A DNA stretch of 63,259 bases, taken from the NCBI RefSeq assembly GCF_950100655.1, contig NZ_CATNLY010000006.1:640-63898 (forward strand), read 5' to 3'. Shown here one piece after another: positions 1 through 63,259 of the stretch. Position 1 is the first letter of the stretch; every line of letters begins with the position of its first letter. The notes beneath the pieces were generated by a model. That model saw nothing but the letters and a program-made list of their open reading frames with translations, searched no databases and was not told the origin of the DNA. The stretch comes from Pleomorphomonas sp. T1.2MG-36. GTDB taxonomy: Bacteria; Pseudomonadota; Alphaproteobacteria; Rhizobiales; Pleomorphomonadaceae. Position numbers and translations under genes: made by a program.

Positions 1-955
1 CCTGAGGTCCTCGCCTTCGCAAGGATGACAGCGTGATATGAGCGGGAGATAGCTGGAGTACGCGGGGTGGCCGCTCGAAGCGGCATGATGCAGCAGCATC
101 GCAAAATCACGGCGCGATGGAGAGATCAACCCACCTAACCGATTGTAAAACCTATATATAATGCTGTCATCCTTGCGCAGGCGAGGACCTCGGGCAGAAT
201 GAAACGAGCGGCCTATATAGGGCTCCATGAACCGAGGGAGATTGATACGTCCCCCTCGCCTTACCTTCCTGAGGTCCTCGCCTTCGCAAGGATGACAGCT
301 TGATAGGAGCGGGAGATAGCTGGATGACGCGAGGAGAAAGCTCTGCGCCGCAGCATGCCCGCGTGGCGCAAAGCGGCGAAGCGCCCTTACAGCACGCCAA
401 CCCGACGACGTAGAGCCCCCACCTAACCGATTGTAAAACCTATATATAATACTGTCATCCTTGCGCAGGCGAGGACCTCGGGCAGAACGAAGCGAGCGGC
501 CGATATAGGGCTCCGTGAACCGAGGGAGATTGATACGACCCCCTCGCTCTACCTTCCTGATGTCCTCGCCTTCGCAAGGATGACAGCGTGATAGAAGCGG
601 GAGATAGCTGGATGACGCGAGGCGGCCGAATGAGATGGCGCGACGAAGCAGCGTTGCCGGATCAGCGCTTGATGAAAGCGGAAGATAGCTCGAGTTCCCG
701 GGATGCCCGCTCGAAGCGGAGCGATGCAGCAACATCGCAAAACCACAGCCCGACGACGTAGCGCACCCACCTAACCGCTTGTCATCCCCACATATAAGGC
801 TGTCATCCTGCGCGCACGCGCAGGACCTCGGGCAGAACGAAGCTCCTGGCCGATATCGCGCTCCAAGAACCGAGGGAGTCTGATATCTACCCCGTGCTCT
901 ACCTTCCCGAGGTCCTGCGCCTGCGCGCAGGATGACAGTTTTATATAATCGAATC
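1..955. repeat. Array of composite palindromic intergenic repeats
   Basis: There is no convincing gene in the first 970 bases. The stretch holds about three copies of a composite repeat. Each copy has a left arm (GTCATCCTTGCGCAGGCGA then GGACCTCGGGCAG), a spacer carrying GGCCTATATAGGGCTCC and GAACCGAGGGAG, and a right arm that is the inverse of the left (CCTGAGGTCCTCGCCTTCG then CAAGGATGACA). Left arms start near 167, 452 and 800; right arms end near 30, 299, 588 and 939. Copies are joined by an AT-rich linker with TGTAAAACCTATATATAAT. Each whole unit could fold into one long hairpin. The short open frames here are shadows of these repeats. Confidence 0.85.
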
Positions 956-971
956 ATACGGATACCCGCCC

Positions 972-1373
972 TCACTCCCCCTCCTCCGCCAATCTCTTCC
1001 GTGCCCTCGTCAGCCTCTCCCCCAAACCTTCCAGCCCCTTCACCCGCACCGTCTCCTCGAACGCCTTCACCCCGATGTGCTTGCCGATCAGCTCCAGCCG
1101 TTTCAGCCGATCGCTCAGCCGCACCTTCTTCACGAACCCCACCTGCTCCCTGGCATTGCCGCGGCCCTCGAAGCGCTCCTCGATCTCCACGCCCTGGATG
1201 AGGCCCTGCCGCCACACCTCCGGCCATTCGTCCACCGGCTTCAGCCGCCCCTCGCCGTCGTAGAGGTCGGCGATGTCGGCGGTGGCTTCGTCGACGAGGC
1301 GGCCCAGCAGCCAGCCGGCATCCACCTTGCCGACGGCCGGATCGCCCTCACCCTTGTTCCCCTTGCGCGGCAC
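972..1373 (-). CDS. Terminase small subunit-like protein (lacks N-terminal HTH)
   Basis: The 133-residue product resembles the central and C-terminal part of phage terminase small subunits: a V-D-A-G-W-L-L-x-R-L segment, then a block on the pattern D-I-x-D-L-x-D-x-x-G-x-L-K-P-V-x-E-W-P near residues 33-50, then E-R-F-E-G-R-G and I-G-K-H-I-G-V-K-A-F near 95-105. The family normally begins with a helix-turn-helix DNA-recognition region, which is absent here, so this is either a shortened domesticated copy or a remnant. It starts at GTG three bases after the stop of the upstream gene on the same strand, so the two are probably co-transcribed and translationally coupled. No large terminase subunit or other phage gene lies nearby. 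The family assignment is fairly sure; the role is unknown. Confidence 0.7.
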   Translation of the reverse strand: MPRKGNKGEGDPAVGKVDAGWLLGRLVDEATADIADLYDGEGRLKPVDEWPEVWRQGLIQGVEIEERFEGRGNAREQVGFVKKVRLSDRLKRLELIGKHIGVKAFEETVRVKGLEGLGERLTRARKRLAEEGE

Positions 1374-1376
1374 GGA

Positions 1377-2435
1377 TCACTCCTCGTCTGTCTCGGCCAC
1401 CCTACCCTCGTCGGGTTTGCCGCCTTCATCGCCCCGGCCCAGCACCAGCTTGAAGCCGCGCTGATAGCCGGCCGCCTCGATGCGCACGCCCGAGCCCTCG
1501 ATCCGCTTCCGGAGCAAACACAGCTGCGTCTTGAAATACTTGCGCGCCGTCTCGTATTCCGGCCCGCCGTCGAAATCGTCGGCATACATCTCGCCGATGA
1601 TCGCCTCGCCGGTCACCGGCTTGCCCTTGCCGGCCCAGACGCGGACAAGGATCGCCTCTTGCTGCGGCGGCAGCTCGTAGGCGCGGGCGATCAGGTTGGG
1701 CGACAGCACGGGCGCCAGCCCGCCGCAGCACGGGCAGGTGACGCCCGTTTCCGCCTCCGGCACGGCCTCGGCCACCGCCGCCCCCCCCATCACCGGCGCA
1801 TCCGCGCCGAAGCCCGGCAATCGATCCCCCAGGCGGATGTTCTCGATGCGGTCGTCCAGCGTGTCGCCGTTCCTAGGCAGCAGCACGCGGTCGGTGCCGC
1901 CGAAGTGCCAGTTCCACACCAGATAGCGGCGCATGTAGCGGATCACGTTGGCCCGGCTGCCGCCCTGGATGGTCCAGATCGGCCCGTCGTCGATGGTCTT
2001 GCGGTAGAGCTCACCGCCCGCCTCCGGCCGCCGCCGACCCACCGGGTCGCGCCAGTAGAGCCGGCCGTTGTCGCGATAGTCGAACAGCGCTCTCGCGACC
2101 TCGCGGCTCATCTGCACGGCGGAAAACCAGGTGTTGGGCACGCCGCCGTCATCGAGGCGCGCCTCCACCGCATTGGCCGGCCCGGCCCGCCGCTTGCGCG
2201 CGGCGGCCGCCTTGGTCGCCACGGTGACGCCGGGCCCGGACACCCGCACCGCCGCCGCCCCCGCCTCGGCCTTGACGGCCTCCAGCAGACCATTCTCCGC
2301 CAGCGCCCGGTTCAACGGAAAGCGGACGTGCTCCATCCCCCGCCCGCCACCGGACGACCAACCGCCATCCCGCTCACGCTCGTACTCATCCGCACGCCCA
2401 CCGGCGCGCCTGTCAATCATCATGTCATCTGCCAT
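1377..2435 (-). CDS. Protein with degenerate HNH-like region, zinc motif and C-terminal winged helix
   Basis: I chose the ATG at 2435 because GGGAGAG sits 5-11 bases upstream; the frame stays open further upstream but without a ribosome site. The product is 352 residues. The middle contains LFDYRDNGRLYW and, later, NGDTLDDRIENIRL, a layout typical of HNH homing-type nucleases, but the expected His-Asn-His residues are not obvious, so it may bind DNA without cutting. A CPCCGG motif may form part of a zinc site. The C-terminal 90 residues (ELPPQQEAILVRVWAG through GYQRGFKLVL) look like an OmpR-type winged helix. It precedes the terminase-like gene, which suggests a small phage-derived module. 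I do not recognise a named family. Confidence 0.6.
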   Translation of the reverse strand: MADDMMIDRRAGGRADEYERERDGGWSSGGGRGMEHVRFPLNRALAENGLLEAVKAEAGAAAVRVSGPGVTVATKAAAARKRRAGPANAVEARLDDGGVPNTWFSAVQMSREVARALFDYRDNGRLYWRDPVGRRRPEAGGELYRKTIDDGPIWTIQGGSRANVIRYMRRYLVWNWHFGGTDRVLLPRNGDTLDDRIENIRLGDRLPGFGADAPVMGGAAVAEAVPEAETGVTCPCCGGLAPVLSPNLIARAYELPPQQEAILVRVWAGKGKPVTGEAIIGEMYADDFDGGPEYETARKYFKTQLCLLRKRIEGSGVRIEAAGYQRGFKLVLGRGDEGGKPDEGRVAETDEE

Positions 2436-3324
2436 GCCGGCTCTCCCGAAAAGAGCCGACGGGCGCGTCGTGGGGCAAGACATAGGTTGACGGCTAAAAG
2501 TTAACGACGGAAGGGAGGAAAAGGCGCGGGATTCCGGGCGTTCTCCGCCACGCCGCAGCCGCCAGCATCGCCAATCCGTTAACAGCCGAGGCGGAGTTGC
2601 GGCAGCCCCCCCTCTCCCTGATCCCTCTCCCACAAGGGGCGAGGGGACGCTTGGCTTTGCCGACCCATCATACGCGTTCCGCTTGATCCGGACTCATCCA
2701 GCTCAAGCGGGTTTCGGCCTGACCGGCCGGCGCCCGGTCGGGCGCTTCCGCTTCCCGTCAGGTTCCGGCCGAAAGGTCGAAACCCGACGGAAACGGTATC
2801 ACTTGGGCAAACCGAGCCTTCCAGCCATGGGTAGCCCCAAACCGCGTCCCCTCGCCCCTTGTGGGAGAGGAACCAGGGAGAGGGGTGAGACGCCGCTATC
2901 GCGCCCCGGCGCATCCCGTCATCACCGTCTACCCTTCACGTGAGTATAGGAAACGGGGTGTTGGGACGGAGATTCATTGCGACGGGGAGAAAGAAAATGA
3001 CTCGGAATCCGGGGTTTAGGAGAGAGGGGGGTGGAGACGGGACGGAATGAGCAAAGCTCTGTCATTGCAGCAAATGCTTATAGTCCCGTAAGAGGCAGAA
3101 GACTTACAGCCTATATAGCCCCTTGCTTCGCTCCGCTCCCAAATGGAAAGCGAGAGACGCTATGAACGAAGTAAGCGGACCTGCGCTCGAGCAAGTCCGC
3201 CACCATCCAACTACCTAATGGCCGGTCGGGCGCGCCCTGAACGCGAAACTCTCGCCTTTGAGTTGTCTTGGGGAAACAGTTGTGAAATGCTTCCTCGAAT
3301 CAAAACTAAAAAGAGGGAAGCGCC
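2436..3324. other. Non-coding gap with an inverted repeat pair and foreign-DNA boundary
   Basis: I see no gene here. Two inverted copies of a sequence reading CCTCTCCC...CACAAGGGGCGAGGGGAC lie at about 2619-2655 and 2850-2889, enclosing about 190 bases with further short inverted segments (TTCGGCCTGACC, GGTTCCGGCCGAAAGG). Base composition changes from GC-rich to AT-rich after about 3090, marking the start of the foreign islet. The ribosome site GAGGGAAG just before 3325 belongs to the next gene. GCCTATATAGCCCC near 3109 is a fragment of the composite intergenic repeat. Confidence 0.55.
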
Positions 3325-3741
3325 ATGGTTCGGAAGGCTTTTTTTGCTTATCCTGCAGCGCCAGCGGACTTGGCATCGACCATCAAAGCTGCCTGTGAGC
3401 GGACCCAAGGCAAGGCGCTGGATGTACTCGTTACAGGCTGGCCTCAAATGGAGGTCTTCGGCGACAGTATCGCCAAACAGGTGAGATCGAGTATTGACGC
3501 ATCTGACGTGCTAATTGCTGATATCACCGTTCCTAATCGCAACGTGTACTATGAGATAGGATATGCTGTTGGCCAAGGAAAACCTGTAGCCCCAGTGCTC
3601 AATGTTTCTTTCCAAGACGCCACAAAATACATCCAACTCGATGGTTTTTTTGACACTATTGCGTACCAGACATATGAGAACTCAAATCAATTACTAGATA
3701 TATTCAGAAAATTGCCCTCAACGAAACTGGTTGAGCTATAA
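3325..3741 (+). CDS. Nucleoside 2-deoxyribosyltransferase/TIR-like domain protein (5' part of an interrupted gene)
   Basis: The 138-residue product has the alternating strand-helix pattern of nucleoside deoxyribosyltransferase and TIR-like folds. DVLIADITVPNRN (61-73) is followed by VYYEIGYAVGQGKPV, where Glu77 sits where the catalytic Glu of these enzymes lies; such domains cleave N-glycosidic bonds of nucleosides or NAD. GAGGGAAG precedes the ATG. The frame ends at TAA 3739-3741, but the same frame then stays open to 5637, so this is probably the first domain of a single protein cut by a nonsense codon (see 3865-5637). Codon use is AT-rich compared with the neighbouring genes, suggesting horizontal transfer. 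The fold is a pattern-based assignment. Confidence 0.75.
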   Translation: MVRKAFFAYPAAPADLASTIKAACERTQGKALDVLVTGWPQMEVFGDSIAKQVRSSIDASDVLIADITVPNRNVYYEIGYAVGQGKPVAPVLNVSFQDATKYIQLDGFFDTIAYQTYENSNQLLDIFRKLPSTKLVEL

Positions 3742-3864
3742 TCAAAACAACTAAACACAACACAACCTTTATATTTAATAGACACGGTTAGGAAGACTGA
3801 TTTCCGCAATACAGTAATATCGGCGGTCAAGGATGCAAAGATTTTCTACAGAAGTTTTGACCCA

Positions 3865-5637
3865 ATGGAGACCTATAGGTTTTCGACAATAAATATAATT
3901 ATGGAGGTTTCCGCATCCTCAGGGGTACTAATACCTTTATTATCGGATAGTATCGACGATGCAGCCAGGCACAACCTAAGAGCCGCCTTCTTGGCGGGAC
4001 TTAGTCACGGCATGAATAAGAGAACAATGATCATTGAGTTCGGTACGCCGTCTAGTTCGCAACCGGCGGATTTTCGCGACCTTGTTGTCACGTTAAATAG
4101 CGAAACTGATATTTTTGAGAAAGTGAAGGAATTCTGCGGTTTGGCTCTGCTCGCTACTCAAGAGCCGCAACCCAAGCGGCGGCGTTCCGCGAGCAAGCTT
4201 CAAGCCTTGTCGTTGGGGGCGTCCGCAGCAGAAAATGAATTCCGGTTGCTTGAGAATTATTTCGTCGAAACCTCAGAGTATGTAAGGACTCTTCGCGGAG
4301 AGGTGTCGGTCGTATCAGGTCGAAAGGGTTCCGGGAAAACCGCGATATTCTTCATGGTCCGAGATGCAATCCGCTCGAAGAAGTTTACGTCTGTTACAGA
4401 CCTAAAGCCGGAATCTCATCAGCTAAGCCTTTTTAGGCAAGAGTTGCTCAAGCTTTTGGACATCGGCGTATTCGACCACACACTTGCGGCTTTTTGGTAT
4501 TTCGTTTTCCTTACTGAGATGCTCTTCACTATACAGAGAGAAAACAAGTATAAACTCCAGCACGACCCAAGCGCTTTATCCTCACTTTCAGATATTGAGG
4601 ACGTACTTCAGGAATTCGGCATAATTAACAGCGGAGACTTCACTGCTCGAATAAATAGACTAAGCAAAACGATTTTATTCGAAATTAGCTCAGCCAAGAC
4701 ACGTAACAAGCCGCTTTCACCCGAGAGCTTAACGAACATAGTTTTCAGAGGCGGCATCAACAAAATAAAACAGCTAATTATCAAAAATACAACACCAAAG
4801 ACAAGAATAGTTTTGCTGTTCGATAACATAGACCGAGGATGGCCAACTCAGGGCGTCGAAGAATTCGACGTACGAATGATTCGGCTTATGGTTGAGTCAC
4901 TCGAGAAAATTCGAAGAGACCTACATAATGCCGACAGAGACATGTTTAGTGTCGTTTTCCTAAGAAATGACATTTATGAGTTGCTTGTAGAACAAACGCC
5001 AGATCGAGGAAAAGTTGGACAGATACGAATTGACTGGAACGATCCAGTCAAGCTTAGAACCGTTATATTGAAACGCCTTCAAGCTTCTACGGCCAGAGAG
5101 GGCGATGCATTCTCATCTCTGTGGCTCGATTATTTCGCCCCCACCGTTGGAGGAGTCGATTCCTTTGAGTATTGCGTTTCCCACTGCCTGATGCGTCCGC
5201 GTTTCCTGCTTACCATAATTGAGAACGCAATCGCCAACGCGATAAATCGTAGTAATACCATCGCCTCTGAAGACGATATTGCGGACGCGGTGAAGCAACA
5301 CTCAAACTACTTAATTTCAGAATTTGGATTTGAAATTCGGGACGCATCTGGCCTTTCAGCGGATATACTTTTTGAACTCATTGGCCTCCCAGAGATTGTA
5401 TCGAAAGAGATGGTCTTGGAACGCTTCTCTGAGGGCGGGATCCCAAGGGATAAGCTTGAACACGCGTTTCAGTTGATGCTGTGGTATGGCGTAATAGGTT
5501 TTGTCAAGAAAGATGGTGATAACAAGTATATATACGACTATGACTATAGTATGAAACGGCTAGCAGCCGAGATGCGTCACATCGCCGGCGAGCCACAATA
5601 CTCCATAAACCCAGCATTAATGGCAGCAATAAAATAA
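3865..5637 (+). CDS. P-loop ATPase with N-terminal degenerate deoxyribosyltransferase-like domain (3' part of an interrupted gene)
   Basis: The 590-residue frame begins at the first ATG after the in-frame TAA at 3739, but translation of 3742-3864 is also open and reads like protein. Residues 10-58 (SGVLIPLLSDSIDDAA then NLRAAFLAGLSHG) parallel the DVLIADITVP/NVYYEIGYAVG block of the preceding frame but lack the catalytic Glu, so this looks like a second, inactive copy of that domain. Residues 152-160 GRKGSGKTA are a Walker A motif and 315-323 IVLLFDNID a Walker B. The rest fits the large P-loop ATPases sometimes labelled Sll1717 family. An NTPase joined to a nucleotide-hydrolase-like domain fits a phage-defence or stress ATPase; this is inference. 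A terminator follows directly. Confidence 0.8.
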   Translation: METYRFSTINIIMEVSASSGVLIPLLSDSIDDAARHNLRAAFLAGLSHGMNKRTMIIEFGTPSSSQPADFRDLVVTLNSETDIFEKVKEFCGLALLATQEPQPKRRRSASKLQALSLGASAAENEFRLLENYFVETSEYVRTLRGEVSVVSGRKGSGKTAIFFMVRDAIRSKKFTSVTDLKPESHQLSLFRQELLKLLDIGVFDHTLAAFWYFVFLTEMLFTIQRENKYKLQHDPSALSSLSDIEDVLQEFGIINSGDFTARINRLSKTILFEISSAKTRNKPLSPESLTNIVFRGGINKIKQLIIKNTTPKTRIVLLFDNIDRGWPTQGVEEFDVRMIRLMVESLEKIRRDLHNADRDMFSVVFLRNDIYELLVEQTPDRGKVGQIRIDWNDPVKLRTVILKRLQASTAREGDAFSSLWLDYFAPTVGGVDSFEYCVSHCLMRPRFLLTIIENAIANAINRSNTIASEDDIADAVKQHSNYLISEFGFEIRDASGLSADILFELIGLPEIVSKEMVLERFSEGGIPRDKLEHAFQLMLWYGVIGFVKKDGDNKYIYDYDYSMKRLAAEMRHIAGEPQYSINPALMAAIK

Positions 5638-5659
5638 AAAGGGGCCAAAGGCCCCTTTT
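5636..5659 (+). terminator. Rho-independent terminator of the ATPase gene
   Basis: AAAAGGGGCC, a three-base loop AAA, and GGCCCCTTTT form a ten-pair hairpin with a T run on the 3' side. It starts within the stop codon of the ATPase gene. Confidence 0.85.
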
Positions 5660-5854
5660 AGTCTGTTCAGGTCGGTAACTTCAGAGAAGATTACATAACG
5701 ATCCCCGATAAAGACTAGTTTAACTAACCACAAGCGCTATCGGCCAATGGCAATGAAAACAACATATCACGATCAAATAGGGTGTCAATTTGGGCGGTAG
5801 AGATAAACCCTTCAACCGGTTTTCGATTCGTTAACATTTAATTGAGAATACCCC

Positions 5855-7117
5855 TCACCTCCTCCGCCCCACCATCACCATCGCCACCGCATACACCGCC
5901 ACCACGCTCAGCCACACCGCGCCCGGCCACGTCCCTCTCACTACCGCGTAAAAGCTCGAAAAGCCCAGCGGCGCCACGATGGAAGCCAGGCTCAGCGCCG
6001 AGGCCAGCACGCCCTGGAACTGGCCCTGCTGGCTCTCGCTCACCTGCCGCGTCGCCATGGCTTGCAGGGCCGGCACGCCGAGGCCGCCGAGGGCGAACAG
6101 CGGCATGATGGCGAACACGATCCAGCCCTCCGTCGCGAAGGCCATGATGACGAGCGCCGCCATGGCGCCGAAAAGGCCGGTGAGGATGGCGGCGCGCTCG
6201 CCCAGCAGCGCCACCGCCGGCCCCGGCAGAAAGGCTTGCGCCAGCGTCTGGCAGACGCCGAAGGCGCCCAGCGACAGGCCGATCATCATGCCGTTCCAGC
6301 CGAACACGTCGCCGCCCCACAGCGCCCAGCTGGTGCCATAGGCCTCGCCGGTGGCCGACAGCAGGAAGAAGATGGCGATCAGCGGCCACAGGCTCTTCAC
6401 CTCGAACAGCCAGCCGAACGGCTTCAGCGGGTTCAGCGACGCGAGGTCGAGCTTTTCGTGGGCGCTTCCGCCCGAAAAGTTGCAGACTTTTCGGACCAAG
6501 CGGAAGCGAGAGAAGAAAGACCGGGAGCGCACCTCCGCTCCGTCAGGAGCGGCTGTCGCGACCGGCTCGCGGGATTCCGGCAGGAAGACGAGCGCCATCA
6601 GGAGGTTGACGCCGTTGAGCACGGCGGCGGCGATGAACGGCAGGCGTAACAAGTGGTCGCCCAGCGTGCCGCCCAGCACCGGCCCGACGATGAAGCCGAT
6701 GCCGAACATGGCGTTCATCAGCCCGAAGCGGCGGGCGCGCCTGTCGGCCTCGGTGATGTCGGTGATGTAGGCGGTGGCCACCGACACGTTGGCCGAGGTC
6801 AGCCCGGCGATCGCCCGGCCCAAGAGCAGCAGCGTCAGGCTGCCGGCGAAGGCGAGGAAGACGTAGTTGATGGCGGCGCCGGCGAGCGAGATCACCAGCA
6901 CCGGCCGCCGGCCGATCCGGTCGCTGAGCGAGCCCAGCAGCGGCGCGAAGGCGAACTGCACCGCCGCGTAGAGCGCGGTCATGATGCCGATATAGGGGGC
7001 GACGTTGCCGGCGTGCGTCACCTCGGCCAGCAGCGCCGGCAGGATGGGGAAGATGAGGCCGATGCCGACCGCGTCGAGCAGGATGGCCGCGTAGATGACG
7101 ATGAGAGGTCTGTTCAT
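5855..7117 (-). CDS. TCR/Tet-type MFS drug exporter
   Basis: A 420-residue major facilitator protein of the drug:H+ antiporter type (12 membrane helices expected). The loop motif GSLSDRIGRRPVL after helix 2 is the MFS motif A, and the N-terminus (LDAVGIGLIFPILPALL) is typical of the TetA-like subgroup. The ATG at 7117 is chosen because GGGAG lies just upstream; a longer frame has no such site. The central loop between helices 6 and 7 is longer than usual because a hairpin repeat (6463-6508) lies in frame within the coding sequence. No regulator gene sits beside it. Substrate unknown. Confidence 0.88.
   Translation of the reverse strand: MNRPLIVIYAAILLDAVGIGLIFPILPALLAEVTHAGNVAPYIGIMTALYAAVQFAFAPLLGSLSDRIGRRPVLVISLAGAAINYVFLAFAGSLTLLLLGRAIAGLTSANVSVATAYITDITEADRRARRFGLMNAMFGIGFIVGPVLGGTLGDHLLRLPFIAAAVLNGVNLLMALVFLPESREPVATAAPDGAEVRSRSFFSRFRLVRKVCNFSGGSAHEKLDLASLNPLKPFGWLFEVKSLWPLIAIFFLLSATGEAYGTSWALWGGDVFGWNGMMIGLSLGAFGVCQTLAQAFLPGPAVALLGERAAILTGLFGAMAALVIMAFATEGWIVFAIMPLFALGGLGVPALQAMATRQVSESQQGQFQGVLASALSLASIVAPLGFSSFYAVVRGTWPGAVWLSVVAVYAVAMVMVGRRR
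6463..6508. repeat. Palindromic element inserted in frame in the MFS gene
   Basis: Outer arms CGCTTCCG (6463-6470) and CGGAAGCG (6501-6508) enclose inner arms CCGAAAAGT (6472-6480) and ACTTTTCGG (6486-6494). On the minus strand it is translated within the extra residues around LVRKVCNFSGGSAHEKL in the central cytoplasmic loop of the exporter. Confidence 0.7.
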
Positions 7118-7616
7118 GGCGAAACTCCCGAGCACCATCCGACCGGAGCGCCGCGCGGCCCGATCGGATGATGCCGAATAGACCGGGGACCGCTGGTGGC
7201 GGATGCCCAGGCACAAGGCGCCAGACGCAACGCTGCGCATGGCGGACGGATGGAGCCTGATGGTTCAGGCGGTGATGTCTGGAAATCGCTGGTCGATCCG
7301 CATCGGATGGAAACGGACCGCTTGTGCCTGATCGCCTGGACGGGGAGTCGTCCACCTGTTTACTCCGCCAACGGGCGGATCAAGGGAAGCGATCGCTTTT
7401 CGCGATGGCGAAGGGATACGCCAAGGTTGGTGCGGAGGCAAGACGGAGAGGGGCGGTGCCGGGTGGCGTGGTGAACGAGGGGGCTATGGATTTCCCGCGC
7501 CTCTTTCTGGCTGGGATTCTCTGTCTGCGCGGGGGAGGACGGTTTGATGGGAAGGGAGCGTCACCTAGCAGTGGTGCGATGGTGGCGAAACGCTGAAATA
7601 CCATTTCATATCAATC
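7118..7616. other. Gap upstream of the MFS gene
   Basis: About 500 bases without a supported gene. Open frames on both strands lack recognisable motifs and ribosome sites. The segment next to 7118 should hold the exporter promoter, but I see no clear operator. Confidence 0.4.
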
Positions 7617-8232
7617 AACTGTCATCCCCGCGAAGGCGGGGACCTCAGGACAAGATCACTCCTCGGCCGATATCACGCTCCATGAATCACAGACGCCCTA
7701 TAGTTCCCTCACACCCTTTCCGGCCTGAGGTCCTGGCCTTCGCCAGGATGACGGCTTGATGGGGGCGGGAGCTTAGTTTCGCAGCGGCGCGATGGTGGGC
7801 GACGCACTGAAATACCGTTTCATATCAATCAACTGTCATCCCCGCGAAGGCGGGGACCTCAGGACGAGATCGCTCCTCGGCCCATATCAAGCTCCATGAA
7901 ACAGGGTGCCCTATAGATCCCCCTCGCCCTTTCCGGCCTGAGGTCCTGGCCTTCGCCAGGATGACGGTTTGATGGGGGCGGGCGCCCTATAGCTCCCCCT
8001 CGCCTCTTCCTGCACGAGGTCCTCGCCTGCGCAAGGATGACAATTTATATAGAGGGAACAGCGGGATAAGCGGCGCGCGAGCTCATCCAGCACATCGCCT
8101 GCCTCAATAGCAAGCGACAACCCCGCATCCCGCGAACAACGCTCTATCTATTTGTTTTATATCCATTTCCTGTCATCCCCGCGAAGGCGGGGATCTCAGG
8201 ACGAGATCGCTCCCCGGCCGATATCACGCCCC
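7617..8232. repeat. Array of composite palindromic repeats
   Basis: Three left arms (GTCATCCCCGCGAAGGCGG then GGACCTCAGGACGAG) start near 7620, 7835 and 8170. Matching right arms (CCTGAGGTCCTGGCCTTCG then CCAGGATGAC) end near 7752 and 7965, and a third right arm (GAGGTCCTCGCCTGCG) ends near 8041. The linker with ATCCAGCACATCGCCTGCC and CTCTATCTATTTGTTT recurs at 9215, 9555, 14770 and 15030. No gene is supported here. Confidence 0.85.
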
Positions 8233-8298
8233 CCTCACCCCAATTTTCGTCCCTACACAAATGTTGCCGCGCATCCTTTTTTGTAGTAACAAAAATTC

Positions 8299-8568
8299 AT
8301 GCAGATCGAGTTCGATCCCGTCAAGCGCGCCACCAATCTGGCAAAGCATCAGATCGACCTCGCCGAGGCCGAACGGGTGTTCGAGGGCGACACGCTGACG
8401 ATCGAGGACGATCGCTTCGACTACGGCGAACAGCGCTTCATCACCATCGGCCGTCTTGCCGGACGCATGATGGTGATCGTCTGGACCCCGCGCGGCGCGG
8501 CCCGTCGCATCATCTCCTTGAGGAAAGCCAATGACCGCGAACAGGCCGCCTATTCCCCCCGGCTTTGA
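8299..8568 (+). CDS. brnT: BrnT family toxin
   Basis: The 89-residue product matches the BrnT ribonuclease toxin family (RelE-like fold): the start M-x-I-E-F-D-P-x-K-x-x-x-N-x-x-K-H is the family hallmark, followed by FEGDTLTIED and a C-terminal R-I-I-S-L-R-K-A block. BrnT cuts RNA and blocks translation until bound by BrnA. No strong Shine-Dalgarno precedes the ATG. The upstream bases hold an imperfect inverted repeat (CTACACAAA and TTTTTTGTAG) that could be the operator of the pair. The antitoxin gene overlaps its 3' end by 38 bases, the usual toxin-first BrnTA order. Confidence 0.93.
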   Translation: MQIEFDPVKRATNLAKHQIDLAEAERVFEGDTLTIEDDRFDYGEQRFITIGRLAGRMMVIVWTPRGAARRIISLRKANDREQAAYSPRL

Positions 8569-8785
8569 TCCCGACGAAGCGCCCGACCTCAGCGCCCCCG
8601 AGTGGCAGGAGAAGTTTGCCACCGCCAAGGTGCAGCGCGGCCGGCCGAAAGCGGAAAGCCGCAAGGTATCCACCACCATTCGCCTCGATGCCGACGTGAT
8701 CGCCGAGTTCCGCGCCAGCGGCGAGGGCTGGCAGTCACGCATCAACACGGCGCTGCGGGAATGGCTGGAAAAGAAGCGGGCGTAG
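8531..8785 (+). CDS. brnA: BrnA family antitoxin
   Basis: An 84-residue protein with the BrnA pattern: an N-terminal arm, then K-V-S-T-T-I-R-L-D-A-D-V-I-A (a ribbon-helix-helix strand and helix near 48-61), and the closing segment W-Q-S-R-I-N-T-A-L-R-E-W-L. It should bind and neutralise BrnT and repress the shared promoter. It starts inside the toxin gene (38-base overlap), so translation is coupled. A palindrome of the nested repeat family (8815-8838) lies 30 bases after its stop and may act as a transcript end. Confidence 0.93.
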   Translation: MTANRPPIPPGFDPDEAPDLSAPEWQEKFATAKVQRGRPKAESRKVSTTIRLDADVIAEFRASGEGWQSRINTALREWLEKKRA

Positions 8786-8814
8786 GAGGACGCTCTTTTC
8801 TGCCGGAGATCCAC

Positions 8815-8838
8815 CTTGAACTCGCGTGCGAGTTCAAG
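8815..8838. repeat. Nested 24-bp palindrome after brnA
   Basis: CTTGAACTCGCG followed by its near-exact inverse TGCGAGTTCAAG. It is a variant of the 24-bp palindrome found inside several composite repeats; both arms carry the matching change AAC/GTT relative to the common AAT/ATT form. Confidence 0.75.
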
Positions 8839-8935
8839 TGACCTGCGCAGAGGAGAACAGCTTAATGGGGAAGGGAGCGTCATTTCGCAGTGGCGCGATG
8901 GGTGGCACGGCGCTGAAACACCGTTTCATATCAAT

Positions 8936-9775
8936 CAACTGTCATCCCCGCGAAGGCCGCTTGCATTCGCGGGCGAATGCAAGGTGGACCTCAGGACGAG
9001 AAGGTGCATCGGCCGATATCAAGCTCTATGAAGCATGGGGCGCCCTATATGTCTCTCTCGCCCTTTCCGGCCTGAGGTCCTGGCCTTCGCCAGGAGGACG
9101 GTTTGATGGGGGCGGGCGCCCTATAGATCCCCCTCGCCTCTTCCTGCACGAGGTCCTCGCCTGCGCAAGGATGACAATTTATATAGAGGGAACAGCGGGA
9201 TAAGCGGCGCGCGAGCTCATCCAGCACATCGCCTGCCTCAATAGCAAGCGACAACCCCGCATCCCACGAACAACGCTCTATCTATTTGTTTCATATCCAT
9301 TTCCTGTCATCCCCGCGAAGGCGGGGACCTCAGGACGAGAAGATGCCTCGGCCCATATCAAGCTCCATGAACCACGGACGCCCTATAGTTCCCTCACGCC
9401 CTTTCCGGCCTGAGGTCCTGGCCTTCGCCAGGATGACAGCTTGATGTGAGGGAGCCCTATAGTTCCCTCTCGCCTCTTTCTGGCTGAGGTCCTCGCCTGC
9501 GCAAGGATGACAATTTATATAGATGGAACAGCGGGATAAGCGGCGCGCGAACTCATCCAGCACATCGCCTGCCTCAATAGCAAGCGACAACCCCGCACCC
9601 CACGCACAACGCTCTATCTATTTGTTTCATATCCATTTCCTGTCATCCCCGCGAAGGCGGGGACCTCAGGACGAGAAGATGCCTCGGCCGATATCGGGCT
9701 CCTTGATCCACGGACGCCCTATATGTCTCCCTCGCCCTTTTCCGGCCTGAGGTCCTGGCCGATATCACGTTCCAT
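8936..9775. repeat. Array of composite palindromic repeats
   Basis: Left arms start near 8939, 9305 and 9642; right arms end near 9097, 9177, 9440 and 9510, with a truncated one near 9760. The first copy carries the nested palindrome CTTGCATTCGCG with its inverse at 8960-8983. Copies share long linkers with the 8.0-8.2 kb array (ATCCAGCACATCGCCTGCC), so this looks like segmental duplication of repeat-linker blocks of about 340 bases. No gene is supported. Confidence 0.85.
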
Positions 9776-9794
9776 AAATGCACTCCACCACCAC

Positions 9795-10427
9795 TCAAGC
9801 GCGAGGCAAGAAGACTCTCAGTTTTGCCATCGCCCAATAGCCCGTACCGATAACGACGGATATGAATGGTATAACACCGTAATCGCGGGCTAAAATCCGG
9901 GATGCGGCATACAATGACTTGTACTGATCACTGCCATCCGCTCCATATCTCATGATAGATACTTCATACAAACAACATATGGAAAAGCCAATCAACGCGA
10001 TTGCTATGAATCTCGCCTTGGCATTCTTTCCCTCACAGGCACCGACGATCATTGTCGAGATTGAAATGGGAGCCATGGGAAGTGCGCACAGGAACAAGGC
10101 CGACCATGTGAAGGCATATAGGGTGAGCGACGTGGGAGCCTCGCACGCACTCGGCTTCAGCAGGGAGACGTCGCACAGCAGCGATGACACGGAGAGCATG
10201 TATTCGGAGTATGGAAGGAACGCCAACAGGACGAGATAGAGTACGCTATAAATGACGACGTGAATGATACCCAGAAATAACAACGCACTATGTTCGCCAT
10301 CGCGAATAAAGGCAGCTCCCAAAACAGACAGAACGATCCACGGTATATAAAGGTATGGAAAGGATGCGCAAACGATGGCTACCGAAGCAACCGCCATAAC
10401 CACATAGGTCGTTACTCTATACATCAT
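9795..10427 (-). CDS. Hypothetical integral membrane protein
   Basis: A 210-residue protein with about five hydrophobic stretches (residues 5-22, 27-42, 48-72, 105-130, 140-158 and a last one near 185-203). No family is recognised. Base composition is less GC-rich than the neighbours and the gene is embedded between repeat arrays, which suggests a recent arrival. The start ATG at 10427 follows no strong ribosome site. The C-terminus ends close to a truncated repeat. It is likely real because a frame with this many evenly spaced membrane segments is unlikely by chance, but its function is unknown. Confidence 0.6.
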   Translation of the reverse strand: MMYRVTTYVVMAVASVAIVCASFPYLYIPWIVLSVLGAAFIRDGEHSALLFLGIIHVVIYSVLYLVLLAFLPYSEYMLSVSSLLCDVSLLKPSACEAPTSLTLYAFTWSALFLCALPMAPISISTMIVGACEGKNAKARFIAIALIGFSICCLYEVSIMRYGADGSDQYKSLYAASRILARDYGVIPFISVVIGTGYWAMAKLRVFLPRA

Positions 10428-10528
10428 CGCGCTGAGCTCGATTCATTGCGAGGTGAAAGGCTTGCATGGCGCGATCGGATCCGCAACCGGCCTGAAAAGA
10501 CCACCGGTCATCCTTCGGACGCTCCCCC

Positions 10529-13285
10529 CTACCCCACCGCCGCCGCGCGTTCCCTTGCCAGCATCCGTGCCAGCACGGCGTTGTCCACGGGGGCGGAGAA
10601 CAGGAAGCCTTGGCCGATGTCGCAGCCCAGCGCCTCCAGGGCGTCGCGCTGTTCGGGGTGTTCCACGCCTTCGGCCACGGTCTTGAGGCCGAGGCCGCGG
10701 GCCAGCACCACGACCGATTGCAGGATGGCCATGGCGTCGGCGTCGCCCGGCACGCCGTCGACGAAGGTCTTGTCGATCTTCAGCGTGGTGAAGGGGAAGC
10801 GGTGGAGGTAGCCCAGCGAGGCGTAGCCGGTGCCGTAGTCGTCGAGCGCCAGGGCGATGCCGCGGGCGCGCAGCCGGTCGAAGGCGTCGCTCACCACCGG
10901 GTCGGCGCCGACGAAGGCGGACTCGGTCACTTCCAGCTCGAAGCGGCTGGCCGGCAGGCCGGAGTGCTCCAGCGCCGCCACCGCCATCGCCGGCACGTCG
11001 CCCGACTTGAGGTCGTGCACGGACACGTTCACCGCCACCGGAATGGGCCGCGCCCAGGCCGCCGCGTCCAGCGCCGCGCGCTTCATCATCCAGCCGGTCA
11101 GCTGGTGGATGAGGCCGGTTTCCTCGGCGATGGGAATGAACACGCCGGGCGACACGTCGCCGAGCGTCGGGTGGCGCCAGCGCATCAGCGCCTCGGCACT
11201 CACCACCGTGCCGGTGGCAAGGTCGAACTGCGGCTGGTAGGCCACGCGCAGCTCGTCGCGCTCGAGCGCCGAGGCAAGCTCGCTCTCCAGCATCAGCCGG
11301 CGCACCAGCCGCGCCTCCATCGACGCCTCGAAATGGGCGATGCGGCGGCGGCCCTGCTTCTGCGCGGCGTTCAGCGCCAGGTCGGCCCGGCGCATCAGCA
11401 CGTTGAGGTCGCGGCAGTCCCAGTCGGCGCCGGCCACGCCGAAGCTGGCGCCCACGGTCACCCGGTGGCCGCCCACGACGAAGGGCCTCGCGAAGTCATT
11501 GAGCAGCGCGGCCGCCAGCTCGCCCGCCACGTCCAGCCCGTCGGGGCAGTAGACGGCGAACTCGTCGCCCCCCATGCGCGCCAGCGTGCCCGCGCCGCCC
11601 ACCCGCGCCTCGGTCCGCCGCGCCACCTCCATCAGCAGCTGGTCGCCGGTCTTGTGGCCCAGGCTGTCGTTGACGGTCTTGAAATGGTCGAGGTCGAAAT
11701 AGATCAGCGCGCCGCCCACCCGGATGGTCGCCTCGGCAAGGCCGGCCCGGTTGGCAAGGCCGGTCAGCTCGTCGTGCAGCGCCATGTGGCGCAGCCGGTC
11801 GGCCGCCCGCTGTCTCTCGGTCACGTCGCGCAGCGCCACCGACACGCACATGCGGTTGATGCCCTGGCGGAAGGCGCCGCCCTCCAGCGGGAAGGCCACC
11901 ACGGAATATTCCACCACCCGGCCCCGCAGCTCCACCGAGGCGTTGGCGCTGGCCCGGCTGCCGTCCGGCCGGCGCACCGCCGCCACCACCTCGGGCAGCG
12001 GGGCGGGCAGGTCGGCCACCCGCAGCGGGCAGGCCTCGCCGAAGCCCAAGAGGCGCGCCGCCTCGCCGTTGATGCGCACCACCGCGTCGCGCTCGTCGAT
12101 CAGCACGATGCCGTCGAAGCCGTCGTCGATCACCCGCTCCAGGAAGCGGCGGGTGTAGACGGTCTCGTGCCGCGCCACGGTGAGAAGCGCCCGGCGCAGG
12201 CCATATTCGCGGATGAGCACCAGCGCCATCAGGCCGGCCATCGCAACGAGCGGCATCGCCGTTTCCAGCACCAGCGCCGCCGACACCTGCGCCGTCACGG
12301 CCGCCATCTCGGTGAGGATCGCCAGGGCGGACAGCGCCGCCAGCGCCCGCAACGCCGGCAGCAGCGACAGTCCCAAGGCCAGCGCCATCAGCGGCAGCGC
12401 CAGGGGCAGCGCCGGCAGATGGGTTAGGTTGCGGCCCTGGATCAGCGTTTCCGAGGCCATCGCCACCACGTCGGCGCCGGCCACCACGCCCCAGCGCGGC
12501 ACCAGCAGAAAGTCGTGCAGCTCCAGCGCCCGCGCGCCCACCAGCGCCGTCTTGCCGGCCAGCAGCCCCGGCGTCACCCGGCCATAGAGCACGTCGGAGG
12601 CCGACACGTGCGGCAGCGCCCGGAGATCGACGGAATAGTCGATGGCGATCGTCCCGGCGCCCTCGGGCGCCCCGGCGATCAGCGCCGGCAGGGCGTCCAG
12701 CCGCTCGCTGCCGATGGTCATCCGGGCGGGAAAGCGGCGCACGCGGCCGTCCTCGTCCAGCGGCACGTTGACCAGCGCCGGCCAGCCCTCGGCGGCCAGA
12801 AGGTCGATCGGCCGGTTCAGCACGATGCCGGCGTCGTCCGCCGCCTTGTTTTGGCGGAAGGCGGCCAGGAACACCGGCACCTCCGCCGCGCCGATCGCCT
12901 TGGCGAAGGCCTTGTCGGAGGTGGGGTTGGAGCGGGCGCTGAAGTCGATGTCGAAGGCGATCTGCCGCGCGCCCAGGTCTTCCAACTGTTCGACGAGGCG
13001 GGCGTGGATCGTCCGGTCCCACGGCCACACGCCCACGGCCTCAAGGCTCTTGCCGTCGATGTCCACCATCACCAGCGACTGGCTCGGCGCCCGCGTGCCG
13101 GCCTCGAAGCGTAGGTCGGTCAGCCGGCCGTCCAGCCGGTCGAGCCAGCCCATCAGCCCGGCGGCCACCACCACCGCCGCCACCAGCGCCACGCGGATCG
13201 CCACCTCGGCAAAGAGCGACAGCGGGCCGACGCCGAGCCGCGCCGCCACGGAAGCCATCGCCCCATCGATCCGCCGCGCCGTCAC
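10529..13285 (-). CDS. CHASE2-PAS-GGDEF-EAL cyclic-di-GMP signalling protein
   Basis: A 918-residue membrane sensor. Residues 24-46 are a first membrane helix, about 50-275 a periplasmic CHASE2 sensing domain, about 290-360 a cluster of membrane helices, about 375-490 a PAS-like domain, about 500-655 a diguanylate cyclase domain with intact GGDEF at 572-576, and about 660-915 a phosphodiesterase domain with EAL at 698-700 and DDYGTGYASL from 815. Both catalytic motifs look intact, so it could make or degrade c-di-GMP. It overlaps the upstream FecR gene by four bases, so the two are translationally coupled; FecR plus CHASE2 is a recurring pairing that suggests one envelope-sensing unit. Confidence 0.93.
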   Translation of the reverse strand: MTARRIDGAMASVAARLGVGPLSLFAEVAIRVALVAAVVVAAGLMGWLDRLDGRLTDLRFEAGTRAPSQSLVMVDIDGKSLEAVGVWPWDRTIHARLVEQLEDLGARQIAFDIDFSARSNPTSDKAFAKAIGAAEVPVFLAAFRQNKAADDAGIVLNRPIDLLAAEGWPALVNVPLDEDGRVRRFPARMTIGSERLDALPALIAGAPEGAGTIAIDYSVDLRALPHVSASDVLYGRVTPGLLAGKTALVGARALELHDFLLVPRWGVVAGADVVAMASETLIQGRNLTHLPALPLALPLMALALGLSLLPALRALAALSALAILTEMAAVTAQVSAALVLETAMPLVAMAGLMALVLIREYGLRRALLTVARHETVYTRRFLERVIDDGFDGIVLIDERDAVVRINGEAARLLGFGEACPLRVADLPAPLPEVVAAVRRPDGSRASANASVELRGRVVEYSVVAFPLEGGAFRQGINRMCVSVALRDVTERQRAADRLRHMALHDELTGLANRAGLAEATIRVGGALIYFDLDHFKTVNDSLGHKTGDQLLMEVARRTEARVGGAGTLARMGGDEFAVYCPDGLDVAGELAAALLNDFARPFVVGGHRVTVGASFGVAGADWDCRDLNVLMRRADLALNAAQKQGRRRIAHFEASMEARLVRRLMLESELASALERDELRVAYQPQFDLATGTVVSAEALMRWRHPTLGDVSPGVFIPIAEETGLIHQLTGWMMKRAALDAAAWARPIPVAVNVSVHDLKSGDVPAMAVAALEHSGLPASRFELEVTESAFVGADPVVSDAFDRLRARGIALALDDYGTGYASLGYLHRFPFTTLKIDKTFVDGVPGDADAMAILQSVVVLARGLGLKTVAEGVEHPEQRDALEALGCDIGQGFLFSAPVDNAVLARMLARERAAAVG

Positions 13286-14190
13286 TTCGATTTACCGCCC
13301 GCGTTGCTGTTGCCGGAGTTGCCGGCGCCGTTGGAGTTGCCGCCGGCGTTGTTGGAGCTGGAGTTCGAGCTGGAGTTGCCGTTGTTGCCGTTGCCGGAAT
13401 TGCCGTTACCGGAATTGCCGTTGTTGCCAGAGTTGCCGTTGTTGCCCGAGTTGCCGCTATTGCCGGAATTGCCCTTCCCATTGTTGCCGTTGGCCGCGTT
13501 GGCCGCGTTGGCCGCGCCATCAGCCTTGCCGCCGGCCCGGCTGGTCACGCTCTTGCCGGCGCCGTTGGTCGTCTCGGTCAGCGTGCCGTCGGCCGCCTGT
13601 TTCACCACCTTGCCCTTGAAGGGCTCGGGCGCGTCCAGCTTGCCGGCGCCGGACAGCGACAGCGGCATCGCCGGTCCGGCCGTCGCCGCCTGCCCGGCCG
13701 TCACCAGCGCTTCCAGCCGGTTGCGCGTGTCGATCACCGCCACGCGGCCGCGCTGCACGGTGGTTTCCGAGTAGCCCTCGAAGGTGGAAACGGTGAACAC
13801 CGTGCCCTTCACCACCGCCGCCATGTAGGGCGTCGCCACCGCAAGGCGGATGTGCTTGCCGGGGTCGACCTCCACCTCGGTGCTGCCGGCGGTCTGGATC
13901 ACGTCGGTGAAGCTACCGTTCATCCGCTCGGACAGCTGCACGCGGCTGTTGGGGGCGATGGTCACGGTCACGCCCGCGCGCGTCAGCGTCAGCGCGCCCG
14001 AGCCGAGCGTCTTCACCGTATCGCCCACGGCAATGGTGTCGCTCGCGCCCACGCGCACCCACTCGGTGCCCGACAGGCGGAAAGCCTTGCCGCTCACGCT
14101 CGCAATCTGCCAGTCCTCGGCCAGCGCCGGCCAAGCCAGCACCACGCTGCCCAACAGCGCCAAAGCGCCGATCGCTCCGCCCCAACGCAT
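13282..14190 (-). CDS. FecR-domain secreted protein with Gly/Asn-rich tail
   Basis: The ATG at 14190 gives 302 residues beginning with a signal peptide (MRWGGAIGALALLGSVVLA, cut after ALAED). A longer frame exists upstream but would bury that signal. Residues about 45-140 form a FecR domain (V-G-D-T-V-K-T-L-G-S-G-A and A-V-V-K-G-T-V-F-T-V), which usually binds or senses in the periplasm. The last 78 residues are a low-complexity tail of N, G and S repeats encoded by GTTGCCG-type DNA repeats; the tail may be surface exposed and may vary in length. It is the first gene of a pair with the CHASE2-GGDEF-EAL gene (ATGA overlap). Confidence 0.9.
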   Translation of the reverse strand: MRWGGAIGALALLGSVVLAWPALAEDWQIASVSGKAFRLSGTEWVRVGASDTIAVGDTVKTLGSGALTLTRAGVTVTIAPNSRVQLSERMNGSFTDVIQTAGSTEVEVDPGKHIRLAVATPYMAAVVKGTVFTVSTFEGYSETTVQRGRVAVIDTRNRLEALVTAGQAATAGPAMPLSLSGAGKLDAPEPFKGKVVKQAADGTLTETTNGAGKSVTSRAGGKADGAANAANAANGNNGKGNSGNSGNSGNNGNSGNNGNSGNGNSGNGNNGNSSSNSSSNNAGGNSNGAGNSGNSNAGGKSK

Positions 14191-15434
14191 GGTTGCCCCA
14201 CTCTTGCATCTTTGCCTAAGAGCATCCCCTCTTTGCCTTGCCCGCTCGTTAACAAAAACAATCAAAACATCGGAGATAGCAAGCATTCCGGCCACCCGCG
14301 ACCAAGGGGGCGGGAGCGATGGCGACGAGCCGGGGGCGTTGCGAAAGGCGCCCGATATCAAGCGCGCCCCCCATTCTCCGGGGCGCCCGATACCAACCCC
14401 ATCGCCCCTTCCGGCCCGAGATCCACCTTGCATTCGCGCGCGAATGCAAGCCGCCTACGCAGAGAAGGACAGGCTGATGGAGGCTGAAGACACATCTGCA
14501 GCGCGGCACAATCGGGCATGAAGGGCGAGCCGCTCAATGCCAAAAACCGCTATATATCAATCAACTGTCATCCTCGCGCAGGCGAGGACCTCAGGACGAG
14601 ATTACTCCTCGGCCCCTATCGAGCTCCATGAACCACGGGCGACCTATATGAACCTCACCGCCCCTTCCTGCCTGAGATCCACCTTGCATTCGCGCGCGAA
14701 TGCAAGCGGCCTGCGCAAGGATGACAATTTATATAGAGGAAACAGTGGGATAAGCGGCGCGCGAACTCATCCAGCACATCGCCTGCCTCAATATCAAGCG
14801 ACACCCCCCGCATCCCACGCACAGCGCTCTATCTCCTTGTTTCATATCCATTTCCTGTCATCCCCGCGAAGGCGGGGACCTCAGGACGAGATAGCTCCCC
14901 GGCCCCTATCAAGCTCCCCTTCCAAGGGCGACCTATATCAACCTCACCACCCTTTCCTGCCTGAGGTCCTCGCTTTCGCAAGGATGACAATTTATATATT
15001 GGAAACAGTGGGATAAGCGGCGCGCGAACTCATCCAGCACATCGCCTGCCTCAATAGCAAGCGACACCCCCCGCATCCCACGCACCACGCTCTATCTATT
15101 TGTTTCATATCATTTTCCTGTCATCCTCGCGAAGGCGAGGACCTCAGGACGAGATAGCTCCTAGGCCCATATCAAGCTCCCCTTCCAAGGGCGCCCTATA
15201 CGAACCTCACTGCCCCTTCCTGCCTGAGGTCCTGGCCTTCGCCAGGATGACAGCACGATAGAAGCGGGAGCCTCTCTCACTCACCGAAAGCGCACATACT
15301 CCCCCATCCCCACCCATCCGTACTTCCCCCATGGGAACACAAATCTGACCTCCCTTGGCAACTTTACGCTCCCCGTTAACGTCACGTTCAGCCGGTTGTA
15401 CTCAAGTTTGTATCGCTTCAGCGGAGTTGTGTGC
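14191..15434. repeat. Gap filled by composite palindromic repeats
   Basis: Bases 14191-14395 hold the FecR promoter region. From 14395 to 15265 there is a partial copy with nested palindrome CTTGCATTCGCG plus inverse (14427-14450), then copies with left arms near 14566, 14857 and 15119 and right arms ending near 14727, 14988 and 15251; the nested palindrome recurs at 14683-14706. The recurring linker (ATCCAGCACATCGCCTGCC) is present twice. Bases 15266-15434 carry the upstream region of the chemoreceptor gene. No gene is supported. Confidence 0.82.
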
Positions 15435-17522
15435 ATGTCCTTGAGCCGCCTTCTGTCCCTTTCGATCCTGGTTATCGCCCTGATCGCCTGCGTCATCGCC
15501 ACGTCCTCGGCCGTGCGCCAGTACCGCGCCCTTGCCGAGGCGGAACAGGGGGCCGTGCGGCTCGCCACGTTGCGCGCGGTGGCCGACATTCCCAACCAGA
15601 TGAACGGCGAGCGCGGCCTCACCACGCTGCTGGCGCAGAGCAAGTCGCCCGAGGAGATCAAGGCCGCCGCCGACTTCGCCGCCCTGCGCGGCAAGACCGA
15701 CGCGGTGATGGCCAAGGCCCGCGCCGCCGTCGACGCCGCCACCGCCGACGGGCTCGACGGCGCCGAGGCGCTGAACACGGCGATGACCGGCATCGAGGCG
15801 CAGTTCAAGGCCGCCCGAGCGCTGGCCGAAGAGAAGCTCGCCCTCCCCGTCGACCAGCGCGGCGACGCCGTGAAGGCGATCACCGACAAGTTCACCGCCA
15901 TCAACACGGCGGCCGGCGCCGTCATGGCCACGGAAACGCGCCTCCTGTCGCGGTCGAGCGGCCTTGCCTTCCGCTGGGCCGACATCGCCTCCACCGTCTG
16001 GGACCTGCGCAACTACGGCGGCCGCTACGCTGGCATGTTCCAGACCGTGGTCGCCGCCGCCAAGCCGGTCGGCCCCGAGCAGCAGGTCGACCTCGCGCTG
16101 CTGCGCGGCCCCACCGACCAGATCTGGGCCTCGCTCGCCGCGCTCGACGGCCTCGAGGACACGCCGGCCTCCTTCAAGGCCGCCCTCACTGAGACCAAGA
16201 GCGGCTACGTCGACTATTTCGCCGGCATCCGCGCCGAGGTGGAGCCGGGCTTTGCCGACGGCAAGTTCCCCTATGACGGCGCCGGCTATCGCGGCCGCAC
16301 CGTGGCCATGTGGGAGAAGGTGATCGCCCTGCGCGACGCCGCCTTCGACGTCGCCGCCGACGCGCTCGCCGCCTCCATCGCCACCAACCGCTCCAATCTC
16401 TGGGTGTCGCTCGGCTCGCTGCTGGCCGCGCTCGTCGGCTCGGCCGCCGTGCTCTGGGTGGTGCGCCGCCGCGTCATCCGCCCGCTCTCCGACATGACCG
16501 GTGCCATCGGCCGCATCGCCCAGGGCGACCTCGACACCGCCATCCCCGGCATCGGCGGCCGCGACGAGATGGGCGCCATGGCCGCCTCCGTCGAGGTGTT
16601 CAAGACCTCGCTGTCGCGCAACCGCGCCATGGAAGAGGAAGCCGCCCGCGACGAGGCCACCCGCCAGCAGCAGCGCCGGCAGGAGATGGCCCGTCTCGCC
16701 GACATGTTCGAGGCCACCGTCGGCGGCATCGTCAGCGCCGTCGGCCACGCCTCGGAAACGCTCAGCCTGTCGGCCCGCGACCTCGCCGCCAACGTCGAGG
16801 ACACCGCCGGCCGGTCGAACACCGTGGCCGCCGCCGCCGAACAGGCCTCGGCCAACGTCGCCGTCGTCTCGGCCGCCGCCGAGGAGCTGTCGAGTTCGGT
16901 CGGCGAGATCGGCCGTCAGGTGGCCCAGTCGGTGGAGATTTCGCAGACCGCCGTCACCGAGGCCAACAGCACCGCCGGCATTGTGCAGGAGCTGTCGCAC
17001 GCCGCCAGCAAGATCAACGACATCATCGCCTTCATCTCCAACATCGCCGGCCAGACCAACCTGTTGGCGCTCAACGCCACCATCGAGGCGGCGCGGGCGG
17101 GCGAAGCGGGGCGCGGCTTCGCCGTGGTCGCCGCCGAGGTGAAGGAGCTGGCGACGCAGACCGCCAAGGCCACCGCCGACATCTCCGACCAGATCGGCGC
17201 CATCCAGTCGTCGACCGACCGCGCCGTGACGGCCATCGGCTCCATCGCCGGCACCATCCAGTCGATGAGCGACTACTCCTCGGCCATCGCCGCCGCCGTC
17301 GAGCAGCAGGGCGCCGCCACCCACGAGATCGTCCGCAACGTCTCCCAGGCCTCCGCCGGCACGGCGGAAGTCACCGCCAACATCTCCACGGTGGCCGCCA
17401 CCACCCAGAACGTCGGCGACGCCGCCGGCCGCGTCAACGCCCTGGCCGGCGACCTCTCCACCCAGTCGCAAGCCCTCGCCGAGGAAATGACGCGGTTCCT
17501 GGCGACGATCCGGGCCGCGTAA
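15435..17522 (+). CDS. Methyl-accepting chemotaxis protein
   Basis: The ATG at 15435 follows GGAG by about ten bases and places a membrane helix at residues 5-27, so it is preferred over a TTG 39 bases upstream. The 695-residue product has a long periplasmic helical sensor (about 30-320), a second membrane helix (about 322-343), a HAMP domain, and a cytoplasmic signalling rod with the hairpin tip [20 protein letters not shown]. It should relay ligand binding to CheA/CheW. No C-terminal tethering pentapeptide is seen; it ends FLATIRAA, almost like the receptor at 52715-54820. No che genes lie in the window. A terminator follows. Confidence 0.94.
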
Positions 17523-17543
17523 GGGGCAATCGCAGACAAGGCA

Positions 17544-17573
17544 AAGGGCGCGGCCGAGGGGTCGCGCCCTTTT
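17544..17573 (+). terminator. Rho-independent terminator after the chemoreceptor
   Basis: AAAGGGCGCG and CGCGCCCTTT pair around a ten-base loop; the 3' arm ends in a run of T. Confidence 0.8.
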
Positions 17574-17629
17574 CGCTTGCGGACAGGCCGCCGAGCGAGC
17601 TGACGCAACTCCTTGTTTTATATCACTTA

Positions 17630-18330
17630 ACCGTCATCCCCGCGAAGGCCGCTTGAATTCGCATGCGAATTCAAGGTGGACCTCAGGACGAGATATCTCC
17701 TCGGCCCATATCAAGCTCCCTGAAACAAGCGAGCCCGATATCTCCCTCAGCACCTCTTCCTGCCTGAGGTTCTGGCCTGCGCAAGGATGACAGCGTGATA
17801 GAAACGGGAGCCCGATATCGGCGTTGCGCCCCTTCCTGCCTGAGGTCCTCGCCTGCGCAAGGATGACAGCATGATAGAAGCGGGAGCCCTTTCTGGTCGC
17901 CGAAAGCACGACGAAAACGCATCAGAAGCGCACCGCAACTATTTGTTTCATATCAATAAATTGTCATCCCCGCGAAGGCGGGGACCTCGGGACGAGATAT
18001 CTCCTCAGCTCCTATCAAGCTCCCTGAAACAGGGGAGCCCGATATCTCCCTCAGCACCTCTTCCTGCCTGAGGTCCTCGCCTGCGCAAGGATGACAGCAT
18101 GATGGGAGCGGGAGCCCTTTCTGGTCGCCGAAAGCGCGCCGGAAACGCACCAGAAGCGCAGCGAAAGCGCACCGGAAACGCCACGCATCTCCTTGTTTCA
18201 TATCACTTAACTGTCATCCTCGCGAAGGCCGCTTGAATTCGCATGCGAATTCAAGGTGGACCTCAGGACGAGATCGCTCCCCGGCCCATATCATGCTCCC
18301 CGAACCAAGGGAGCCCGATATCACCCTCCC
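17630..18330. repeat. Array of composite palindromic repeats
   Basis: Left arms start near 17631, 17961 and 18212; right arms end near 17791, 17865 and 18095. Nested palindromes CTTGAATTCGCA with inverse lie at 17652-17675 and 18232-18255. Linkers share GGGAGCCCTTTCTGGTCGCCGA and short AAACGCACCAGAAGCGCA motifs. The last unit abuts the 3' end of nikE. No gene is supported. Confidence 0.85.
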
Positions 18331-18331
18331 C

Positions 18332-18925
18332 TCAAACCCCCACCACCCTGTCCGCCACCCGCCCCAACAGGTGCGCGTCGTGGCTGATGGCGAGGAGGCC
18401 GATGGCGCGCTGCTTCACCACCCCGAGCAGCGCTTTCCAGATCTCGGCCTGGGCCAGCGGGTCGAGCATGGAGGTGATTTCGTCGGCGACGAGGTAGCGC
18501 AAATCCGGCGCCAGGGCGCGCAGGATGGTGAGGCGCTGCAACTCGCCGCCGGAGAGTTCGTGCGGGTAGCGGTCGAACCAGGCGCGGCGGACGCCGAGGG
18601 CCTGCACGGTCTCCGTGTCGGGCGTCCATGCCTCGCCGACGATCCGCCCCACCGTCCAGCGCGGATTGACGGCGAACACCGGGCTTTGCGACAGGAGCTG
18701 CACCGGGTTGAAGCAGCGCTCCGGCGCCGGAGCGCCATCCACCGTCACCGCGCCGGCCGTCGGGCGGAGATGGCCGGCGAGCAGCCGGCCGATGGTCGAC
18801 TTGCCGCGCCCCGACGGGCCGGCAAGGCCCACCACCTCGCCGGGGCCGATGGCGAGGTCGAAGCCCTGCACGACCAGCGGATCGCGCCGGCCGTAGCGGA
18901 AGGAGATGTCGCGCGCCTCAAGCAT
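18332..18925 (-). CDS. nikE: ABC importer ATP-binding subunit (NikE/DppF type)
   Basis: A 197-residue ATPase, shorter than the usual 250-330. Walker A is GPSGRGKST near 36-44, the signature is LSGGELQR near 123-130, and Walker B is LRYLVADE near 141-148. It should energise uptake with the other ATPase of the operon. It lacks the C-terminal extension found in many dipeptide ATPases, which is normal for NikE-like proteins. A 144-base repeat element (18941-19084) lies between it and the preceding gene. The nickel assignment rests on the NikR-type operator upstream of the operon; without that it would be called peptide/nickel class. Confidence 0.82.
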   Translation of the reverse strand: MLEARDISFRYGRRDPLVVQGFDLAIGPGEVVGLAGPSGRGKSTIGRLLAGHLRPTAGAVTVDGAPAPERCFNPVQLLSQSPVFAVNPRWTVGRIVGEAWTPDTETVQALGVRRAWFDRYPHELSGGELQRLTILRALAPDLRYLVADEITSMLDPLAQAEIWKALLGVVKQRAIGLLAISHDAHLLGRVADRVVGV

Positions 18926-18940
18926 GAACCGGCCTCCGTG

Positions 18941-19084
18941 AGAGCCTGGCCCGAAGTTCGCTGGGCCGAGGCAGATAGCGATGGATTCGAGAACCGGAGC
19001 GGAGCGAACTTGAGGTTCGTGAGCACCGGAAGCGCAGAAGACGAAGCTAGGTGCCCGGCCCAGTAGAACTGCGGGTCAGGCTCT
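18941..19084. repeat. 144-bp element with terminal inverted repeats (copy A)
   Basis: Starts AGAGCCTGGCCCGAAGTTC and ends with the near inverse GAACTGCGGGTCAGGCTCT. The body contains CGAGAACCGGAGCGGAGCG, a small hairpin CGAAC-TTGAG-GTTCG and GAGCACCGGAAGCGCAGAA. The same element recurs at 45907-46050 and about 52581-52723. Here it lies inside the operon, and its right end carries the TGA of nikD. Confidence 0.85.
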
Positions 19085-19864
19085 GAACGCATGTTGCGGC
19101 AGCGCCCCCCACAGCGCCCGCGCGTAGGGCGTCAGCCCCTCGCCGCCGTTGCGCATGAAGGTCGCGGCCTGCTCGGTCGCCACCAGCGCCCCGTCGCGCA
19201 GCACCGCCACCCGGTCGGCCGAGGCCACCGCCGCCGCCAGATCGTGGCTGATCACCACCACGCCCTTGCCGTCGTCGGCAAAGCCGCGCAGGAAACCGAA
19301 CACCTTCTCGGCATTGACCGGATCGAGCCCGTTGGTCGGCTCGTCGGCGATGACGAGGTCGGGGTCGCCCACCGAGGCGATGGCCAGCATCACCCGTCGC
19401 GCCATGCCGCCGGACAGCGTGTGCGGGTAGCTGTCGAGGAACAGCTCGTCGAGCCCGAAGCGGTTGAGCGCCGCCACCGCGTCCTCCCGCGTGAAGCCTT
19501 TGCGCCCCACCCGCTTCGCCGCCCAGCCGATCTGTCGGCCCACGGTCGCCAGCGGATCGAGATGGCTGAGCGACTGCGGCACCAGGGCGATGCGCCGCCC
19601 CCTGAGCTGGGCGATGCGCGCCGCGTCGAGACGCTCGCCCGAAAAACGGATCGAGCCGGTGACCACGGCGTTTGGCGGCAGCAGGCCGAGCACGGCGTGG
19701 GCGAACAGGCTCTTGCCCGCCCCCGAGGCGCCGAACACCGCCACCATCTCGCCGCGCGCCACCTCCAGCGTCAGGTCCGAGAGGCAGCCGATGTCGACCT
19801 CGCCCATCAGGCCCTGGTAGCGGCGGAAGGCGACCGTCAGGCGGTCGACGGAAAGAAGCGTCAT
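19076..19864 (-). CDS. nikD: ABC importer ATP-binding subunit (NikD/DppD type)
   Basis: The ATG at 19864 overlaps the stop of nikC (ATGA), giving 262 residues. Walker A is FGASGAGKS near 43-51, the signature is LSGGMARR near 144-151, and Walker B is LVIADEPTNG near 165-174, with the switch His in ISHD. NikD family proteins are about this length. The stop codon lies in the terminal inverted repeat of the 144-base element (19076-19078), so insertion of that element probably reset the C-terminus (PQHAFRA). Confidence 0.85.
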   Translation of the reverse strand: MTLLSVDRLTVAFRRYQGLMGEVDIGCLSDLTLEVARGEMVAVFGASGAGKSLFAHAVLGLLPPNAVVTGSIRFSGERLDAARIAQLRGRRIALVPQSLSHLDPLATVGRQIGWAAKRVGRKGFTREDAVAALNRFGLDELFLDSYPHTLSGGMARRVMLAIASVGDPDLVIADEPTNGLDPVNAEKVFGFLRGFADDGKGVVVISHDLAAAVASADRVAVLRDGALVATEQAATFMRNGGEGLTPYARALWGALPQHAFRA

Positions 19865-20721
19865 GACTGGCTCCCACGCGGGTCGGTCAGGGTGCGGAGG
19901 CCATTGCCGATGGCGTCGAAGGCCAGCACTGCAAGCAGCAGCGCCAAGCCGGGGAACAGGCCCAGCCACCACTTGCCGGCGGTGAGGTACCTGAGGCTTT
20001 CCGACAGCAGCACGCCGATGGCCGGCGTCGTCGGCTCGATGCCGAAGCCGAGGAAGGTCAGCCCCGCCTCGTGCAGGATGGCGTGCGGGAACATCAGCAC
20101 CAGCCCCACCAGCATCTGCGGCACGAGGTGCGGCGCGAAGTGATGGCGGGCGATGTGGAGCGGCGACTTGCCGAAATTGCGCGAGATCGTCACGTATTCG
20201 GCCTGCCGCAGTTGCAGGATCTCGGCGCGCAGAATGCGGGTGAGGCGCGGCCAGTGGGTGAGCGCCACGGCGACGATCACCGCGTTGGCGCCGCCGCCGA
20301 AGGCGAAGGAGATCAGGATGAGCAGCACCAGATGCGGCAGGCCCATGGTCATGTCGACGAGATAGGCGACGATGGCGTCGGCCCAGCGCGGCCCGCCGGC
20401 CGCCACCAGCGCCAGCACCAGGGCGATGACGGTCGAGGCCGTCGCCGCGAACAGGCCGACGCGGAAGGAAAGCGCCAGGCCCTTCAGCGTGCGCGCCAGC
20501 ATGTCGCGGCCGAGCGCGTCGGTGCCGAAGGGGTGGAAGAGCGACGGGGCGGCGAGCCGCGCCCGGAAGTTGGTGACGACGCCGGCATCGCCCGACACCA
20601 GGGCGAAGACGATGACGGCGGCGAGCCCGGCGGCGGCCAGGGCGGCGACGATCAGCACCGCCTTGCGCGTGCCGAAGCGCGGGGCGGGGGTGACGCAACA
20701 GGCGTCGGCGACGGCGGTCAT
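19861..20721 (-). CDS. nikC: ABC importer permease (NikC/DppC type)
   Basis: The ATG at 20721 overlaps the stop of nikB by four bases; the longer frame upstream is a shadow. The product has 286 residues. It starts with a cytoplasmic arm and a first helix (VLIVAALAAAGLAAVIVFAL), then the FGTDALGRDMLAR motif near 68-80 characteristic of DppC/NikC permeases, followed by four or five helices and the ATPase-contact loop AEYVTISRNFGKSPLHIARH. It pairs with NikB to form the membrane channel. Confidence 0.87.
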   Translation of the reverse strand: MTAVADACCVTPAPRFGTRKAVLIVAALAAAGLAAVIVFALVSGDAGVVTNFRARLAAPSLFHPFGTDALGRDMLARTLKGLALSFRVGLFAATASTVIALVLALVAAGGPRWADAIVAYLVDMTMGLPHLVLLILISFAFGGGANAVIVAVALTHWPRLTRILRAEILQLRQAEYVTISRNFGKSPLHIARHHFAPHLVPQMLVGLVLMFPHAILHEAGLTFLGFGIEPTTPAIGVLLSESLRYLTAGKWWLGLFPGLALLLAVLAFDAIGNGLRTLTDPRGSQS

Positions 20722-21725
20722 GGTCCGATCTCCCGGAGGGGCGCGCCGGCGGCGATGTCGATGCGCGGATCGGCCACCACGTAGAGGATATCGGCGATGG
20801 TGTTGCCCAGCGACACCACCAGCGTCGTACCCATGGCGATGGCCAGCAGCAGCGGCACGTCGCCGCGCACCCCGGCGGCGATGGTGGCGCTGCCGAGGCC
20901 GGGATAGGCGAACACCTGCTCGGCCAGGATGGAGCCGCCGAACAACTCGCCCAGCGAGGCGAACAGCACGGTGATGGCCGGCAGCGCCGCATTGCGCGCG
21001 CCGTGGCGCAGCGCCACGTCGAGGCGGCTCGCCCCCTGCGCCCGGGCGTAGGTGGCGAAATCCGAGGCGAGGATGTCGATCATCTTGGCGCGGGTGTGCA
21101 GCGCGATCTGCGATATGCCGAGGATGGACAGCGCCACCAGCGGCAGGATCAGGTGATGGAGGCGCTGCAACAGCGTCGCCTCGTCCGGCAAGAGGCCGAT
21201 CGGCGCGGCGCAGCACACCGGCGTCCAGCCCAGCGCCACCGAGAAGCCCATCAGCAAGAGGATGGCGATCCAGAAGGTCGGCGTCGACGCCAGCACATAG
21301 GCGTAGACGCGAATGATCCTGTCGCACCAGCCGCCCTGGAAGGTGGCGGCGGTGACGCCAAGCCCGAAGCCGATGACGCCGGAGGCGAGCCAGGCCAGCC
21401 CCATCAGCGCCGCCGAGGCGGCGACGCGGCTGCCGATCACCTCGGCCACCGGCGCGTTGTAGGTGGCGCTCCAGCCGAAATCGCCGGAGACGAGGTTGGA
21501 GAGCCAATGGAGGAACTGCACCGTCACCGGCTGGTCGAGCCCCCAGCGGGCGGCGATCAACGCCCGCTGCTCGGGGCCGACCTTGGCGATGGCGGGGCCG
21601 AGATAGGCGGTGACCGGATCGACCGGCGACAGCTTGGCCAGCGCGAAAGCGACCACCGCCACCCCGGCCAGCAACAAGGCCAGCCGGAGACAGCGGGTCG
21701 CGACAAATCTCAGCCAGACGGACAT
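20718..21725 (-). CDS. nikB: ABC importer permease (NikB/DppB type)
   Basis: A 335-residue permease whose N-terminus (RFVATRCLRLALLLAGVAVVAF) is the usual DppB/NikB first helix. The EAA-type loop is near 220-240 (DFATYARAQGASRLDVALRHG), with five to six membrane helices in all. The start lies one base after the stop of the binding-protein gene, and the end overlaps nikC by four bases: a tight operon. Confidence 0.87.
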   Translation of the reverse strand: MSVWLRFVATRCLRLALLLAGVAVVAFALAKLSPVDPVTAYLGPAIAKVGPEQRALIAARWGLDQPVTVQFLHWLSNLVSGDFGWSATYNAPVAEVIGSRVAASAALMGLAWLASGVIGFGLGVTAATFQGGWCDRIIRVYAYVLASTPTFWIAILLLMGFSVALGWTPVCCAAPIGLLPDEATLLQRLHHLILPLVALSILGISQIALHTRAKMIDILASDFATYARAQGASRLDVALRHGARNAALPAITVLFASLGELFGGSILAEQVFAYPGLGSATIAAGVRGDVPLLLAIAMGTTLVVSLGNTIADILYVVADPRIDIAAGAPLREIGP

Positions 21726-21726
21726 G

Positions 21727-23307
21727 TTATTGGCAGGTCCATTTCCAGGTTTGCAGCGTTGCCGTCACGGGCCAGCCGTGGCCGTGCGGCTCGATCTGCG
21801 TCTGGCCGATGTCGAGGCAGGCGCCGACGAAATAGACGTGGTCGAGGTTGACCATCCAGGCCGAGGCGGCGTCGCCCTTGGCCGAAAAGCCGGTCTCGCC
21901 GTCCCATTCGGCCTGCTGCCAGAAGGGGTAGGACGCCTCCAGGCTCTCCGCCGCCTGCGCCTTGGCGAAATGGCCGTCGACGGCGGCATTCCCATAGTAG
22001 CCGGCGTTGTAGTAGGCGATGCCGGCGAAGCCGCTCTGGTAGAGGCTGTAGACCTCTTCCGGGCTGTGGCTGCCCCAGCCGAACAGCACCGGTGTCGAAT
22101 GCATCGCCCGCTCGATGCCGTCCCACGTGTCGCCCTTGGGCGTGATCTCGATGCCCAGGGCTTTCGTCTGCTCGGCCAACATGACGGCAAGGCCCTGCCG
22201 CACGCTGTCGGTCGAGGGGTAGATCACCGGGAAGGCGGCGCGCAGACCGTCCTTGACGCGAACGCCGTCCGCCCCCGGCACCCAGCCCGCCGCATCGAGC
22301 AGCGCCTTGGCCGCGTCCACGTCCTCGCTCACCCTTGCCTCCGGGTTGGACCACGGCAGGTCGTCGGCCGGGCCATAGGCGGGCGTGCCGTGTCCCAGCA
22401 GCACCGCGTCGACCAGCGCTTGCCGGTCGATGCCGAGGTTGATCGCCTTGCGGATGGCGATGTCGGCGGTCACGTCGTTGCCGATCGGGTAGCCCCTGGC
22501 GTCCGTCTTGCCCTCGTCGGGCACCATCGGGAAGACGAGGCCGCGATTGTCGACCGTATCGGCCACCACCGCCTTGAAGCCGGTCGGCAGCGCGTCGGCC
22601 AGGGTTGCCGGCACCGACACCATGTCCACCTTGCCGGCATTGGCGGCGGCCAGCGAGGTGTCCTCGCCGGTGAACAGGAAGGTGATGCGGGTGAAGGGCG
22701 ATTTCTTCCCGTAGTAGAACGGGTTGGCCTCGACGATCAGCTGCTCGCCCTGGCTCCAGGACACCATGCGGAACGGGCCGGAGCCGATCGGCTTGCGGGC
22801 ATAGTCGGCGCCATGGCCGGCGGCCGGCACGATGCCCAGCGCATAGAAGTTCTCGATGAAGGTGATCCACGGCTTCCGGAGCGTGATCGTCACCGTCGTG
22901 TCGTCGGTGGCGGTGGCGCTTTCCATCGCCGTGAGATCGACGGCGCCGCCCGACCTGGCCGTCTCGGTGAAGGTGAAGGCGACGTCCCGAGCGGTCAGCG
23001 GCGTGCCATCGGAGAATTTCACGCCCTGGCGGATCTTGATCGTCCAGGTCAGCCGGTCGTCGCTCAGCGTCCAGGCCGTGGCGAGATCCGGCGACGTAGA
23101 AAGATCCGCCTCGCGCGTCAGCAGCGTCGACTGGAACAACGGATGCCCATAGCGCCCCCAGCCGAGCACCGGATCGTAGCCGTCATCCGGCTCGCCGCCG
23201 ATGGCCAGCACCAGCTCCGTCCTCGGCGCGGCAAGGCTGGCGGCAGGCTGAAACGCCACCAGGGCGGACGTCGCCAGAACGGCGGAAAGGCAGGCACGAA
23301 AAGACAC
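21727..23307 (-). CDS. nikA: Periplasmic nickel/peptide-binding protein (family 5 solute-binding)
   Basis: The 526-residue product starts with a signal peptide (cut after about residue 26, SLAAP) and is a family 5 solute-binding protein: LTWTIKIRQGVKFSDGTP and PIGSGPFRMV are typical blocks. Its length matches NikA. It ends with a His-rich segment (IEPHGHGWPV) that could contribute to metal or metallophore contact. It is the first gene of a five-gene operon and lies 85 bases downstream of a perfect GTATGA-N16-TCATAC element, the NikR recognition pattern, so nickel is the likely cargo. If the operator is misleading, peptides or another metal chelate would be the alternative. Confidence 0.83.
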   Translation of the reverse strand: MSFRACLSAVLATSALVAFQPAASLAAPRTELVLAIGGEPDDGYDPVLGWGRYGHPLFQSTLLTREADLSTSPDLATAWTLSDDRLTWTIKIRQGVKFSDGTPLTARDVAFTFTETARSGGAVDLTAMESATATDDTTVTITLRKPWITFIENFYALGIVPAAGHGADYARKPIGSGPFRMVSWSQGEQLIVEANPFYYGKKSPFTRITFLFTGEDTSLAAANAGKVDMVSVPATLADALPTGFKAVVADTVDNRGLVFPMVPDEGKTDARGYPIGNDVTADIAIRKAINLGIDRQALVDAVLLGHGTPAYGPADDLPWSNPEARVSEDVDAAKALLDAAGWVPGADGVRVKDGLRAAFPVIYPSTDSVRQGLAVMLAEQTKALGIEITPKGDTWDGIERAMHSTPVLFGWGSHSPEEVYSLYQSGFAGIAYYNAGYYGNAAVDGHFAKAQAAESLEASYPFWQQAEWDGETGFSAKGDAASAWMVNLDHVYFVGACLDIGQTQIEPHGHGWPVTATLQTWKWTCQ

Positions 23308-23391
23308 GGCAATACTCCTCGCTCGCGTCGGGGACGCGGTCGTTGCACATCGAGCAAACCGGAATGCGAGGGAACCTTAAAACCGAGTCGA

Positions 23392-23419
23392 GTATGATGT
23401 CTAGGCAAAAACATCATAC
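23392..23419. promoter_or_regulatory. NikR-type operator upstream of nikA
   Basis: GTATGA (23392-23397), sixteen bases, then TCATAC (23414-23419). This is exactly the half-site sequence and spacing described for E. coli NikR. The symmetry extends to nine bases per arm (GTATGATGT and ACATCATAC). It lies between the nikA start (23307) and the upstream repeat. No nikR gene is in the window. Confidence 0.85.
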
Positions 23420-23509
23420 GACAGATCCGGAAAACTATCCATTTCCGGGGAGCGGGATGGGTTGAGGGGGACGGCGGCTGCGAGGGAAAAGAGGAGCGTG
23501 ATATCAACC

Positions 23510-23745
23510 CCTCGCCCTTTTCTGCCTGAGGTCCTCGCCTGCGCAAGGATGACAATTTATATATAAGATACAAACGGATAGCGAGGTGCATGTACTTGCG
23601 AGCGGTGTGTTCCGCATCGTGGCGGTGATGCCGTGTGGGAGCCCTGCGAGCTGGCTTATCCCGGTGCCCCCTCTATATAAAGCTGTCATCCTTGCGCAGG
23701 CGAGGACCTCAGGCAGGAAGAGGCGCAACGCCGATATAGGTCTCC
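23510..23745. repeat. Composite repeat arms upstream of the nik operon
   Basis: A right arm (CCTGAGGTCCTCGCCTGCG then CAAGGATGACAATT) ends near 23556 and a left arm (GCTGTCATCCTTGCGCAGGC then GGACCTCAGGCAGG) starts near 23683. Between them is a linker of about 130 bases with no supported gene. Confidence 0.75.
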
Positions 23746-23747
23746 CA

Positions 23748-24038
23748 TCACCACATGATCGTCTCGAAGAGATCCTCCAACCCTGGGTTCATCTCCTCGA
23801 TCGCCTTGATCTTCCACTCGCGTTTCCAGTGCTTCACCTGCTTTTCGCGCGCGATGGCGTCGGTGATCTCGTCATAGTCCTCGTACCAGACCAGCCGCGT
23901 GCAGTTGTAGCTGTCGGTGAACCCGCAATAGACGTGGTTGCGATGCTCCCATATGCGCCCCTCCAGATCGGAGGTGACGCCGACATAGAGCACGCCCCGC
24001 GGCTTGTTGGTGACGATATAGACCCAACCCGGATTCAT
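23748..24038 (-). CDS. GIY-YIG domain protein
   Basis: From the ATG at 24038 the product is 96 residues and opens with WVYIVTNKPRGVLYVGVT, the G-I-Y...Y-I-G pattern of this nuclease fold (here VYI and YVG), followed by R-I-W-E-H-R and the closing W-K-R-E-W-K-I-K-A-I-E block of the small stand-alone GIY-YIG (UPF0213/Slx1-like) family. These proteins are common, often in multiple copies, and their role is mostly unproven; some cut structured DNA. It is placed between repeat arrays. Confidence 0.9.
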   Translation of the reverse strand: MNPGWVYIVTNKPRGVLYVGVTSDLEGRIWEHRNHVYCGFTDSYNCTRLVWYEDYDEITDAIAREKQVKHWKREWKIKAIEEMNPGLEDLFETIMW

Positions 24039-24084
24039 GGGGCAAGCTTCGCGAAAATGCGGGGGTGAGGCAACCACTGCGTTA

Positions 24085-24660
24085 GGGAGCCCGATATCAC
24101 CCACATCGCCCCTTCCTGCCTGAGGTACACCCTGAATTCGCGCGCGATTTCAAGCGGCCTTCGCCAGGATGACGGGAGATTGATGGGAGCGGGAGCCCTT
24201 TCTGGTCACCGAAAACGCAAGTGAAACGCACCGGAAACGCGACTTATCTCTTTGTTTTATATCAATTAACCGTCATCCTGCGCTTTAGGCGCAGGACCTC
24301 AGGACGAGAACGTACCTCGGCCCCTATCAAGCTCCATGAACCACGGGCGACCTATATGAACCTCACCGCCCTTTCCTGCCCGAGGTCCTCGCTTTCGCAA
24401 GGATGACAATATGATAGGAACGGGAGCCCCTTCCGATCACCGAAAACGCAACGGAAACGCAACGCATCTCCTTGTTTCATATCATTTTCCTGTCATCCCC
24501 GCGAAGGCGGGGACCTCAGGACGAGAACGCACCTCGGCCACTATCACGCTCCCCACAACATCACCGGAGCCCGATATCCCCCTCGCGGCCCCTTCCTGCC
24601 CGAGATCCTCTGCTTTCGCAGAGGAGGACACCATGATGGAGGCCGGAGCCCCCTATCGCG
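24085..24660. repeat. Array of composite palindromic repeats
   Basis: Left arms start near 24271 (with the variant loop GCGCTTTAGGCGC) and 24491; right arms end near 24171 (with an imperfect nested palindrome at 24131-24153), 24409 and 24632. Linkers contain TTTCTGGTCACCGAAAACGCA. No gene is supported between 24039 and 24679. Confidence 0.82.
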
Positions 24661-24679
24661 CCCCCTCTCCCCCATCCCC

Positions 24680-26026
24680 CTACGTCTCCACCACCCGGAT
24701 CTCCGGCGCGCCGTCGATCACCAGCCGGATCTGCCCTCGTTCGGGGCGGAGGATGCGCACCGGGCCGCCGCGTTCTTCCAGCCTGCGGCGCAGCAGGATC
24801 AGGCGCGTTTCGAGGTTGTCCTTGAAGTCGGGCAGGTTGAACGTGCGGTCGCGGCGGATCTCGCGGTTGGAGAAGTCCGAGCGACCGGTTTCCACGTAGC
24901 TGCGCACGAAATGATAGAGCAGCCGCCCCGGCACGCCGCGAATGACGTAGTCGTTGTCGATGAACACGCCGCCGTCGCGCGGGAAGAACTGGAAGCTGAA
25001 GGCTTCCTCGGCCCGCGCCGGCCCGTGCGCCGCCGCGCCGCGCATGCCGGTTTCCCCCATGGCGTCGGTCAGCTCGAACAGGGCGAGGCTCGCCGCCATC
25101 TGGCGGGCGATGATCTCCAGCGCCGCCTCGTCGGCATGGGAAAAGGCGAAGCTCTCCTCGGACTCGGCGAAGATCACCCCGGACAGCCGCCCGCCGGCCA
25201 TCAGCGGCACGGCCATCTGGCACTGCGGCTCGGCGATGGCCGGCAGGGGGATGTCGTCCCGCGACAGGCCGCTGGCCAGCGCCACCGCCGAGGCATAGCG
25301 CTGGCCGCGCCGCATGTCGGCAATGCGCACGGTGAGGCAGCGCTCGGCGGCGACGCCGATGATGCCCTCGCCGAAGGCGATCTCGGCGCCGAAGCCGTAG
25401 TGCGGATAGCCGTGGCTCGCCACCGTCGTCAGCTTGCGTCCGTCGCCGTCGGCCAGAAGGATCATCGAGTGGCGAAAACCGCAGCGCTCCTCCAGCAGCT
25501 CCAGCGTCCGGTCGAGCAGAACCTCGGCATCGGCAATGCGCGTCAGCTCCCCGGTGGCGGCGGCCGCCTGGGCGAGCAGGTCGCGCCCCACCTCGGGGCG
25601 CGCCGGCGGGCTTTCCAGCGGGGCGACCGGCTCGATGCGCCGGCAGTCCTCCACCCGGTAGATGTCGACCGCCCTGAGCTTCAGCATGTGCGACTTGCCC
25701 TGGAGGCTGGCCATCACGTCGAGCTGCGCTGCGATGCGCTCGAAGATCGGGCCGGACTGGGCGGAGCTTTCGAACGTCAGGTCGAGGCAGTGCTGCAGGC
25801 TGGTGCGCCCGTCCAGCACCACCACCGTCGCCCGCCCGGTGAGGCGCACGTTGGCGGCGGTCTTGGAGAAGAACTGGTTGGACAGCGCCACGTGGTCGCC
25901 GTCGACATAGTGGACGTGCGACAGGTAGGAGACGTTGGGCATGCCCGAGGCGTCGGTGGTGGCGATCACCGAGGGCATGATGCCCTCGAAGCTGTCGCGC
26001 AGGGCCTCCAGCGGAACGGCCGTCAT
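24680..26026 (-). CDS. PNPOx-like/GAF/winged-helix sensor protein
   Basis: A 448-residue three-part protein. Residues 1-135 look like a pyridoxamine-phosphate-oxidase-type flavin-binding split barrel (PSVIATTDASGMPNVSYLSH, then SNQFFSKTAANVR). Residues 160-320 are a GAF domain (LLDRTLELLEERCGFRHS, FGEGIIGVAAE, CQMAVPLMAGGRLSGVI). Residues about 345-448 have a winged-helix character (FSNREIRRDRTFNLPDFKDN, ETRLILLRRRL). This suggests a flavin- or haem-linked transcription or signal regulator. It overlaps the upstream PNPOx gene by four bases. Three short direct repeats upstream of that gene are candidate binding sites. No named family. Confidence 0.8.
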   Translation of the reverse strand: MTAVPLEALRDSFEGIMPSVIATTDASGMPNVSYLSHVHYVDGDHVALSNQFFSKTAANVRLTGRATVVVLDGRTSLQHCLDLTFESSAQSGPIFERIAAQLDVMASLQGKSHMLKLRAVDIYRVEDCRRIEPVAPLESPPARPEVGRDLLAQAAAATGELTRIADAEVLLDRTLELLEERCGFRHSMILLADGDGRKLTTVASHGYPHYGFGAEIAFGEGIIGVAAERCLTVRIADMRRGQRYASAVALASGLSRDDIPLPAIAEPQCQMAVPLMAGGRLSGVIFAESEESFAFSHADEAALEIIARQMAASLALFELTDAMGETGMRGAAAHGPARAEEAFSFQFFPRDGGVFIDNDYVIRGVPGRLLYHFVRSYVETGRSDFSNREIRRDRTFNLPDFKDNLETRLILLRRRLEERGGPVRILRPERGQIRLVIDGAPEIRVVET

Positions 26027-26493
26027 GCCTCCCTCCGCATCCGCTCGCCGGCCTCCGGGCCGGGCGTCTGGATGAACAGGTCCACCGGCCAGAAGCGGAT
26101 GGCGACGAGGTCGGCGTTGGAAAACACCGTCGAAAGCTGCAACCGGCTGACGCCGAGGCCGGCCATGATCGACAGCATGGTGTCGAGGTAGCGCTGGGCG
26201 CGCGCCTTCTGCTCATCCGTCGCCTGGCTGACGCCGACGATCTGCCCCTTCACCTGCAGGCACTTGTAGGTGTCCGGCTGGCAGACCGTCATGGCGATGG
26301 GCGCGCCGCTCGTGGCGTTGGCAAAAAACCCGGGCCACTGGGTGGACGAGGTCAGCAAGGTGAGGTCGCCGACATCGGGATCGAAGGCGGCGCCGCACCC
26401 CCGGCCGATGTGCGGCCGCATCGCCGCGTCGCGCGTGGCGGCGATCATCATGACGTTGCCGGAAAGAAAGGCGGCGACATCGTCCTCGAGCAT
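26023..26493 (-). CDS. Pyridoxamine 5'-phosphate oxidase-like flavin-binding protein
   Basis: A 156-residue split-barrel protein (FLSGNVMMIAATRDAAMRPHIGRGCGA, then DLTLLTSSTQWPGFFANATS). This fold binds FMN, F420 or haem; the true PNPOx catalytic residues cannot be judged. It is the first gene of a pair with the GAF protein (ATGA overlap), and divergent from the hemerythrin gene 215 bases away, so the three may share a redox or oxygen/NO theme. That link is inference from gene order. Confidence 0.8.
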   Translation of the reverse strand: MLEDDVAAFLSGNVMMIAATRDAAMRPHIGRGCGAAFDPDVGDLTLLTSSTQWPGFFANATSGAPIAMTVCQPDTYKCLQVKGQIVGVSQATDEQKARAQRYLDTMLSIMAGLGVSRLQLSTVFSNADLVAIRFWPVDLFIQTPGPEAGERMRREA

Positions 26494-26530
26494 GGGAGAT
26501 TTTCCGGTCAGGTCGGGGGAACCGTCAGTC

Positions 26531-26624
26531 TTTTAGCACGCCTGCGGCGCCGGCACACGCGGGCGGCGGACGGTAGGAAACATTTAGGAATCCGGCGCCG
26601 CCCTTAGCAAGCTTTTAGGAAGCC
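26531..26624. promoter_or_regulatory. Three short direct repeats in the divergent promoter
   Basis: TTTTAGCACGCC (26531), ATTTAGGAATCC (26582) and TTTTAGGAAGCC (26613) share the pattern TTTAGNANNCC, all in the same direction, between the PNPOx pair and the hemerythrin gene. They could be sites for a winged-helix regulator such as the GAF protein. Confidence 0.35.
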
Positions 26625-26708
26625 CGTCCGGGGGGCGGCTGTATTGCCTCGCCTCGCCGCCCGACAGGAGCGCGGCATCGAGCAATCCCGGAGATCATCG
26701 AGATCATC

Positions 26709-27416
26709 ATGACCCATGCAGACCTTCTCGGCCGCGTTCCCGCGCTGGACGGCCGCTACGACATCTACGGCAACATTCACAAGGGGCTTCGCCGCACCGA
26801 GTGCCTTCTTCTGTCCCGCCTGGGCGCCAACGACTTCGCCGACGCCGCGGCCACCGACAAGCTGCTCGCCGACATCCGCCGGCTCCTCGCCCTGGCCGCT
26901 GCCCACGTCCGCCACGAGGACGGCGAGATCCACGCGGCGCTGAACGGGCGCGGCATCGCCACCGACCTCGTCGACGCGCAACACGACGATCACCGCGCCG
27001 CCTTCGCCGCCCTCGAAAGCGGCATCGTCGCCGTCGAAACGGCCCCGGCCGCCCACCGCGCCGAAGCCGGCCGCGCGCTCTACCTCGCCTTCGCCGCCTA
27101 CATCGCCGACGATTTCGCCCACATGCACGAGGAGGAAACCGTCACCGCCCCGCTGCTCTGGCGGCATTTCACCGATGAGGAGCTGCTGGCCATCGAGATG
27201 CGCATCATCGCCTCGCTGCCGCCCGAGGAGAACATGGCCTTCACCCGCATCATGCTGCCGGCCATGAACCCCGATCAGCGCGCCGCGCTGGTGGGCGGCA
27301 TGCTCCAGGCGATGCCGCGCGAGGTGTTCGCCGCCGTGGTCGAGTTCGCCATCCGCCCATCGCTGACCGAGGCGGATTTCCAGGCCCTCCGCCTCAGCGT
27401 CGGTCTCGCCGCATGA
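26709..27416 (+). CDS. Hemerythrin-domain protein
   Basis: A 235-residue protein whose first 150 residues hold the ligand set of a di-iron hemerythrin: His24, His66 and His69-Glu70, His92 and His95, and His138-M-His140-Glu. Hemerythrins bind oxygen or NO, or repair iron centres. The remaining 80 residues (NMAFTRIMLPAMNPDQRA and onward) are an added helical region. The next gene overlaps at the ATGA if read from its longest frame. Divergent from the PNPOx/GAF pair. Confidence 0.88.
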   Translation: MTHADLLGRVPALDGRYDIYGNIHKGLRRTECLLLSRLGANDFADAAATDKLLADIRRLLALAAAHVRHEDGEIHAALNGRGIATDLVDAQHDDHRAAFAALESGIVAVETAPAAHRAEAGRALYLAFAAYIADDFAHMHEEETVTAPLLWRHFTDEELLAIEMRIIASLPPEENMAFTRIMLPAMNPDQRAALVGGMLQAMPREVFAAVVEFAIRPSLTEADFQALRLSVGLAA

Positions 27417-27478
27417 GCCGCCGAGCGCCTTCGCCGGCGGCCCCGGCTTCCTTCCCCTCCTGTCCCACGAGATCGACC

Positions 27479-28114
27479 ATGCTTGCCAGACTGACGCTCG
27501 CCACGGCTCTCTTCGCCTGCCCCACCCTGGCGCTCGCCGCGCCAGACTCCCCCGCCCCCGCCCCCGCGCCGAGCGGCCGCTACGAACAGGATGGCGCCCA
27601 CACCAGCGTCACCTGGCGCATCGACCATTTCGGCCTCTCGCGCTACACGGCCCGCTTCGTCGGCGCCAAGGCCCGCCTCGACTGGAACCGCGACGATCCC
27701 GCACGATCGACGCTCGCCGTCGAGATCGACCCGCGTCAGGTCCGCACCGACTTCCCCGTCCCCGAGGTGGAGGACTTCGACGCCAAGATCGGCTCCGGCG
27801 CCGATTTCCTGGCCGGCAGTCCGATCGGCTTCCTCTCCGAACGCATCGTGGTGGAGGGCGAAAACGCCGGCCGGGTGTTCGGCCAGCTGACCCTGCGCGG
27901 CAAAACCCGCCCCGCCGTCATGGAGGTCACCTTCAACGGCTCCATGGCCGAACACCCGATCGAAAAGATCGCCAAGCTCGGCTTTTCCGGCCACATGCGC
28001 ATCAAGCGCTCCGACTGGGGCCTCACCTTCGCCCTCCCCGCCCTCGGCGACGAGGTCGACATAGCCATCGAAACGGAGTTCCGCCCCGAAGCCACGCCCC
28101 CGGCGGCGAAGTAG
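27479..28114 (+). CDS. YceI-family periplasmic lipid-binding protein
   Basis: The ATG at 27479 gives 211 residues beginning with a signal peptide (MLARLTLATALFACPTLALA). An in-frame ATG at 27413 overlapping the hemerythrin stop would precede that signal by 22 residues and is less likely. The mature protein has the YceI lipocalin-like pattern: YEQDGAHTSVTWRIDHFGLSRY, then F-D-A-K-I, LRGKTRPAVMEVTF and MRIKRSDWGL. YceI proteins bind long isoprenoids in the periplasm, in some bacteria alongside electron transport. Confidence 0.9.
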   Translation: MLARLTLATALFACPTLALAAPDSPAPAPAPSGRYEQDGAHTSVTWRIDHFGLSRYTARFVGAKARLDWNRDDPARSTLAVEIDPRQVRTDFPVPEVEDFDAKIGSGADFLAGSPIGFLSERIVVEGENAGRVFGQLTLRGKTRPAVMEVTFNGSMAEHPIEKIAKLGFSGHMRIKRSDWGLTFALPALGDEVDIAIETEFRPEATPPAAK

Positions 28115-28220
28115 CGAAGGGAAACGGCAAGCCGACAGGCCGCCGTCTCCCATCCCTTTCCAGAGGCCCCTTGCGAAAGCGGTGGCCTCGGGAAGGTGGA
28201 ACGCGGCCGATATCGCCGCC

Positions 28221-28877
28221 CTACCGGCCCGGATCCAGGTGGGCGAAGGCGAGGTCGAACAGGCTGTTCCATTCGTCCTGGAGGTCGATCCGGTCGGGCT
28301 TGCGCAGCCAGCGCAGTTGCAGCCCGTCCATCATGGCCAGCACGTGCCGCGCCACGTGCTCGGCGTTGTCGACGCCGCGGATCGACCGGGCGAACAGCCC
28401 CAGCGCCATGTCTTCGCGGTCTTGGAAATAGGCGTGGGCGGGGTGGGTCGGCTCCAGCGACTCGGCGTTGAGCACGCTGTAGAGGCGGACGATTTCCGGC
28501 TGGCCGGCGTTGCGGCGGATCAGCGCGGTGCAGAGCTGGCGCAGCGTCACCGGCAGCGGGTCGAGGTCGATGTCGGCCCGGTTCAGGCCCAGAAGGCCGG
28601 CCAGCGCCTGGAAGTCGGCCTCGTCGCGATACTCCAGCACGGCGATCAGAAGACGCGCCTTGTTCTGGAAGTGATGCAGCACGCCCGCCTCGGTGATGCC
28701 GCAGAGCACGGCGGCATCCCTCAGCGTCACCCCCCAGAAGCCGCGCTCGGCAATCAGCTGGGTCGCCGCCTCGATGATCTGCGAGCGGCGCTCGTCGGCC
28801 GATTTGCGCTCGCGCGTCAGGCGGGGCGGGGGTGAAAGGTCGCGGGCCAAGGGAATCAACTCTCTTCGTAAATTCAC
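28221..28877 (-). CDS. TetR/AcrR-family regulator
   Basis: A 218-residue regulator from a GTG at 28877. The helix-turn-helix is residues about 30-75 (IIEAATQLIAERGFWGVTLRDAA then GITEAGVLHHFQNKARLL). The C-terminal part is a BetI-like ligand domain. It is divergent from the GH3 gene, with a short palindrome in between, and so probably controls the glycosidase and MFS genes. The inducer would be a plant or microbial glycoside (inference). Confidence 0.92.
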   Translation of the reverse strand: MNLRRELIPLARDLSPPPRLTRERKSADERRSQIIEAATQLIAERGFWGVTLRDAAVLCGITEAGVLHHFQNKARLLIAVLEYRDEADFQALAGLLGLNRADIDLDPLPVTLRQLCTALIRRNAGQPEIVRLYSVLNAESLEPTHPAHAYFQDREDMALGLFARSIRGVDNAEHVARHVLAMMDGLQLRWLRKPDRIDLQDEWNSLFDLAFAHLDPGR

Positions 28878-28938
28878 GGATGGCCTTCTTATAGCACATC
28901 TTTTTCGCCTCCGTCAGCGTCACTCCCTAGCTTTACAG

Positions 28939-28955
28939 AATACCTAGTATGTATT
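28939..28955. promoter_or_regulatory. Candidate TetR operator
   Basis: AATAC and GTATT flank CTAGTAT, with a nested ATAC-CTA-GTAT, in the intergenic region between the TetR gene and the GH3 gene. Confidence 0.5.
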
Positions 28956-28992
28956 AAGTAAGGCGCATCGCGTTACTCGAGGGAGGACCAGA

Positions 28993-31290
28993 ATGACCCT
29001 TACCCGCCACCACACGGAGGCGGCGCCCGCTGCTGCGTCGCCGGAGCCGGAAGCCTTCACCCAAGACACCTTCACCCAGGCCGTCGACCGGGTGCGCAAA
29101 GGCGCCAATCCCGATGGCGAAGCCCGCGCGCTCTATGCCCGCATGACCACCGACGAGCGCCTCGGCCTGCTCGACGGCGACCAGCCCTTCTGGGAGGGCA
29201 TGCTGAGCCTGGTCGAGGACGGCTACAACGTCTACCCCTACGTCATGGGCGCGGTGGACCGGCTGGGCGTTCCCGGCGTGCGCTTCGCCGACGGTCCGCG
29301 CGGCTCGGTTCTCGGCCGCTCCACCTGCTTCCCCGTCTCCATGGCGCGCGGCGCCACCTGGGATGTCGAGCTGGAAGAACAGGTCGGCGAGGTGATCGGC
29401 CGGGAAATCCGCGCCCTCGGCGCCAACTTCTTCGGCGGCGTCTGCATCAACCTGCCGCGCCATCCGGCCTGGGGCCGGGTGCAGGAGACCTACTCCGACC
29501 AGCCGGTGATCCTCGGCGAGATGGGCGCGGCGCTGACGCGCGGCATCCAGCACCACGCCATGGCCTGCGCCAAGCACTTCGCGCTCAACAGCATGGAGAA
29601 CGCCCGCTTCTCGGTCGACGTCACCATCGGCGAGGCCGACCTGCACGAGACCTTCCTGCCGCACTTCAAGCGCGTCATCGATGAAGGCGCCTTCGCGGTG
29701 ATGAGCTCCTACAACTCGGTCAACGGCACCTGGGCCGGCCAGAATGCCGACCTCCTGACCAGGACGCTGCGCGACACCTGGCACTTCGAAGGCTTCGTCA
29801 TCACCGACTTCATCTGGGGCATGCGCGACGGCGGCAAGGCGCTGGTCGCCGGCCTCGACGTCGAGGCGCCGATGCGCCAGCAGCGCGGCGAACGCCTGCC
29901 GGGCGACCTCGACAGCGGCAAGTGCTCCTGGGCCGACGTCGAACGCGCCGGCCTGCGCATCCTGAAGACGCAGCTGCGCTATTACGCTGAGCGCGACGCC
30001 GCCGAGCCCACGCCGTCGGTGGTCGCCTCCGCCGATCACGTCGCCCTCGCCCGCGAGGCGGCCGGCCGCGCCATGGTGCTGTTGCGCAACGAAAAGGTCG
30101 GCGCCGCCCCGGTGCTGCCGCTCGATCCGAAAACGCTCGCCTCGCTCGCCGTCGTCGGCCGGCTCTGCGACACCGCCAACACCGGCGACCTCGGTTCGTC
30201 GTCGGTGCGCGCGCCCCATGTCGTCACCCCGCTCGCCGGCCTTGCCAAGGCGCTCGACGGCACCTCCGTCGCGCTCCACTCCGACGCCAGCGGCGATCCG
30301 GCCAAGGCCGCCGCGCTGGCCGCCAAGGCCGAGGCGGCCGTGGTCGTCGTCGGCTACACCTCGGCCGACGAGGGCGAGTTCGTCGACGGCTCGGTGGCCA
30401 GCCGCGCCGATCTCCTGGCCCTCTACCCCAAGGCGCAGACCGAGGCGGAAGGCCGCCTGCGCGACAAGGTGCTCGCAGCCCTCGGCGGCGGCACCAGCGT
30501 GGTGGGTGGCGGCAAGGCCGGCGGCGATCGCCTGTCGCTGGAGCTGCTGCCGGAGGACGTGGCGCTGATCAAGGCCGTCGCCGCCGTCAATCCGCGCACC
30601 GTCGTGGTGATCGAGACGGCCGGCGCCGTCATCGTCCACGATTGGAAGGATCTGGTGCCGGCCATCCTCATCGGCTGGTACGCCGGCATGGAGGGCGGCC
30701 ACGCGCTGGCCGACGTGCTGTTCGGCAAGCGCAACCCCAGCGGCCGCCTGCCCTACCCCATCCCGGCCGATGCGAAGGACACGCCCGTCTTCGACCGCGA
30801 CGCCAAGGCGATCACCTACGACCACTGGTACAGCCACCGCCTGATGCAGAAGACCGGCGTCGAGGCCGACTACCCGCTCGGCTTCGGCCTGTCCTACTCG
30901 GCCTTCCGCCTGTCCGACATGCAGGTCGACCCGGCCGGCGGCGACGCGCTCAAGCTTCGCGTCTCGGTCGCCAATGCCGGGGCCATGGCCGGCCACCACG
31001 TGGAGCAGGTCTACGGCGCGCGCCGCGACGGCGACCGGGCCGACGAGCGCGAGCTGCTCGGCTTTGCCGTGGTGGCTCTCGCCCCCGGCGAGCGGAAGAC
31101 CGTCGAGGTGACGGCCTCGCTGCTGCCGCTCGGCCGCTGGGACGCCGCCGCCCGCCGCGTCCGCGTCGCCCCGGGCCTCATCCGCGTCGAGGCCGCCGGC
31201 TTCTGGGGCGATCCCGATCGCCTGTCCGCCACCATCAACGTCACTGGCAACGTCACTGGCAACGTCACTGGCAAGATCGCCGGCAACTGA
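28993..31290 (+). CDS. Glycoside hydrolase family 3 protein (beta-glucosidase type)
   Basis: A 765-residue GH3 enzyme without signal peptide, so probably cytoplasmic. The N-terminal barrel contains FADGPRG, CAKHFALNS with Lys194-His195, and FEGFVITDFIWGMRDGG, where Asp272 is the likely nucleophile. The second domain (AMVLLRNEKVGAAPVLPLDP to the GRLPYPIP segment near 590) and a C-terminal fibronectin-III-like domain (YPLGFGLSYS onwards) are complete. Its very end reads INVTGNVTGNVTGKIAGN, an in-frame repeat of the codons GTCACTGGCAAC. The preceding bases GGGAGG are a good ribosome site. It is followed by an MFS transporter, a typical uptake-and-hydrolysis pair. Confidence 0.93.
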   Translation: MTLTRHHTEAAPAAASPEPEAFTQDTFTQAVDRVRKGANPDGEARALYARMTTDERLGLLDGDQPFWEGMLSLVEDGYNVYPYVMGAVDRLGVPGVRFADGPRGSVLGRSTCFPVSMARGATWDVELEEQVGEVIGREIRALGANFFGGVCINLPRHPAWGRVQETYSDQPVILGEMGAALTRGIQHHAMACAKHFALNSMENARFSVDVTIGEADLHETFLPHFKRVIDEGAFAVMSSYNSVNGTWAGQNADLLTRTLRDTWHFEGFVITDFIWGMRDGGKALVAGLDVEAPMRQQRGERLPGDLDSGKCSWADVERAGLRILKTQLRYYAERDAAEPTPSVVASADHVALAREAAGRAMVLLRNEKVGAAPVLPLDPKTLASLAVVGRLCDTANTGDLGSSSVRAPHVVTPLAGLAKALDGTSVALHSDASGDPAKAAALAAKAEAAVVVVGYTSADEGEFVDGSVASRADLLALYPKAQTEAEGRLRDKVLAALGGGTSVVGGGKAGGDRLSLELLPEDVALIKAVAAVNPRTVVVIETAGAVIVHDWKDLVPAILIGWYAGMEGGHALADVLFGKRNPSGRLPYPIPADAKDTPVFDRDAKAITYDHWYSHRLMQKTGVEADYPLGFGLSYSAFRLSDMQVDPAGGDALKLRVSVANAGAMAGHHVEQVYGARRDGDRADERELLGFAVVALAPGERKTVEVTASLLPLGRWDAAARRVRVAPGLIRVEAAGFWGDPDRLSATINVTGNVTGNVTGKIAGN

Positions 31291-31375
31291 CCCCCCCCAT
31301 TTGCCAGGCCGCCCGCCGCCGGGGCCTCACACCCTGAGTCCCCGGCGGCGTGGTCGATCCCCTCGGAGATTTCCC

Positions 31376-32656
31376 ATGACCTCTGTCCCCTCGTCCCAGG
31401 GCGAAACCGCTCTGCCCTGGTCGGCCGCCATCGGCGATGCCGACCAGCCGAAGGTTCCCTATCGTCTCGGCATCGCGCTCTGCGTCGGCGTGCTCTTGTG
31501 GCTCGGGCCCTATTTCGGCACCGCCACCGTGCTGCTGCCGGCGCGCGTCGCCATCATCGACCCCGGCAACAAGGCCAACATCATCGCCATGCTGTCGGTC
31601 GCGGCCATGGTGGTCGCCACCGTCGCCAACATCCTGATCGGCGCCCTCTCCGATCTCACCCGCTCGCGCCTCGGCCGCCGCACGCCCTGGCTGATCGGCG
31701 GCTCCGTCGGCTCGGCCGTGATGCTGGTGTTCATGGGCAAGGCCGACAGCGTCGGTCTGCTGCTCGTCGAGTGGTGCATCTTCCAGGTGTTCCTCAACGC
31801 CATCGTCGCGCCGCTGCTGGCGGTGATCTCCGACCGGATCGCCCCGGCCCACCGCGGCACCATCTCGTCGATCTACGCCTTCGGCTTCACCCTCGGCCTC
31901 TACGGCGGGCAGTATTTCAACGCCCGCTTCCTCGGCGACCTGATGACCGGCTTCGTCTCCATGGCGGTGCTGATCCTGCTCTCCGGGCCGATCGCGGCGC
32001 TGATCATGCGCGAGGCCTCCAGCCGGTCGATGCCGAGGCGCGTCCTCGACCGCGACATGATCCTCGACAACTTCTCCATTCCCCGCCGCAACGCCCGCGA
32101 CTACTACCTCGCCCTGTTCGGCAAGCTGATGATCACCACCGCCACCTTCGCCATCCAGGGCTACCAGCTGTTCATCCTCACCGACTACCTGAAGGTGGCC
32201 GAGGGGGACGTCGGCCGGCAGATCGAGCTGATCTCCATCATCCTGATGGTCACGGCTCTGGCCATGGCGCTGGTGGCCGGCCCGATCTCCGACAGGATCG
32301 GCCGCCGCAAGGGCCCGGTGGCGCTCGCCGGGCTGATGGTCGCCGTCGGCGCGCTGGTGCCCTTCTTCTCCACCGCGCCCTGGACCATGCTGGTCTACGC
32401 GCTGATCGCCGGCATCGGCAGCGGCATCTTCAACTCGGTGGATCAGGCGCTCAACGTCGAGGTGCTGCCCAACGCCGCCACGGCGGCCAAGGACCTCGGC
32501 GTGCTCAACCTCGCCAACACCGGCGGCCAGATCCTCGGGCCGGCCATCGCCGCCATCGCCATCTCGGCCATCGGCTACCAGATGATCTTCCCCACGGTCG
32601 CCGTCGTCGCCATCATCGGCGTCATCCTGATCGCCATGATCCGCTCGGTCCGCTGA
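31376..32656 (+). CDS. MFS sugar/glycoside transporter
   Basis: A 426-residue protein with 12 predicted membrane helices. ATG at 31376 follows GGAG; the longer frame is not needed. The loop GALSDLTRSRLGRRTPWLIGG between helices 2 and 3 is the GPH/SLC45-like version of motif A, and ISDRIGRRKGPVALAG marks the second half. It lies 85 bases after the GH3 gene and probably brings in the glycoside that enzyme cuts. A hairpin follows. Confidence 0.88.
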   Translation: MTSVPSSQGETALPWSAAIGDADQPKVPYRLGIALCVGVLLWLGPYFGTATVLLPARVAIIDPGNKANIIAMLSVAAMVVATVANILIGALSDLTRSRLGRRTPWLIGGSVGSAVMLVFMGKADSVGLLLVEWCIFQVFLNAIVAPLLAVISDRIAPAHRGTISSIYAFGFTLGLYGGQYFNARFLGDLMTGFVSMAVLILLSGPIAALIMREASSRSMPRRVLDRDMILDNFSIPRRNARDYYLALFGKLMITTATFAIQGYQLFILTDYLKVAEGDVGRQIELISIILMVTALAMALVAGPISDRIGRRKGPVALAGLMVAVGALVPFFSTAPWTMLVYALIAGIGSGIFNSVDQALNVEVLPNAATAAKDLGVLNLANTGGQILGPAIAAIAISAIGYQMIFPTVAVVAIIGVILIAMIRSVR

Positions 32657-32689
32657 GAGAGTTCAACTTCGGAACGACACCACCCCTGC

Positions 32690-32716
32690 AAGGGCCGCCC
32701 CAACAAGGCGGCCCTT
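32690..32716 (+). terminator. Hairpin after the MFS gene
   Basis: AAGGGCCGCC and GGCGGCCCTT pair across a seven-base loop. There is no long T run, so it may be a weak or Rho-assisted terminator. Confidence 0.65.
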
Positions 32717-32799
32717 CGCCGTCGATGCGCCCGGAGCAAGGGTACCCGGGAATTTGCCCGGTACGCCCGCACCCCGCTATCCATTTGTTCCATCTATAT

Positions 32800-33680
32800 A
32801 AATCGTCATCCTGGCGAAGGCCGCTTGAATTCGCGCGCGAATTCAAGGTGTACCTCAGGAAGGTTGAGCAAGCGGCCCATATGAAGCTCTCTGCAACAGG
32901 GAGCCCGATATCAACCTCACCGCCCCTTCCGGCCCGAGGTCCTGCGCCTAAAGCGCAGGATGACAATTTATATGGATGGAACAGGGGGATAAGCGGCGCG
33001 CGAAGCCTTCCTTGCGGCTTCAACACCCCGACGCGGAACACAACGCCCGCAAGTGAACACAACCGCTATCCGATTGTTCCCTCTATATAAATTGTCATCC
33101 TTGCGCAGGCGAGGACCTCAGGAAGGTTGAGCGAGCGGCCCATATCAAGCTCCCTGCAACAGGGAGCCCGATATCAACCTCACCGCCCCTTCCGGCCCGA
33201 GGTCCCGCGCCTAAAGCGCAGGATGACGATTTATATGGATGGAACAGTGGGATAAGCCGCCCGCAAGCCTTCCTTGCGGCCTCAACGCCCCGACGCGGAA
33301 CACAACGCCCGCACGTGAACGCAACCGCTATCCGATTGTTCCATCTATATAAATTGTCATCCTTGCGCAGGCGAGGACCTCAGGAAGGTTGAGCGAGCGG
33401 CCCATATCAAGCTCCCTGCAACAGGGAGCCCTATATCAACCCACCGCCCCTTCCGGCCCGAGGTCCTGCGCCTGAAGCGCAGGATGACGATTTATATAGA
33501 TGGAACAGTGGGATAAGCCACCCGCGAAGCCCCACTGCCTCATCAGCGCCATTACGCGGAACACAACGCCCGCAAGCGAACGCAACAGCTATCCGCTTGT
33601 TCCATCTATATAAATTGTCATCCTTGCGCAGGCGAGGACCTCAGGCAAAAAAGGGCTCCACGCCGATATAGCGCGCCCTC
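32800..33680. repeat. Tandem array of ~260-bp composite repeats
   Basis: Left arms start near 32804, 33094, 33355 and 33616, giving a regular period of about 261 bases (290 where the nested palindrome CTTGAATTCGCG with inverse is inserted, 32824-32847). Right arms end near 32965, 33228 and 33487. Unlike other arrays, linkers are near-identical too (GGATAAGC, CCTTCCTTGCGGC, CGACGCGGAACACAACGCCCG), so this is true tandem duplication. No gene is supported between 32717 and 33690. Confidence 0.88.
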
Positions 33681-33693
33681 CCCACCCCCCTGC

Positions 33694-33774
33694 TCAGCTC
33701 TTCATTCCCGCGAGGTTCATCGGCAGGCGGAGGGCCATTGCCAACACCGCGAGGGCGGCGATGCTGCCGGCCAG
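33694..33774 (-). pseudogene. Duplicated C-terminal fragment of the DUF2474 gene
   Basis: The last 26 codons of this frame (LAGSIAALAVLAMALRLP then MNLAGMKS) match the C-terminus of the complete gene at 37435-37578 (WAGSILALGVVAMAFRLL then MNLAGMKS), including the flanking TGCTCAGCTCTTCATTCCCGC. The two copies are in the same orientation and bracket the islet at 33782-37234. Confidence 0.75.
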
Positions 33775-33781
33775 ACGGTCG

Positions 33782-34783
33782 TCAGGCAAGGGTGACGACG
33801 ACCTTGCCCTTGGTGCGGCCGGTTTCGACATAGGCCAGGGCCTCCGCCGTTTGGGCGAAGGGGAACACCTTGTCCACCACCGGGCGGATGGCGCCGGCAT
33901 CGATCAGCCTGGCGATCTCCGCCAACTGCCGGCCATCGGCGCGCATGAACAGGAAGCTGTAATCGACGCCCCGGCCTCTGGCCTTGTTCAGAATGCCTCG
34001 GCTCAGCATCCGCATCACGAAGCGCAGCAAGACGTTCAGCCCCAGGGATTTAGCGAACGCGACGTCCGGCGGGCCGGAGATGGAGATCAGCTTGCCGCCC
34101 GGTTTCAGCACGTTCAGCGACTTTGCCAGCGTCCCGGCGTCCTGGCTGTTCAGCACCAGGTCGTAGCCGGAGAGCAGTTGTTCGAAATCCTGCGTCCTGT
34201 AGTCGATCACCACATCGGCGCCGAGGCTCTTGACCAGTTCGGCATTGGCGGCGCTGGTTGTGGTCGCCACCGTGGCGCCGAGATGCTTGGCGAGCTGGAT
34301 GGCGAAGGTGCCGACACCGCCGGACCCGGCCTGGATGAACACCTTCTGGCCGGGCTTGACCTTCCCGACTTCGACCAGCGCCTGCCAGGCGGTCAGCCCG
34401 ACCAGCGGGATCGACGCCGCCTCTTCCATGGAAAGGCGTTCGGGCTTCAGGGCCAGATCGGCGGCGTCGACGGCGATCAACTCGGCGAAGGTGCCGACCC
34501 GATGGTCGCGCGGACGGCCGTAGACCTCGTCCCCCGGCTTGAACCGCCGCACGTTGGCGCCGACGCGCAAGACCGTTCCGGCCAGATCGTGGCCGAGAAC
34601 GAAGGGCGGGCGATAGGGCAGGAACAGCTTGAACTCGCCGTCCCTCACCTTGGAATCGAGAAGGTTGATCGCGGTGGCCCGAATGCGCACCAGAACGTCG
34701 TCCGGCCCCATCCGGGGATCGGGCATGTCGGCGAGGCGCAGGGCGCCCTTCTTCTTGTACGTGTCGACGACGAAGGCTTTCAC
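33782..34783 (-). CDS. NADP-dependent zinc-type alcohol dehydrogenase/quinone oxidoreductase
   Basis: The GTG at 34783 follows GGAG by eight bases and gives VKAFVVDTYKKKG, the usual family start; an ATG eleven codons upstream has no ribosome site. The 333-residue product is a medium-chain dehydrogenase/reductase of the quinone-oxidoreductase branch: FVLGHDLAGTVLRVG near 60 and the nucleotide loop IQAGSGGVGTFAIQLAKHLGA near 140-160. The zinc-ligand cysteines of alcohol dehydrogenases are missing, so it likely reduces enones or quinones with NADPH. It is the last gene of an islet with two SDRs and a TetR regulator. Confidence 0.9.
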   Translation of the reverse strand: MKAFVVDTYKKKGALRLADMPDPRMGPDDVLVRIRATAINLLDSKVRDGEFKLFLPYRPPFVLGHDLAGTVLRVGANVRRFKPGDEVYGRPRDHRVGTFAELIAVDAADLALKPERLSMEEAASIPLVGLTAWQALVEVGKVKPGQKVFIQAGSGGVGTFAIQLAKHLGATVATTTSAANAELVKSLGADVVIDYRTQDFEQLLSGYDLVLNSQDAGTLAKSLNVLKPGGKLISISGPPDVAFAKSLGLNVLLRFVMRMLSRGILNKARGRGVDYSFLFMRADGRQLAEIARLIDAGAIRPVVDKVFPFAQTAEALAYVETGRTKGKVVVTLA

Positions 34784-34851
34784 GGCTTTTCTCCGGTGTG
34801 AAACGTGTCGGATCATACCCCGTCCGCTCGATCTGGACTCATCCGCTTCCG

Positions 34852-35676
34852 TCAGGCGATGTTGAACTGCTTGCGCAGAATGCGGTCGAACAGCGCGCGC
34901 GGCAGGAAGCGCCGGGCGAAGGAGGTCTGTCTGGCGGCCTTGCCCGAGGGGTAGCGCAGCCGGGGCACCTCGGTCGTGGCCGCCGTCAGGATGGTGGCCG
35001 CGACGTCGTCCGCCGTGTCGCCTGTGGCCATGGCCGCGTCGAACGCCGCGCGGTACCGGGCGAAGGTCTCGCGATAGGCCTCGATGGGGCGATCGCCTTG
35101 GGGCGAGTTGGTCTCGATGGAGGTCTTCGTCGCCCAGGGTTCAATCACGGCGACCCGTATGCCAAACCGCCGGACCTCATGGTCCAGCGATTCCGAATAG
35201 CCTTCGATCGCGTGCTTGGTTGCCGCGTAGTGGGCGCCGAAGGGGCCGGGAATCAGGCCGACGACCGACCCGACGTTCAGGATCCTGCCGGAGCCCTGCC
35301 GGCGCATGACCGGGAGCACCTCGTTCGTCACCCGCACCACCCCGAGATAGTTGGTGTCGAACAGAGCGCGGACCTGCTCGACGGAGCTTTCCTCGGCCGC
35401 GCCGGAAACGGCGTAGCCGGCATTGTTGATCACGAGATCGATCCGGCCGAGTTCGGCCTGCGCCTCAGCCACGGCGGCGGTGACGGATGCGTCGGACGTC
35501 ACGTCGCAGACGATCATCCTCACGCCGCCGAGTGCGCCGCCGGGGGTGGCCTTGCGGCTGGTGCCGATCACCCGATAGCCGGCCCGGCGCAACGCTTGCG
35601 CGGCCGCCTTGCCGATGCCGCTGGACGCCCCGGTCACGAGCGCGGTCTTCTGGTCTTTCGATGCAAACGTCGCCAT
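34852..35676 (-). CDS. SDR-family oxidoreductase
   Basis: A 274-residue classical short-chain dehydrogenase: TGASSGIG near 15-22, NNAG near 88, the S-Y-K catalytic set in NVGSVVGL, HYAATKHA. After the catalytic core it carries a C-terminal extension (LRYPSGKAARQTSFARRFLP). Substrate unknown. Same strand as its neighbours, with 110 bases to the next SDR. Confidence 0.92.
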   Translation of the reverse strand: MATFASKDQKTALVTGASSGIGKAAAQALRRAGYRVIGTSRKATPGGALGGVRMIVCDVTSDASVTAAVAEAQAELGRIDLVINNAGYAVSGAAEESSVEQVRALFDTNYLGVVRVTNEVLPVMRRQGSGRILNVGSVVGLIPGPFGAHYAATKHAIEGYSESLDHEVRRFGIRVAVIEPWATKTSIETNSPQGDRPIEAYRETFARYRAAFDAAMATGDTADDVAATILTAATTEVPRLRYPSGKAARQTSFARRFLPRALFDRILRKQFNIA

Positions 35677-35785
35677 CGGTGTTCTCTGTCTGGCTCGAAG
35701 GGGGTGGCAGGACAGCCCCGCGAGGGGGGCGAAATCCGCCGGGGGCGGGCCGACGCCCGGCGCCCGGCGGGATGGGGCGACAGGC

Positions 35786-36574
35786 TCAGGCGGGCGAGCG
35801 ATAGCGCTCGGCGGGACGCGCGTTGACGATGTTGCCGAGCATGGCCTTGCGCGCGGCCTCGAGGGCGTTCCACTGGCCGTCGTCGTGAAGCGGGGGAATG
35901 GTCACCGGCTCGCGACGGTCGAAGCCGACCAGCGCCGCGTCCACCAGGTCGCCCACCTCCATGACGTTGGTCATGGCGTCGACGTCGGTGCCGACGTGCT
36001 GCCAGATCTCGGTTCGGGTCGTGGCGGGAAGCACCGCCTGCACGTAGACGCCCTTCGGGCCAAGTTCCAGGGCGAGCCCCTGCGACAGGAACAGCACGAA
36101 GGCCTTGGTCGCCCCGTAGACGGTCATGCCGAACTCGGGGGCAAGGCCGACCACCGAACCGATGTTGATGATGGCGCCGTTGCCCGCCTCGGCAAGACGC
36201 GGGGCGATCGCGCCGGCAAGCCGGACGAGCGCGGTGGCGTTGAGCGCGACGAGACGGGCCATGTCGTCCGTACTCTGCTCGACGAAGCTGCCGCCGATGG
36301 CCGTGCCGGCATTGTTGATCAGGATGCCGATGCGCGCATCCTCGCGCAGTCTGGTCTCGACCCTGGCGAGGTCCGACGCCTGCGTCAGGTCGGCCGGGAG
36401 GATGTCGATCGCCACGCCGGAGTCCTGGCGGAGGCGGCTCGCCAGCGCTTCCATGCGAGCGGCGTCGCGGGCCACCAGCACGAGGTCGTGCCCGCGCCGG
36501 GCGAAGCGTTCGGCGTAGGTGGCGCCAATGCCGGTGGAGGCGCCGGTAATCAGGACTGCGGGAGCGTGGCTCAT
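35786..36574 (-). CDS. SDR-family oxidoreductase
   Basis: A 262-residue classical SDR from the ATG at 36574: ITGASTGIG near 9-17, NNAGTAIGG near 85, and the catalytic S in NIGSVVGL with Y-G-A-T-K. The C-terminal helix (WNALEAARKAMLGNIVNARP) is typical of the Dlte/YdfG-like branch. It is divergent from the TetR gene, with two operator-like repeats between them, so it is the likely main target of that regulator. Confidence 0.92.
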   Translation of the reverse strand: MSHAPAVLITGASTGIGATYAERFARRGHDLVLVARDAARMEALASRLRQDSGVAIDILPADLTQASDLARVETRLREDARIGILINNAGTAIGGSFVEQSTDDMARLVALNATALVRLAGAIAPRLAEAGNGAIINIGSVVGLAPEFGMTVYGATKAFVLFLSQGLALELGPKGVYVQAVLPATTRTEIWQHVGTDVDAMTNVMEVGDLVDAALVGFDRREPVTIPPLHDDGQWNALEAARKAMLGNIVNARPAERYRSPA

Positions 36575-36609
36575 CGGATTGCTCTTTTCGTTGGCCGGGT
36601 CTATATTCA

Positions 36610-36652
36610 TGACGATCATCATGATTGAGATCAAATATGACGGCCATCATGT
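36610..36652. promoter_or_regulatory. Tandem operator-like sites between SDR and TetR genes
   Basis: ATGACGATCATCATG (36610-36624) and ATGACGGCCATCATG (36638-36652) are the same partly palindromic motif (ATGA...TCAT) spaced 28 bases apart, in the short gap between divergent genes. Confidence 0.65.
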
Positions 36653-36685
36653 AAATGTCAACGGCTGTCCGGGAGATTCTTCGAA

Positions 36686-37234
36686 ATGAAGGTGAGTCGA
36701 GAGCAGATGGCCGAAAACCGGCGCCGGATTCTGGACGTGGCCGGCCGGCTGTTCAAGGACAAGGGGTTCGATGCGGTGAGCGTCGCGGAAGTGATGAAGG
36801 CCGCCGGCCTGACCCATGGCGGCTTCTATGGCCACTTCAGTTCGAAGGACGATCTGGTGGCGCAGACCCTTGCTCATGCCCTTGCCGCCGACAGTTTCGG
36901 GGAGGGCGAGTTCAGCGATTTCATCCGCGCCTACCTGGCGCCACGCCATCGCGACGACGCGGCCGGCGGCTGCCCGACGGCAGGTCTCGTCGCGGCCATT
37001 CGCCACCAGACTCCGGCCGCCAAAGCCGCCATGACACAAGGACTGCGCGCACAGATCGCCCGCATCGAGACAGCGCTTCCGGATGCGGCCCCGACGGACC
37101 GGCATCGCGCGGCAATCGGCAGTTGGGCGGCGATGGTGGGGGCTGTCATCCTCGCCCGGGCCATCGACGATCCCGCGCTGTCCGACGACATCCTGGAGCA
37201 GACGCGCTCCTGGATCGAAGTCCGCGCCAGCTAA
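36686..37234 (+). CDS. TetR/AcrR-family regulator
   Basis: A 182-residue regulator with a helix-turn-helix at about 15-55 (ILDVAGRLFKDKGFDAVSVAEVMKAAG then LTHGGFYGHFSSKDDL), the form that begins many TetR regulators of SDR/oxidoreductase clusters. Divergent from the SDR at 35786-36574, and likely repressor of that operon and itself. The inducer may be an electrophile or quinone (inference from the enzymes). Confidence 0.92.
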   Translation: MKVSREQMAENRRRILDVAGRLFKDKGFDAVSVAEVMKAAGLTHGGFYGHFSSKDDLVAQTLAHALAADSFGEGEFSDFIRAYLAPRHRDDAAGGCPTAGLVAAIRHQTPAAKAAMTQGLRAQIARIETALPDAAPTDRHRAAIGSWAAMVGAVILARAIDDPALSDDILEQTRSWIEVRAS

Positions 37235-37235
37235 G

Positions 37236-37434
37236 GCAACTCCAGCAAAAGCGGATACCGGTTTTGCGTCCGGAATTGCGTGAGAGCAAAGAGATGGAGC
37301 ACGTTGGCGAACCAGAGTTCGCCGGAGGTGTTCCAGATCTCGCTCCATCCCGCCCGAGGTCCACGTTGAGCGCGCGCGAATTCAGGCGGCCTCACGCGCA
37401 GGACCTCGCGACGAGATCCCTCCCCACCCCCCGC
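37236..37434. repeat. Mixed repeat remnants at the islet end
   Basis: Bases 37241-37330 carry a copy of the element CTCCAGCAAAAGCGGATACC then GGTTTTGCGTCCGGAATTG, also present at 57030-57138. Bases 37355-37430 are a scrambled piece of the composite repeat (CCCGAGGTCC, GCGCGCGAATTCAGGCGGCC, GACGAGATCC). No gene is present. Confidence 0.6.
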
Positions 37435-37578
37435 TCAGCTCTTCATTCCCGCAAGGTTCATCAGCAGGCGGAAGGCCATGGCCACCACGCCGAGCGCCAG
37501 GATGCTGCCGGCCCAGATGGCCACCAGCCAGCCGACGCGGCGGAACCACAGCCCCTTGGTCGTCTTCTCGCCGGCCAT
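37435..37578 (-). CDS. DUF2474 family small membrane protein of the bd oxidase operon
   Basis: A 47-residue protein with one membrane helix (WLVAIWAGSILALGVVAMAF), starting one base inside the end of cydB. Small single-helix proteins of this kind sit beside cyanide-insensitive bd oxidase operons and are thought to play the role of CydX, stabilising the oxidase. Its 3' end is duplicated at 33694-33774. Confidence 0.85.
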   Translation of the reverse strand: MAGEKTTKGLWFRRVGWLVAIWAGSILALGVVAMAFRLLMNLAGMKS

Positions 37579-38585
37579 CAGTGGTAGCCCTCCCCCGCTT
37601 TCACCTTGCCGCGGAACACGTAGTAGGACCACGCGGTGTACCCGAGGATGAAGGGGATGATGAACAGCGCGCCGACCAGGGCGAAGCCCATGCTTTGCGG
37701 CGGGGCTGCGGCCTGCCAGATCGACATCGACGGCGGGATGATGTTCGGCCACAGGCTGATCGCCAGCCCGGAATAGCCCAGGAACAGCAGCGCCAGCGCC
37801 AGCACGAAGGGCGCGGCGTGGGTGTCGGCGGCAAGCGTGCGGATCAACAACCAGCCCACCAGCGCCACGCACACCGGCACCGGCGCGAGGTAGTAGAGGT
37901 TGGGCAGCGCGAACCAGCGCCCGGCGATGTCCGGGTGGGCGAGCGGCGTCCAGATGCTGACGGCGACGATGGTCGCCAGCACCGCCACCGTCACCGGCTT
38001 GCCCAACTGACGCATGCGGGCCTGCAAGCCGCCCTCGGTCTTCATCACCAGCCAGGTCGAGCCGAGCAGCGCGTAGGCGACGACGAGGCCGAGCCCGGTG
38101 AACAGGCTGAACGGCGTCAGCCAGTCGAACACGCCGCCGGCATAGGCGCCGCCCTCCACCGGAAAGCCGTTGATGAAGGCGCCCAGCGCCACGCCCTGCG
38201 AGACGGTGGCGATGTAGGAGCCCCAGATGAACGCCTTGTCCCAGAAGGGCTTGTGGCTCTCGTCGGCCTTGAAGCGGAACTCGAAGGCGACGCCGCGCCA
38301 GATGAGGCCGGCCAGCATCAGCATCAGCGGCAGGTAGAGCGCGCTGAGCACCACGGCATAGGCGATGGGAAAGGCGGCCATCAGCGCCGCGCCGCCCAGC
38401 ACCAGCCAGGTCTCGTTGCCGTCCCACACCGGCGCCACGCTGTTGACCATGGTGTCGCGGTCCTCACGGTCGCGCACGAAGGGGAAGAGTATGCCGATGC
38501 CGAGGTCGAAGCCGTCCATGATGACGTACATCATCAGGCCGAAGGCGATGATGATGGCCCACAGGAGAGGAAGATCGATGCCCAT
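37578..38585 (-). CDS. cydB: Cytochrome bd-type quinol oxidase subunit II
   Basis: A 335-residue CydB/CioB protein: YVIMDGFDLGIGILFPF at the start, NSVAPVWDGNETWLVLGG near 48-65, and about nine membrane helices. It pairs with CydA to reduce oxygen with quinol electrons. Twelve bases separate it from cydA, and it overlaps the small DUF2474 gene by one base. Confidence 0.95.
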   Translation of the reverse strand: MGIDLPLLWAIIIAFGLMMYVIMDGFDLGIGILFPFVRDREDRDTMVNSVAPVWDGNETWLVLGGAALMAAFPIAYAVVLSALYLPLMLMLAGLIWRGVAFEFRFKADESHKPFWDKAFIWGSYIATVSQGVALGAFINGFPVEGGAYAGGVFDWLTPFSLFTGLGLVVAYALLGSTWLVMKTEGGLQARMRQLGKPVTVAVLATIVAVSIWTPLAHPDIAGRWFALPNLYYLAPVPVCVALVGWLLIRTLAADTHAAPFVLALALLFLGYSGLAISLWPNIIPPSMSIWQAAAPPQSMGFALVGALFIIPFILGYTAWSYYVFRGKVKAGEGYH

Positions 38586-38597
38586 GGTGTGTCCTCC

Positions 38598-40013
38598 TCA
38601 GTTGATCGCCGGGTCGACGTCGTCGGGCGCAGCGGAGAGCGGACGGGCCGGCCTCTTCGCTTGGCCCTCGTCGTGCGGCGGCTCGCCGTCGTCGCTGGTC
38701 TCCGGCCCCTTGGCCACCAGCTTCAGCATGTAGCTGACGCCGGTGCCGAACACGGCGAAATACATGACGATGAAGGCGATCAGCGTGGCCGACAGCACCG
38801 GCGCCGAATGGTTCGACACGGCGTCCTTGGTGCGCATGACGCCATAGACGATCCACGGCTGGCGGCCGATCTCGGTGGTGTACCAGCCGGCCAGGATGGC
38901 GATCAGGCCGGACGGCCCCATCCAGGTGGCAAAGCGCAGGAACCAGCGCTGTTCGTAGAAGCTGCCGCGCCAGCGCAGCCAGGCGCTCGCAAGGCCCAGC
39001 ACCAGCATCAGCATGCCCAATCCCACCATGACGCGGAACGACCAGAACACCACCGTGGAATTCGGCCGGTCCTCCTTCGGGAACTCGCTGAGGGCCTGGT
39101 ACTGGCCGTCGAGGCTGTGGGTGAGGATGAGGCCGCCCAGCCGGGGGATTTCCAGCTTGTAGCGCGTCACCTCGGCCTCCATGTCGGGCCAGCCGAACAG
39201 GATCAGCGGCGCGCCGGCGCCCGGCTCGTTGCGCCAGTGGCCTTCCATCGCCGCCACCTTGGCCGGCTGGTGCTCCAGCGTGTTGAGGCCGTGCATGTCG
39301 CCGACCAGGATCTGCAAGGGCGTGACGAACAGCACCATCCACATGGCCATGGAGAACATGGTGCGGATGCGCGGCGTGTTGTTGCGCCGCAGGAGGTGCC
39401 ACGCCCCGGACGCGCCGACGAACAGCGCCGTCGCCAGGAAGGCCGCCACCACCATGTGCGCGAGGCGGTAGGGGAAGGACGGGTTGAAGATCACCTTCAG
39501 CCAGTCCACCGGCACCACCACGCCGTTGACGATCTCGTAGCCCTGCGGCGTCTGCATCCAGCTGTTGGAGGCGAGGATCCAGGTGGAGGAAATCAGCGTG
39601 CCGAGCGCCACCATGATGGTGGAGAAGAGGTGCAGCCCCGGCCCCACCTTGTTCCAGCCGAACAGCATCACGCCCAGGAAGCCCGCCTCCAGGAAGAAGG
39701 CGGTCAGCACCTCGTAGGCCAGCAGCGGCCCGGTGATCGAGCCGGCGAAGGAGGAGAAATAGCTCCAGTTGGTGCCGAACTGATAGGCCATGACCAGGCC
39801 CGACACGACGCCCATGGCGAAGTTGACGGCGAAGATCTTCGACCAGAAATGATAGAGGTCGCGATAGACGAGATCCTTCTTCCAGAGCCACATCGCTTCC
39901 AGCACCACGAGGTAGCTGGCGAGGCCGATGGTGATGGCCGGAAAGACGATGTGGAAGGAAATGGTGAAGCCGAACTGGATGCGGGCCAGTTCCAGCGCGG
40001 TCAGGCCGAACAT
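38598..40013 (-). CDS. cydA: Cytochrome bd-type quinol oxidase subunit I (cyanide-insensitive type)
   Basis: A 471-residue CydA/CioA. It has the conserved start FGLTALELARIQFGFTIS-FHIVFP with the haem-ligand His, NWSYFSSFAG, and GRQPWIVYGVMRT near 390. The quinol loop is short compared with E. coli CydA (about 520 residues), the mark of the cyanide-insensitive CIO branch. The last 35 residues are charged and cytoplasmic. It heads the operon cydA-cydB-DUF2474. Upstream lies the 3' end of the MocR gene on the same strand. Confidence 0.94.
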   Translation of the reverse strand: MFGLTALELARIQFGFTISFHIVFPAITIGLASYLVVLEAMWLWKKDLVYRDLYHFWSKIFAVNFAMGVVSGLVMAYQFGTNWSYFSSFAGSITGPLLAYEVLTAFFLEAGFLGVMLFGWNKVGPGLHLFSTIMVALGTLISSTWILASNSWMQTPQGYEIVNGVVVPVDWLKVIFNPSFPYRLAHMVVAAFLATALFVGASGAWHLLRRNNTPRIRTMFSMAMWMVLFVTPLQILVGDMHGLNTLEHQPAKVAAMEGHWRNEPGAGAPLILFGWPDMEAEVTRYKLEIPRLGGLILTHSLDGQYQALSEFPKEDRPNSTVVFWSFRVMVGLGMLMLVLGLASAWLRWRGSFYEQRWFLRFATWMGPSGLIAILAGWYTTEIGRQPWIVYGVMRTKDAVSNHSAPVLSATLIAFIVMYFAVFGTGVSYMLKLVAKGPETSDDGEPPHDEGQAKRPARPLSAAPDDVDPAIN

Positions 40014-40086
40014 GGTGCGCCCTCCGTGGGTTTGGCGGTCGTCGTGGGGGTGGTGTCGAACGCGGTCATGGCGAACATCCTTTGCC

Positions 40087-41463
40087 TCACACCACCGCCC
40101 GTGTGGCGAACGCCGGCTGCGACATGAGGCTTGAAAGCTGGATCAGCCCGTCCTCGAGGTCGCCCCGGTCGGGCGCGACGCCAAGCGAGATCCGGACGGC
40201 CTCGACGGGTTGGGCGAGCGTGGCAAAGGCCGAGGCGGGCACGATGGAGACGCCGGCCCGGTCGGCGTGCTCGGCGAAGTCGGCGGCCCGCCAGTGCGCC
40301 GGCAGGCGCAGCCACAGGTGATGGCCGTGCGGATCGGCCGCGTAGACGGCGGCGCCGAGGATCGTCGCCGCCAGCGCCTGCCGGGCGGCATTCTCGGCGC
40401 TGATCGCCCCGGCCAGCTCGTCGAGCGCGCCCTCGACGATCCAGCGACTGACCAGCGCCGACATCAGCGGCGGCGCCATCAGGCTGGTGGCGCGCAACAC
40501 GCCGGCCAGCCGCAGCGCCGAGGCGGCGCCCGGCGCCAGCACATAGGCGACGCGCAGGGCCGGCGTCGCGCATTTCGACAAGGTGGCGATGTGCCAGACG
40601 AGATCGGGCGCGAGTTCCGCCATGCTCACCAGCCGGTCGGGCCGGAGCGGCGCGTAAGGGTCGTCCTCGACGATCGTCACCTCGTGCCGGCGGGCGATGG
40701 CGACGATGGCGCGGCGGCGCTCCTCGGGCAGCGTCGCCGTCGTCGGGTTGTCGATGCTGGGAATGACGTAGAGGAGCTTGGGCGCCCGCCGCCGGCAGGC
40801 CGCCTCGAACGCCTCGGGCAGGATGCCCTTCTCGTCCATGTCGAGCGGCTCGATCGCCAGCCCCTTTTCCAGCGCCACGGCCTTCAGGCCCGGATAGGTC
40901 ATCGCCCCGGCGGCCACCACGTCGCCCCGGCCGAGCAGCAATTCGCTGAGCGCGTAGAGCGCGCACTGCGCCCCGCCGGCCACCACCACGCGGTCGGCCG
41001 TCACCCCGGCGACGCGGCGGGCGAGCCAGCCGGCGCCGGCCTGCCGGTCGGCCTCCGAGCCCGTGCTGTCCTGGTAGTGCAGGCGGAGGAGGCCGTTGGG
41101 GTTGGCGAGAACGCCGGCAATGCCCTGCGGCAGCAGCTTGCGGAAATCGAAGCTCGCCGGCTGCGGCGGAATGTTCATGCTGAGGTCGATCAGCGGCGGG
41201 GCGACATCGCCGCCCGCGTCGTCGGCCGTCTCGCAGATGAAGGTGCCGCGCCCGGCCTGCGCCGCCACCAGCCCGCGCCGCCGCGCCTCGTTGAAGGCCC
41301 GCGTCACCGTCGTCAGGTCGACGCCGAGCGCCTCGGCGATGGCCCGCTGCGCCGGCAGGCGATCGCCGCGCGCCACGCGGCCCGAGCGGATGTCGGACTC
41401 AAGCGCCTCGACGATGCCGAGATATTTCGCCCGCGCGCCCTCGATCAGTCGCGGCTTCCACAT
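40087..41463 (-). CDS. MocR-family (GntR/aminotransferase) transcriptional regulator
   Basis: From the ATG at 41463 the product is 458 residues. Residues about 5-75 are a GntR winged helix ([38 protein letters not shown]), and about 95-450 a fold-type I aminotransferase domain with the PLP-lysine region [19 protein letters not shown]. MocR proteins sense PLP or an amine. It is divergent from hemA, whose product also uses PLP, and both promoters carry the same TGTATG-N9-CATACA element, so hemA is its likely target. The frame upstream of 41463 lacks a ribosome site. Confidence 0.9.
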
Positions 41464-41474
41464 GGCGGCCTCTC

Positions 41475-41495
41475 TGTATGGCAACAGCACATACA
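41475..41495. promoter_or_regulatory. TGTATG-N9-CATACA site next to the MocR gene
   Basis: TGTATG (41475-41480) and CATACA (41490-41495), eleven bases upstream of the MocR start, a position suited to self-repression. Further half sites TGTATGG at 41508 and GTATGG near 41722 lie in the same gap. Confidence 0.7.
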
Positions 41496-41686
41496 AGACA
41501 TCTATCATGTATGGCCCATAAAGGAAACCCCTTACGGTGATGCGGGCTGTCCGGCCGACGCAAGACTCCGTCCAGAAAACCGCTGATTTCAGCCAGATTT
41601 GCCCCGTCATCGCCTTCAAAAAACCTGAGCATAGCAGCCATGAATGTTCGTGACGCAGGACTTTGTCGCGAGCGCCCGGCTTGTAA

Positions 41687-41707
41687 TGTATGGATTTGAT
41701 CCATACA
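41687..41707. promoter_or_regulatory. TGTATG-N9-CATACA site upstream of hemA
   Basis: TGTATGGA (41687-41694) and TCCATACA (41700-41707), eight-base arms, same 21-base architecture as the MocR-proximal site and 72 bases before the hemA start. Confidence 0.75.
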
Positions 41708-41778
41708 CAATGGCATCAGGCGTATGGCATCGACGCAAGGGCGCCCCATCGACAGCACGTTCCGACAAGGCATTCGAC

Positions 41779-42999
41779 ATGGACACCACCCAGCATTTCA
41801 ACACCCTGCTCGACGACATGAAGCGCGACGGCCGCTACCGCACCTTCGCCGAGCTCGAGCGCCGGGCCGGCGCCTTTCCCGCCGCCCTCTGGCACCGGCC
41901 GGACGGCGAGACGCGGGAGGTCACCGTCTGGTGCTCGAACGACTATCTCGGCATGGGCCAGCACCCCGACGTGCTCGCCGCCATGCACGCCGCGCTCGAC
42001 CTGTCCGGCGCCGGTGCCGGCGGCACCCGCAACATCTCCGGCACGCACCACCAGCACGTGGCGCTGGAAGCCGAGCTGGCCGACCTCCACGGCAAGGAGG
42101 CGGCGCTGATCTTCACCTCCGGCTGGATCTCCAATCTGGCGGCGCTCGGCACGCTCGGCCGCGTCCTGCCGGGCTGCGTCATCTTCTCCGACGCCCAGAA
42201 CCACAACTCGATGATCGAGGGCATCCGCCGCTCGGGCGCCGAAAAGCGCATCTTCCGCCACAACGACGCCGCCCATCTCGACGAACTGATGGCCGCCGTC
42301 GACCCCGACCGCCCCAAGATCGTCGCCTTCGAGAGCGTCTATTCCATGGATGGCGACATCGCGCCGATCGCCGCCATCTGCGACGTCGCCGACAGATACG
42401 GCGCCCTCACCTATCTCGACGAGGTCCACGCCGTCGGCCTCTACGGCCCGCAGGGCGGCGGCATCGCCGACCGCGACGGCCTCGCGCACCGGCTGACCAT
42501 CATCGAGGGCACGCTGGCCAAGGCCTTCGGCGTCATGGGCGGCTACATCAGCGGCCCCGCCGCGCTCATCGACGTCGTGCGCAGCCTGGCCGAAAGCTTC
42601 ATCTTCAGCACCTCGCTCTGCCCGCATCTCGCCGCCGGCGCGCGCGCCGCCATCAGCCACGTGCGCAGCCACCCCGAAGACCGCGCGCGGCAAGCCGCCA
42701 ACGCCGCCCGCCTCAAGGCCATGCTGATGGAGGCCGGCTTGCCGGTGCTCGACACGCCGAGCCACATCCTCCCCGTCATCGTCGGCGACGCCCACCTCTG
42801 CCGCCGCATCAGCGAGCGCCTGATCGCCGAGCACGCCATCTACGTCCAGCCGATCAACTACCCGACGGTGGCGCGCGGCCAGGAGCGCCTGCGCATCACC
42901 CCGACACCCTTCCACACCGAAGCCCACATGCGCACCCTCGTCGCCGCCCTCCAATCCATCGGCCGCGACCTCGGCTGGCCAGCTAAGCGCAAAGGCTGA
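41779..42999 (+). CDS. hemA: 5-Aminolevulinate synthase
   Basis: A 406-residue ALA synthase, which condenses glycine with succinyl-CoA to start haem synthesis. [54 protein letters not shown] and [14 protein letters not shown] are all intact, with Lys248 as the PLP lysine, the position known from Rhodobacter. A longer frame starts at 41644, but the ATG at 41779 gives the standard start (M-D-x-x-Q-x-F). Regulated, by inference, by the divergent MocR gene. Confidence 0.96.
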
Positions 43000-43802
43000 G
43001 CCCAAGGCCAGCGCGAGCACGACGATTCATCGAGAGGGAACAGGGGAGACCTATATCCACGTCTCGCTCCTTCCTGCCTGAGGTCCTCGCCTGCGCAAGG
43101 ATGACAGCACGATGGGAACGGGAGCCACTTTCGGTCACCGGAGCGCAACGGAAACGCGACGCATCTCTTTGTTTCATATCAATTAACTGTCATCCCCGCG
43201 AAGGCGGGGACCTCAGGACGAGATACCTCCTCGGCCCATATCAAGCTCCATGAAGCACGGGCGCCCGATATCTCCCTCAGTGCCCCTTCCTGCCCGAGGT
43301 CCTCGCCTGCGCAAGGATGACAATTTATATATAGGGAACAATGGGATAAGCGGCGCGCCAACCCCGCCACCGCATCGCTTCCCCCCCCAATGGACAGCAC
43401 AACCGCGAAAGTCCACGCGCAACAGCTAACCAACTGTTACATATCACTTTCCTGTCATCCTCGCGAAGGCGAGGACCTCAGGACGAGATACCTCCTCCGC
43501 CCATATCAAGCTCCATGAAACAGGGGGAGACCTATATCCACGCCTCGCCCCTTCCTGCCTGAGGTCCTCGCCTGCGCAAGGATGACAGCATGATGGGAAC
43601 GGGAGCCTCTTTCGGTCACCGACGCGCATCGGAAACGCGACGGAATCACAACGCAACTATTTGTTATATATCACTTTCCTGTCATCCTCGCGAAGGCCGC
43701 TTGAATTCGCGCGCGAATTCAAGGTGGTCCTCAGGACGAGATATCTCTTCGGCCCATATCAGGCTCCCTGAAACAAGCGGCCCGATATCGCCCGCCCCAC
43801 CC
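43000..43802. repeat. Array of composite palindromic repeats
   Basis: Left arms start near 43189, 43454 and 43680; right arms end near 43108, 43322 and 43588. The last left arm carries the nested palindrome CTTGAATTCGCG with inverse (43700-43723). Linkers hold CGGAAACGCGACG and TATATATAGGGAACA variants. No gene is supported. Confidence 0.85.
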
Positions 43803-44402
43803 TCAGGCGTCCTCCGCCTCCTTCAACCGCGTGTCCATCTCCTGCATGGCCCTCAGCGCCCGCCGCCGCAGCGGGTGGTCGACATCCGGGGTTTCGTCGA
43901 GGTCGATGAACAGCTTGCCGTTGAGGTGGTCGAACTCGTGCTGGACGATCCGCGCCGCCAGCCCCTCATAGGTCGCAACGCGGGCGGCGCCGGTCAGGTC
44001 GCGGTAGCGCACGATCACCTTGGGGTGGCGCAACACCTTGGCCGAGCGCCAGCCGGGCACGCTCAGGCAGCCTTCCTCGCCCAGCACCGAGGCCTCGCCG
44101 AAATACTCGACCTCGGGGTTGATGAACACGGTCGACGGCAGGATGTTCATCGCCGAGCCGATGAACAGGCGCCAGGAGATGCCGACCTGCGGCGCCGCGA
44201 TGCCGACGCCGCCGGCATCGAGCATGCACATCCACATTTCCTCGACGAGGCGGCGCAGCGTCTCCGAGCCGATCATCTCCTCGGGCACCGGCTTCGCCAC
44301 CATGCGCAACACCGACTCGGCGATCTGCAACGTCGTCCGGCTGCCGGTCACGATGGAGGCGCGCGCCGCGCCCTCGGGAATATCTTCGTCAACCTCGGTC
44401 AT
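43803..44402 (-). CDS. def: Peptide deformylase
   Basis: From the ATG at 44402 the product is 199 residues and has the three hallmark blocks: GGVGIAAPQVG, EEGCLSVPGW (the metal cysteine) and QHEFDHLNGKLF (the HExxH metal site, here HEFDH). It removes formyl groups from new proteins. The N-terminus (EDIPEGAARASIVTGSRTT) is longer than the shortest type and the gene is not beside fmt, so it may be a second deformylase. Confidence 0.94.
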   Translation of the reverse strand: MTEVDEDIPEGAARASIVTGSRTTLQIAESVLRMVAKPVPEEMIGSETLRRLVEEMWMCMLDAGGVGIAAPQVGISWRLFIGSAMNILPSTVFINPEVEYFGEASVLGEEGCLSVPGWRSAKVLRHPKVIVRYRDLTGAARVATYEGLAARIVQHEFDHLNGKLFIDLDETPDVDHPLRRRALRAMQEMDTRLKEAEDA

Positions 44403-44500
44403 GCTCACGCTCCGTGTCACATCCACCCGGCGCCAACATAACGATCAATCCCGCCCACCGCACCATACGGCATTTGTCGAGGGTGCGCCGAGGCAGCCCA

Positions 44501-45325
44501 TCACCCCAGGAACGGCGCCACCATCTCCTCGCTGCGCTGCCACAGCGCCCGCGCCACGCTTCCATCGTCGCGGAACAACACCGGCATTTGCGCGCGCTTG
44601 AGATAGACCTCGCCCGGCTGCCAGTCGCGGCCCGGTTCGCCCTCGGCCAGCCTCACCAGCCGGCGGGCGCTGGTATCAGGGCTGATGGTGGCGAGGTAGC
44701 GCAGCGGGGTGTGGTAGAACCAGCGCATGAAGAAGGTGGTGTCCTCGGCGAAGTTCGACCGCACGAAGCCCGGATGGAAGGCCACGGCGGCGATGCCGTC
44801 GGCGCGGTGGCGCCGGTCCAGCTCGCGCGTGAACAGGATGTTGGCCAGCTTGCTGCGGCCATAGGCGCTGGTGGGCGAATAGCCGCGCCGCTGGTCGAGG
44901 TCGTCGACGTCGAAGCCGCGCCCCCAGACGTTGGCGGCAAAGCTCGAGGTCTGGATCACCTTGGCGCCGCTCGCCGAGAGCTTGTCCATCAGGAGACGCG
45001 TCAGCAGGAAGCCGGCGAGGTGGTTGACCTGGAAGGTCTTCTCAAAGCCGTCCTCGGTGACCGTGCGCGGCCCCATGATGCCGCCGGCATTGTTGGCCAG
45101 CACGTCGATCCGCTCGTAGGCGGCAAGTTCGCCGGCCAGCCGCTTCACCTCGGAGAGACGGGCATAGTCGGCCACGTGGAACGGCGCGTCGAGCGCCCGT
45201 GCCAGCGCCTCGGTCTTGGCCGGCGAGCGCCCGACCAGCACCACCTTGTGCCCGCCGGCCTTGAGCTGACGCGCCGCCGCGGCGCCGATGCCGTCGCTGG
45301 CGCCCGTGATGACGATGGTCCGCAT
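44501..45325 (-). CDS. SDR-family oxidoreductase (retinol dehydrogenase-like)
   Basis: A 274-residue SDR with TGASDGIG at 7-14, NNAGGIMG near 78, and catalytic S-x-Y-x-x-x-K in TSAYGRSKLAN. The pattern FQVNHLAGFLLTRLLMD is typical of the extended retinol dehydrogenase/WWOX-like branch. Substrate unknown. Alone on this strand between deformylase and a secreted protein. Confidence 0.92.
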   Translation of the reverse strand: MRTIVITGASDGIGAAAARQLKAGGHKVVLVGRSPAKTEALARALDAPFHVADYARLSEVKRLAGELAAYERIDVLANNAGGIMGPRTVTEDGFEKTFQVNHLAGFLLTRLLMDKLSASGAKVIQTSSFAANVWGRGFDVDDLDQRRGYSPTSAYGRSKLANILFTRELDRRHRADGIAAVAFHPGFVRSNFAEDTTFFMRWFYHTPLRYLATISPDTSARRLVRLAEGEPGRDWQPGEVYLKRAQMPVLFRDDGSVARALWQRSEEMVAPFLG

Positions 45326-45427
45326 GCCGTCCTCCCCCGCTGTCGAGGCGGACAGTCTACGCCATCCGGCCCGGTCCGCCCATTGGCAGATGCCGAAAGG
45401 GCCCGGACGCGGCGGAGCGGCGGCCGT

Positions 45428-45814
45428 CTACGGCGCTCGCACGCAGGGGGCCACGTCGCCGGGTCTGATGCGCCCGGCCTGGATGTCCTTCCAGTAGGGG
45501 ATGTTGGGGTCCGGGCCGCCGATATAGGAATCGTAGACCTTGCGATCCATGGAGATCGGCCGGCCCGAGCTGGAAAACCCATACATGTTCTTGTCGTCGA
45601 TATAGGCCGAGGCGAAGCCGATCGGGCAGAAGTACGTCCGATCACCTTTGGTGACGTGCCAGCCCAGCCGCCCCGACTTGCTGTTGGTCAGCTTGCTGAC
45701 CTTGAACCCATCCTTGACCAGCTTCTCCATGGTCTCGGCACTGGCAACGGACGGCGCGACGAACACGCCGAGCGCCGCCACGATCGCCAGCCTCTTGAGA
45801 AAACGACCCCCCAC
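45428..45814 (-). CDS. Hypothetical secreted protein
   Basis: The GTG at 45814 follows GGAGGG and gives 128 residues starting with a signal peptide (FLKRLAIVAALGVFVAPSVASAE). The mature 100-residue protein has two Cys (FCPIGFASAYID and PGDVAPCVRAP) that could form a disulphide. No family is recognised. A longer frame begins with GTG at 45871 but lacks a ribosome site. Confidence 0.65.
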   Translation of the reverse strand: MGGRFLKRLAIVAALGVFVAPSVASAETMEKLVKDGFKVSKLTNSKSGRLGWHVTKGDRTYFCPIGFASAYIDDKNMYGFSSSGRPISMDRKVYDSYIGGPDPNIPYWKDIQAGRIRPGDVAPCVRAP

Positions 45815-45906
45815 TCGCTCACCCTCCCTCAAAATGTCCGGACTCAATCCGCCACACTCCAGAGTTATCACCTGAAACCCTGGCGAGTATCCTATTCGAA
45901 TTGCGT

Positions 45907-46050
45907 AGAGCCTGCCCCGAAACTCGCTGGGGTGAGGCAGATGGCGATGGTTTCGAGAACCGGAGCGGAGCGAACTTGAGGTTCGTGAGCACCGGACGCG
46001 CAGAAGCCGAAGCTAGATGTCCACCCCAGTAGAGTTTCGGGGCAGGCTCT
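45907..46050. repeat. 144-bp element with perfect terminal inverted repeats (copy B)
   Basis: Begins AGAGCCTGCCCCGAAACTC and ends with its exact inverse GAGTTTCGGGGCAGGCTCT (19-base perfect terminal repeats). The body contains GAGAACCGGAGCGGAGCG, hairpin CGAAC-TTGAG-GTTCG and GAGCACCGGACGCGCAGAA. It is the cleanest of three copies and lies in an intergenic gap. Confidence 0.9.
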
Positions 46051-46074
46051 TAGCCACAGGCCGATGACGGCCAA

Positions 46075-46614
46075 TCAGCGCCCCACCCGCTCCATCACGA
46101 AATCGGCCCGCGCCTCCACGCTGGCGAACGGCAGCTCGATCAGCTCGTAGCCGAGCCGGGCATAGGTGGCCGCCACCGCGCGGCAGGTCGCCTCGGCCTC
46201 GGCCTTGTCCTGCTTGCGCTCGGCGTCCTGGGCGAAGATCGCCTCCCAGTAGGGGGCGAGATAGACGGCGCGGTTGTAGCGGAACCGCCGCGCCGCCTCT
46301 TCCACGTGGGCCGGCACCGGAAGGCCGATCAGCGTCAGGTAGCCGGCGATGTCGGGAACGCCCCGGTCCATCACCACCGGCCCGGCCATCGCCTCGGCCT
46401 CGTGGAAGGAGCGCAGCTCCCAGCCCAGCATCAGCTCGGCATAGAGGGCGCGGTCGCCCCAGGGCAGCGCCGCCCCGCCGATCGCCACCTGATCGCGAAT
46501 GATCGCCCGCCCGGCCTCCGGCATGCTGCCGACGCCGCGCCGCGACAACGCCTCGATCAACGTGCTCTTGCCCGCGCCGGGGCCGCCGGTCACGACAAAC
46601 AAATGGTCACACAT
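46075..46614 (-). CDS. Small P-loop ATPase/kinase-like protein (AAA_28 type)
   Basis: From the ATG at 46614 the product is 179 residues: VVTGGPGAGKST is the P-loop at 7-18, followed by EAGRAIIRDQ and MDRGVPDIAGYLTLIGLP. This matches small stand-alone ATPases with a kinase-like lid. Their substrate is not known. Encoded just after copy B of the 144-base element. Confidence 0.85.
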   Translation of the reverse strand: MCDHLFVVTGGPGAGKSTLIEALSRRGVGSMPEAGRAIIRDQVAIGGAALPWGDRALYAELMLGWELRSFHEAEAMAGPVVMDRGVPDIAGYLTLIGLPVPAHVEEAARRFRYNRAVYLAPYWEAIFAQDAERKQDKAEAEATCRAVAATYARLGYELIELPFASVEARADFVMERVGR

Positions 46615-47029
46615 GTGCCATCCTCGAAATTGGATCTGAAAGGGGGATTTGCGCCGGCCGCCGCCCGTCATTTGCGGGGGGAATTGCCAAGCGCGGAGAG
46701 AGGGTAACCGGAGAAGCGGCGCGCGGCAAGGGGGGCAACGGTCATCGAGGGCTGGCGTCGCGTGATATCGGCCGCTTGCTCCTTTCTGCCTGAGGTCCTG
46801 CGCCTCACGCGCAGGATGACGCCTGATGGATAGGGAGAATCCGGCAAACGTCTGTTTTTATATATAAATTTGTCATCCTGCGCTTTAGGCGCAGGACCTC
46901 AGGACGAGACGTCGCACCGGCCCGTATCAGGCTCCCTGCAACAAACCACAACCTGCCGAAGAAGCTCGACCAGCCATCCGCTCCGGGCGTAAGCTGCGCC
47001 TCCTGTCGGCGGAACGCGGGGAGAAGCCG
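46615..47029. repeat. Gap with one composite repeat
   Basis: Right-arm sequence (CCTGAGGTCCTGCGCCTCACG then CGCAGGATGACG) ends near 46820 and a left arm (TGTCATCCTGCGCTTTAGGC then GCAGGACCTCAGGACGAGA) starts near 46870; the loops GCGCCTCACGCGC and GCGCTTTAGGCGC keep the stem. The rest is linker with no supported gene. Confidence 0.7.
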
Positions 47030-47551
47030 ATGCCCTATGCCATCTGCATCAAGTGCCTGAACGATACGGCCGCTCCCATCCTGAAGCTCTGGGACGAGGC
47101 AAGCGCCTTCGAGGTCACCGCCTCGATGACCGCCCTCAACTATCCGCCGCACCTCACGCTGGCCGTCTTCCCCGACCATCCGGGCCGCATCGTCGACGGG
47201 CTGGACGAGGTGTTCGCCGCCCAGCCCAAGCTGACCATCGCCTTCGACGGCGTCGCCTATTTCGACAACGACCTGCTGGTGCTGTGGGCGAGACCGCGCC
47301 GCAACGATGCCCTGATGGCGCTGCACGAGAAGCTGCATCGACACATCGCCCCCGCCCTCTGCGATCCGCATTACCGCGAGGGCAACTGGGTGCCCCACTG
47401 CAGCCTCGCCACCAAGGTGCCGCGCGCCGAGGTCAAGGCAGCGATCGCATGGGCGAGGCAGAAGCGGCTGGATTTCAAGGTCGAGTTCGACACGGCGGAC
47501 TTCGTCGAGTTCCCGCCCGTCAGGGTGGAGCGGAGCTACCGGCTGCGGTGA
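47030..47551 (+). CDS. 2'-5' RNA ligase/2H phosphoesterase-family protein
   Basis: The 173-residue product carries the two signature motifs of 2H phosphoesterases: HLT at 41-43 (PPHLTLAVF) and HCS at 123-125 (VPHCSLATK). Such proteins act on 2',3'-cyclic or 2'-5' phosphodiester bonds in RNA; the cellular substrate is unknown. It is preceded by GGGGAGAAGCCG, a good ribosome site. Confidence 0.86.
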   Translation: MPYAICIKCLNDTAAPILKLWDEASAFEVTASMTALNYPPHLTLAVFPDHPGRIVDGLDEVFAAQPKLTIAFDGVAYFDNDLLVLWARPRRNDALMALHEKLHRHIAPALCDPHYREGNWVPHCSLATKVPRAEVKAAIAWARQKRLDFKVEFDTADFVEFPPVRVERSYRLR

Positions 47552-47607
47552 GGAGGCCAGGGGGGCACATTGTGAGCCCACCCGGAGGTTTGTTCTGCAG
47601 CGCCCTC

Positions 47608-47624
47608 ACTCAATCCGATTGAGT
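47608..47624. promoter_or_regulatory. Palindrome in the AbiE promoter
   Basis: ACTCAATC and GATTGAGT pair around one base, 48 bases before the AbiEi start. AbiEi antitoxins repress their own operon through inverted repeats, so this is a candidate operator. Confidence 0.6.
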
Positions 47625-47671
47625 AAATTAGCCATCACCCAAACTTGCAACAGGTTTGAGCAGGCCGTAAG

Positions 47672-48469
47672 ATGCTCAGCATGGTTGAGCAATTTGTATC
47701 GCTCCTGAACCGCCTGCAAAGGGACCTGCCCGAAGGGCTGGTCGTCGACGCCGCATGGCTGGAGGCGCGCGGCATCGCCAGCAACCTGCGCGCCTATTAC
47801 GTCAAGGCCGGCTGGCTGGAGCAGCCGGTGCGCGGCCTCTACAAAAAGCCACGCGGCGGTCTGAGCTGGCAGCAAGCGGTCATATCGCTGCAAACGCTGC
47901 TCGCGCAGGCGCCGCTCGTCGTCGGCGGACGCATGGCGCTGGAGCTGCAAGGCTTTGCGCATTACCTCGCGCAGGACACCAGAACCGTCTACCTGCACGG
48001 GCCGGAGAAACCGCCCGCGTGGCTGCAGAAGCTCGACCTTCCCCAGTGCTTCGTCTACCGCAACTCCGCCACCGCGTTCCGCACCGACCCGGCCGCTCAC
48101 GGCACCCTGACAACCCTGCCATGGGGGCAGTGGGACTGGCCGCTCACCCTTTCCCAACCAGAGCGCGCCTATCTCGAACTGCTCGACGAACTGCCCCGCC
48201 ACGAAAGCTTCCACCAAGCCGACATGATCATGCAAGGCGCCGCCAACTTCAGCCCGCGACGGCTGCAAAGGCTGCTGGTCGACTGCCGCAGCGTCAAGGT
48301 GAAGCGCCTGTTCTTCTTCTTCGCCGACCGGCATCGCCATGCCTGGGTCAACCGCCTCGACAAGTCGGTTCTCGATCTCGGGCGGGGAAAGCGCGCACTC
48401 GTTCCCGGCGGCAAGCTCGACCCGACCTATCTGATCACCGTTCCCGAGGACCTCGATGCCGTTTCATGA
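47672..48469 (+). CDS. abiEi: AbiEi-type antitoxin (type IV toxin-antitoxin system)
   Basis: A 265-residue protein with the winged-helix start (LVVDAAWLEARGIASNLRAYYVKAGWLEQPVRGLYKKP), the AbiEi middle (VVGGRMALELQGFAHYLAQD) and the C-terminal DNA-binding/neutralising region (VKRLFFFFADRHRHAWVNRLD). In type IV systems it opposes a nucleotidyltransferase toxin (AbiEii), encoded next. Here the toxin gene is cut short, so this antitoxin has no complete local partner. Confidence 0.9.
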   Translation: MLSMVEQFVSLLNRLQRDLPEGLVVDAAWLEARGIASNLRAYYVKAGWLEQPVRGLYKKPRGGLSWQQAVISLQTLLAQAPLVVGGRMALELQGFAHYLAQDTRTVYLHGPEKPPAWLQKLDLPQCFVYRNSATAFRTDPAAHGTLTTLPWGQWDWPLTLSQPERAYLELLDELPRHESFHQADMIMQGAANFSPRRLQRLLVDCRSVKVKRLFFFFADRHRHAWVNRLDKSVLDLGRGKRALVPGGKLDPTYLITVPEDLDAVS

Positions 48470-48599
48470 TCAGTATCGGGCCCAAGTGCGGCTCTTGATG
48501 CGCCTCATCCCTCTCGTGGCGAACGAGGCATGCTTCGCCCTCAAGGGCGGCACGGCGATCAACCTCTTCCTGCGCAACCTGCCGCGACTAATCTCCTAG
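48456..48599 (+). pseudogene. Truncated AbiEii toxin (nucleotidyltransferase) gene
   Basis: The frame starts ATGCCGTTTCATGATCAG inside the end of abiEi (14-base overlap, the usual arrangement) and encodes 47 residues. They include VANEACFALKGGTAINLFLR, the nucleotidyltransferase core start of AbiEii, then end at TAG 48597-48599. A complete toxin is about 280-300 residues. The sequence becomes AT-rich right at the break, so the gene was cut by arrival of the next segment or by deletion. Confidence 0.85.
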
Positions 48600-48681
48600 G
48601 CGCTTTAAGTTGCGCGATATCACACGTCATAGTAGTATCGACTTGAGTTGGCTTCGCTAGCTAAAATAAAGGATATTCAGC

Positions 48682-49518
48682 GTGCCGAGTTCGACCTACG
48701 ATACAATCGTGAAAGCCGCAGCTGCTTTTCTTCAAGAAACAGGAAGTACGGGGCCGGACTCATCGAAGAGCAACAAGCAAATCGTTGCGGCAATTCGTTC
48801 CAAAATTCAGAATGGCGAAATAAGCGTTGATGCGGCGGACGGAACTATGCTGTCCTATCTTAGCAACGCTGCAAATACTGATGTGGAGTCAAACATCGTC
48901 AGCGGAGGCCCGCGCGGAGGATATTGGTACAGCCAGTCTAAACCGCAAATTACAGAGGCTAAGCCTGCCGACGAAGAGAAGATAAAACCGGAAAAAGGCG
49001 CCGAAATAACCATCCTAGAAAAGGACTTGTACCCCTTGATGGAGCTTTGGCTCCAGCAGAAAGGTTACAAATCTAAGGACATGTCCAACGTAAAGAGTGG
49101 TGGACGCTGGGGTAATCCAGATATCATTGGGGCGGAACGCGTCGAGTTATTCGGAGCGGTTGAGATTGACCTAGCGTCCTGCGAGGTGAAACTGGCAGAA
49201 CAAAACTGGGAGCAGGTAATTTTTGAGGCAATCTCACACAAGAGATTCGCGAACAGATCATGGTTTTGCTACAGACTCCCGCAAGAGCAGGTCATACCAA
49301 AGGGAATGGCTTATTATGCTGAGCGCTACAGAGTCGGCGTCGTGCAAATAGTTCTGACCGACGAAGAACTTATTAACCTAAAGTCAGGAAAGGCAAAGCC
49401 CCTAGACCTTATCGACAATGTTATAGAGAAAATACCAGCCCTATATGATTATGTCCCCCTTCGAGAACAAAGAGACCTTGTGGACAGAACCGGTATTTCT
49501 CTAACAGTTTCATTTTAG
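48682..49518 (+). CDS. Putative HTH/PD-(D/E)XK nuclease-like protein
   Basis: The GTG at 48682 follows AAAGGAT. The 278-residue product has an N-terminal helix-rich part (IVKAAAAFLQETGSTGPDSS, residues about 8-85) that resembles a winged-helix or HARE-type module, then a second domain with GGRWGNPDIIG (Pro146-Asp147) and LASCEVKLAE (Glu168-Val-Lys170). The spacing Asp-21-Glu-x-Lys and the following ANRSWFCYRLP fit a PD-(D/E)XK restriction-endonuclease fold. DNA is AT-rich compared with the neighbours, so it was probably acquired. Likely a defence or repair nuclease; the named family is not recognised. Confidence 0.6.
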   Translation: MPSSTYDTIVKAAAAFLQETGSTGPDSSKSNKQIVAAIRSKIQNGEISVDAADGTMLSYLSNAANTDVESNIVSGGPRGGYWYSQSKPQITEAKPADEEKIKPEKGAEITILEKDLYPLMELWLQQKGYKSKDMSNVKSGGRWGNPDIIGAERVELFGAVEIDLASCEVKLAEQNWEQVIFEAISHKRFANRSWFCYRLPQEQVIPKGMAYYAERYRVGVVQIVLTDEELINLKSGKAKPLDLIDNVIEKIPALYDYVPLREQRDLVDRTGISLTVSF

Positions 49519-49628
49519 AATGTTCGCTTTCCCCAGTTAGTCTGATCGCCTTCTCCAAGGAGCTTGGTGTGGCTTGATCACCAGCAACGTGTCCAGCCAC
49601 GATGCCGGCTCGGCATCGCCCTAATCCC

Positions 49629-50231
49629 CTACCCCACCACGATCCGCACGATCTCCCCCACGAAGCCCTCGGTCAGCGGCTCGCGGGCGAACCAGCGGCG
49701 GAAGAACAGCGGGCCGATCAGTGCGGCCGCGAGGGCGGCGACGTCGGTGTCGGCGGGGAGTTCGCCCCGGGCGATGCCGCGCCGGATCGCCGCCTCGAAC
49801 GGCGCCGAATAGCCCTGCTGCAGGCGGCGATACATCTCGGCCATGTCGGGGTCGCGCTCGCCGGCATCGACGATCGACGGCAGCACGGACGTCCACGGCG
49901 CCGTTGTCAGCGCCTCGGCCAGGGCGCCCATCAGCGCGGCGACGTCGGCCCTCAGGCTGCCGAGGTCCGGCGCCGTCTGCGGCGTGCCGATGTTGGCGCA
50001 GGCATCGCGCAAGAGATCGGTCCGGGCCGGCCAATGGCGGTAGATGGTGGTCTTCGCCACGCCCGACCGCCGCGCCACCTCATCGACGCTGACGCCGGAA
50101 TAGCCGCGCTCGAACAGCAGCGCCGACGTGGCGGCCAGCACCGCCGCCCGCGACCGCCGCACCCGCTCGTCCATCACGCCTGCGCCCTCGGCGTCCTCGC
50201 CTCTCATGGAAGCGCCCCTATCCACGGCCAT
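49629..50231 (-). CDS. TetR/AcrR-family regulator
   Basis: A 200-residue regulator whose ATG at 50231 follows GAGGGG. The helix-turn-helix is about residues 28-70 (VLAATSALLFERGYSGVSVDEVARRSG then VAKTTIYRHWPARTDLL). The C-terminal part resembles TetR_C type 16-like domains. A ten-base-arm palindrome lies 20 bases upstream, between it and the divergent VOC gene. Confidence 0.92.
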   Translation of the reverse strand: MAVDRGASMRGEDAEGAGVMDERVRRSRAAVLAATSALLFERGYSGVSVDEVARRSGVAKTTIYRHWPARTDLLRDACANIGTPQTAPDLGSLRADVAALMGALAEALTTAPWTSVLPSIVDAGERDPDMAEMYRRLQQGYSAPFEAAIRRGIARGELPADTDVAALAAALIGPLFFRRWFAREPLTEGFVGEIVRIVVG

Positions 50232-50250
50232 CGCACCCCTCGACTATTTC

Positions 50251-50271
50251 GCTACGATACCGTATCGTAGC
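50251..50271. promoter_or_regulatory. Perfect palindrome between TetR and VOC genes
   Basis: GCTACGATAC (50251-50260), one base, then GTATCGTAGC (50262-50271). It is a probable TetR operator that would block both divergent promoters. Confidence 0.85.
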
Positions 50272-50313
50272 ATATCCATCGGCGAACTTTAAGCCGCCAC
50301 AAGGGAGACAGTC

Positions 50314-50712
50314 ATGAAATTCGCCTCCACGCGCCTGATCGTCCATGACATCAAGTCCATGGTTGCCTTCTACGAGATGGTGACCGGCCTTACCGCCGAC
50401 TGGCTGGCGCCAGTGTTCGCCGAGATCGTCACGCCGTCGGGCGCGCTGGCCATCGGCGCCGAGGACACCGTCGCCCTCTGGCAGGCCGGTTGCGCCGAAC
50501 CCGGCCGCAACCGCACCGCCATCCTGGAGTTCCAGGTCGACGACATCGACGCCGCCTACGCCCGCCTCAAGGACAAGGTCGCCCTGGTGCACGACATGAA
50601 GGTGATGCCCTGGGGCAACAAGACCTTCCAGTTCCGCGATCCCGAGGGCACGGCGGTGTCGCTCTACATGCCCGTCACCGACGCCGCCAGACAACGCTTC
50701 GCCGCCCGCTGA
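50314..50712 (+). CDS. VOC-family (glyoxalase/bleomycin-resistance-like) protein
   Basis: A 132-residue protein with the two beta-alpha-beta-beta-beta motifs of the vicinal oxygen chelate fold (STRLIVHDIKSMVAFYEMVTGL, ILEFQVDDIDAAYARLKD, KTFQFRDPEGTAVSLYMP). Members detoxify aldehydes or bind antibiotics. Divergent TetR and the shared operator suggest induction by its substrate. Confidence 0.88.
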   Translation: MKFASTRLIVHDIKSMVAFYEMVTGLTADWLAPVFAEIVTPSGALAIGAEDTVALWQAGCAEPGRNRTAILEFQVDDIDAAYARLKDKVALVHDMKVMPWGNKTFQFRDPEGTAVSLYMPVTDAARQRFAAR

Positions 50713-50731
50713 CCCCGGAGCGATGCCCCGC

Positions 50732-51028
50732 CTACCCCTCGTCCTTGCCATGGACGAGGATGCTGTCGCACTTGGCGCCGGCAAGGCGATGGACGACGAT
50801 CTCCCGATAGTCGGGCGAGTTGTACCAGGCGAGAAGGTCGGCCTCGCAGGGAAAGCGGATCAGCACCGAGCGGGAATAGGGCCACTCGCCCTCCAGCACG
50901 GTCGGCGCGGGATCGACGGCGAGATACTCGCCATTGAAGCGGGCGAACACCGCGTCGCAGGCATCGAGATAGCGCTGGTACTCGGCGGGATCGTCGATGC
51001 GGATCTGGGCCACGAAATAGGCGGTCAT
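50732..51028 (-). CDS. DUF1330 family protein
   Basis: A 98-residue protein beginning MTAYFVAQIRIDDPAEYQRYLDA, with the pattern GEWPYSRSVLIRFPCEADLLAWYNSPDYREI that defines this small dimeric alpha/beta-barrel family. Its function is not known; it is often near oxidoreductases. It is convergent with the VOC gene, twenty bases apart. Confidence 0.9.
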   Translation of the reverse strand: MTAYFVAQIRIDDPAEYQRYLDACDAVFARFNGEYLAVDPAPTVLEGEWPYSRSVLIRFPCEADLLAWYNSPDYREIVVHRLAGAKCDSILVHGKDEG

Positions 51029-51232
51029 GCTGCCCCCCCGGGAATGTGCGCCCCATTTCTACACCATCGCCGGAGCGCCGCCGTCCGGTGCGATGCATAG
51101 TCGCGCGCCCATCGATGCGCCCTGCCCCGATCGGCGAGTGCCGGCCGGGGGGCCGTCGTGGTATGGTCGGCATGAGGGAAACCACATAGGTCCGACGCCT
51201 CGCGTGCGTTTCGCCTCGGAGGAGGGCCGATC

Positions 51233-51676
51233 ATGACCAGCACCGCGAAACTCCACCGCGTCTTCACCACCCGGCCGGACAAGATCTACCGGGCCTTCGT
51301 CGAGCCCGATGCGCTGGCCAGCTGGCTGCCGCCCAACGGCTTCACCTGCACCGTGCACGAGTTCAACCCGACGGTTGGCGGCCGGCACCGCATGTCCTTC
51401 CGCAACTTCACCACCGGCGTCAGCCATTCCTTCGGCGGCGTCTATCAGGAACTCGTCCCCGGCGAGCGGCTGGTCTACACCGACAGCTTCGACGCCCCCG
51501 GCCTGCCGGGCGAGATGACGGTCACGGTCAGCCTCACCGCCGTGTCGGTCGGCACCGACGTCACCATCGTGCAGCAGGGCATCCCGGACATCATCCCGCG
51601 CGAAGCCTGCTATCTCGGCTGGCAGGAATCCCTGCGCAAACTCGCCAAGCTGGTGGAGCCCGAGATCCTCGAGTGA
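51233..51676 (+). CDS. SRPBCC/AHSA1-family protein
   Basis: A 147-residue START-like protein: HRVFTTRPDKIYRAFVEPDALASWLPPNGF and FHEFN-type strands, then YQELVPGERLVYTDSFD and LTAVSVGTDVTIVQQGIPDIIP, ending LGWQESLRKLAKLVE. The fold binds hydrophobic ligands. GGAGGAGG precedes the ATG. Confidence 0.9.
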   Translation: MTSTAKLHRVFTTRPDKIYRAFVEPDALASWLPPNGFTCTVHEFNPTVGGRHRMSFRNFTTGVSHSFGGVYQELVPGERLVYTDSFDAPGLPGEMTVTVSLTAVSVGTDVTIVQQGIPDIIPREACYLGWQESLRKLAKLVEPEILE

Positions 51677-51734
51677 GGCGAGAGGGGGGCAGCCGGCGCT
51701 AAACGTGCGCTAACTATCTGTTTTATATCAATTA

Positions 51735-52580
51735 ACCGTCATCCTGCGCGTAAGGCGCAGGACCTCGGGAAGGTAGAGCGAGCCGCCGATATCGGGCGCC
51801 CTTCACCATGGGGAGCCCTATAGAAACCCCGAGCCCCTTTCTGCCTGAGGTCCTCGCCTGCGCAAGGATGACAATTTATATATATGATTCAGCTAGATAA
51901 CCCTCGCGCGACCAAGGGGAGCGCATCGTGACGCCTTATGTGGAGGAGAAAACCTCAAAGGCAGGCGAAACGCTCTATCCAACTGTTCCATTTATATAAA
52001 TTGTCATCCTTGCGCAGGCGAGGACCTCAGGACGGTAGAGCAAGCGGCCGATATCGGGCGCCCTTCACCGAGGGGAGCCCTATAGAAGCCCCGAGCCCCT
52101 TTCTGCCTGAGGTACACCTTGAATTCGCTCGCGAATTCAAGCGGCCTGCGCAGGGATGACAATTTATATAGAGGAATCAGTTGGGTAACCCGCGCGCCAC
52201 AATGCGGAGCGCATCGTGACGCCGTATACGGGGGAGAAAACCTCAGAGGCTCAGGCGAGACGCTCCATCCCATTGTTCCATTTATATAAATTGTCATCCT
52301 TGCGCAGGCGAGGACCTCGGGAAGGTGAAACGAGCCGCAGATATCGGGCGCCCACTCACCAAGGGGAGCCCTATAGAAGCCCCCGTGTCCCATTCTGCCT
52401 GAGGTTCTCTGCCTTCGCAGAGAATGACAGAGGGATATGAAACGGGAGCTTGGCCCGAGAGCGCCCCGCCGCCGACCTGTCTCCCGCCTCCATCAAGCTG
52501 TCCTCCTCTGCGAAGGCAGAGGATCTCAGGACGGTAGAGCGAACCGCCGATATCGTGCTCCCGGAACTCATAGGGCTCCT
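51735..52580. repeat. Array of composite palindromic repeats
   Basis: Left arms start near 51737, 52001, 52290 and 52497; right arms end near 51875, 52158 and 52429. The nested palindrome CTTGAATTCGCT with inverse is at 52118-52141 in a right arm. The linkers contain repeated ATCGTGACGCC, GGAGAAAACCTCA and GCGAAACGCTC segments. No gene is supported between 51677 and 52714. Confidence 0.85.
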
Positions 52581-52723
52581 GCGGCCTGAGGCGAAATTCG
52601 CTGGGGCGCGGCAGAGGGCGACGGGTTCGAGAACCGGAGCGGAGCGGGCTTAAGGCCCGTGAGCACCGGAAGCGCAGAACACTAGGCCCTATACCCGCCC
52701 CAGTAGAATTTCGGTCAGGCCGC
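52581..52723. repeat. 144-bp element with terminal inverted repeats (copy C)
   Basis: Begins GCGGCCTGAGGCGAAATTC and ends near GAATTTCGGTCAGGCCGC. The internal hairpin reads CGGGC-TTAAG-GCCCG where copies A and B have CGAAC-TTGAG-GTTCG, so both arms changed together. Its end carries the TGA stop of the chemoreceptor at 52715-54820, as copy A does for nikD. Confidence 0.8.
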
Positions 52724-54820
52724 CCGGACGGTGGAGAGGAAGCGGGCCACTTCCTCCCCCAGCTTTGCCGACTGCCGGCTCAGCTCGGAGGCCGAGGCCA
52801 GCACCTGGGTGGAGGCGGCGGAGCTTTCGGAGGCCGCCCGCGTCACGCCCACGATGTTGGACGACACCTCGCTGGTGCCGGTCGAGGCCTGCTGGACGTT
52901 GCGGGCGATCTCGTTGGTGGAAACGCCCTGCTCCTCCACGGCGGCGGCGATGGCCATGGCGATGTCGTTCATCTCGCGGATGGTGGTGGTGATGGTGCCG
53001 ATGGCCGAGGCCGATTCCATCGTCGAGCCCTGGATCTCCTCGATCTGGCGGGCGATCTCGCTGGTGGCTCGGGCCGTCTGGTCGGCGAGGTTCTTCACCT
53101 CGGCCGCCACCACGGCAAAGCCCTTGCCGGCCTCGCCCGCCCGCGCCGCCTCGATGGTGGCGTTGAGCGCCAGGAGGTTGGTCTGCCCGGCGATGGAGTT
53201 GATCAGCTCGACCACAGCGCCGATCTTCTGCGCCGCCTCGGCGAGCCGCCCCACCTTGGCGGCCACGGCGTCGGCATCCTTGGCAGCCTCGCCGGCGATC
53301 TGGGCCGAGTGCTGCACGCGCTGGCCGATCTCGCCGACGGAGGCGGCCAGCTCCTCGGCCGCCGAGGCCACCGTCTGCACGTTGGAGGAGGCCTGCTCGG
53401 CGGCGGCGGCCACCGCCGTCGACTGGTGCGTGGTCTCCTCGGCGGTGGCCGACATGGTTTCGGCGGCGCCCTGCAGCTGCTCGGAGGCGGTGGAAACGGC
53501 GCCCACCACACTGCCGACGGCCGCCTCGAAGCCATCGGCCATCTCGGCCATGACGCGGCGGCGGTCGTTCTCCGCCTTGGCCTTCTCGGCGGCGACGTCG
53601 TCCTCCAGCTGGCGGTTGTGCACCAGCTTGTCCTTGAAGAAGCCCACCGCCGAGGACATGGCGCCGATCTCGTCGCCCCGGCCGGCGCCGGGGATGTCGA
53701 TCGTGAGGTCGTTGTCGGCGAGGCGCGACATGGCCCGCGTCATGGCGTCGAGCGGCCGGAGCACGTGCCCGCGCACCACGAGATAGCTCACCAGCGACAG
53801 CGCCATCGCCAGCGCCATCAGCGCCGCGTAGGCGACGAACAGCCCCTGCTGGCGGCCGGCCTCCGCTTCCGTGCGGGCGAGCGCCACGTCGAGCACGGCG
53901 CTGGACACCGCCGCGATCTTGCCGAGCGCCACGGTGATCTCGCCCTTGAAGGCGTCGAAGGTCAGCGCGGTGGTGGTCCCGGCGGTCAGGTCGTCGAGCG
54001 CCTTCAGGTAGGCGTCGTTGAAGGCGCCGGTGAAATAGGCCTCGTCGGCCGTCTTCACGGCGGCGTCGAAGGCCGGGCCGAGGCCCTGCGTCTTCGCCAT
54101 TTCCTTCATGCTGGCCCAGGTGATCTCGGCCTGCGCCCGCCCGGCGACGATGGCGCGCGCCTCGGCCGGGGCAAGCTGCCGGCCAGCGGCCAGCGCACCT
54201 TGCAACAACACGGCCGGCGTGCCAGACACGGAGCGGGCGTTCCAGGCCATCTGCTTGGTCAAGAGCAGTTCGCCGCTGGCCGCGTCGCGGCGGCGGATCT
54301 CGGCGTCGAGCTGTTTGGACGCGGCTTCGAACACGGTCAGGATGCCGGCGGTGTCCTTCATGTAGCTGCCCAGCAGCGCGGCGTCGCGCGCCTCCGGCGC
54401 CTTGGCGAGGTTGCCGTCGGCCGAGGTGCGCAGCGCCTGGATGGCGCGGTAGCCGTCGTCGATCGCCTTGGCCGTCTCGGCCCAGGCCGGGAAATCGTCG
54501 AGCGGCTCGGCCGTCACCTTGGCCATGTTGGCGTCGACGGTGGCGCGATAGTCGGCAACGCCCTTGACCAGCGCCGCCGCCTTGTCGGCCGGCATGCGCA
54601 GCACGGTGTCGGTGTCGACGCGCTCATAGCGCAGGGCCTGCAGCACGTTGAACACGAAGACGTCCTGGTCGGTCAGCGCGGTGACCGACCGCGCCGTCTG
54701 CCAGGACGAATAGCTGGCGACCATCAGCTTGGCGCTGAGCCCGACGACGGCGACGCAGATGAGAAGCGTGAAAAAGCCCAGAACGGTCCCCAGGCTGAAG
54801 CGACTTAGAAACTTGCTCAA
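52715..54820 (-). CDS. Methyl-accepting chemotaxis protein
   Basis: A 701-residue receptor with a first membrane helix ([22 protein letters not shown], about 14-36), a long periplasmic helical sensor (to about 320), a second helix ([23 protein letters not shown], about 327-349), HAMP, and a signalling rod with [20 protein letters not shown]. It ends FLSTVRAA, like the receptor at 15435-17522. The stop codon lies in the terminal repeat of element C. Confidence 0.94.
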
Positions 54821-55441
54821 TTTGCCCTCCCAAGCGCAACATATGAAATGGGTAGAACGAATTTGCTGAACAGATCCTTAAGTAAAAACTGGAGCAACCG
54901 GTAATGGAATTTGGTTTTCCAAATTTCCAACCCCATGAAAACGGGCATTTATAGAAATTATTCTATCTTTTGCTTGTGGTTTACGAGCAGCTTCAACCAT
55001 AGGCCGCGCACAAGAACACCAGAATGGATCCCAGTTATTCTTGCACAAAACACTTGTATCACCAGAAAACCCTACACGTTTCGCGATAAGATCACGGCTT
55101 AATCTCGAAAAATAAGGATGATCGACCCAAACCTCCTCGGCCTCGCCCGGCAACCAACCGTAACGTTGCCATCACGACACGGGCCAAGGCCCGGCGTTGA
55201 CTTCGTGCAGACCGCATTGTGATGGGAAAAATTGCCAAGGAACGCTATCGCCAATTGGAACGATCCAACGCCGATCGCCTCGCTTGGCGCCCACGCCCCG
55301 CCTCAAGCCCTCGCCCGATACCGAGCGCCCACTTGCCGCCCACCACGACGAAAGTAGCGCCGTCGGACAGTCCAACCGACGGCGCGATGGATGCGATGCG
55401 GTCGGTGGCGGCCGCCGAGGTCGAGCTGATCGGCCGCTACG
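54821..55441. other. Gap with AT-rich, possibly broken coding remnant
   Basis: The minus-strand open stretch 54878-55171 is AT-rich and encodes YFSRLSRDLIAKRVGF, SVLCKNNWDPFWCSCARP and RFHGVGNLENQIPLPVAPV. It has no ATG before a stop at 55172, so it may be the tail of a gene that lost its start. A plus-strand frame (55219-55452) ends AAAEVELIGRYVRG. Neither is recognised. Bases 55172-55440 hold no other signal. Confidence 0.35.
54878..55153 (-). CDS. Unrecognised small ORF, perhaps a gene remnant
   Basis: A 91-residue frame from a TTG codon without a clear ribosome site; the frame is open eighteen more bases upstream to a stop. The content has an ordered mix of residues and four Cys (CKNN, CSCARP), unlike the shadow frames of GC-rich DNA, and is AT-rich compared with the flanking genes. 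No family is recognised. It may be a fragment of a foreign gene. Confidence 0.3.
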   Translation of the reverse strand: MPGEAEEVWVDHPYFSRLSRDLIAKRVGFSGDTSVLCKNNWDPFWCSCARPMVEAARKPQAKDRIISINARFHGVGNLENQIPLPVAPVFT

Positions 55442-56485
55442 TCAGGGGGTGAGCCACCCGTTGGCCCGGAACCACGCCACTTCGTCGGCCAGCGTCTCGG
55501 CCACCGGGCGGAAGGTCAGGCCCAGTTCGCGCGCGCTCTTGCCGGGGTCGTAGCGCGAGCGGTCGGCCTCGCGCGCCACGGTGCGCGCCATGGCCCAGCT
55601 CAGGAGCACCGGCTTGCCGGTGAGCCGCGCGTAGACCTCGTTGCCGGCGGCGATCAGGTAGAACAGCGCCCGGGGGATGCGCCGGGTCGGCGCCCTGGCC
55701 CCCGTGGCCGCGCCGATCAGCGGTATCAGCTCGGCCATGGTCATGTGGCGGCCGGCGGCGAGGTAGCGCTCGCCGCGCCGGCCGTGGGCGTTGGCGAGGA
55801 TCATCGCCCGCGCCACGTCGCGCGCGTCCACCACCGAGAAGGAGCCCGGCGGCAGGCCGGGCAGGCGCCCCGCCGCCACGTCCAGCACCGTCTGCCCGGC
55901 CGAGGTGGGGCCGATGTCGCCCGGCCCGTGCATCCAGCCGGGCAGCACCATGGCCGCCCAGAAATCGGGGTGGGCGGCGAGGAAGCCCAGCACCTCGCGG
56001 TCGGCCAGGATCTTGCTGCGGTAGTAGTCGTCGGCGTCGCGCTCGCGGCGCAGCATGGTCTCGTCGATCAGCGAGCCCGGCGCGCCGGTGAGCACCGCGA
56101 TCGAGCTGACGTGCACGAAGCGCCGCACCCCCGCCCGCCAGCCCTCCGCCAGCAGCGCCCGCGTGCCGTCCACGTTGGCCGCCTTCAGCGCCGGCCAGTG
56201 GCTGCCGCCCTTGTAGGAATCGCGGAAATAGGCGGCCGTGTGGAACACCACGTCGACGCCGGACAGCGCATCGGCAAAGCCCGCCACGTCCAGCATGTCG
56301 CCCTTGACGATCTCCACGTCGAGCCCGGCGAACTGCCGCGCCGCCTTGTCGGGCGAGCGGACCAGCGCCCGAACGCGCCAGCCCTCGGCCAGGAGCTCGC
56401 GCACCAGATTGTTGCCGAGAAGGCCGGTTGCCCCGGTGACGAAGGCCAGCGAACGGCGGGAAATGGGCTCGTGATCGCTCGACAT
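55442..56485 (-). CDS. NAD-dependent epimerase/dihydroflavonol-4-reductase-like protein
   Basis: A 347-residue extended SDR: FVTGATGLLGNNLVRELL at 15-32, DMLD, VFHTAAYFRDSY near 86, and the Y-x-x-x-K catalytic pair as DDYYRSKILADREV near 158. It resembles dihydroflavonol reductase/cinnamoyl-CoA reductase-like enzymes; the substrate is unknown. It is divergent from a MerR gene. Confidence 0.92.
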   Translation of the reverse strand: MSSDHEPISRRSLAFVTGATGLLGNNLVRELLAEGWRVRALVRSPDKAARQFAGLDVEIVKGDMLDVAGFADALSGVDVVFHTAAYFRDSYKGGSHWPALKAANVDGTRALLAEGWRAGVRRFVHVSSIAVLTGAPGSLIDETMLRRERDADDYYRSKILADREVLGFLAAHPDFWAAMVLPGWMHGPGDIGPTSAGQTVLDVAAGRLPGLPPGSFSVVDARDVARAMILANAHGRRGERYLAAGRHMTMAELIPLIGAATGARAPTRRIPRALFYLIAAGNEVYARLTGKPVLLSWAMARTVAREADRSRYDPGKSARELGLTFRPVAETLADEVAWFRANGWLTP

Positions 56486-56524
56486 GAAAGGGCTCCAGGA
56501 TTAAAGGAGCCTCTTCCATAAGTC

Positions 56525-56538
56525 TGGACCATGGTCCA
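56525..56538. promoter_or_regulatory. Palindrome in the MerR promoter
   Basis: TGGACCATGGTCCA is a perfect 14-base palindrome between the divergent epimerase and MerR genes. MerR proteins bind palindromes inside the promoter spacer. Confidence 0.6.
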
Positions 56539-56555
56539 TGGTCAAGGGGTGTCAC

Positions 56556-56999
56556 ATGCTGATCGGCGAATTCGCGGCGCGGACGGGGCTCAGCCAGGAC
56601 ACCATCCGCTTCTACGTCCGCAAGGGCCTTCTCGCGCCGGAAACCGGCCTCAAGGGCGGCCGCAACCCCTACCAGATCTTCTCCGAGCGCGACGCCTCCA
56701 CCGCCCGCATGATCCGCTTCGCCCAAGCGGTCGGCCTGCCGCTCAGGGAGATCGCCACCATCGCCGCCGAGTTGCAGCGCCAGGGCCTGACGCCCGCCCG
56801 CGAGGTGGAGCTGATGGACGAAGCGCTGGCCCGGCTCGAACGCAAGGCGGAGGAACTGGCCGAACTCACCGATTACCTCCGGCAGAAACGCGACTGGGCG
56901 GCGCGCGGCAAGCCGGGCGACGAGCCGCGCTTCCTAGAGCATTGTGCGGAAAAGTGGGAACCGGTTTTCCGCAAAAACAATGCGACAACAAGGAACTAG
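56556..56999 (+). CDS. MerR-family regulator with repeat-derived C-terminus
   Basis: The ATG at 56556 follows AAGGGG and gives 147 residues. The winged helix is residues 1-70 (MLIGEFAARTGLSQDTIRFYVRKGLLAPE), then a dimerisation helix (REVELMDEALARLERKAEELAELTDYL). The last twenty residues (EHCAEKWEPVFRKNNATTRN) are encoded by a hairpin repeat (56936-56990), so the gene end was replaced by that element. It probably controls the divergent epimerase. Confidence 0.88.
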   Translation: MLIGEFAARTGLSQDTIRFYVRKGLLAPETGLKGGRNPYQIFSERDASTARMIRFAQAVGLPLREIATIAAELQRQGLTPAREVELMDEALARLERKAEELAELTDYLRQKRDWAARGKPGDEPRFLEHCAEKWEPVFRKNNATTRN

Positions 57000-57140
57000 A
57001 GCGTGTTGGCGAACCAAGGTTCGCCGGACGCGCTCAAGAGCAACTCCAGCAAAAGTGGGAACCGGTTTTGCGTCCGGAGTTGCGTGAAAACAAAGAGGTA
57101 GAGCGTGTTGGCGAACCAAGGTTCACCGGACGCGCTCTCG
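56936..57140. repeat. Pair of AGTGGGAACCGGTTTT elements
   Basis: Two units. The first (56936-57030) has GCATTGT, GCGGAAAAGTGGGAACC, GGTTTTCCGC and ACAATGC, then AGAGCGTGTTGGCGAACCAA. The second (57034-57138) has CTCCAGCAAAAGTGGGAACC, GGTTTTGCGTCCGGAGTTG, then the same GCGTGTTGGCGAACCAAGG. A copy is at 37241-37330. Confidence 0.8.
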
Positions 57141-58017
57141 ACGACGCGCCCTGCCTCGCCACGGCGGCAAGGCCGGCATGATCGACTGCCTCGGCAGGCA
57201 TTGGAAAGCCTTGCGTGACGACGGCGGCTTTCCATGCCCCGCGTTTGCTTCTTAGAAACTCTATAAACAAGTCGCCGAACTATTTTCGCGACGGACTCGG
57301 CCGAACTGTCGGCCCTGGCCTCCTCTCGCCGCCCGAAAAGCCGGATGCCCACGGCCTCCGGCAACGCCGTTTCGTCGACGCCATGGCCGGCAGGGCAAGG
57401 CGATGCCGACCGCCGCGACGATGGCGTGCCCGCAAACCGCCGAGGCCCGATCCCAATGGAAGCACCGACAATCAGGATGATATCAGGGCTGTTCCTGCAA
57501 TCGGCGCACCGACCAGAAGTATACATCTCCGAACCGACAGGTCCCGACCGGCCAAGGCGGCCTCCATGCCTAAGTACAACCCCTACTATATGAGGGAATA
57601 CAGATCGGCGTGGCGAAGATTAAGACCGTCCTCTCGCCCCCATGATCGGGTTGGTGGGGATTACCTTCCCTGCACTCTCAGTTGAGAAACGCCGGTACCC
57701 AAACGCCGGGCGTGCCCCAAGCGAACGAGGCGGGCCGACCGGGCCGCGAGGCAGCCATAAGGCGCGGCCGGTCGCCAGCCGACGCGCCGCCCCAATGCCC
57801 CCTCGATCGCGGCATGGGTTTACGCGAGGCTTACCGGATCGGGACGATTTATTTCTTTCTTACCAGTCCGGAGTTTTCCCCTTGTTAATTACATGCAGGG
57901 TTAACTCAACATGTCGCCGCGACATCGCTTCGTCCACGGCCAAAAAACAGACCCGCTAGTACCGCATAACAAACAAACTACCTCAGAGTAGAGCCAGCCT
58001 CCCGCCAGGAGATCGAC
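57141..58017. other. Gap with no supported gene
   Basis: About 880 bases. A minus-strand stretch near 57440-57490 reads DIILIVGASIGIGPRRFAG, like the nucleotide loop of an SDR, but frame is lost after it, so at most a decayed fragment. The last 120 bases before 58018 include an AT-rich promoter-like section (TTGTTAATTACATGCAGGGTTAA) and AGGAGATCGAC, the ribosome site of the chemoreceptor gene. Confidence 0.4.
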
Positions 58018-59715
58018 ATGTCGTTCAAGAATTGGCCGTTGATATGGAAGGTTTTTTCCCTTCTTTTGATCCTTTCGGCCGCAAGTTTCGGGGGAATATT
58101 TTACACGGTCCACCAGATCACCGTCGTCGACGACCTCGACACGGCGATCATCAACGGACCGGCGACGGCAACCACTGCCCTGGCCCGATCCAACCGCTAC
58201 ATCACGCAGTTCGAGCTCGACATTTACCGGACGCTGGTCCCGACCGACGCCGAAGCCAACGCGGCCGCCGTCAGCAAGATCAATGACGCCCTCAAGAACA
58301 CCTACGACGAGTTCGCGGCCGCCGAGAAGGCCTACGCGCCGATCGGCAGCGACATCGCCCCGCTGGTCCAGCGGTTGCAGGGCTTGGCGAGCGATGCCTG
58401 CGGCAGCGTGTCGCAGCAGGCCGCGCAGGCCAAAACCCCCGAGAACAGGGCCAAGGCGGTCAAGGCGATGGAAACCGGCTGCAGCCCGCAGCTCGAAGAA
58501 ATCCGGCAGGCCAACCTCGACATCAACAATCGCCTCATCGCCGCCAAGGACGCGCAGAACCGTGAGGTCTCCGCCCTTGCCGCCTGGACCACGACGGTCT
58601 CCCTGGTCGGTCTGGCAATCGCCACCGCGGTCATCCTCGGCCTCGCCTTCGTCATGGTGCGCAGCGGCGTGGTCCGTCCCGTCCAGACCTCCATCGGCGT
58701 GATGGCCGCCCTCGGCCGCGGCGAGCTGCAAGTCCCGGTGCCGGGCACCGACCGGAACGATGAAGTGGGTTCCATCGCCAAGGCTCTCGAAGTCCTGCGC
58801 GGTCAGTTGCAGGAGGCGGAAGCCGCCCGCATCGCCCAGACCGCCCGCGAGGAAGCGGAACTCCAGCTGCTGGCCCGCCGCGAGACGCTGGCCAACAGCT
58901 TCGTCGGCCGCATGCAGGAACTGGCCAGCGGCTTCGCCCAGTCGTCCGGCGAAGTGGCCGACAGCGCCCGCAACCTCTCGGCCACCGCCGAGGAGACGTC
59001 GCGTCAGGCCCAGGCCGTCGCCGCCGCCGCCGAGCAGGCCGCCGCCAACGTGCAGACCGTCGCCGCCTCGTCGGAAGAGATGGCCGCCTCCGTCCGCGAG
59101 ATCAACGGACAGGTCGCCCGCTCCGCCTCCGTCGCCGACGCCGCCTATTCGGAAGCGGAATCGTCCAACGAGCGCATCGGCGCGCTGGCCACCGCCGCCT
59201 CGGCCATCGGCGACGTCATCAACCTGATCAAGGGCATCGCCGACCAGACCAACCTTCTGGCGCTGAACGCCACCATCGAGGCGGCGCGGGCCGGCGAGGC
59301 CGGCAAGGGCTTCGCCGTCGTCGCCTCCGAGGTGAAGCAGCTGGCCAGCCAGACGGCCAAGGCCACCGACGAGATCGCCGCCAAGGTGGCGGAGATCCAG
59401 CAGGCGACCGAGGGCACGGTGACCTCGATGGGCGAGATCAGCCGGGTGATCGGCAACATCAAGGAAACCGCCTCGATCATCGCCGGCGCCGTCGAGGAAC
59501 AGGGCGCGGCCACCGCCGAGATCGCCCGCAACTGCCAGCAGGCGGCCACCGGCACGCATCAGGTGACGCAGAACATCGCCGGCGTCGGCCAGGCCGCCGA
59601 GATGACCGGCACCGCCTCGACCCAGCTGATGACCCTCTCCGACGGCCTGTCGAGCCAGGCCGACGACCTCCGCAAGGTCGTCGAAACCTTCGTCCGCGAC
59701 TTCGCTGCCGCCTGA
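58018..59715 (+). CDS. Methyl-accepting chemotaxis protein
   Basis: A 565-residue receptor preceded by AGGAGATCGAC. Membrane helices lie near 11-30 ([20 protein letters not shown]) and 190-212; the periplasmic part is a four-helix bundle of about 150 residues, which is shorter than in the other two receptors here. Then HAMP and a signalling rod with [20 protein letters not shown]. It has Cys128 and Cys155 in the sensor that could form a disulphide. Confidence 0.94.
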
Positions 59716-59725
59716 CCCCCCAACG

Positions 59726-59751
59726 GGCCGCCCTCCCAAGGGGCGGCCTTT
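59726..59751 (+). terminator. Rho-independent terminator after the chemoreceptor
   Basis: GGCCGCCC and GGGCGGCC pair around a seven-base loop, followed by TTT. Confidence 0.8.
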
Positions 59752-59846
59752 CCCCCTTGCCGCACGACGCCGGGCGAGCGCCAGCCTTCAGAGGTAAACC
59801 GCGAGGGGGCCCGTCAATTTCGCGCGCGCGGACTCTTGCGTCGGCT

Positions 59847-60683
59847 TCACCCCCTGCCGCCGGGCCGCATCGCCTGCCACAGGGCATCGCCAATGAAGCC
59901 GATCGCGGCCTCCTGCCTTGCGGCGGCATGCGCATCGGCATGTCCGGCGTCCGGGATGGAGCGGAAGGAATGGGAAATCGAGAGGCCGTCCAGCAACTGA
60001 TGGAGATAGACGGCGCCGTCGTGCAGATGGAACTCGTCTTTCTGACCGCAGTCGATGAAGATCGGAAGGTTTTCCTTCCGGATCGTGGCGGCGTTCTTCC
60101 GCGCAAGGCTGTGAACGCAGTTGTCGGCATAGGTGGCGGCGTCGCCCCCCATGGCCTCGTTCAGATCGTTCAGAACCGACGGGCGGTTCCGTGGCGGCAC
60201 GGCCTCCGCGGTCTCGGCCGGGAAAATGACGGGGCAGAGCGCTGCGACGGCCAAGACGCGCTCCGGGTGCCTGAACGCGGCGCTGAGGCTGCCATAGCCC
60301 CCCATCGAAAAGCCCATCAGCGCGACTTTGGCTGCCAGCCGATAGCGACCGGCCAATCGGCGCGGAAGTTCATCGACAACCAGCGACTGCCAACGCGGTC
60401 CCCCGGGGTAGTCGATGTAGAACCCGCCGTGCGTGGGCGTCGAGGCGCAGGCGACGATGGCCGGCGGCAACTGTCCTGAAGCCCAGGCGCCTTCATAGGC
60501 CGGTCTTGCCGCCTCCAGCGACGCGGAAGACGACATGGCACCGTGAAGATGCAGGATGAGCGGCAAGGGACCGTCGGGCAGGGTTGCCGGCGCCAGCGTC
60601 CTGTACTCCACCTCGGTGCCGGTCGTCTCGGCGCGAAAGGCGAGCGTTTCGAGATTTGTCGGACCGATGTCCTTTGCACACAT
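59847..60683 (-). CDS. Alpha/beta-hydrolase (esterase)
   Basis: From the ATG at 60683 the product is 278 residues without a signal peptide. LILHLHGAM is the oxyanion segment, GFSMGGYGS holds the nucleophile Ser126, and DCGQKDEF and DAGHADAHAA near 220-260 supply the Asp and His. It resembles the FrmB/S-formylglutathione hydrolase-type esterases. The ribosome site is AGAGGTG. It is divergent from the ClC gene. Confidence 0.88.
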   Translation of the reverse strand: MCAKDIGPTNLETLAFRAETTGTEVEYRTLAPATLPDGPLPLILHLHGAMSSSASLEAARPAYEGAWASGQLPPAIVACASTPTHGGFYIDYPGGPRWQSLVVDELPRRLAGRYRLAAKVALMGFSMGGYGSLSAAFRHPERVLAVAALCPVIFPAETAEAVPPRNRPSVLNDLNEAMGGDAATYADNCVHSLARKNAATIRKENLPIFIDCGQKDEFHLHDGAVYLHQLLDGLSISHSFRSIPDAGHADAHAAARQEAAIGFIGDALWQAMRPGGRG

Positions 60684-61019
60684 GAAGCACCTCTGCAGAA
60701 CCCGCTGGACAGCCGACACACGCCCCAACACGTCCGGTGATCGCATCGACCGGGAGTATGGAACCTCCGTGATGGTCCAGCGCGGCCAATGGCATCGCCC
60801 CGGCCCGATGATGGCACCCTCTTTTAATATGAGAGTGCGCCTCACCATACACGCTTCAGAGTTGCCGAGGCAAAGGCTTTGCCACGCGGCGCTGAAGCCG
60901 GTGAGCAACAAGGAGCGCACCGTCATGGCTTTCCATCGCATCCGAAACTGGCGATAAGGCGTTATGTCCTGGCGGGCTCCGGCCCGGCCTCCCCTCCACC
61001 CCCAGCCGACGCCAGAGCC
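60684..61019. other. Promoter region between esterase and ClC genes
   Basis: No gene is supported. A short frame encoding MAFHRIRNWR with ribosome site AAGGAG lies at 60924-60956, and could be a leader peptide or chance. CTTTTAATATGAG near 60821 is the most promoter-like AT-rich segment. Confidence 0.3.
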
Positions 61020-62786
61020 TTGCGCATCGCCTCTCCCCTCATCGTCACCGCCTTTCGCCTGCTCATCCGGCTGCGCCGCTATCGCGAGATCGGGCTTGTG
61101 GCGCTCGCCATGGCGGTGGGGTGCCTTGCCGGCGTCGTCGTCACCACCATGAGCCGGGTTACCAACCTCGCCCACCAGTGGCTCTACATGCTGCCGTCGG
61201 GCGAGCGGCTCAGCGAGCAGGAGAGCCTCGCCCACCCGGCGCTGGCGCTGATCCCGGTGGCCGGCGGCATCCTGCTCGCCCTCCTCGCCGCGCTGACGCG
61301 CCGTCGCTTCAAGCGCCAGCCGGTCGATCCCATCGAGGCCAACGCGCTGCACGGCGGCCGCATGTCCGTCGGCGAAAGCCTGCTGGTGGCGGTGCAGACC
61401 ATGATCTCCTCCGGCTTCGGCGCCTCGGTGGGGCTGGAGGCCGGCTACACCCAGGCCAGCGCCGGCTTCGCCTCGCGCATCGCCGAGGCGCTGCGCCTGC
61501 GCCGCCGCGACATCCGCACGCTGGTCGGCTGCGCCGCCGCCGGCGCCATCTCCGCCGCCTTCGACGCGCCGATCACCGGCGCCTTCTACGGTTTCGAGCT
61601 GATCATCGGCACCTATTCGGTGGCGCTGGTGGCGCCGGTGCTGGCCGCCTCGCTGGCCGCCAGCCTGACGGCCGGCTGGCTCGGCGCCTTCCAGACCACG
61701 GTGGAGATCGGCCCGGTGCCCATCCTCACCGCTTCCGATCTCGCGCCCTTCCTGCTGCTCGGCATCGTCGGCGGCCTGCTCGCAGTCGCCGTCATGCAGC
61801 TCACCACCGGCGTCGAGCGCGCCTTCCGCCTGGTGAAGGTGCCGGCCTGGGCGCGGCCGGCCATCGGCGGCGCGCTGGTGGGCGGCCTCGCGCTCCTCAC
61901 CCCGCACGTGCTCTCCTCCGGCCATGGCGCGCTGCACGCCGCGCTCGCCTCCCCGGTCGGCTGGCAGATGCTGCTGGCCCTGTTCGTCCTGAAGGCGCTG
62001 GCCTCGGCGCTGTCGCTCGGCTCGGGCTTTCGCGGCGGCCTGTTCTTCGCCTCGCTCTACCTCGGCGCGCTGATGGGCAAGGCCTATGCGCTGATCCTGA
62101 TCGCCACCGGCCTCACGCCCGACCTGTCGCCGCTCATCGCCTCGGTCATCGGCATGGCGTCGATGGCGGTGGGCATCGTCGGCGGCCCCATGACCATGGC
62201 CTTCCTGGTGCTGGAAACCACCGGCGACCTCGCCATCACGAGCGCCGTGCTCACGGCCTCGGTCGTCTCGGCCGTGGTGGTGCGCGAAACCTTCGGCTAC
62301 TCCTTCTCCACCTGGCGCCTGCACCTCAGGGGCGAAACCATCCGCAGCGCCAACGACATCGGCCGCATGCGCTTCCTCACCGTATCCCGCATGATGCGAT
62401 CCGACGTGCGCACCGTCTCCTCCGGCCTCAGCCTCGACGGCTTCCGCGCCCTGTTCCCGCTCGGCTCCACCCAGCGCGCCATCGCCGTCGACGGCAACGG
62501 CGGCTATGCCGGCGTGGTGGTGGTGGCCGACGCCTACGCCCCCGACACCGCCGAGGGCCGCACCGACATCGCCCCCTTCCTGCGCCACCGAGAAGCCATG
62601 CTGCTGCCCTCGATGACGGTGGCCGAGGCGGCCAAGCTGTTCGAGGCGGCCAACGCCGAAGAACTCGCCGTCGTCGAAAGCCTCCACACCCGCAAGGTCA
62701 TCGGCCTCCTCACCGAACAATACCTCCTCCGCCGCTACGCCGAGGAACTCGACAAGGCGAGGCGGGATCTGACGGGAGAGGGGTGA
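61020..62786 (+). CDS. ClC-family chloride channel/transporter
   Basis: The start is uncertain: TTG at 61020 gives 588 residues and places the first helix shortly after; a TTG at 60879 is possible, and the ATG at 60964 is in another frame. The protein has about eleven membrane segments with SGFGASVGLEAGYTQ (the GxEGP-like filter with its Glu), GAISAAFDAPITGAFYGFE, and GSGFRGGLFFASLYLGA. The C-terminus (about 440-580) has the two-part CBS-like pattern (FLRHREAMLLPSMTVAEAAKLFEAA). ClC proteins exchange or conduct chloride or similar anions. Confidence 0.88.
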   Translation: MRIASPLIVTAFRLLIRLRRYREIGLVALAMAVGCLAGVVVTTMSRVTNLAHQWLYMLPSGERLSEQESLAHPALALIPVAGGILLALLAALTRRRFKRQPVDPIEANALHGGRMSVGESLLVAVQTMISSGFGASVGLEAGYTQASAGFASRIAEALRLRRRDIRTLVGCAAAGAISAAFDAPITGAFYGFELIIGTYSVALVAPVLAASLAASLTAGWLGAFQTTVEIGPVPILTASDLAPFLLLGIVGGLLAVAVMQLTTGVERAFRLVKVPAWARPAIGGALVGGLALLTPHVLSSGHGALHAALASPVGWQMLLALFVLKALASALSLGSGFRGGLFFASLYLGALMGKAYALILIATGLTPDLSPLIASVIGMASMAVGIVGGPMTMAFLVLETTGDLAITSAVLTASVVSAVVVRETFGYSFSTWRLHLRGETIRSANDIGRMRFLTVSRMMRSDVRTVSSGLSLDGFRALFPLGSTQRAIAVDGNGGYAGVVVVADAYAPDTAEGRTDIAPFLRHREAMLLPSMTVAEAAKLFEAANAEELAVVESLHTRKVIGLLTEQYLLRRYAEELDKARRDLTGEG

Positions 62787-62824
62787 GCGGGAGAAGCGCG
62801 CTAACCTTATGTTTCATATCACTC

Positions 62825-63141
62825 TCCTGTCATCCTCGCGCAGGCCGCTTGCATTCGCTCGCGAATGCAAGGTGTACCTCAGGACGAGAAATCGCTTCGG
62901 CCCATATCACGCTCCCTGAGCCAGGGGAGCCCGATATCACCCCCTCGCCTCTTCCTGCCCAAGGTCCTCGCCTTCGCAAGGATGACAATTTATATATATG
63001 GATCAGCGGGATAACCCGCTTGAGCACCCCCCCGGGGCATCGCATGCCCCCAACAGCGGGCGCAACCTCCCTCACCCAAGCGATACACTTAACTCTTTGT
63101 TTCATATCAATTAACTGTCATCCTCTGCGAAAGCAGAGGAT
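62825..63141. repeat. Composite repeats interrupted by an IS element
   Basis: A left arm with nested palindrome CTTGCATTCGCT and its inverse (62848-62871) starts near 62827, a right arm ends near 62988, and another left arm (GTCATCCTCTGCGAAAGCAGAG then GAT) starts at 63117 but breaks at about 63141 where the transposase DNA begins. Confidence 0.8.
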
Positions 63142-63259
63142 GGATTCACGTTTGAAGCGCAACAGTGAGGAAGTCTTTGAATACCTCGGCCGGGGTGCTG
63201 TAGCCAAGGATCTTTCGTGGGCAGTCGTTGTATTGGTCCATGATGCGATCGATTTCGCT
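63141..63259 (-). mobile_element. IS30-family insertion sequence (partial)
   Basis: The IS boundary is at about 63141 (TGGATTCACGTTTGAAGCGC), where the composite-repeat arm breaks off. Only the transposase 3' end is inside the window. Confidence 0.75.
63146..63259 (-). CDS. IS30-type transposase, C-terminal part (runs off the window)
   Basis: Read from the right edge, the frame gives SEIDRIMDQYNDCPRKILGY then STPAEVFKDFLTVALQT, ending at TGA (63146-63148). This is the typical end of IS30 family transposases (N-x-R-P-R-K-x-L-G-Y-x-T-P-x-E-V-F). The rest lies outside. The IS end falls within a composite repeat. Confidence 0.88.
   Translation of the reverse strand, partial: SEIDRIMDQYNDCPRKILGYSTPAEVFKDFLTVALQT

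What the first reader, a model, noticed from the sequence alone, without database searches (positions are those of the whole stretch)
3325..5637. One in-frame TAA splits a single 770-codon NDT/TIR-like ATPase gene
Frames 3325-3741 and 3865-5637 are in the same reading frame. After TAA 3739-3741 the 41 codons up to the next ATG stay open and read like protein (DTVRKTDFRNTVISAVKD, KIFYRSFDP), completing the first strands of a second deoxyribosyltransferase-like domain that the ATG at 3865 would cut in half. So the natural product is probably one protein with an active-looking first domain, a degenerate second domain and a P-loop ATPase. The TAA may be a recent nonsense mutation, a sequencing error, or a readthrough site that regulates fusion of effector and ATPase.
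Basis: partly seen in the sequence, partly recalled or inferred. Interest (0 to 1): 0.72.

Follow-up and report, generated by a model that had tools for sequence, protein, structure and literature searches.

The report
Stop codon in an immune-like ATPase gene
A gene that in other bacteria makes one immune-receptor-like protein is cut here by a single, probably recent stop codon, so this strain most likely carries a broken phage-defence gene.

Summary
Frames 3325-3741 and 3865-5637 share one reading frame, and the 41 codons 3742-3864 are conserved coding sequence. Homologues are mostly single proteins of about 770 residues. In 44 of 44 aligned full-length homologues the TAA column holds a sense residue. 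No intact two-gene form split at this point was found.

Best reading: a recent nonsense mutation, or less likely a sequencing error, in one gene of NCBIfam's 'P-loop ATPase, Sll1717 family'. Readthrough is unlikely: the stop is TAA followed by T, none of 43 detected tRNAs reads UAA, and the aligned homologues have no stop there.

The intact protein looks NLR-like: an NDT head with an invariant glutamate, a second TIR/NDT-fold domain without it, and an Orc1/Cdc6- and STAND-like ATPase. The gene is a low-GC insert at a spot where sister Pleomorphomonas genomes carry other sequence, including restriction-modification, beta/Cll, RmrA-like and Abi-like genes. Phage defence is therefore inferred, not shown.

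The stop itself is ordinary. The family's architecture and the variable cargo spot are the more interesting parts.

The parts
3312..3317 (+). Shine-Dalgarno-like AGAGGG, 7 nt before ATG 3325
   Evidence: by eye nothing comparable before ATG 3865 or ATG 4027
3325..3741 (+). First ORF: NDT (nucleoside 2-deoxyribosyltransferase/DNPH1-like) head, 138 aa, ended by the premature TAA
   Evidence: PF05014 E 1.8e-6, 28.5 bits against cut-off 28.8; DNPH1/Rcl chains E 7e-4
3553..3555 (+). Candidate catalytic glutamate (residue 77, NVYYE motif)
   Evidence: invariant in 44 of 44 homologues; lies opposite the YELG glutamate of Rcl; codon checked
3739..3741 (+). Premature TAA, in the linker between domains 1 and 2, followed by T
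   Evidence: sense residue in 44 of 44 full-length homologues; the corresponding residue 140 of the P0010 model ends helix 136-140 between the two domains
3742..4197 (+). Second TIR/NDT-fold domain, without the glutamate; its first 41 codons have no start codon
3865..5637 (+). Second ORF as read from the first downstream ATG, 590 aa; the database entry P0001 starts at ATG 4027 instead, 536 aa
4213..5628 (+). P-loop ATPase of the Sll1717 family, Orc1/Cdc6- and STAND-like fold
   Evidence: NF047389 277.9 bits, cut-off 75, residues 158-629 of the piece 3742-5634; fold of an intact homologue
4318..4341 (+). Walker A motif GRKGSGKT
5638..5659 (+). Terminator-like inverted repeat plus T run just after the gene
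   Evidence: read; not scored with the terminator scan
3055..5850 (.). Low-GC insert (41-54% in 500-base windows, mostly below 50%) between breakpoints shared with sister genomes
2921..3051 (.). Conserved non-coding stretch at the left edge of the variable spot, once in this genome (edges approximate)
972..2633 (-). Left flank: terminase small subunit-like (972-1373) and HNH endonuclease-like (1377-2633) genes
   Evidence: shared with sister genomes
5855..7240 (-). Right flank: MFS transporter gene; a match in all 14 genus genomes searched, in 10 besides the window's at 73% identity or more in the best segment

Best explanation
The locus is one gene, not two. In its intact form it makes a single protein of about 770 residues: an N-terminal NDT head with the glutamate expected of a nucleoside/NAD glycohydrolase, a second TIR/NDT-fold domain without that glutamate, and a STAND/Orc1-Cdc6-like ATPase. 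By analogy with NLR-type receptors, the ATPase would assemble on infection and switch on the head, which would destroy NAD or nucleotides and stop the infected cell (inferred, not shown). Here a recent single-codon change has put TAA into the linker after the head. Translation should end with a free 138-residue head. The ATPase part lacks a good start and would at best be made weakly, without its complete second domain. The system is therefore most likely inactive: a fresh pseudogene at a cargo spot that often holds defence genes. Shown: the interruption, intact relatives, domain folds (predicted models), the variable spot. Inferred: defence role, enzymatic activity, loss of function.
For: Homologues align across the junction; by my count 109 of the 119 others listed are 768-796 aa long. 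The stop column is a sense residue in 44 of 44 full-length homologues, and the window changes only 1 of 164 otherwise invariant columns, inside the 0-4 range of the intact ones, so little decay has followed. About 4.2% of single changes in 3742-5634 would create a further stop, and none is present; at 95% that fits up to about 70 neutral substitutions. The only Shine-Dalgarno-like site seen is at ATG 3325. The stop lies in the inter-domain linker. The gene is the only copy in its genome and is absent from 13 of 13 same-genus genomes. Of 8 sister stretches with both flanks, 7 hold 1.5-3.5 kb of other sequence at the spot; proteins from 5 of these 7 were typed and 4 of the 5 have a PADLOC match. 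A 5'-truncated copy in an alphaproteobacterial MAG (L025) suggests that loss of this gene recurs.
Against: No read data: a base-calling or assembly error cannot be excluded, and the genome is rated 2.56% contaminated. The head alone is nearly a whole domain and could keep some activity. No phage-defence phenotype is known to me for this family; the nearest antiphage model in NCBIfam, DS41_1, scores 33 bits against a cut-off of 370. A published survey argues that many in-frame stops in bacterial genes are tolerated (PMC7918605, abstract).
Confidence: 0.78

Rival explanations
1. The TAA is a sequencing or assembly error and the gene is intact in the living strain.
For: The rest of the frame is undamaged: 1 of 164 invariant columns changed, no other stop. 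Only one contig is listed for this gene.
Against: The genome is rated 99.99% complete, 2.56% contaminated, in 54 contigs. Single-base substitution errors are rare in good short-read assemblies (own knowledge). Reads were not available.
Confidence: 0.12
2. The TAA is a programmed readthrough or recoding site that sets the dose of fused protein.
For: The frame stays open and conserved after the stop. In-frame stops are reported to be tolerated in some bacterial genes (PMC7918605, abstract).
Against: No stop at this column in 44 of 44 homologues. TAA was the tightest stop in E. coli reporters, mean readthrough 0.01-0.05% of wild type, and a T right after the stop improved termination (PMC11126739, passages); here the context is TAA-T. 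None of the 43 tRNA genes found reads UAA. No Rfam element at E up to 0.1 in 2400-6000.
Confidence: 0.03
3. The two halves are a working two-gene system: a free NDT head and a separately translated ATPase acting in trans.
For: The stop falls in the linker, so the head is nearly complete. One metagenome protein, P0103, starts 13 residues before the matching column, with unrelated first residues.
Against: ATG 3865 would cut the first three elements of domain 2, and neither 3865 nor 4027 has a Shine-Dalgarno-like site by eye. The search for free-standing heads found 4 besides the window's: 3 run into unrelated tails on contigs of at most 2.7 kb, none at this exact point but one (P0123) close before it, and 1 is marked partial.
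Confidence: 0.05
4. The two frames are unrelated neighbouring genes that share a frame by chance.
For: They are listed apart in the protein database (P0121 and P0001).
Against: Full-length single-protein homologues span both halves, and the junction itself is conserved.
Confidence: 0.01

Closest known systems
P-loop ATPase, Sll1717 family (NCBIfam NF047389)
   Same: 277.9 bits over the whole model; several homologues at 66-70% identity carry this name
   Different: the window's copy is interrupted after the head
DNPH1/Rcl 2'-deoxynucleoside 5'-phosphate N-hydrolase and NDT enzymes (PF05014)
   Different: fused to a TIR-fold domain and an ATPase; the second domain lacks the glutamate
TIR-NLR receptors such as RPS4, RUN1, RPP1
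   Different: two TIR/NDT-fold domains in tandem; no LRR or other C-terminal sensor was recognised
Avs5 (SIR2-STAND) antiphage protein
   Same: NAD-type head plus STAND ATPase; listed by Foldseek at rank 12, E 1.7e-3
   Different: different head; weak match with low TM-score (0.19)
Swarozyc / DUF4062 TIR-like NADases
   Same: TIR/NDT-related head with a candidate catalytic Glu; beside a NACHT ATPase in human homologues (PMC13174449, passages)
   Different: a different domain family; it did not appear among the family matches seen here
NDT effectors of retrons
   Same: NDT-like effector used in defence (PMC12548924, one passage)
   Different: no reverse transcriptase gene was noticed beside the window's gene (not searched for by name)

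Membership tests
P-loop ATPase, Sll1717 family | score above the curated NCBIfam cut-off (75 bits) | tested here: met
   277.9 bits
P-loop ATPase, Sll1717 family | one uninterrupted protein of about 770 aa, as in most relatives (not a rule of the NCBIfam model) | tested here: not met
   TAA at 3739-3741 in the window; the ATPase part alone meets the model, so it is filed as an interrupted member
NDT (PF05014) | first domain reaches the Pfam gathering score | tested here: inconclusive
   28.5 against 28.8 bits; the database's own precomputed Pfam lists it for P0121
NDT/DNPH1 hydrolase | conserved catalytic-type glutamate in domain 1 | tested here: met
   44 of 44 homologues and the window; alignment to Rcl. 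That this Glu is catalytic in Rcl is recalled
TIR/NDT fold | fold of domain 2 | tested here: met
TIR NADase | catalytic glutamate in domain 2 | tested here: not met
   helix 214-231 has no acidic residue in 33 of 45 sequences and one in 12, none at a conserved column; the helix is matched to that of TIRs by position, not by a residue-level structure alignment
STAND/NLR ATPase | NB-ARC/Orc1-Cdc6-type ATPase fold with Walker motifs | tested here: met
STAND/NLR receptor | C-terminal sensor and ligand-driven oligomerisation | not testable with these tools
   needs biochemistry
DS41_1 antiphage protein | NCBIfam cut-off 370 bits | tested here: not met
   33 bits
Nonsense pseudogene | in-frame stop where intact homologues have a sense codon | tested here: met
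Nonsense pseudogene | loss of function or relaxed selection | not testable with these tools
   no close sister copy was found

The most novel reading that the evidence does not exclude
The family behind this gene is an uncharacterised bacterial NLR-like immune receptor with two TIR/NDT-fold domains in tandem, a catalytic head and a pseudo-TIR spacer, on a STAND/Orc1-Cdc6-like ATPase. It travels in defence cargo spots and prophages, and is lost by point mutation when not needed. The window would be a natural experiment in which the head is freed from its ATPase without killing the cell, implying that the head is silent unless the ATPase assembles it.
Probability: 0.45. Interest if true: 0.6.

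Novelty: new member of a known kind. Interest (0 to 1): 0.33.

Why it matters
It shows that the two database proteins P0121 and P0001 are pieces of one interrupted gene. It gives a testable architecture for a family whose name 'Sll1717' occurs in no paper of the held library. The genus-wide spot, with different cargo between the same flanks, is a place to look for more defence systems.

Tried and rejected
Chance shared frame: rejected by the homologues. Two-gene arrangement as the norm: rejected. ATPase-only ancestor: L025 (identical DNA to L059) looked like one, but its frame has no start near the match and P0010 finds no head in the locus, so I read it as a truncated copy. Profile comparison of domain 1 with domain 2 gave no support (hhalign probability 1.8%, E 0.028); the likeness of domain 2 to the NDT/TIR fold rests on the structure model. 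Rfam at 2400-6000: nothing at E up to 0.1. Phage records: no match at E up to 1e-10. Plasmid records: 14 of 72,556 at E up to 1e-20, all under 60% identity. Neither fold list shows a compact match to all three domains, which does not show that none exists. Suppressor tRNA: none of 43, but the set is not complete. Papers: Pleomorphomonas with phage, 2 listed, neither on this subject by its abstract; pseudogenes in defence islands, 12 of 15 listed, none used. Not done: dN/dS, because the nearest relative is only 70% identical in protein; a Foldseek search of the domain 2 model (not completed); a model of domain 1 alone.

Full report
What was checked. Frames 3325-3741 and 3865-5637 lie in one reading frame, with a single TAA at 3739-3741 and no in-frame ATG, GTG or TTG from 3742 to 3864. 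The five other frames over the same stretch hold 22 to 53 stops each.

One gene, not two. A search with 3742-5634 gave 636 proteins at E up to 0.001 among 8000 scored candidates; of the 120 listed, one (P0001) is the window's own. The best others are 70% identical over 100% of the query; by my count 109 of the 119 are 768-796 aa long, and many that bear a name are called 'P-loop ATPase, Sll1717 family'. Thirteen of the 41 codons between the TAA and ATG 3865 are invariant among 29 aligned sequences. In an alignment of the window with 44 homologues, chosen for full length from those 119, the TAA column holds tyrosine, histidine or phenylalanine in 44 of 44; because short ones were left out, this says what intact copies carry, not how often copies are broken. 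Searching for free-standing heads gave four besides the window's own: three on contigs of at most 2.7 kb that run into unrelated tails, one of them (P0123) shortly before the linker, and one marked partial. In named genomes, 17 of 19 loci show one open frame through both halves; one (L025) is a copy without its 5' part and one (L035) is only a short match. In two wider draws, 3 of 385 and 7 of 397 genomes had a match at E up to 1e-30, the window's genome counted in each; the only in-frame stop reported was the window's TAA, and one match (G536, identical DNA to L025 where both are held) lacks the first 259 residues. One metagenome protein (P0103, 643 aa) starts 13 residues before the same column with unrelated residues. 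Its contig could not be read, so it may be another broken or miscalled copy.

How recent. Leaving each sequence out in turn, the window differs at 1 of 164 columns that are otherwise invariant; the 44 homologues differ at 0 to 4. About 4.2% of all single changes in 3742-5634 would make a stop, so the absence of a second one fits up to about 70 neutral substitutions at 95%. This is rough: it assumes equal rates. The window's identity to six relatives is similar in head, second domain and ATPase to that of two intact comparison proteins.

Why not readthrough. The stop is TAA followed by T. In a reporter library in E. coli, TAA was the least read-through stop (means of 0.01-0.05% of wild type over temperatures and media), and T right after the stop lowered readthrough (PMC11126739, passages seen). 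All 43 tRNA genes found in the genome were typed and none reads UAA; the set lacks some expected tRNAs, isoleucine for one. No aligned homologue has a stop there. A published survey holds that in-frame stops can be tolerated in bacteria (PMC7918605, abstract), so some residual product cannot be excluded.

Where it sits. The nearest named relatives of a neighbouring protein are Pleomorphomonas. The insert has 41-54% GC in a 65% GC window. The gene is absent from 13 of 13 same-genus genomes. Stretches from 10 of those 13 were fetched; 8 show both flanks, one of them (G003) with only a short left match at its contig end, and 2 show the right flank only. Between the matched flank ends lie 0.4 to 3.5 kb of sequence unlike the window's, in one case (G011) only 434 bases. 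G008 and G012 carry a protein that looks like G002's RmrA-like one by eye, so three of the seven share one type. The left edge is a conserved non-coding stretch, about 2921-3051, beside HNH- and terminase-small-subunit-like genes; the right edge is the end of an MFS gene. No integrase gene was noticed in the interval, but none was searched for. An intact homologue of Agrobacterium cavarae (P0014/L017) lies on DNA identical over 7256 bases to a 45 kb IMG/VR contig, next to an endolysin-like gene, so a prophage carries the family. Of ten neighbour proteins of other homologues typed, three are defence-like, a PRTase-CE/reverse transcriptase pair (L023) and a type I specificity subunit (L028); the other seven are not. 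A 33% identical relative sits on a conjugative Rhizobium plasmid with two AAA ATPase genes beside it.

Mechanism, with marks. Shown: one interrupted gene, intact relatives, conserved glutamate and Walker motifs, predicted folds, variable cargo spot. Inferred: the intact protein works as an infection-triggered receptor whose ATPase assembles the heads into an active NAD- or nucleotide-cleaving enzyme; the window's copy makes only the head in quantity and is inactive. That a free head is tolerated would suggest that the head needs assembly, but expression here is unknown.

Verdict. An ordinary, recent loss of a probable defence gene, correctly spotted. The family architecture and the cargo spot deserve more interest than the stop. 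The name Sll1717 was in 0 papers of the held library; searches for NDT plus STAND plus phage defence (3 retron papers) and KAP NTPase plus deoxyribosyltransferase (none) listed no paper on this family by title and abstract. Most subscription papers are not held, so this does not prove absence from print.

Noticed in passing
window 3055-5850 and loci L036-L043: Variable cargo spot in Pleomorphomonas between an HNH/terminase-like gene pair and an MFS gene: 8 of 10 fetched sister stretches share both flanks, 7 of the 8 with 1.5-3.5 kb of cargo unlike the window's; 4 of the 5 typed have a PADLOC match, and three of the seven seem to share one type.
   Followed up: partly
window 2921-3051: Conserved non-coding stretch with two GGGACGGA copies (2963, 3039) at the left edge of the spot, once in the genome, no Rfam match.
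   Followed up: partly
window 2670-2802: Interspersed repeat of about 130 bases with roughly 20 further full or partial copies in the genome.
   Followed up: no
window 7600-9760: Dense, partly tandem and inverted repeats shared with sister genomes, around a BrnT/BrnA toxin-antitoxin pair at 8299-8785.
   Followed up: no
L107 899-3265: Intact homologue on a 45 kb viral contig beside endolysin-like and antitoxin-like genes; DNA identical to that of Agrobacterium cavarae L017.
   Followed up: partly
L025 4001-5533 (identical DNA to L059): 5'-truncated copy of the gene in an alphaproteobacterial MAG, an independent case of decay.
   Followed up: partly
L039 4367-6038: Cargo of G005 at the same spot: two proteins with no Pfam, PADLOC or NCBIfam match at E up to 0.01, candidates for an undescribed system.
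   Followed up: no
window 48682-49518: Another ORF with low third-position GC (0.50) in this GC-rich window, no Pfam match; perhaps a second recent insert.
   Followed up: no
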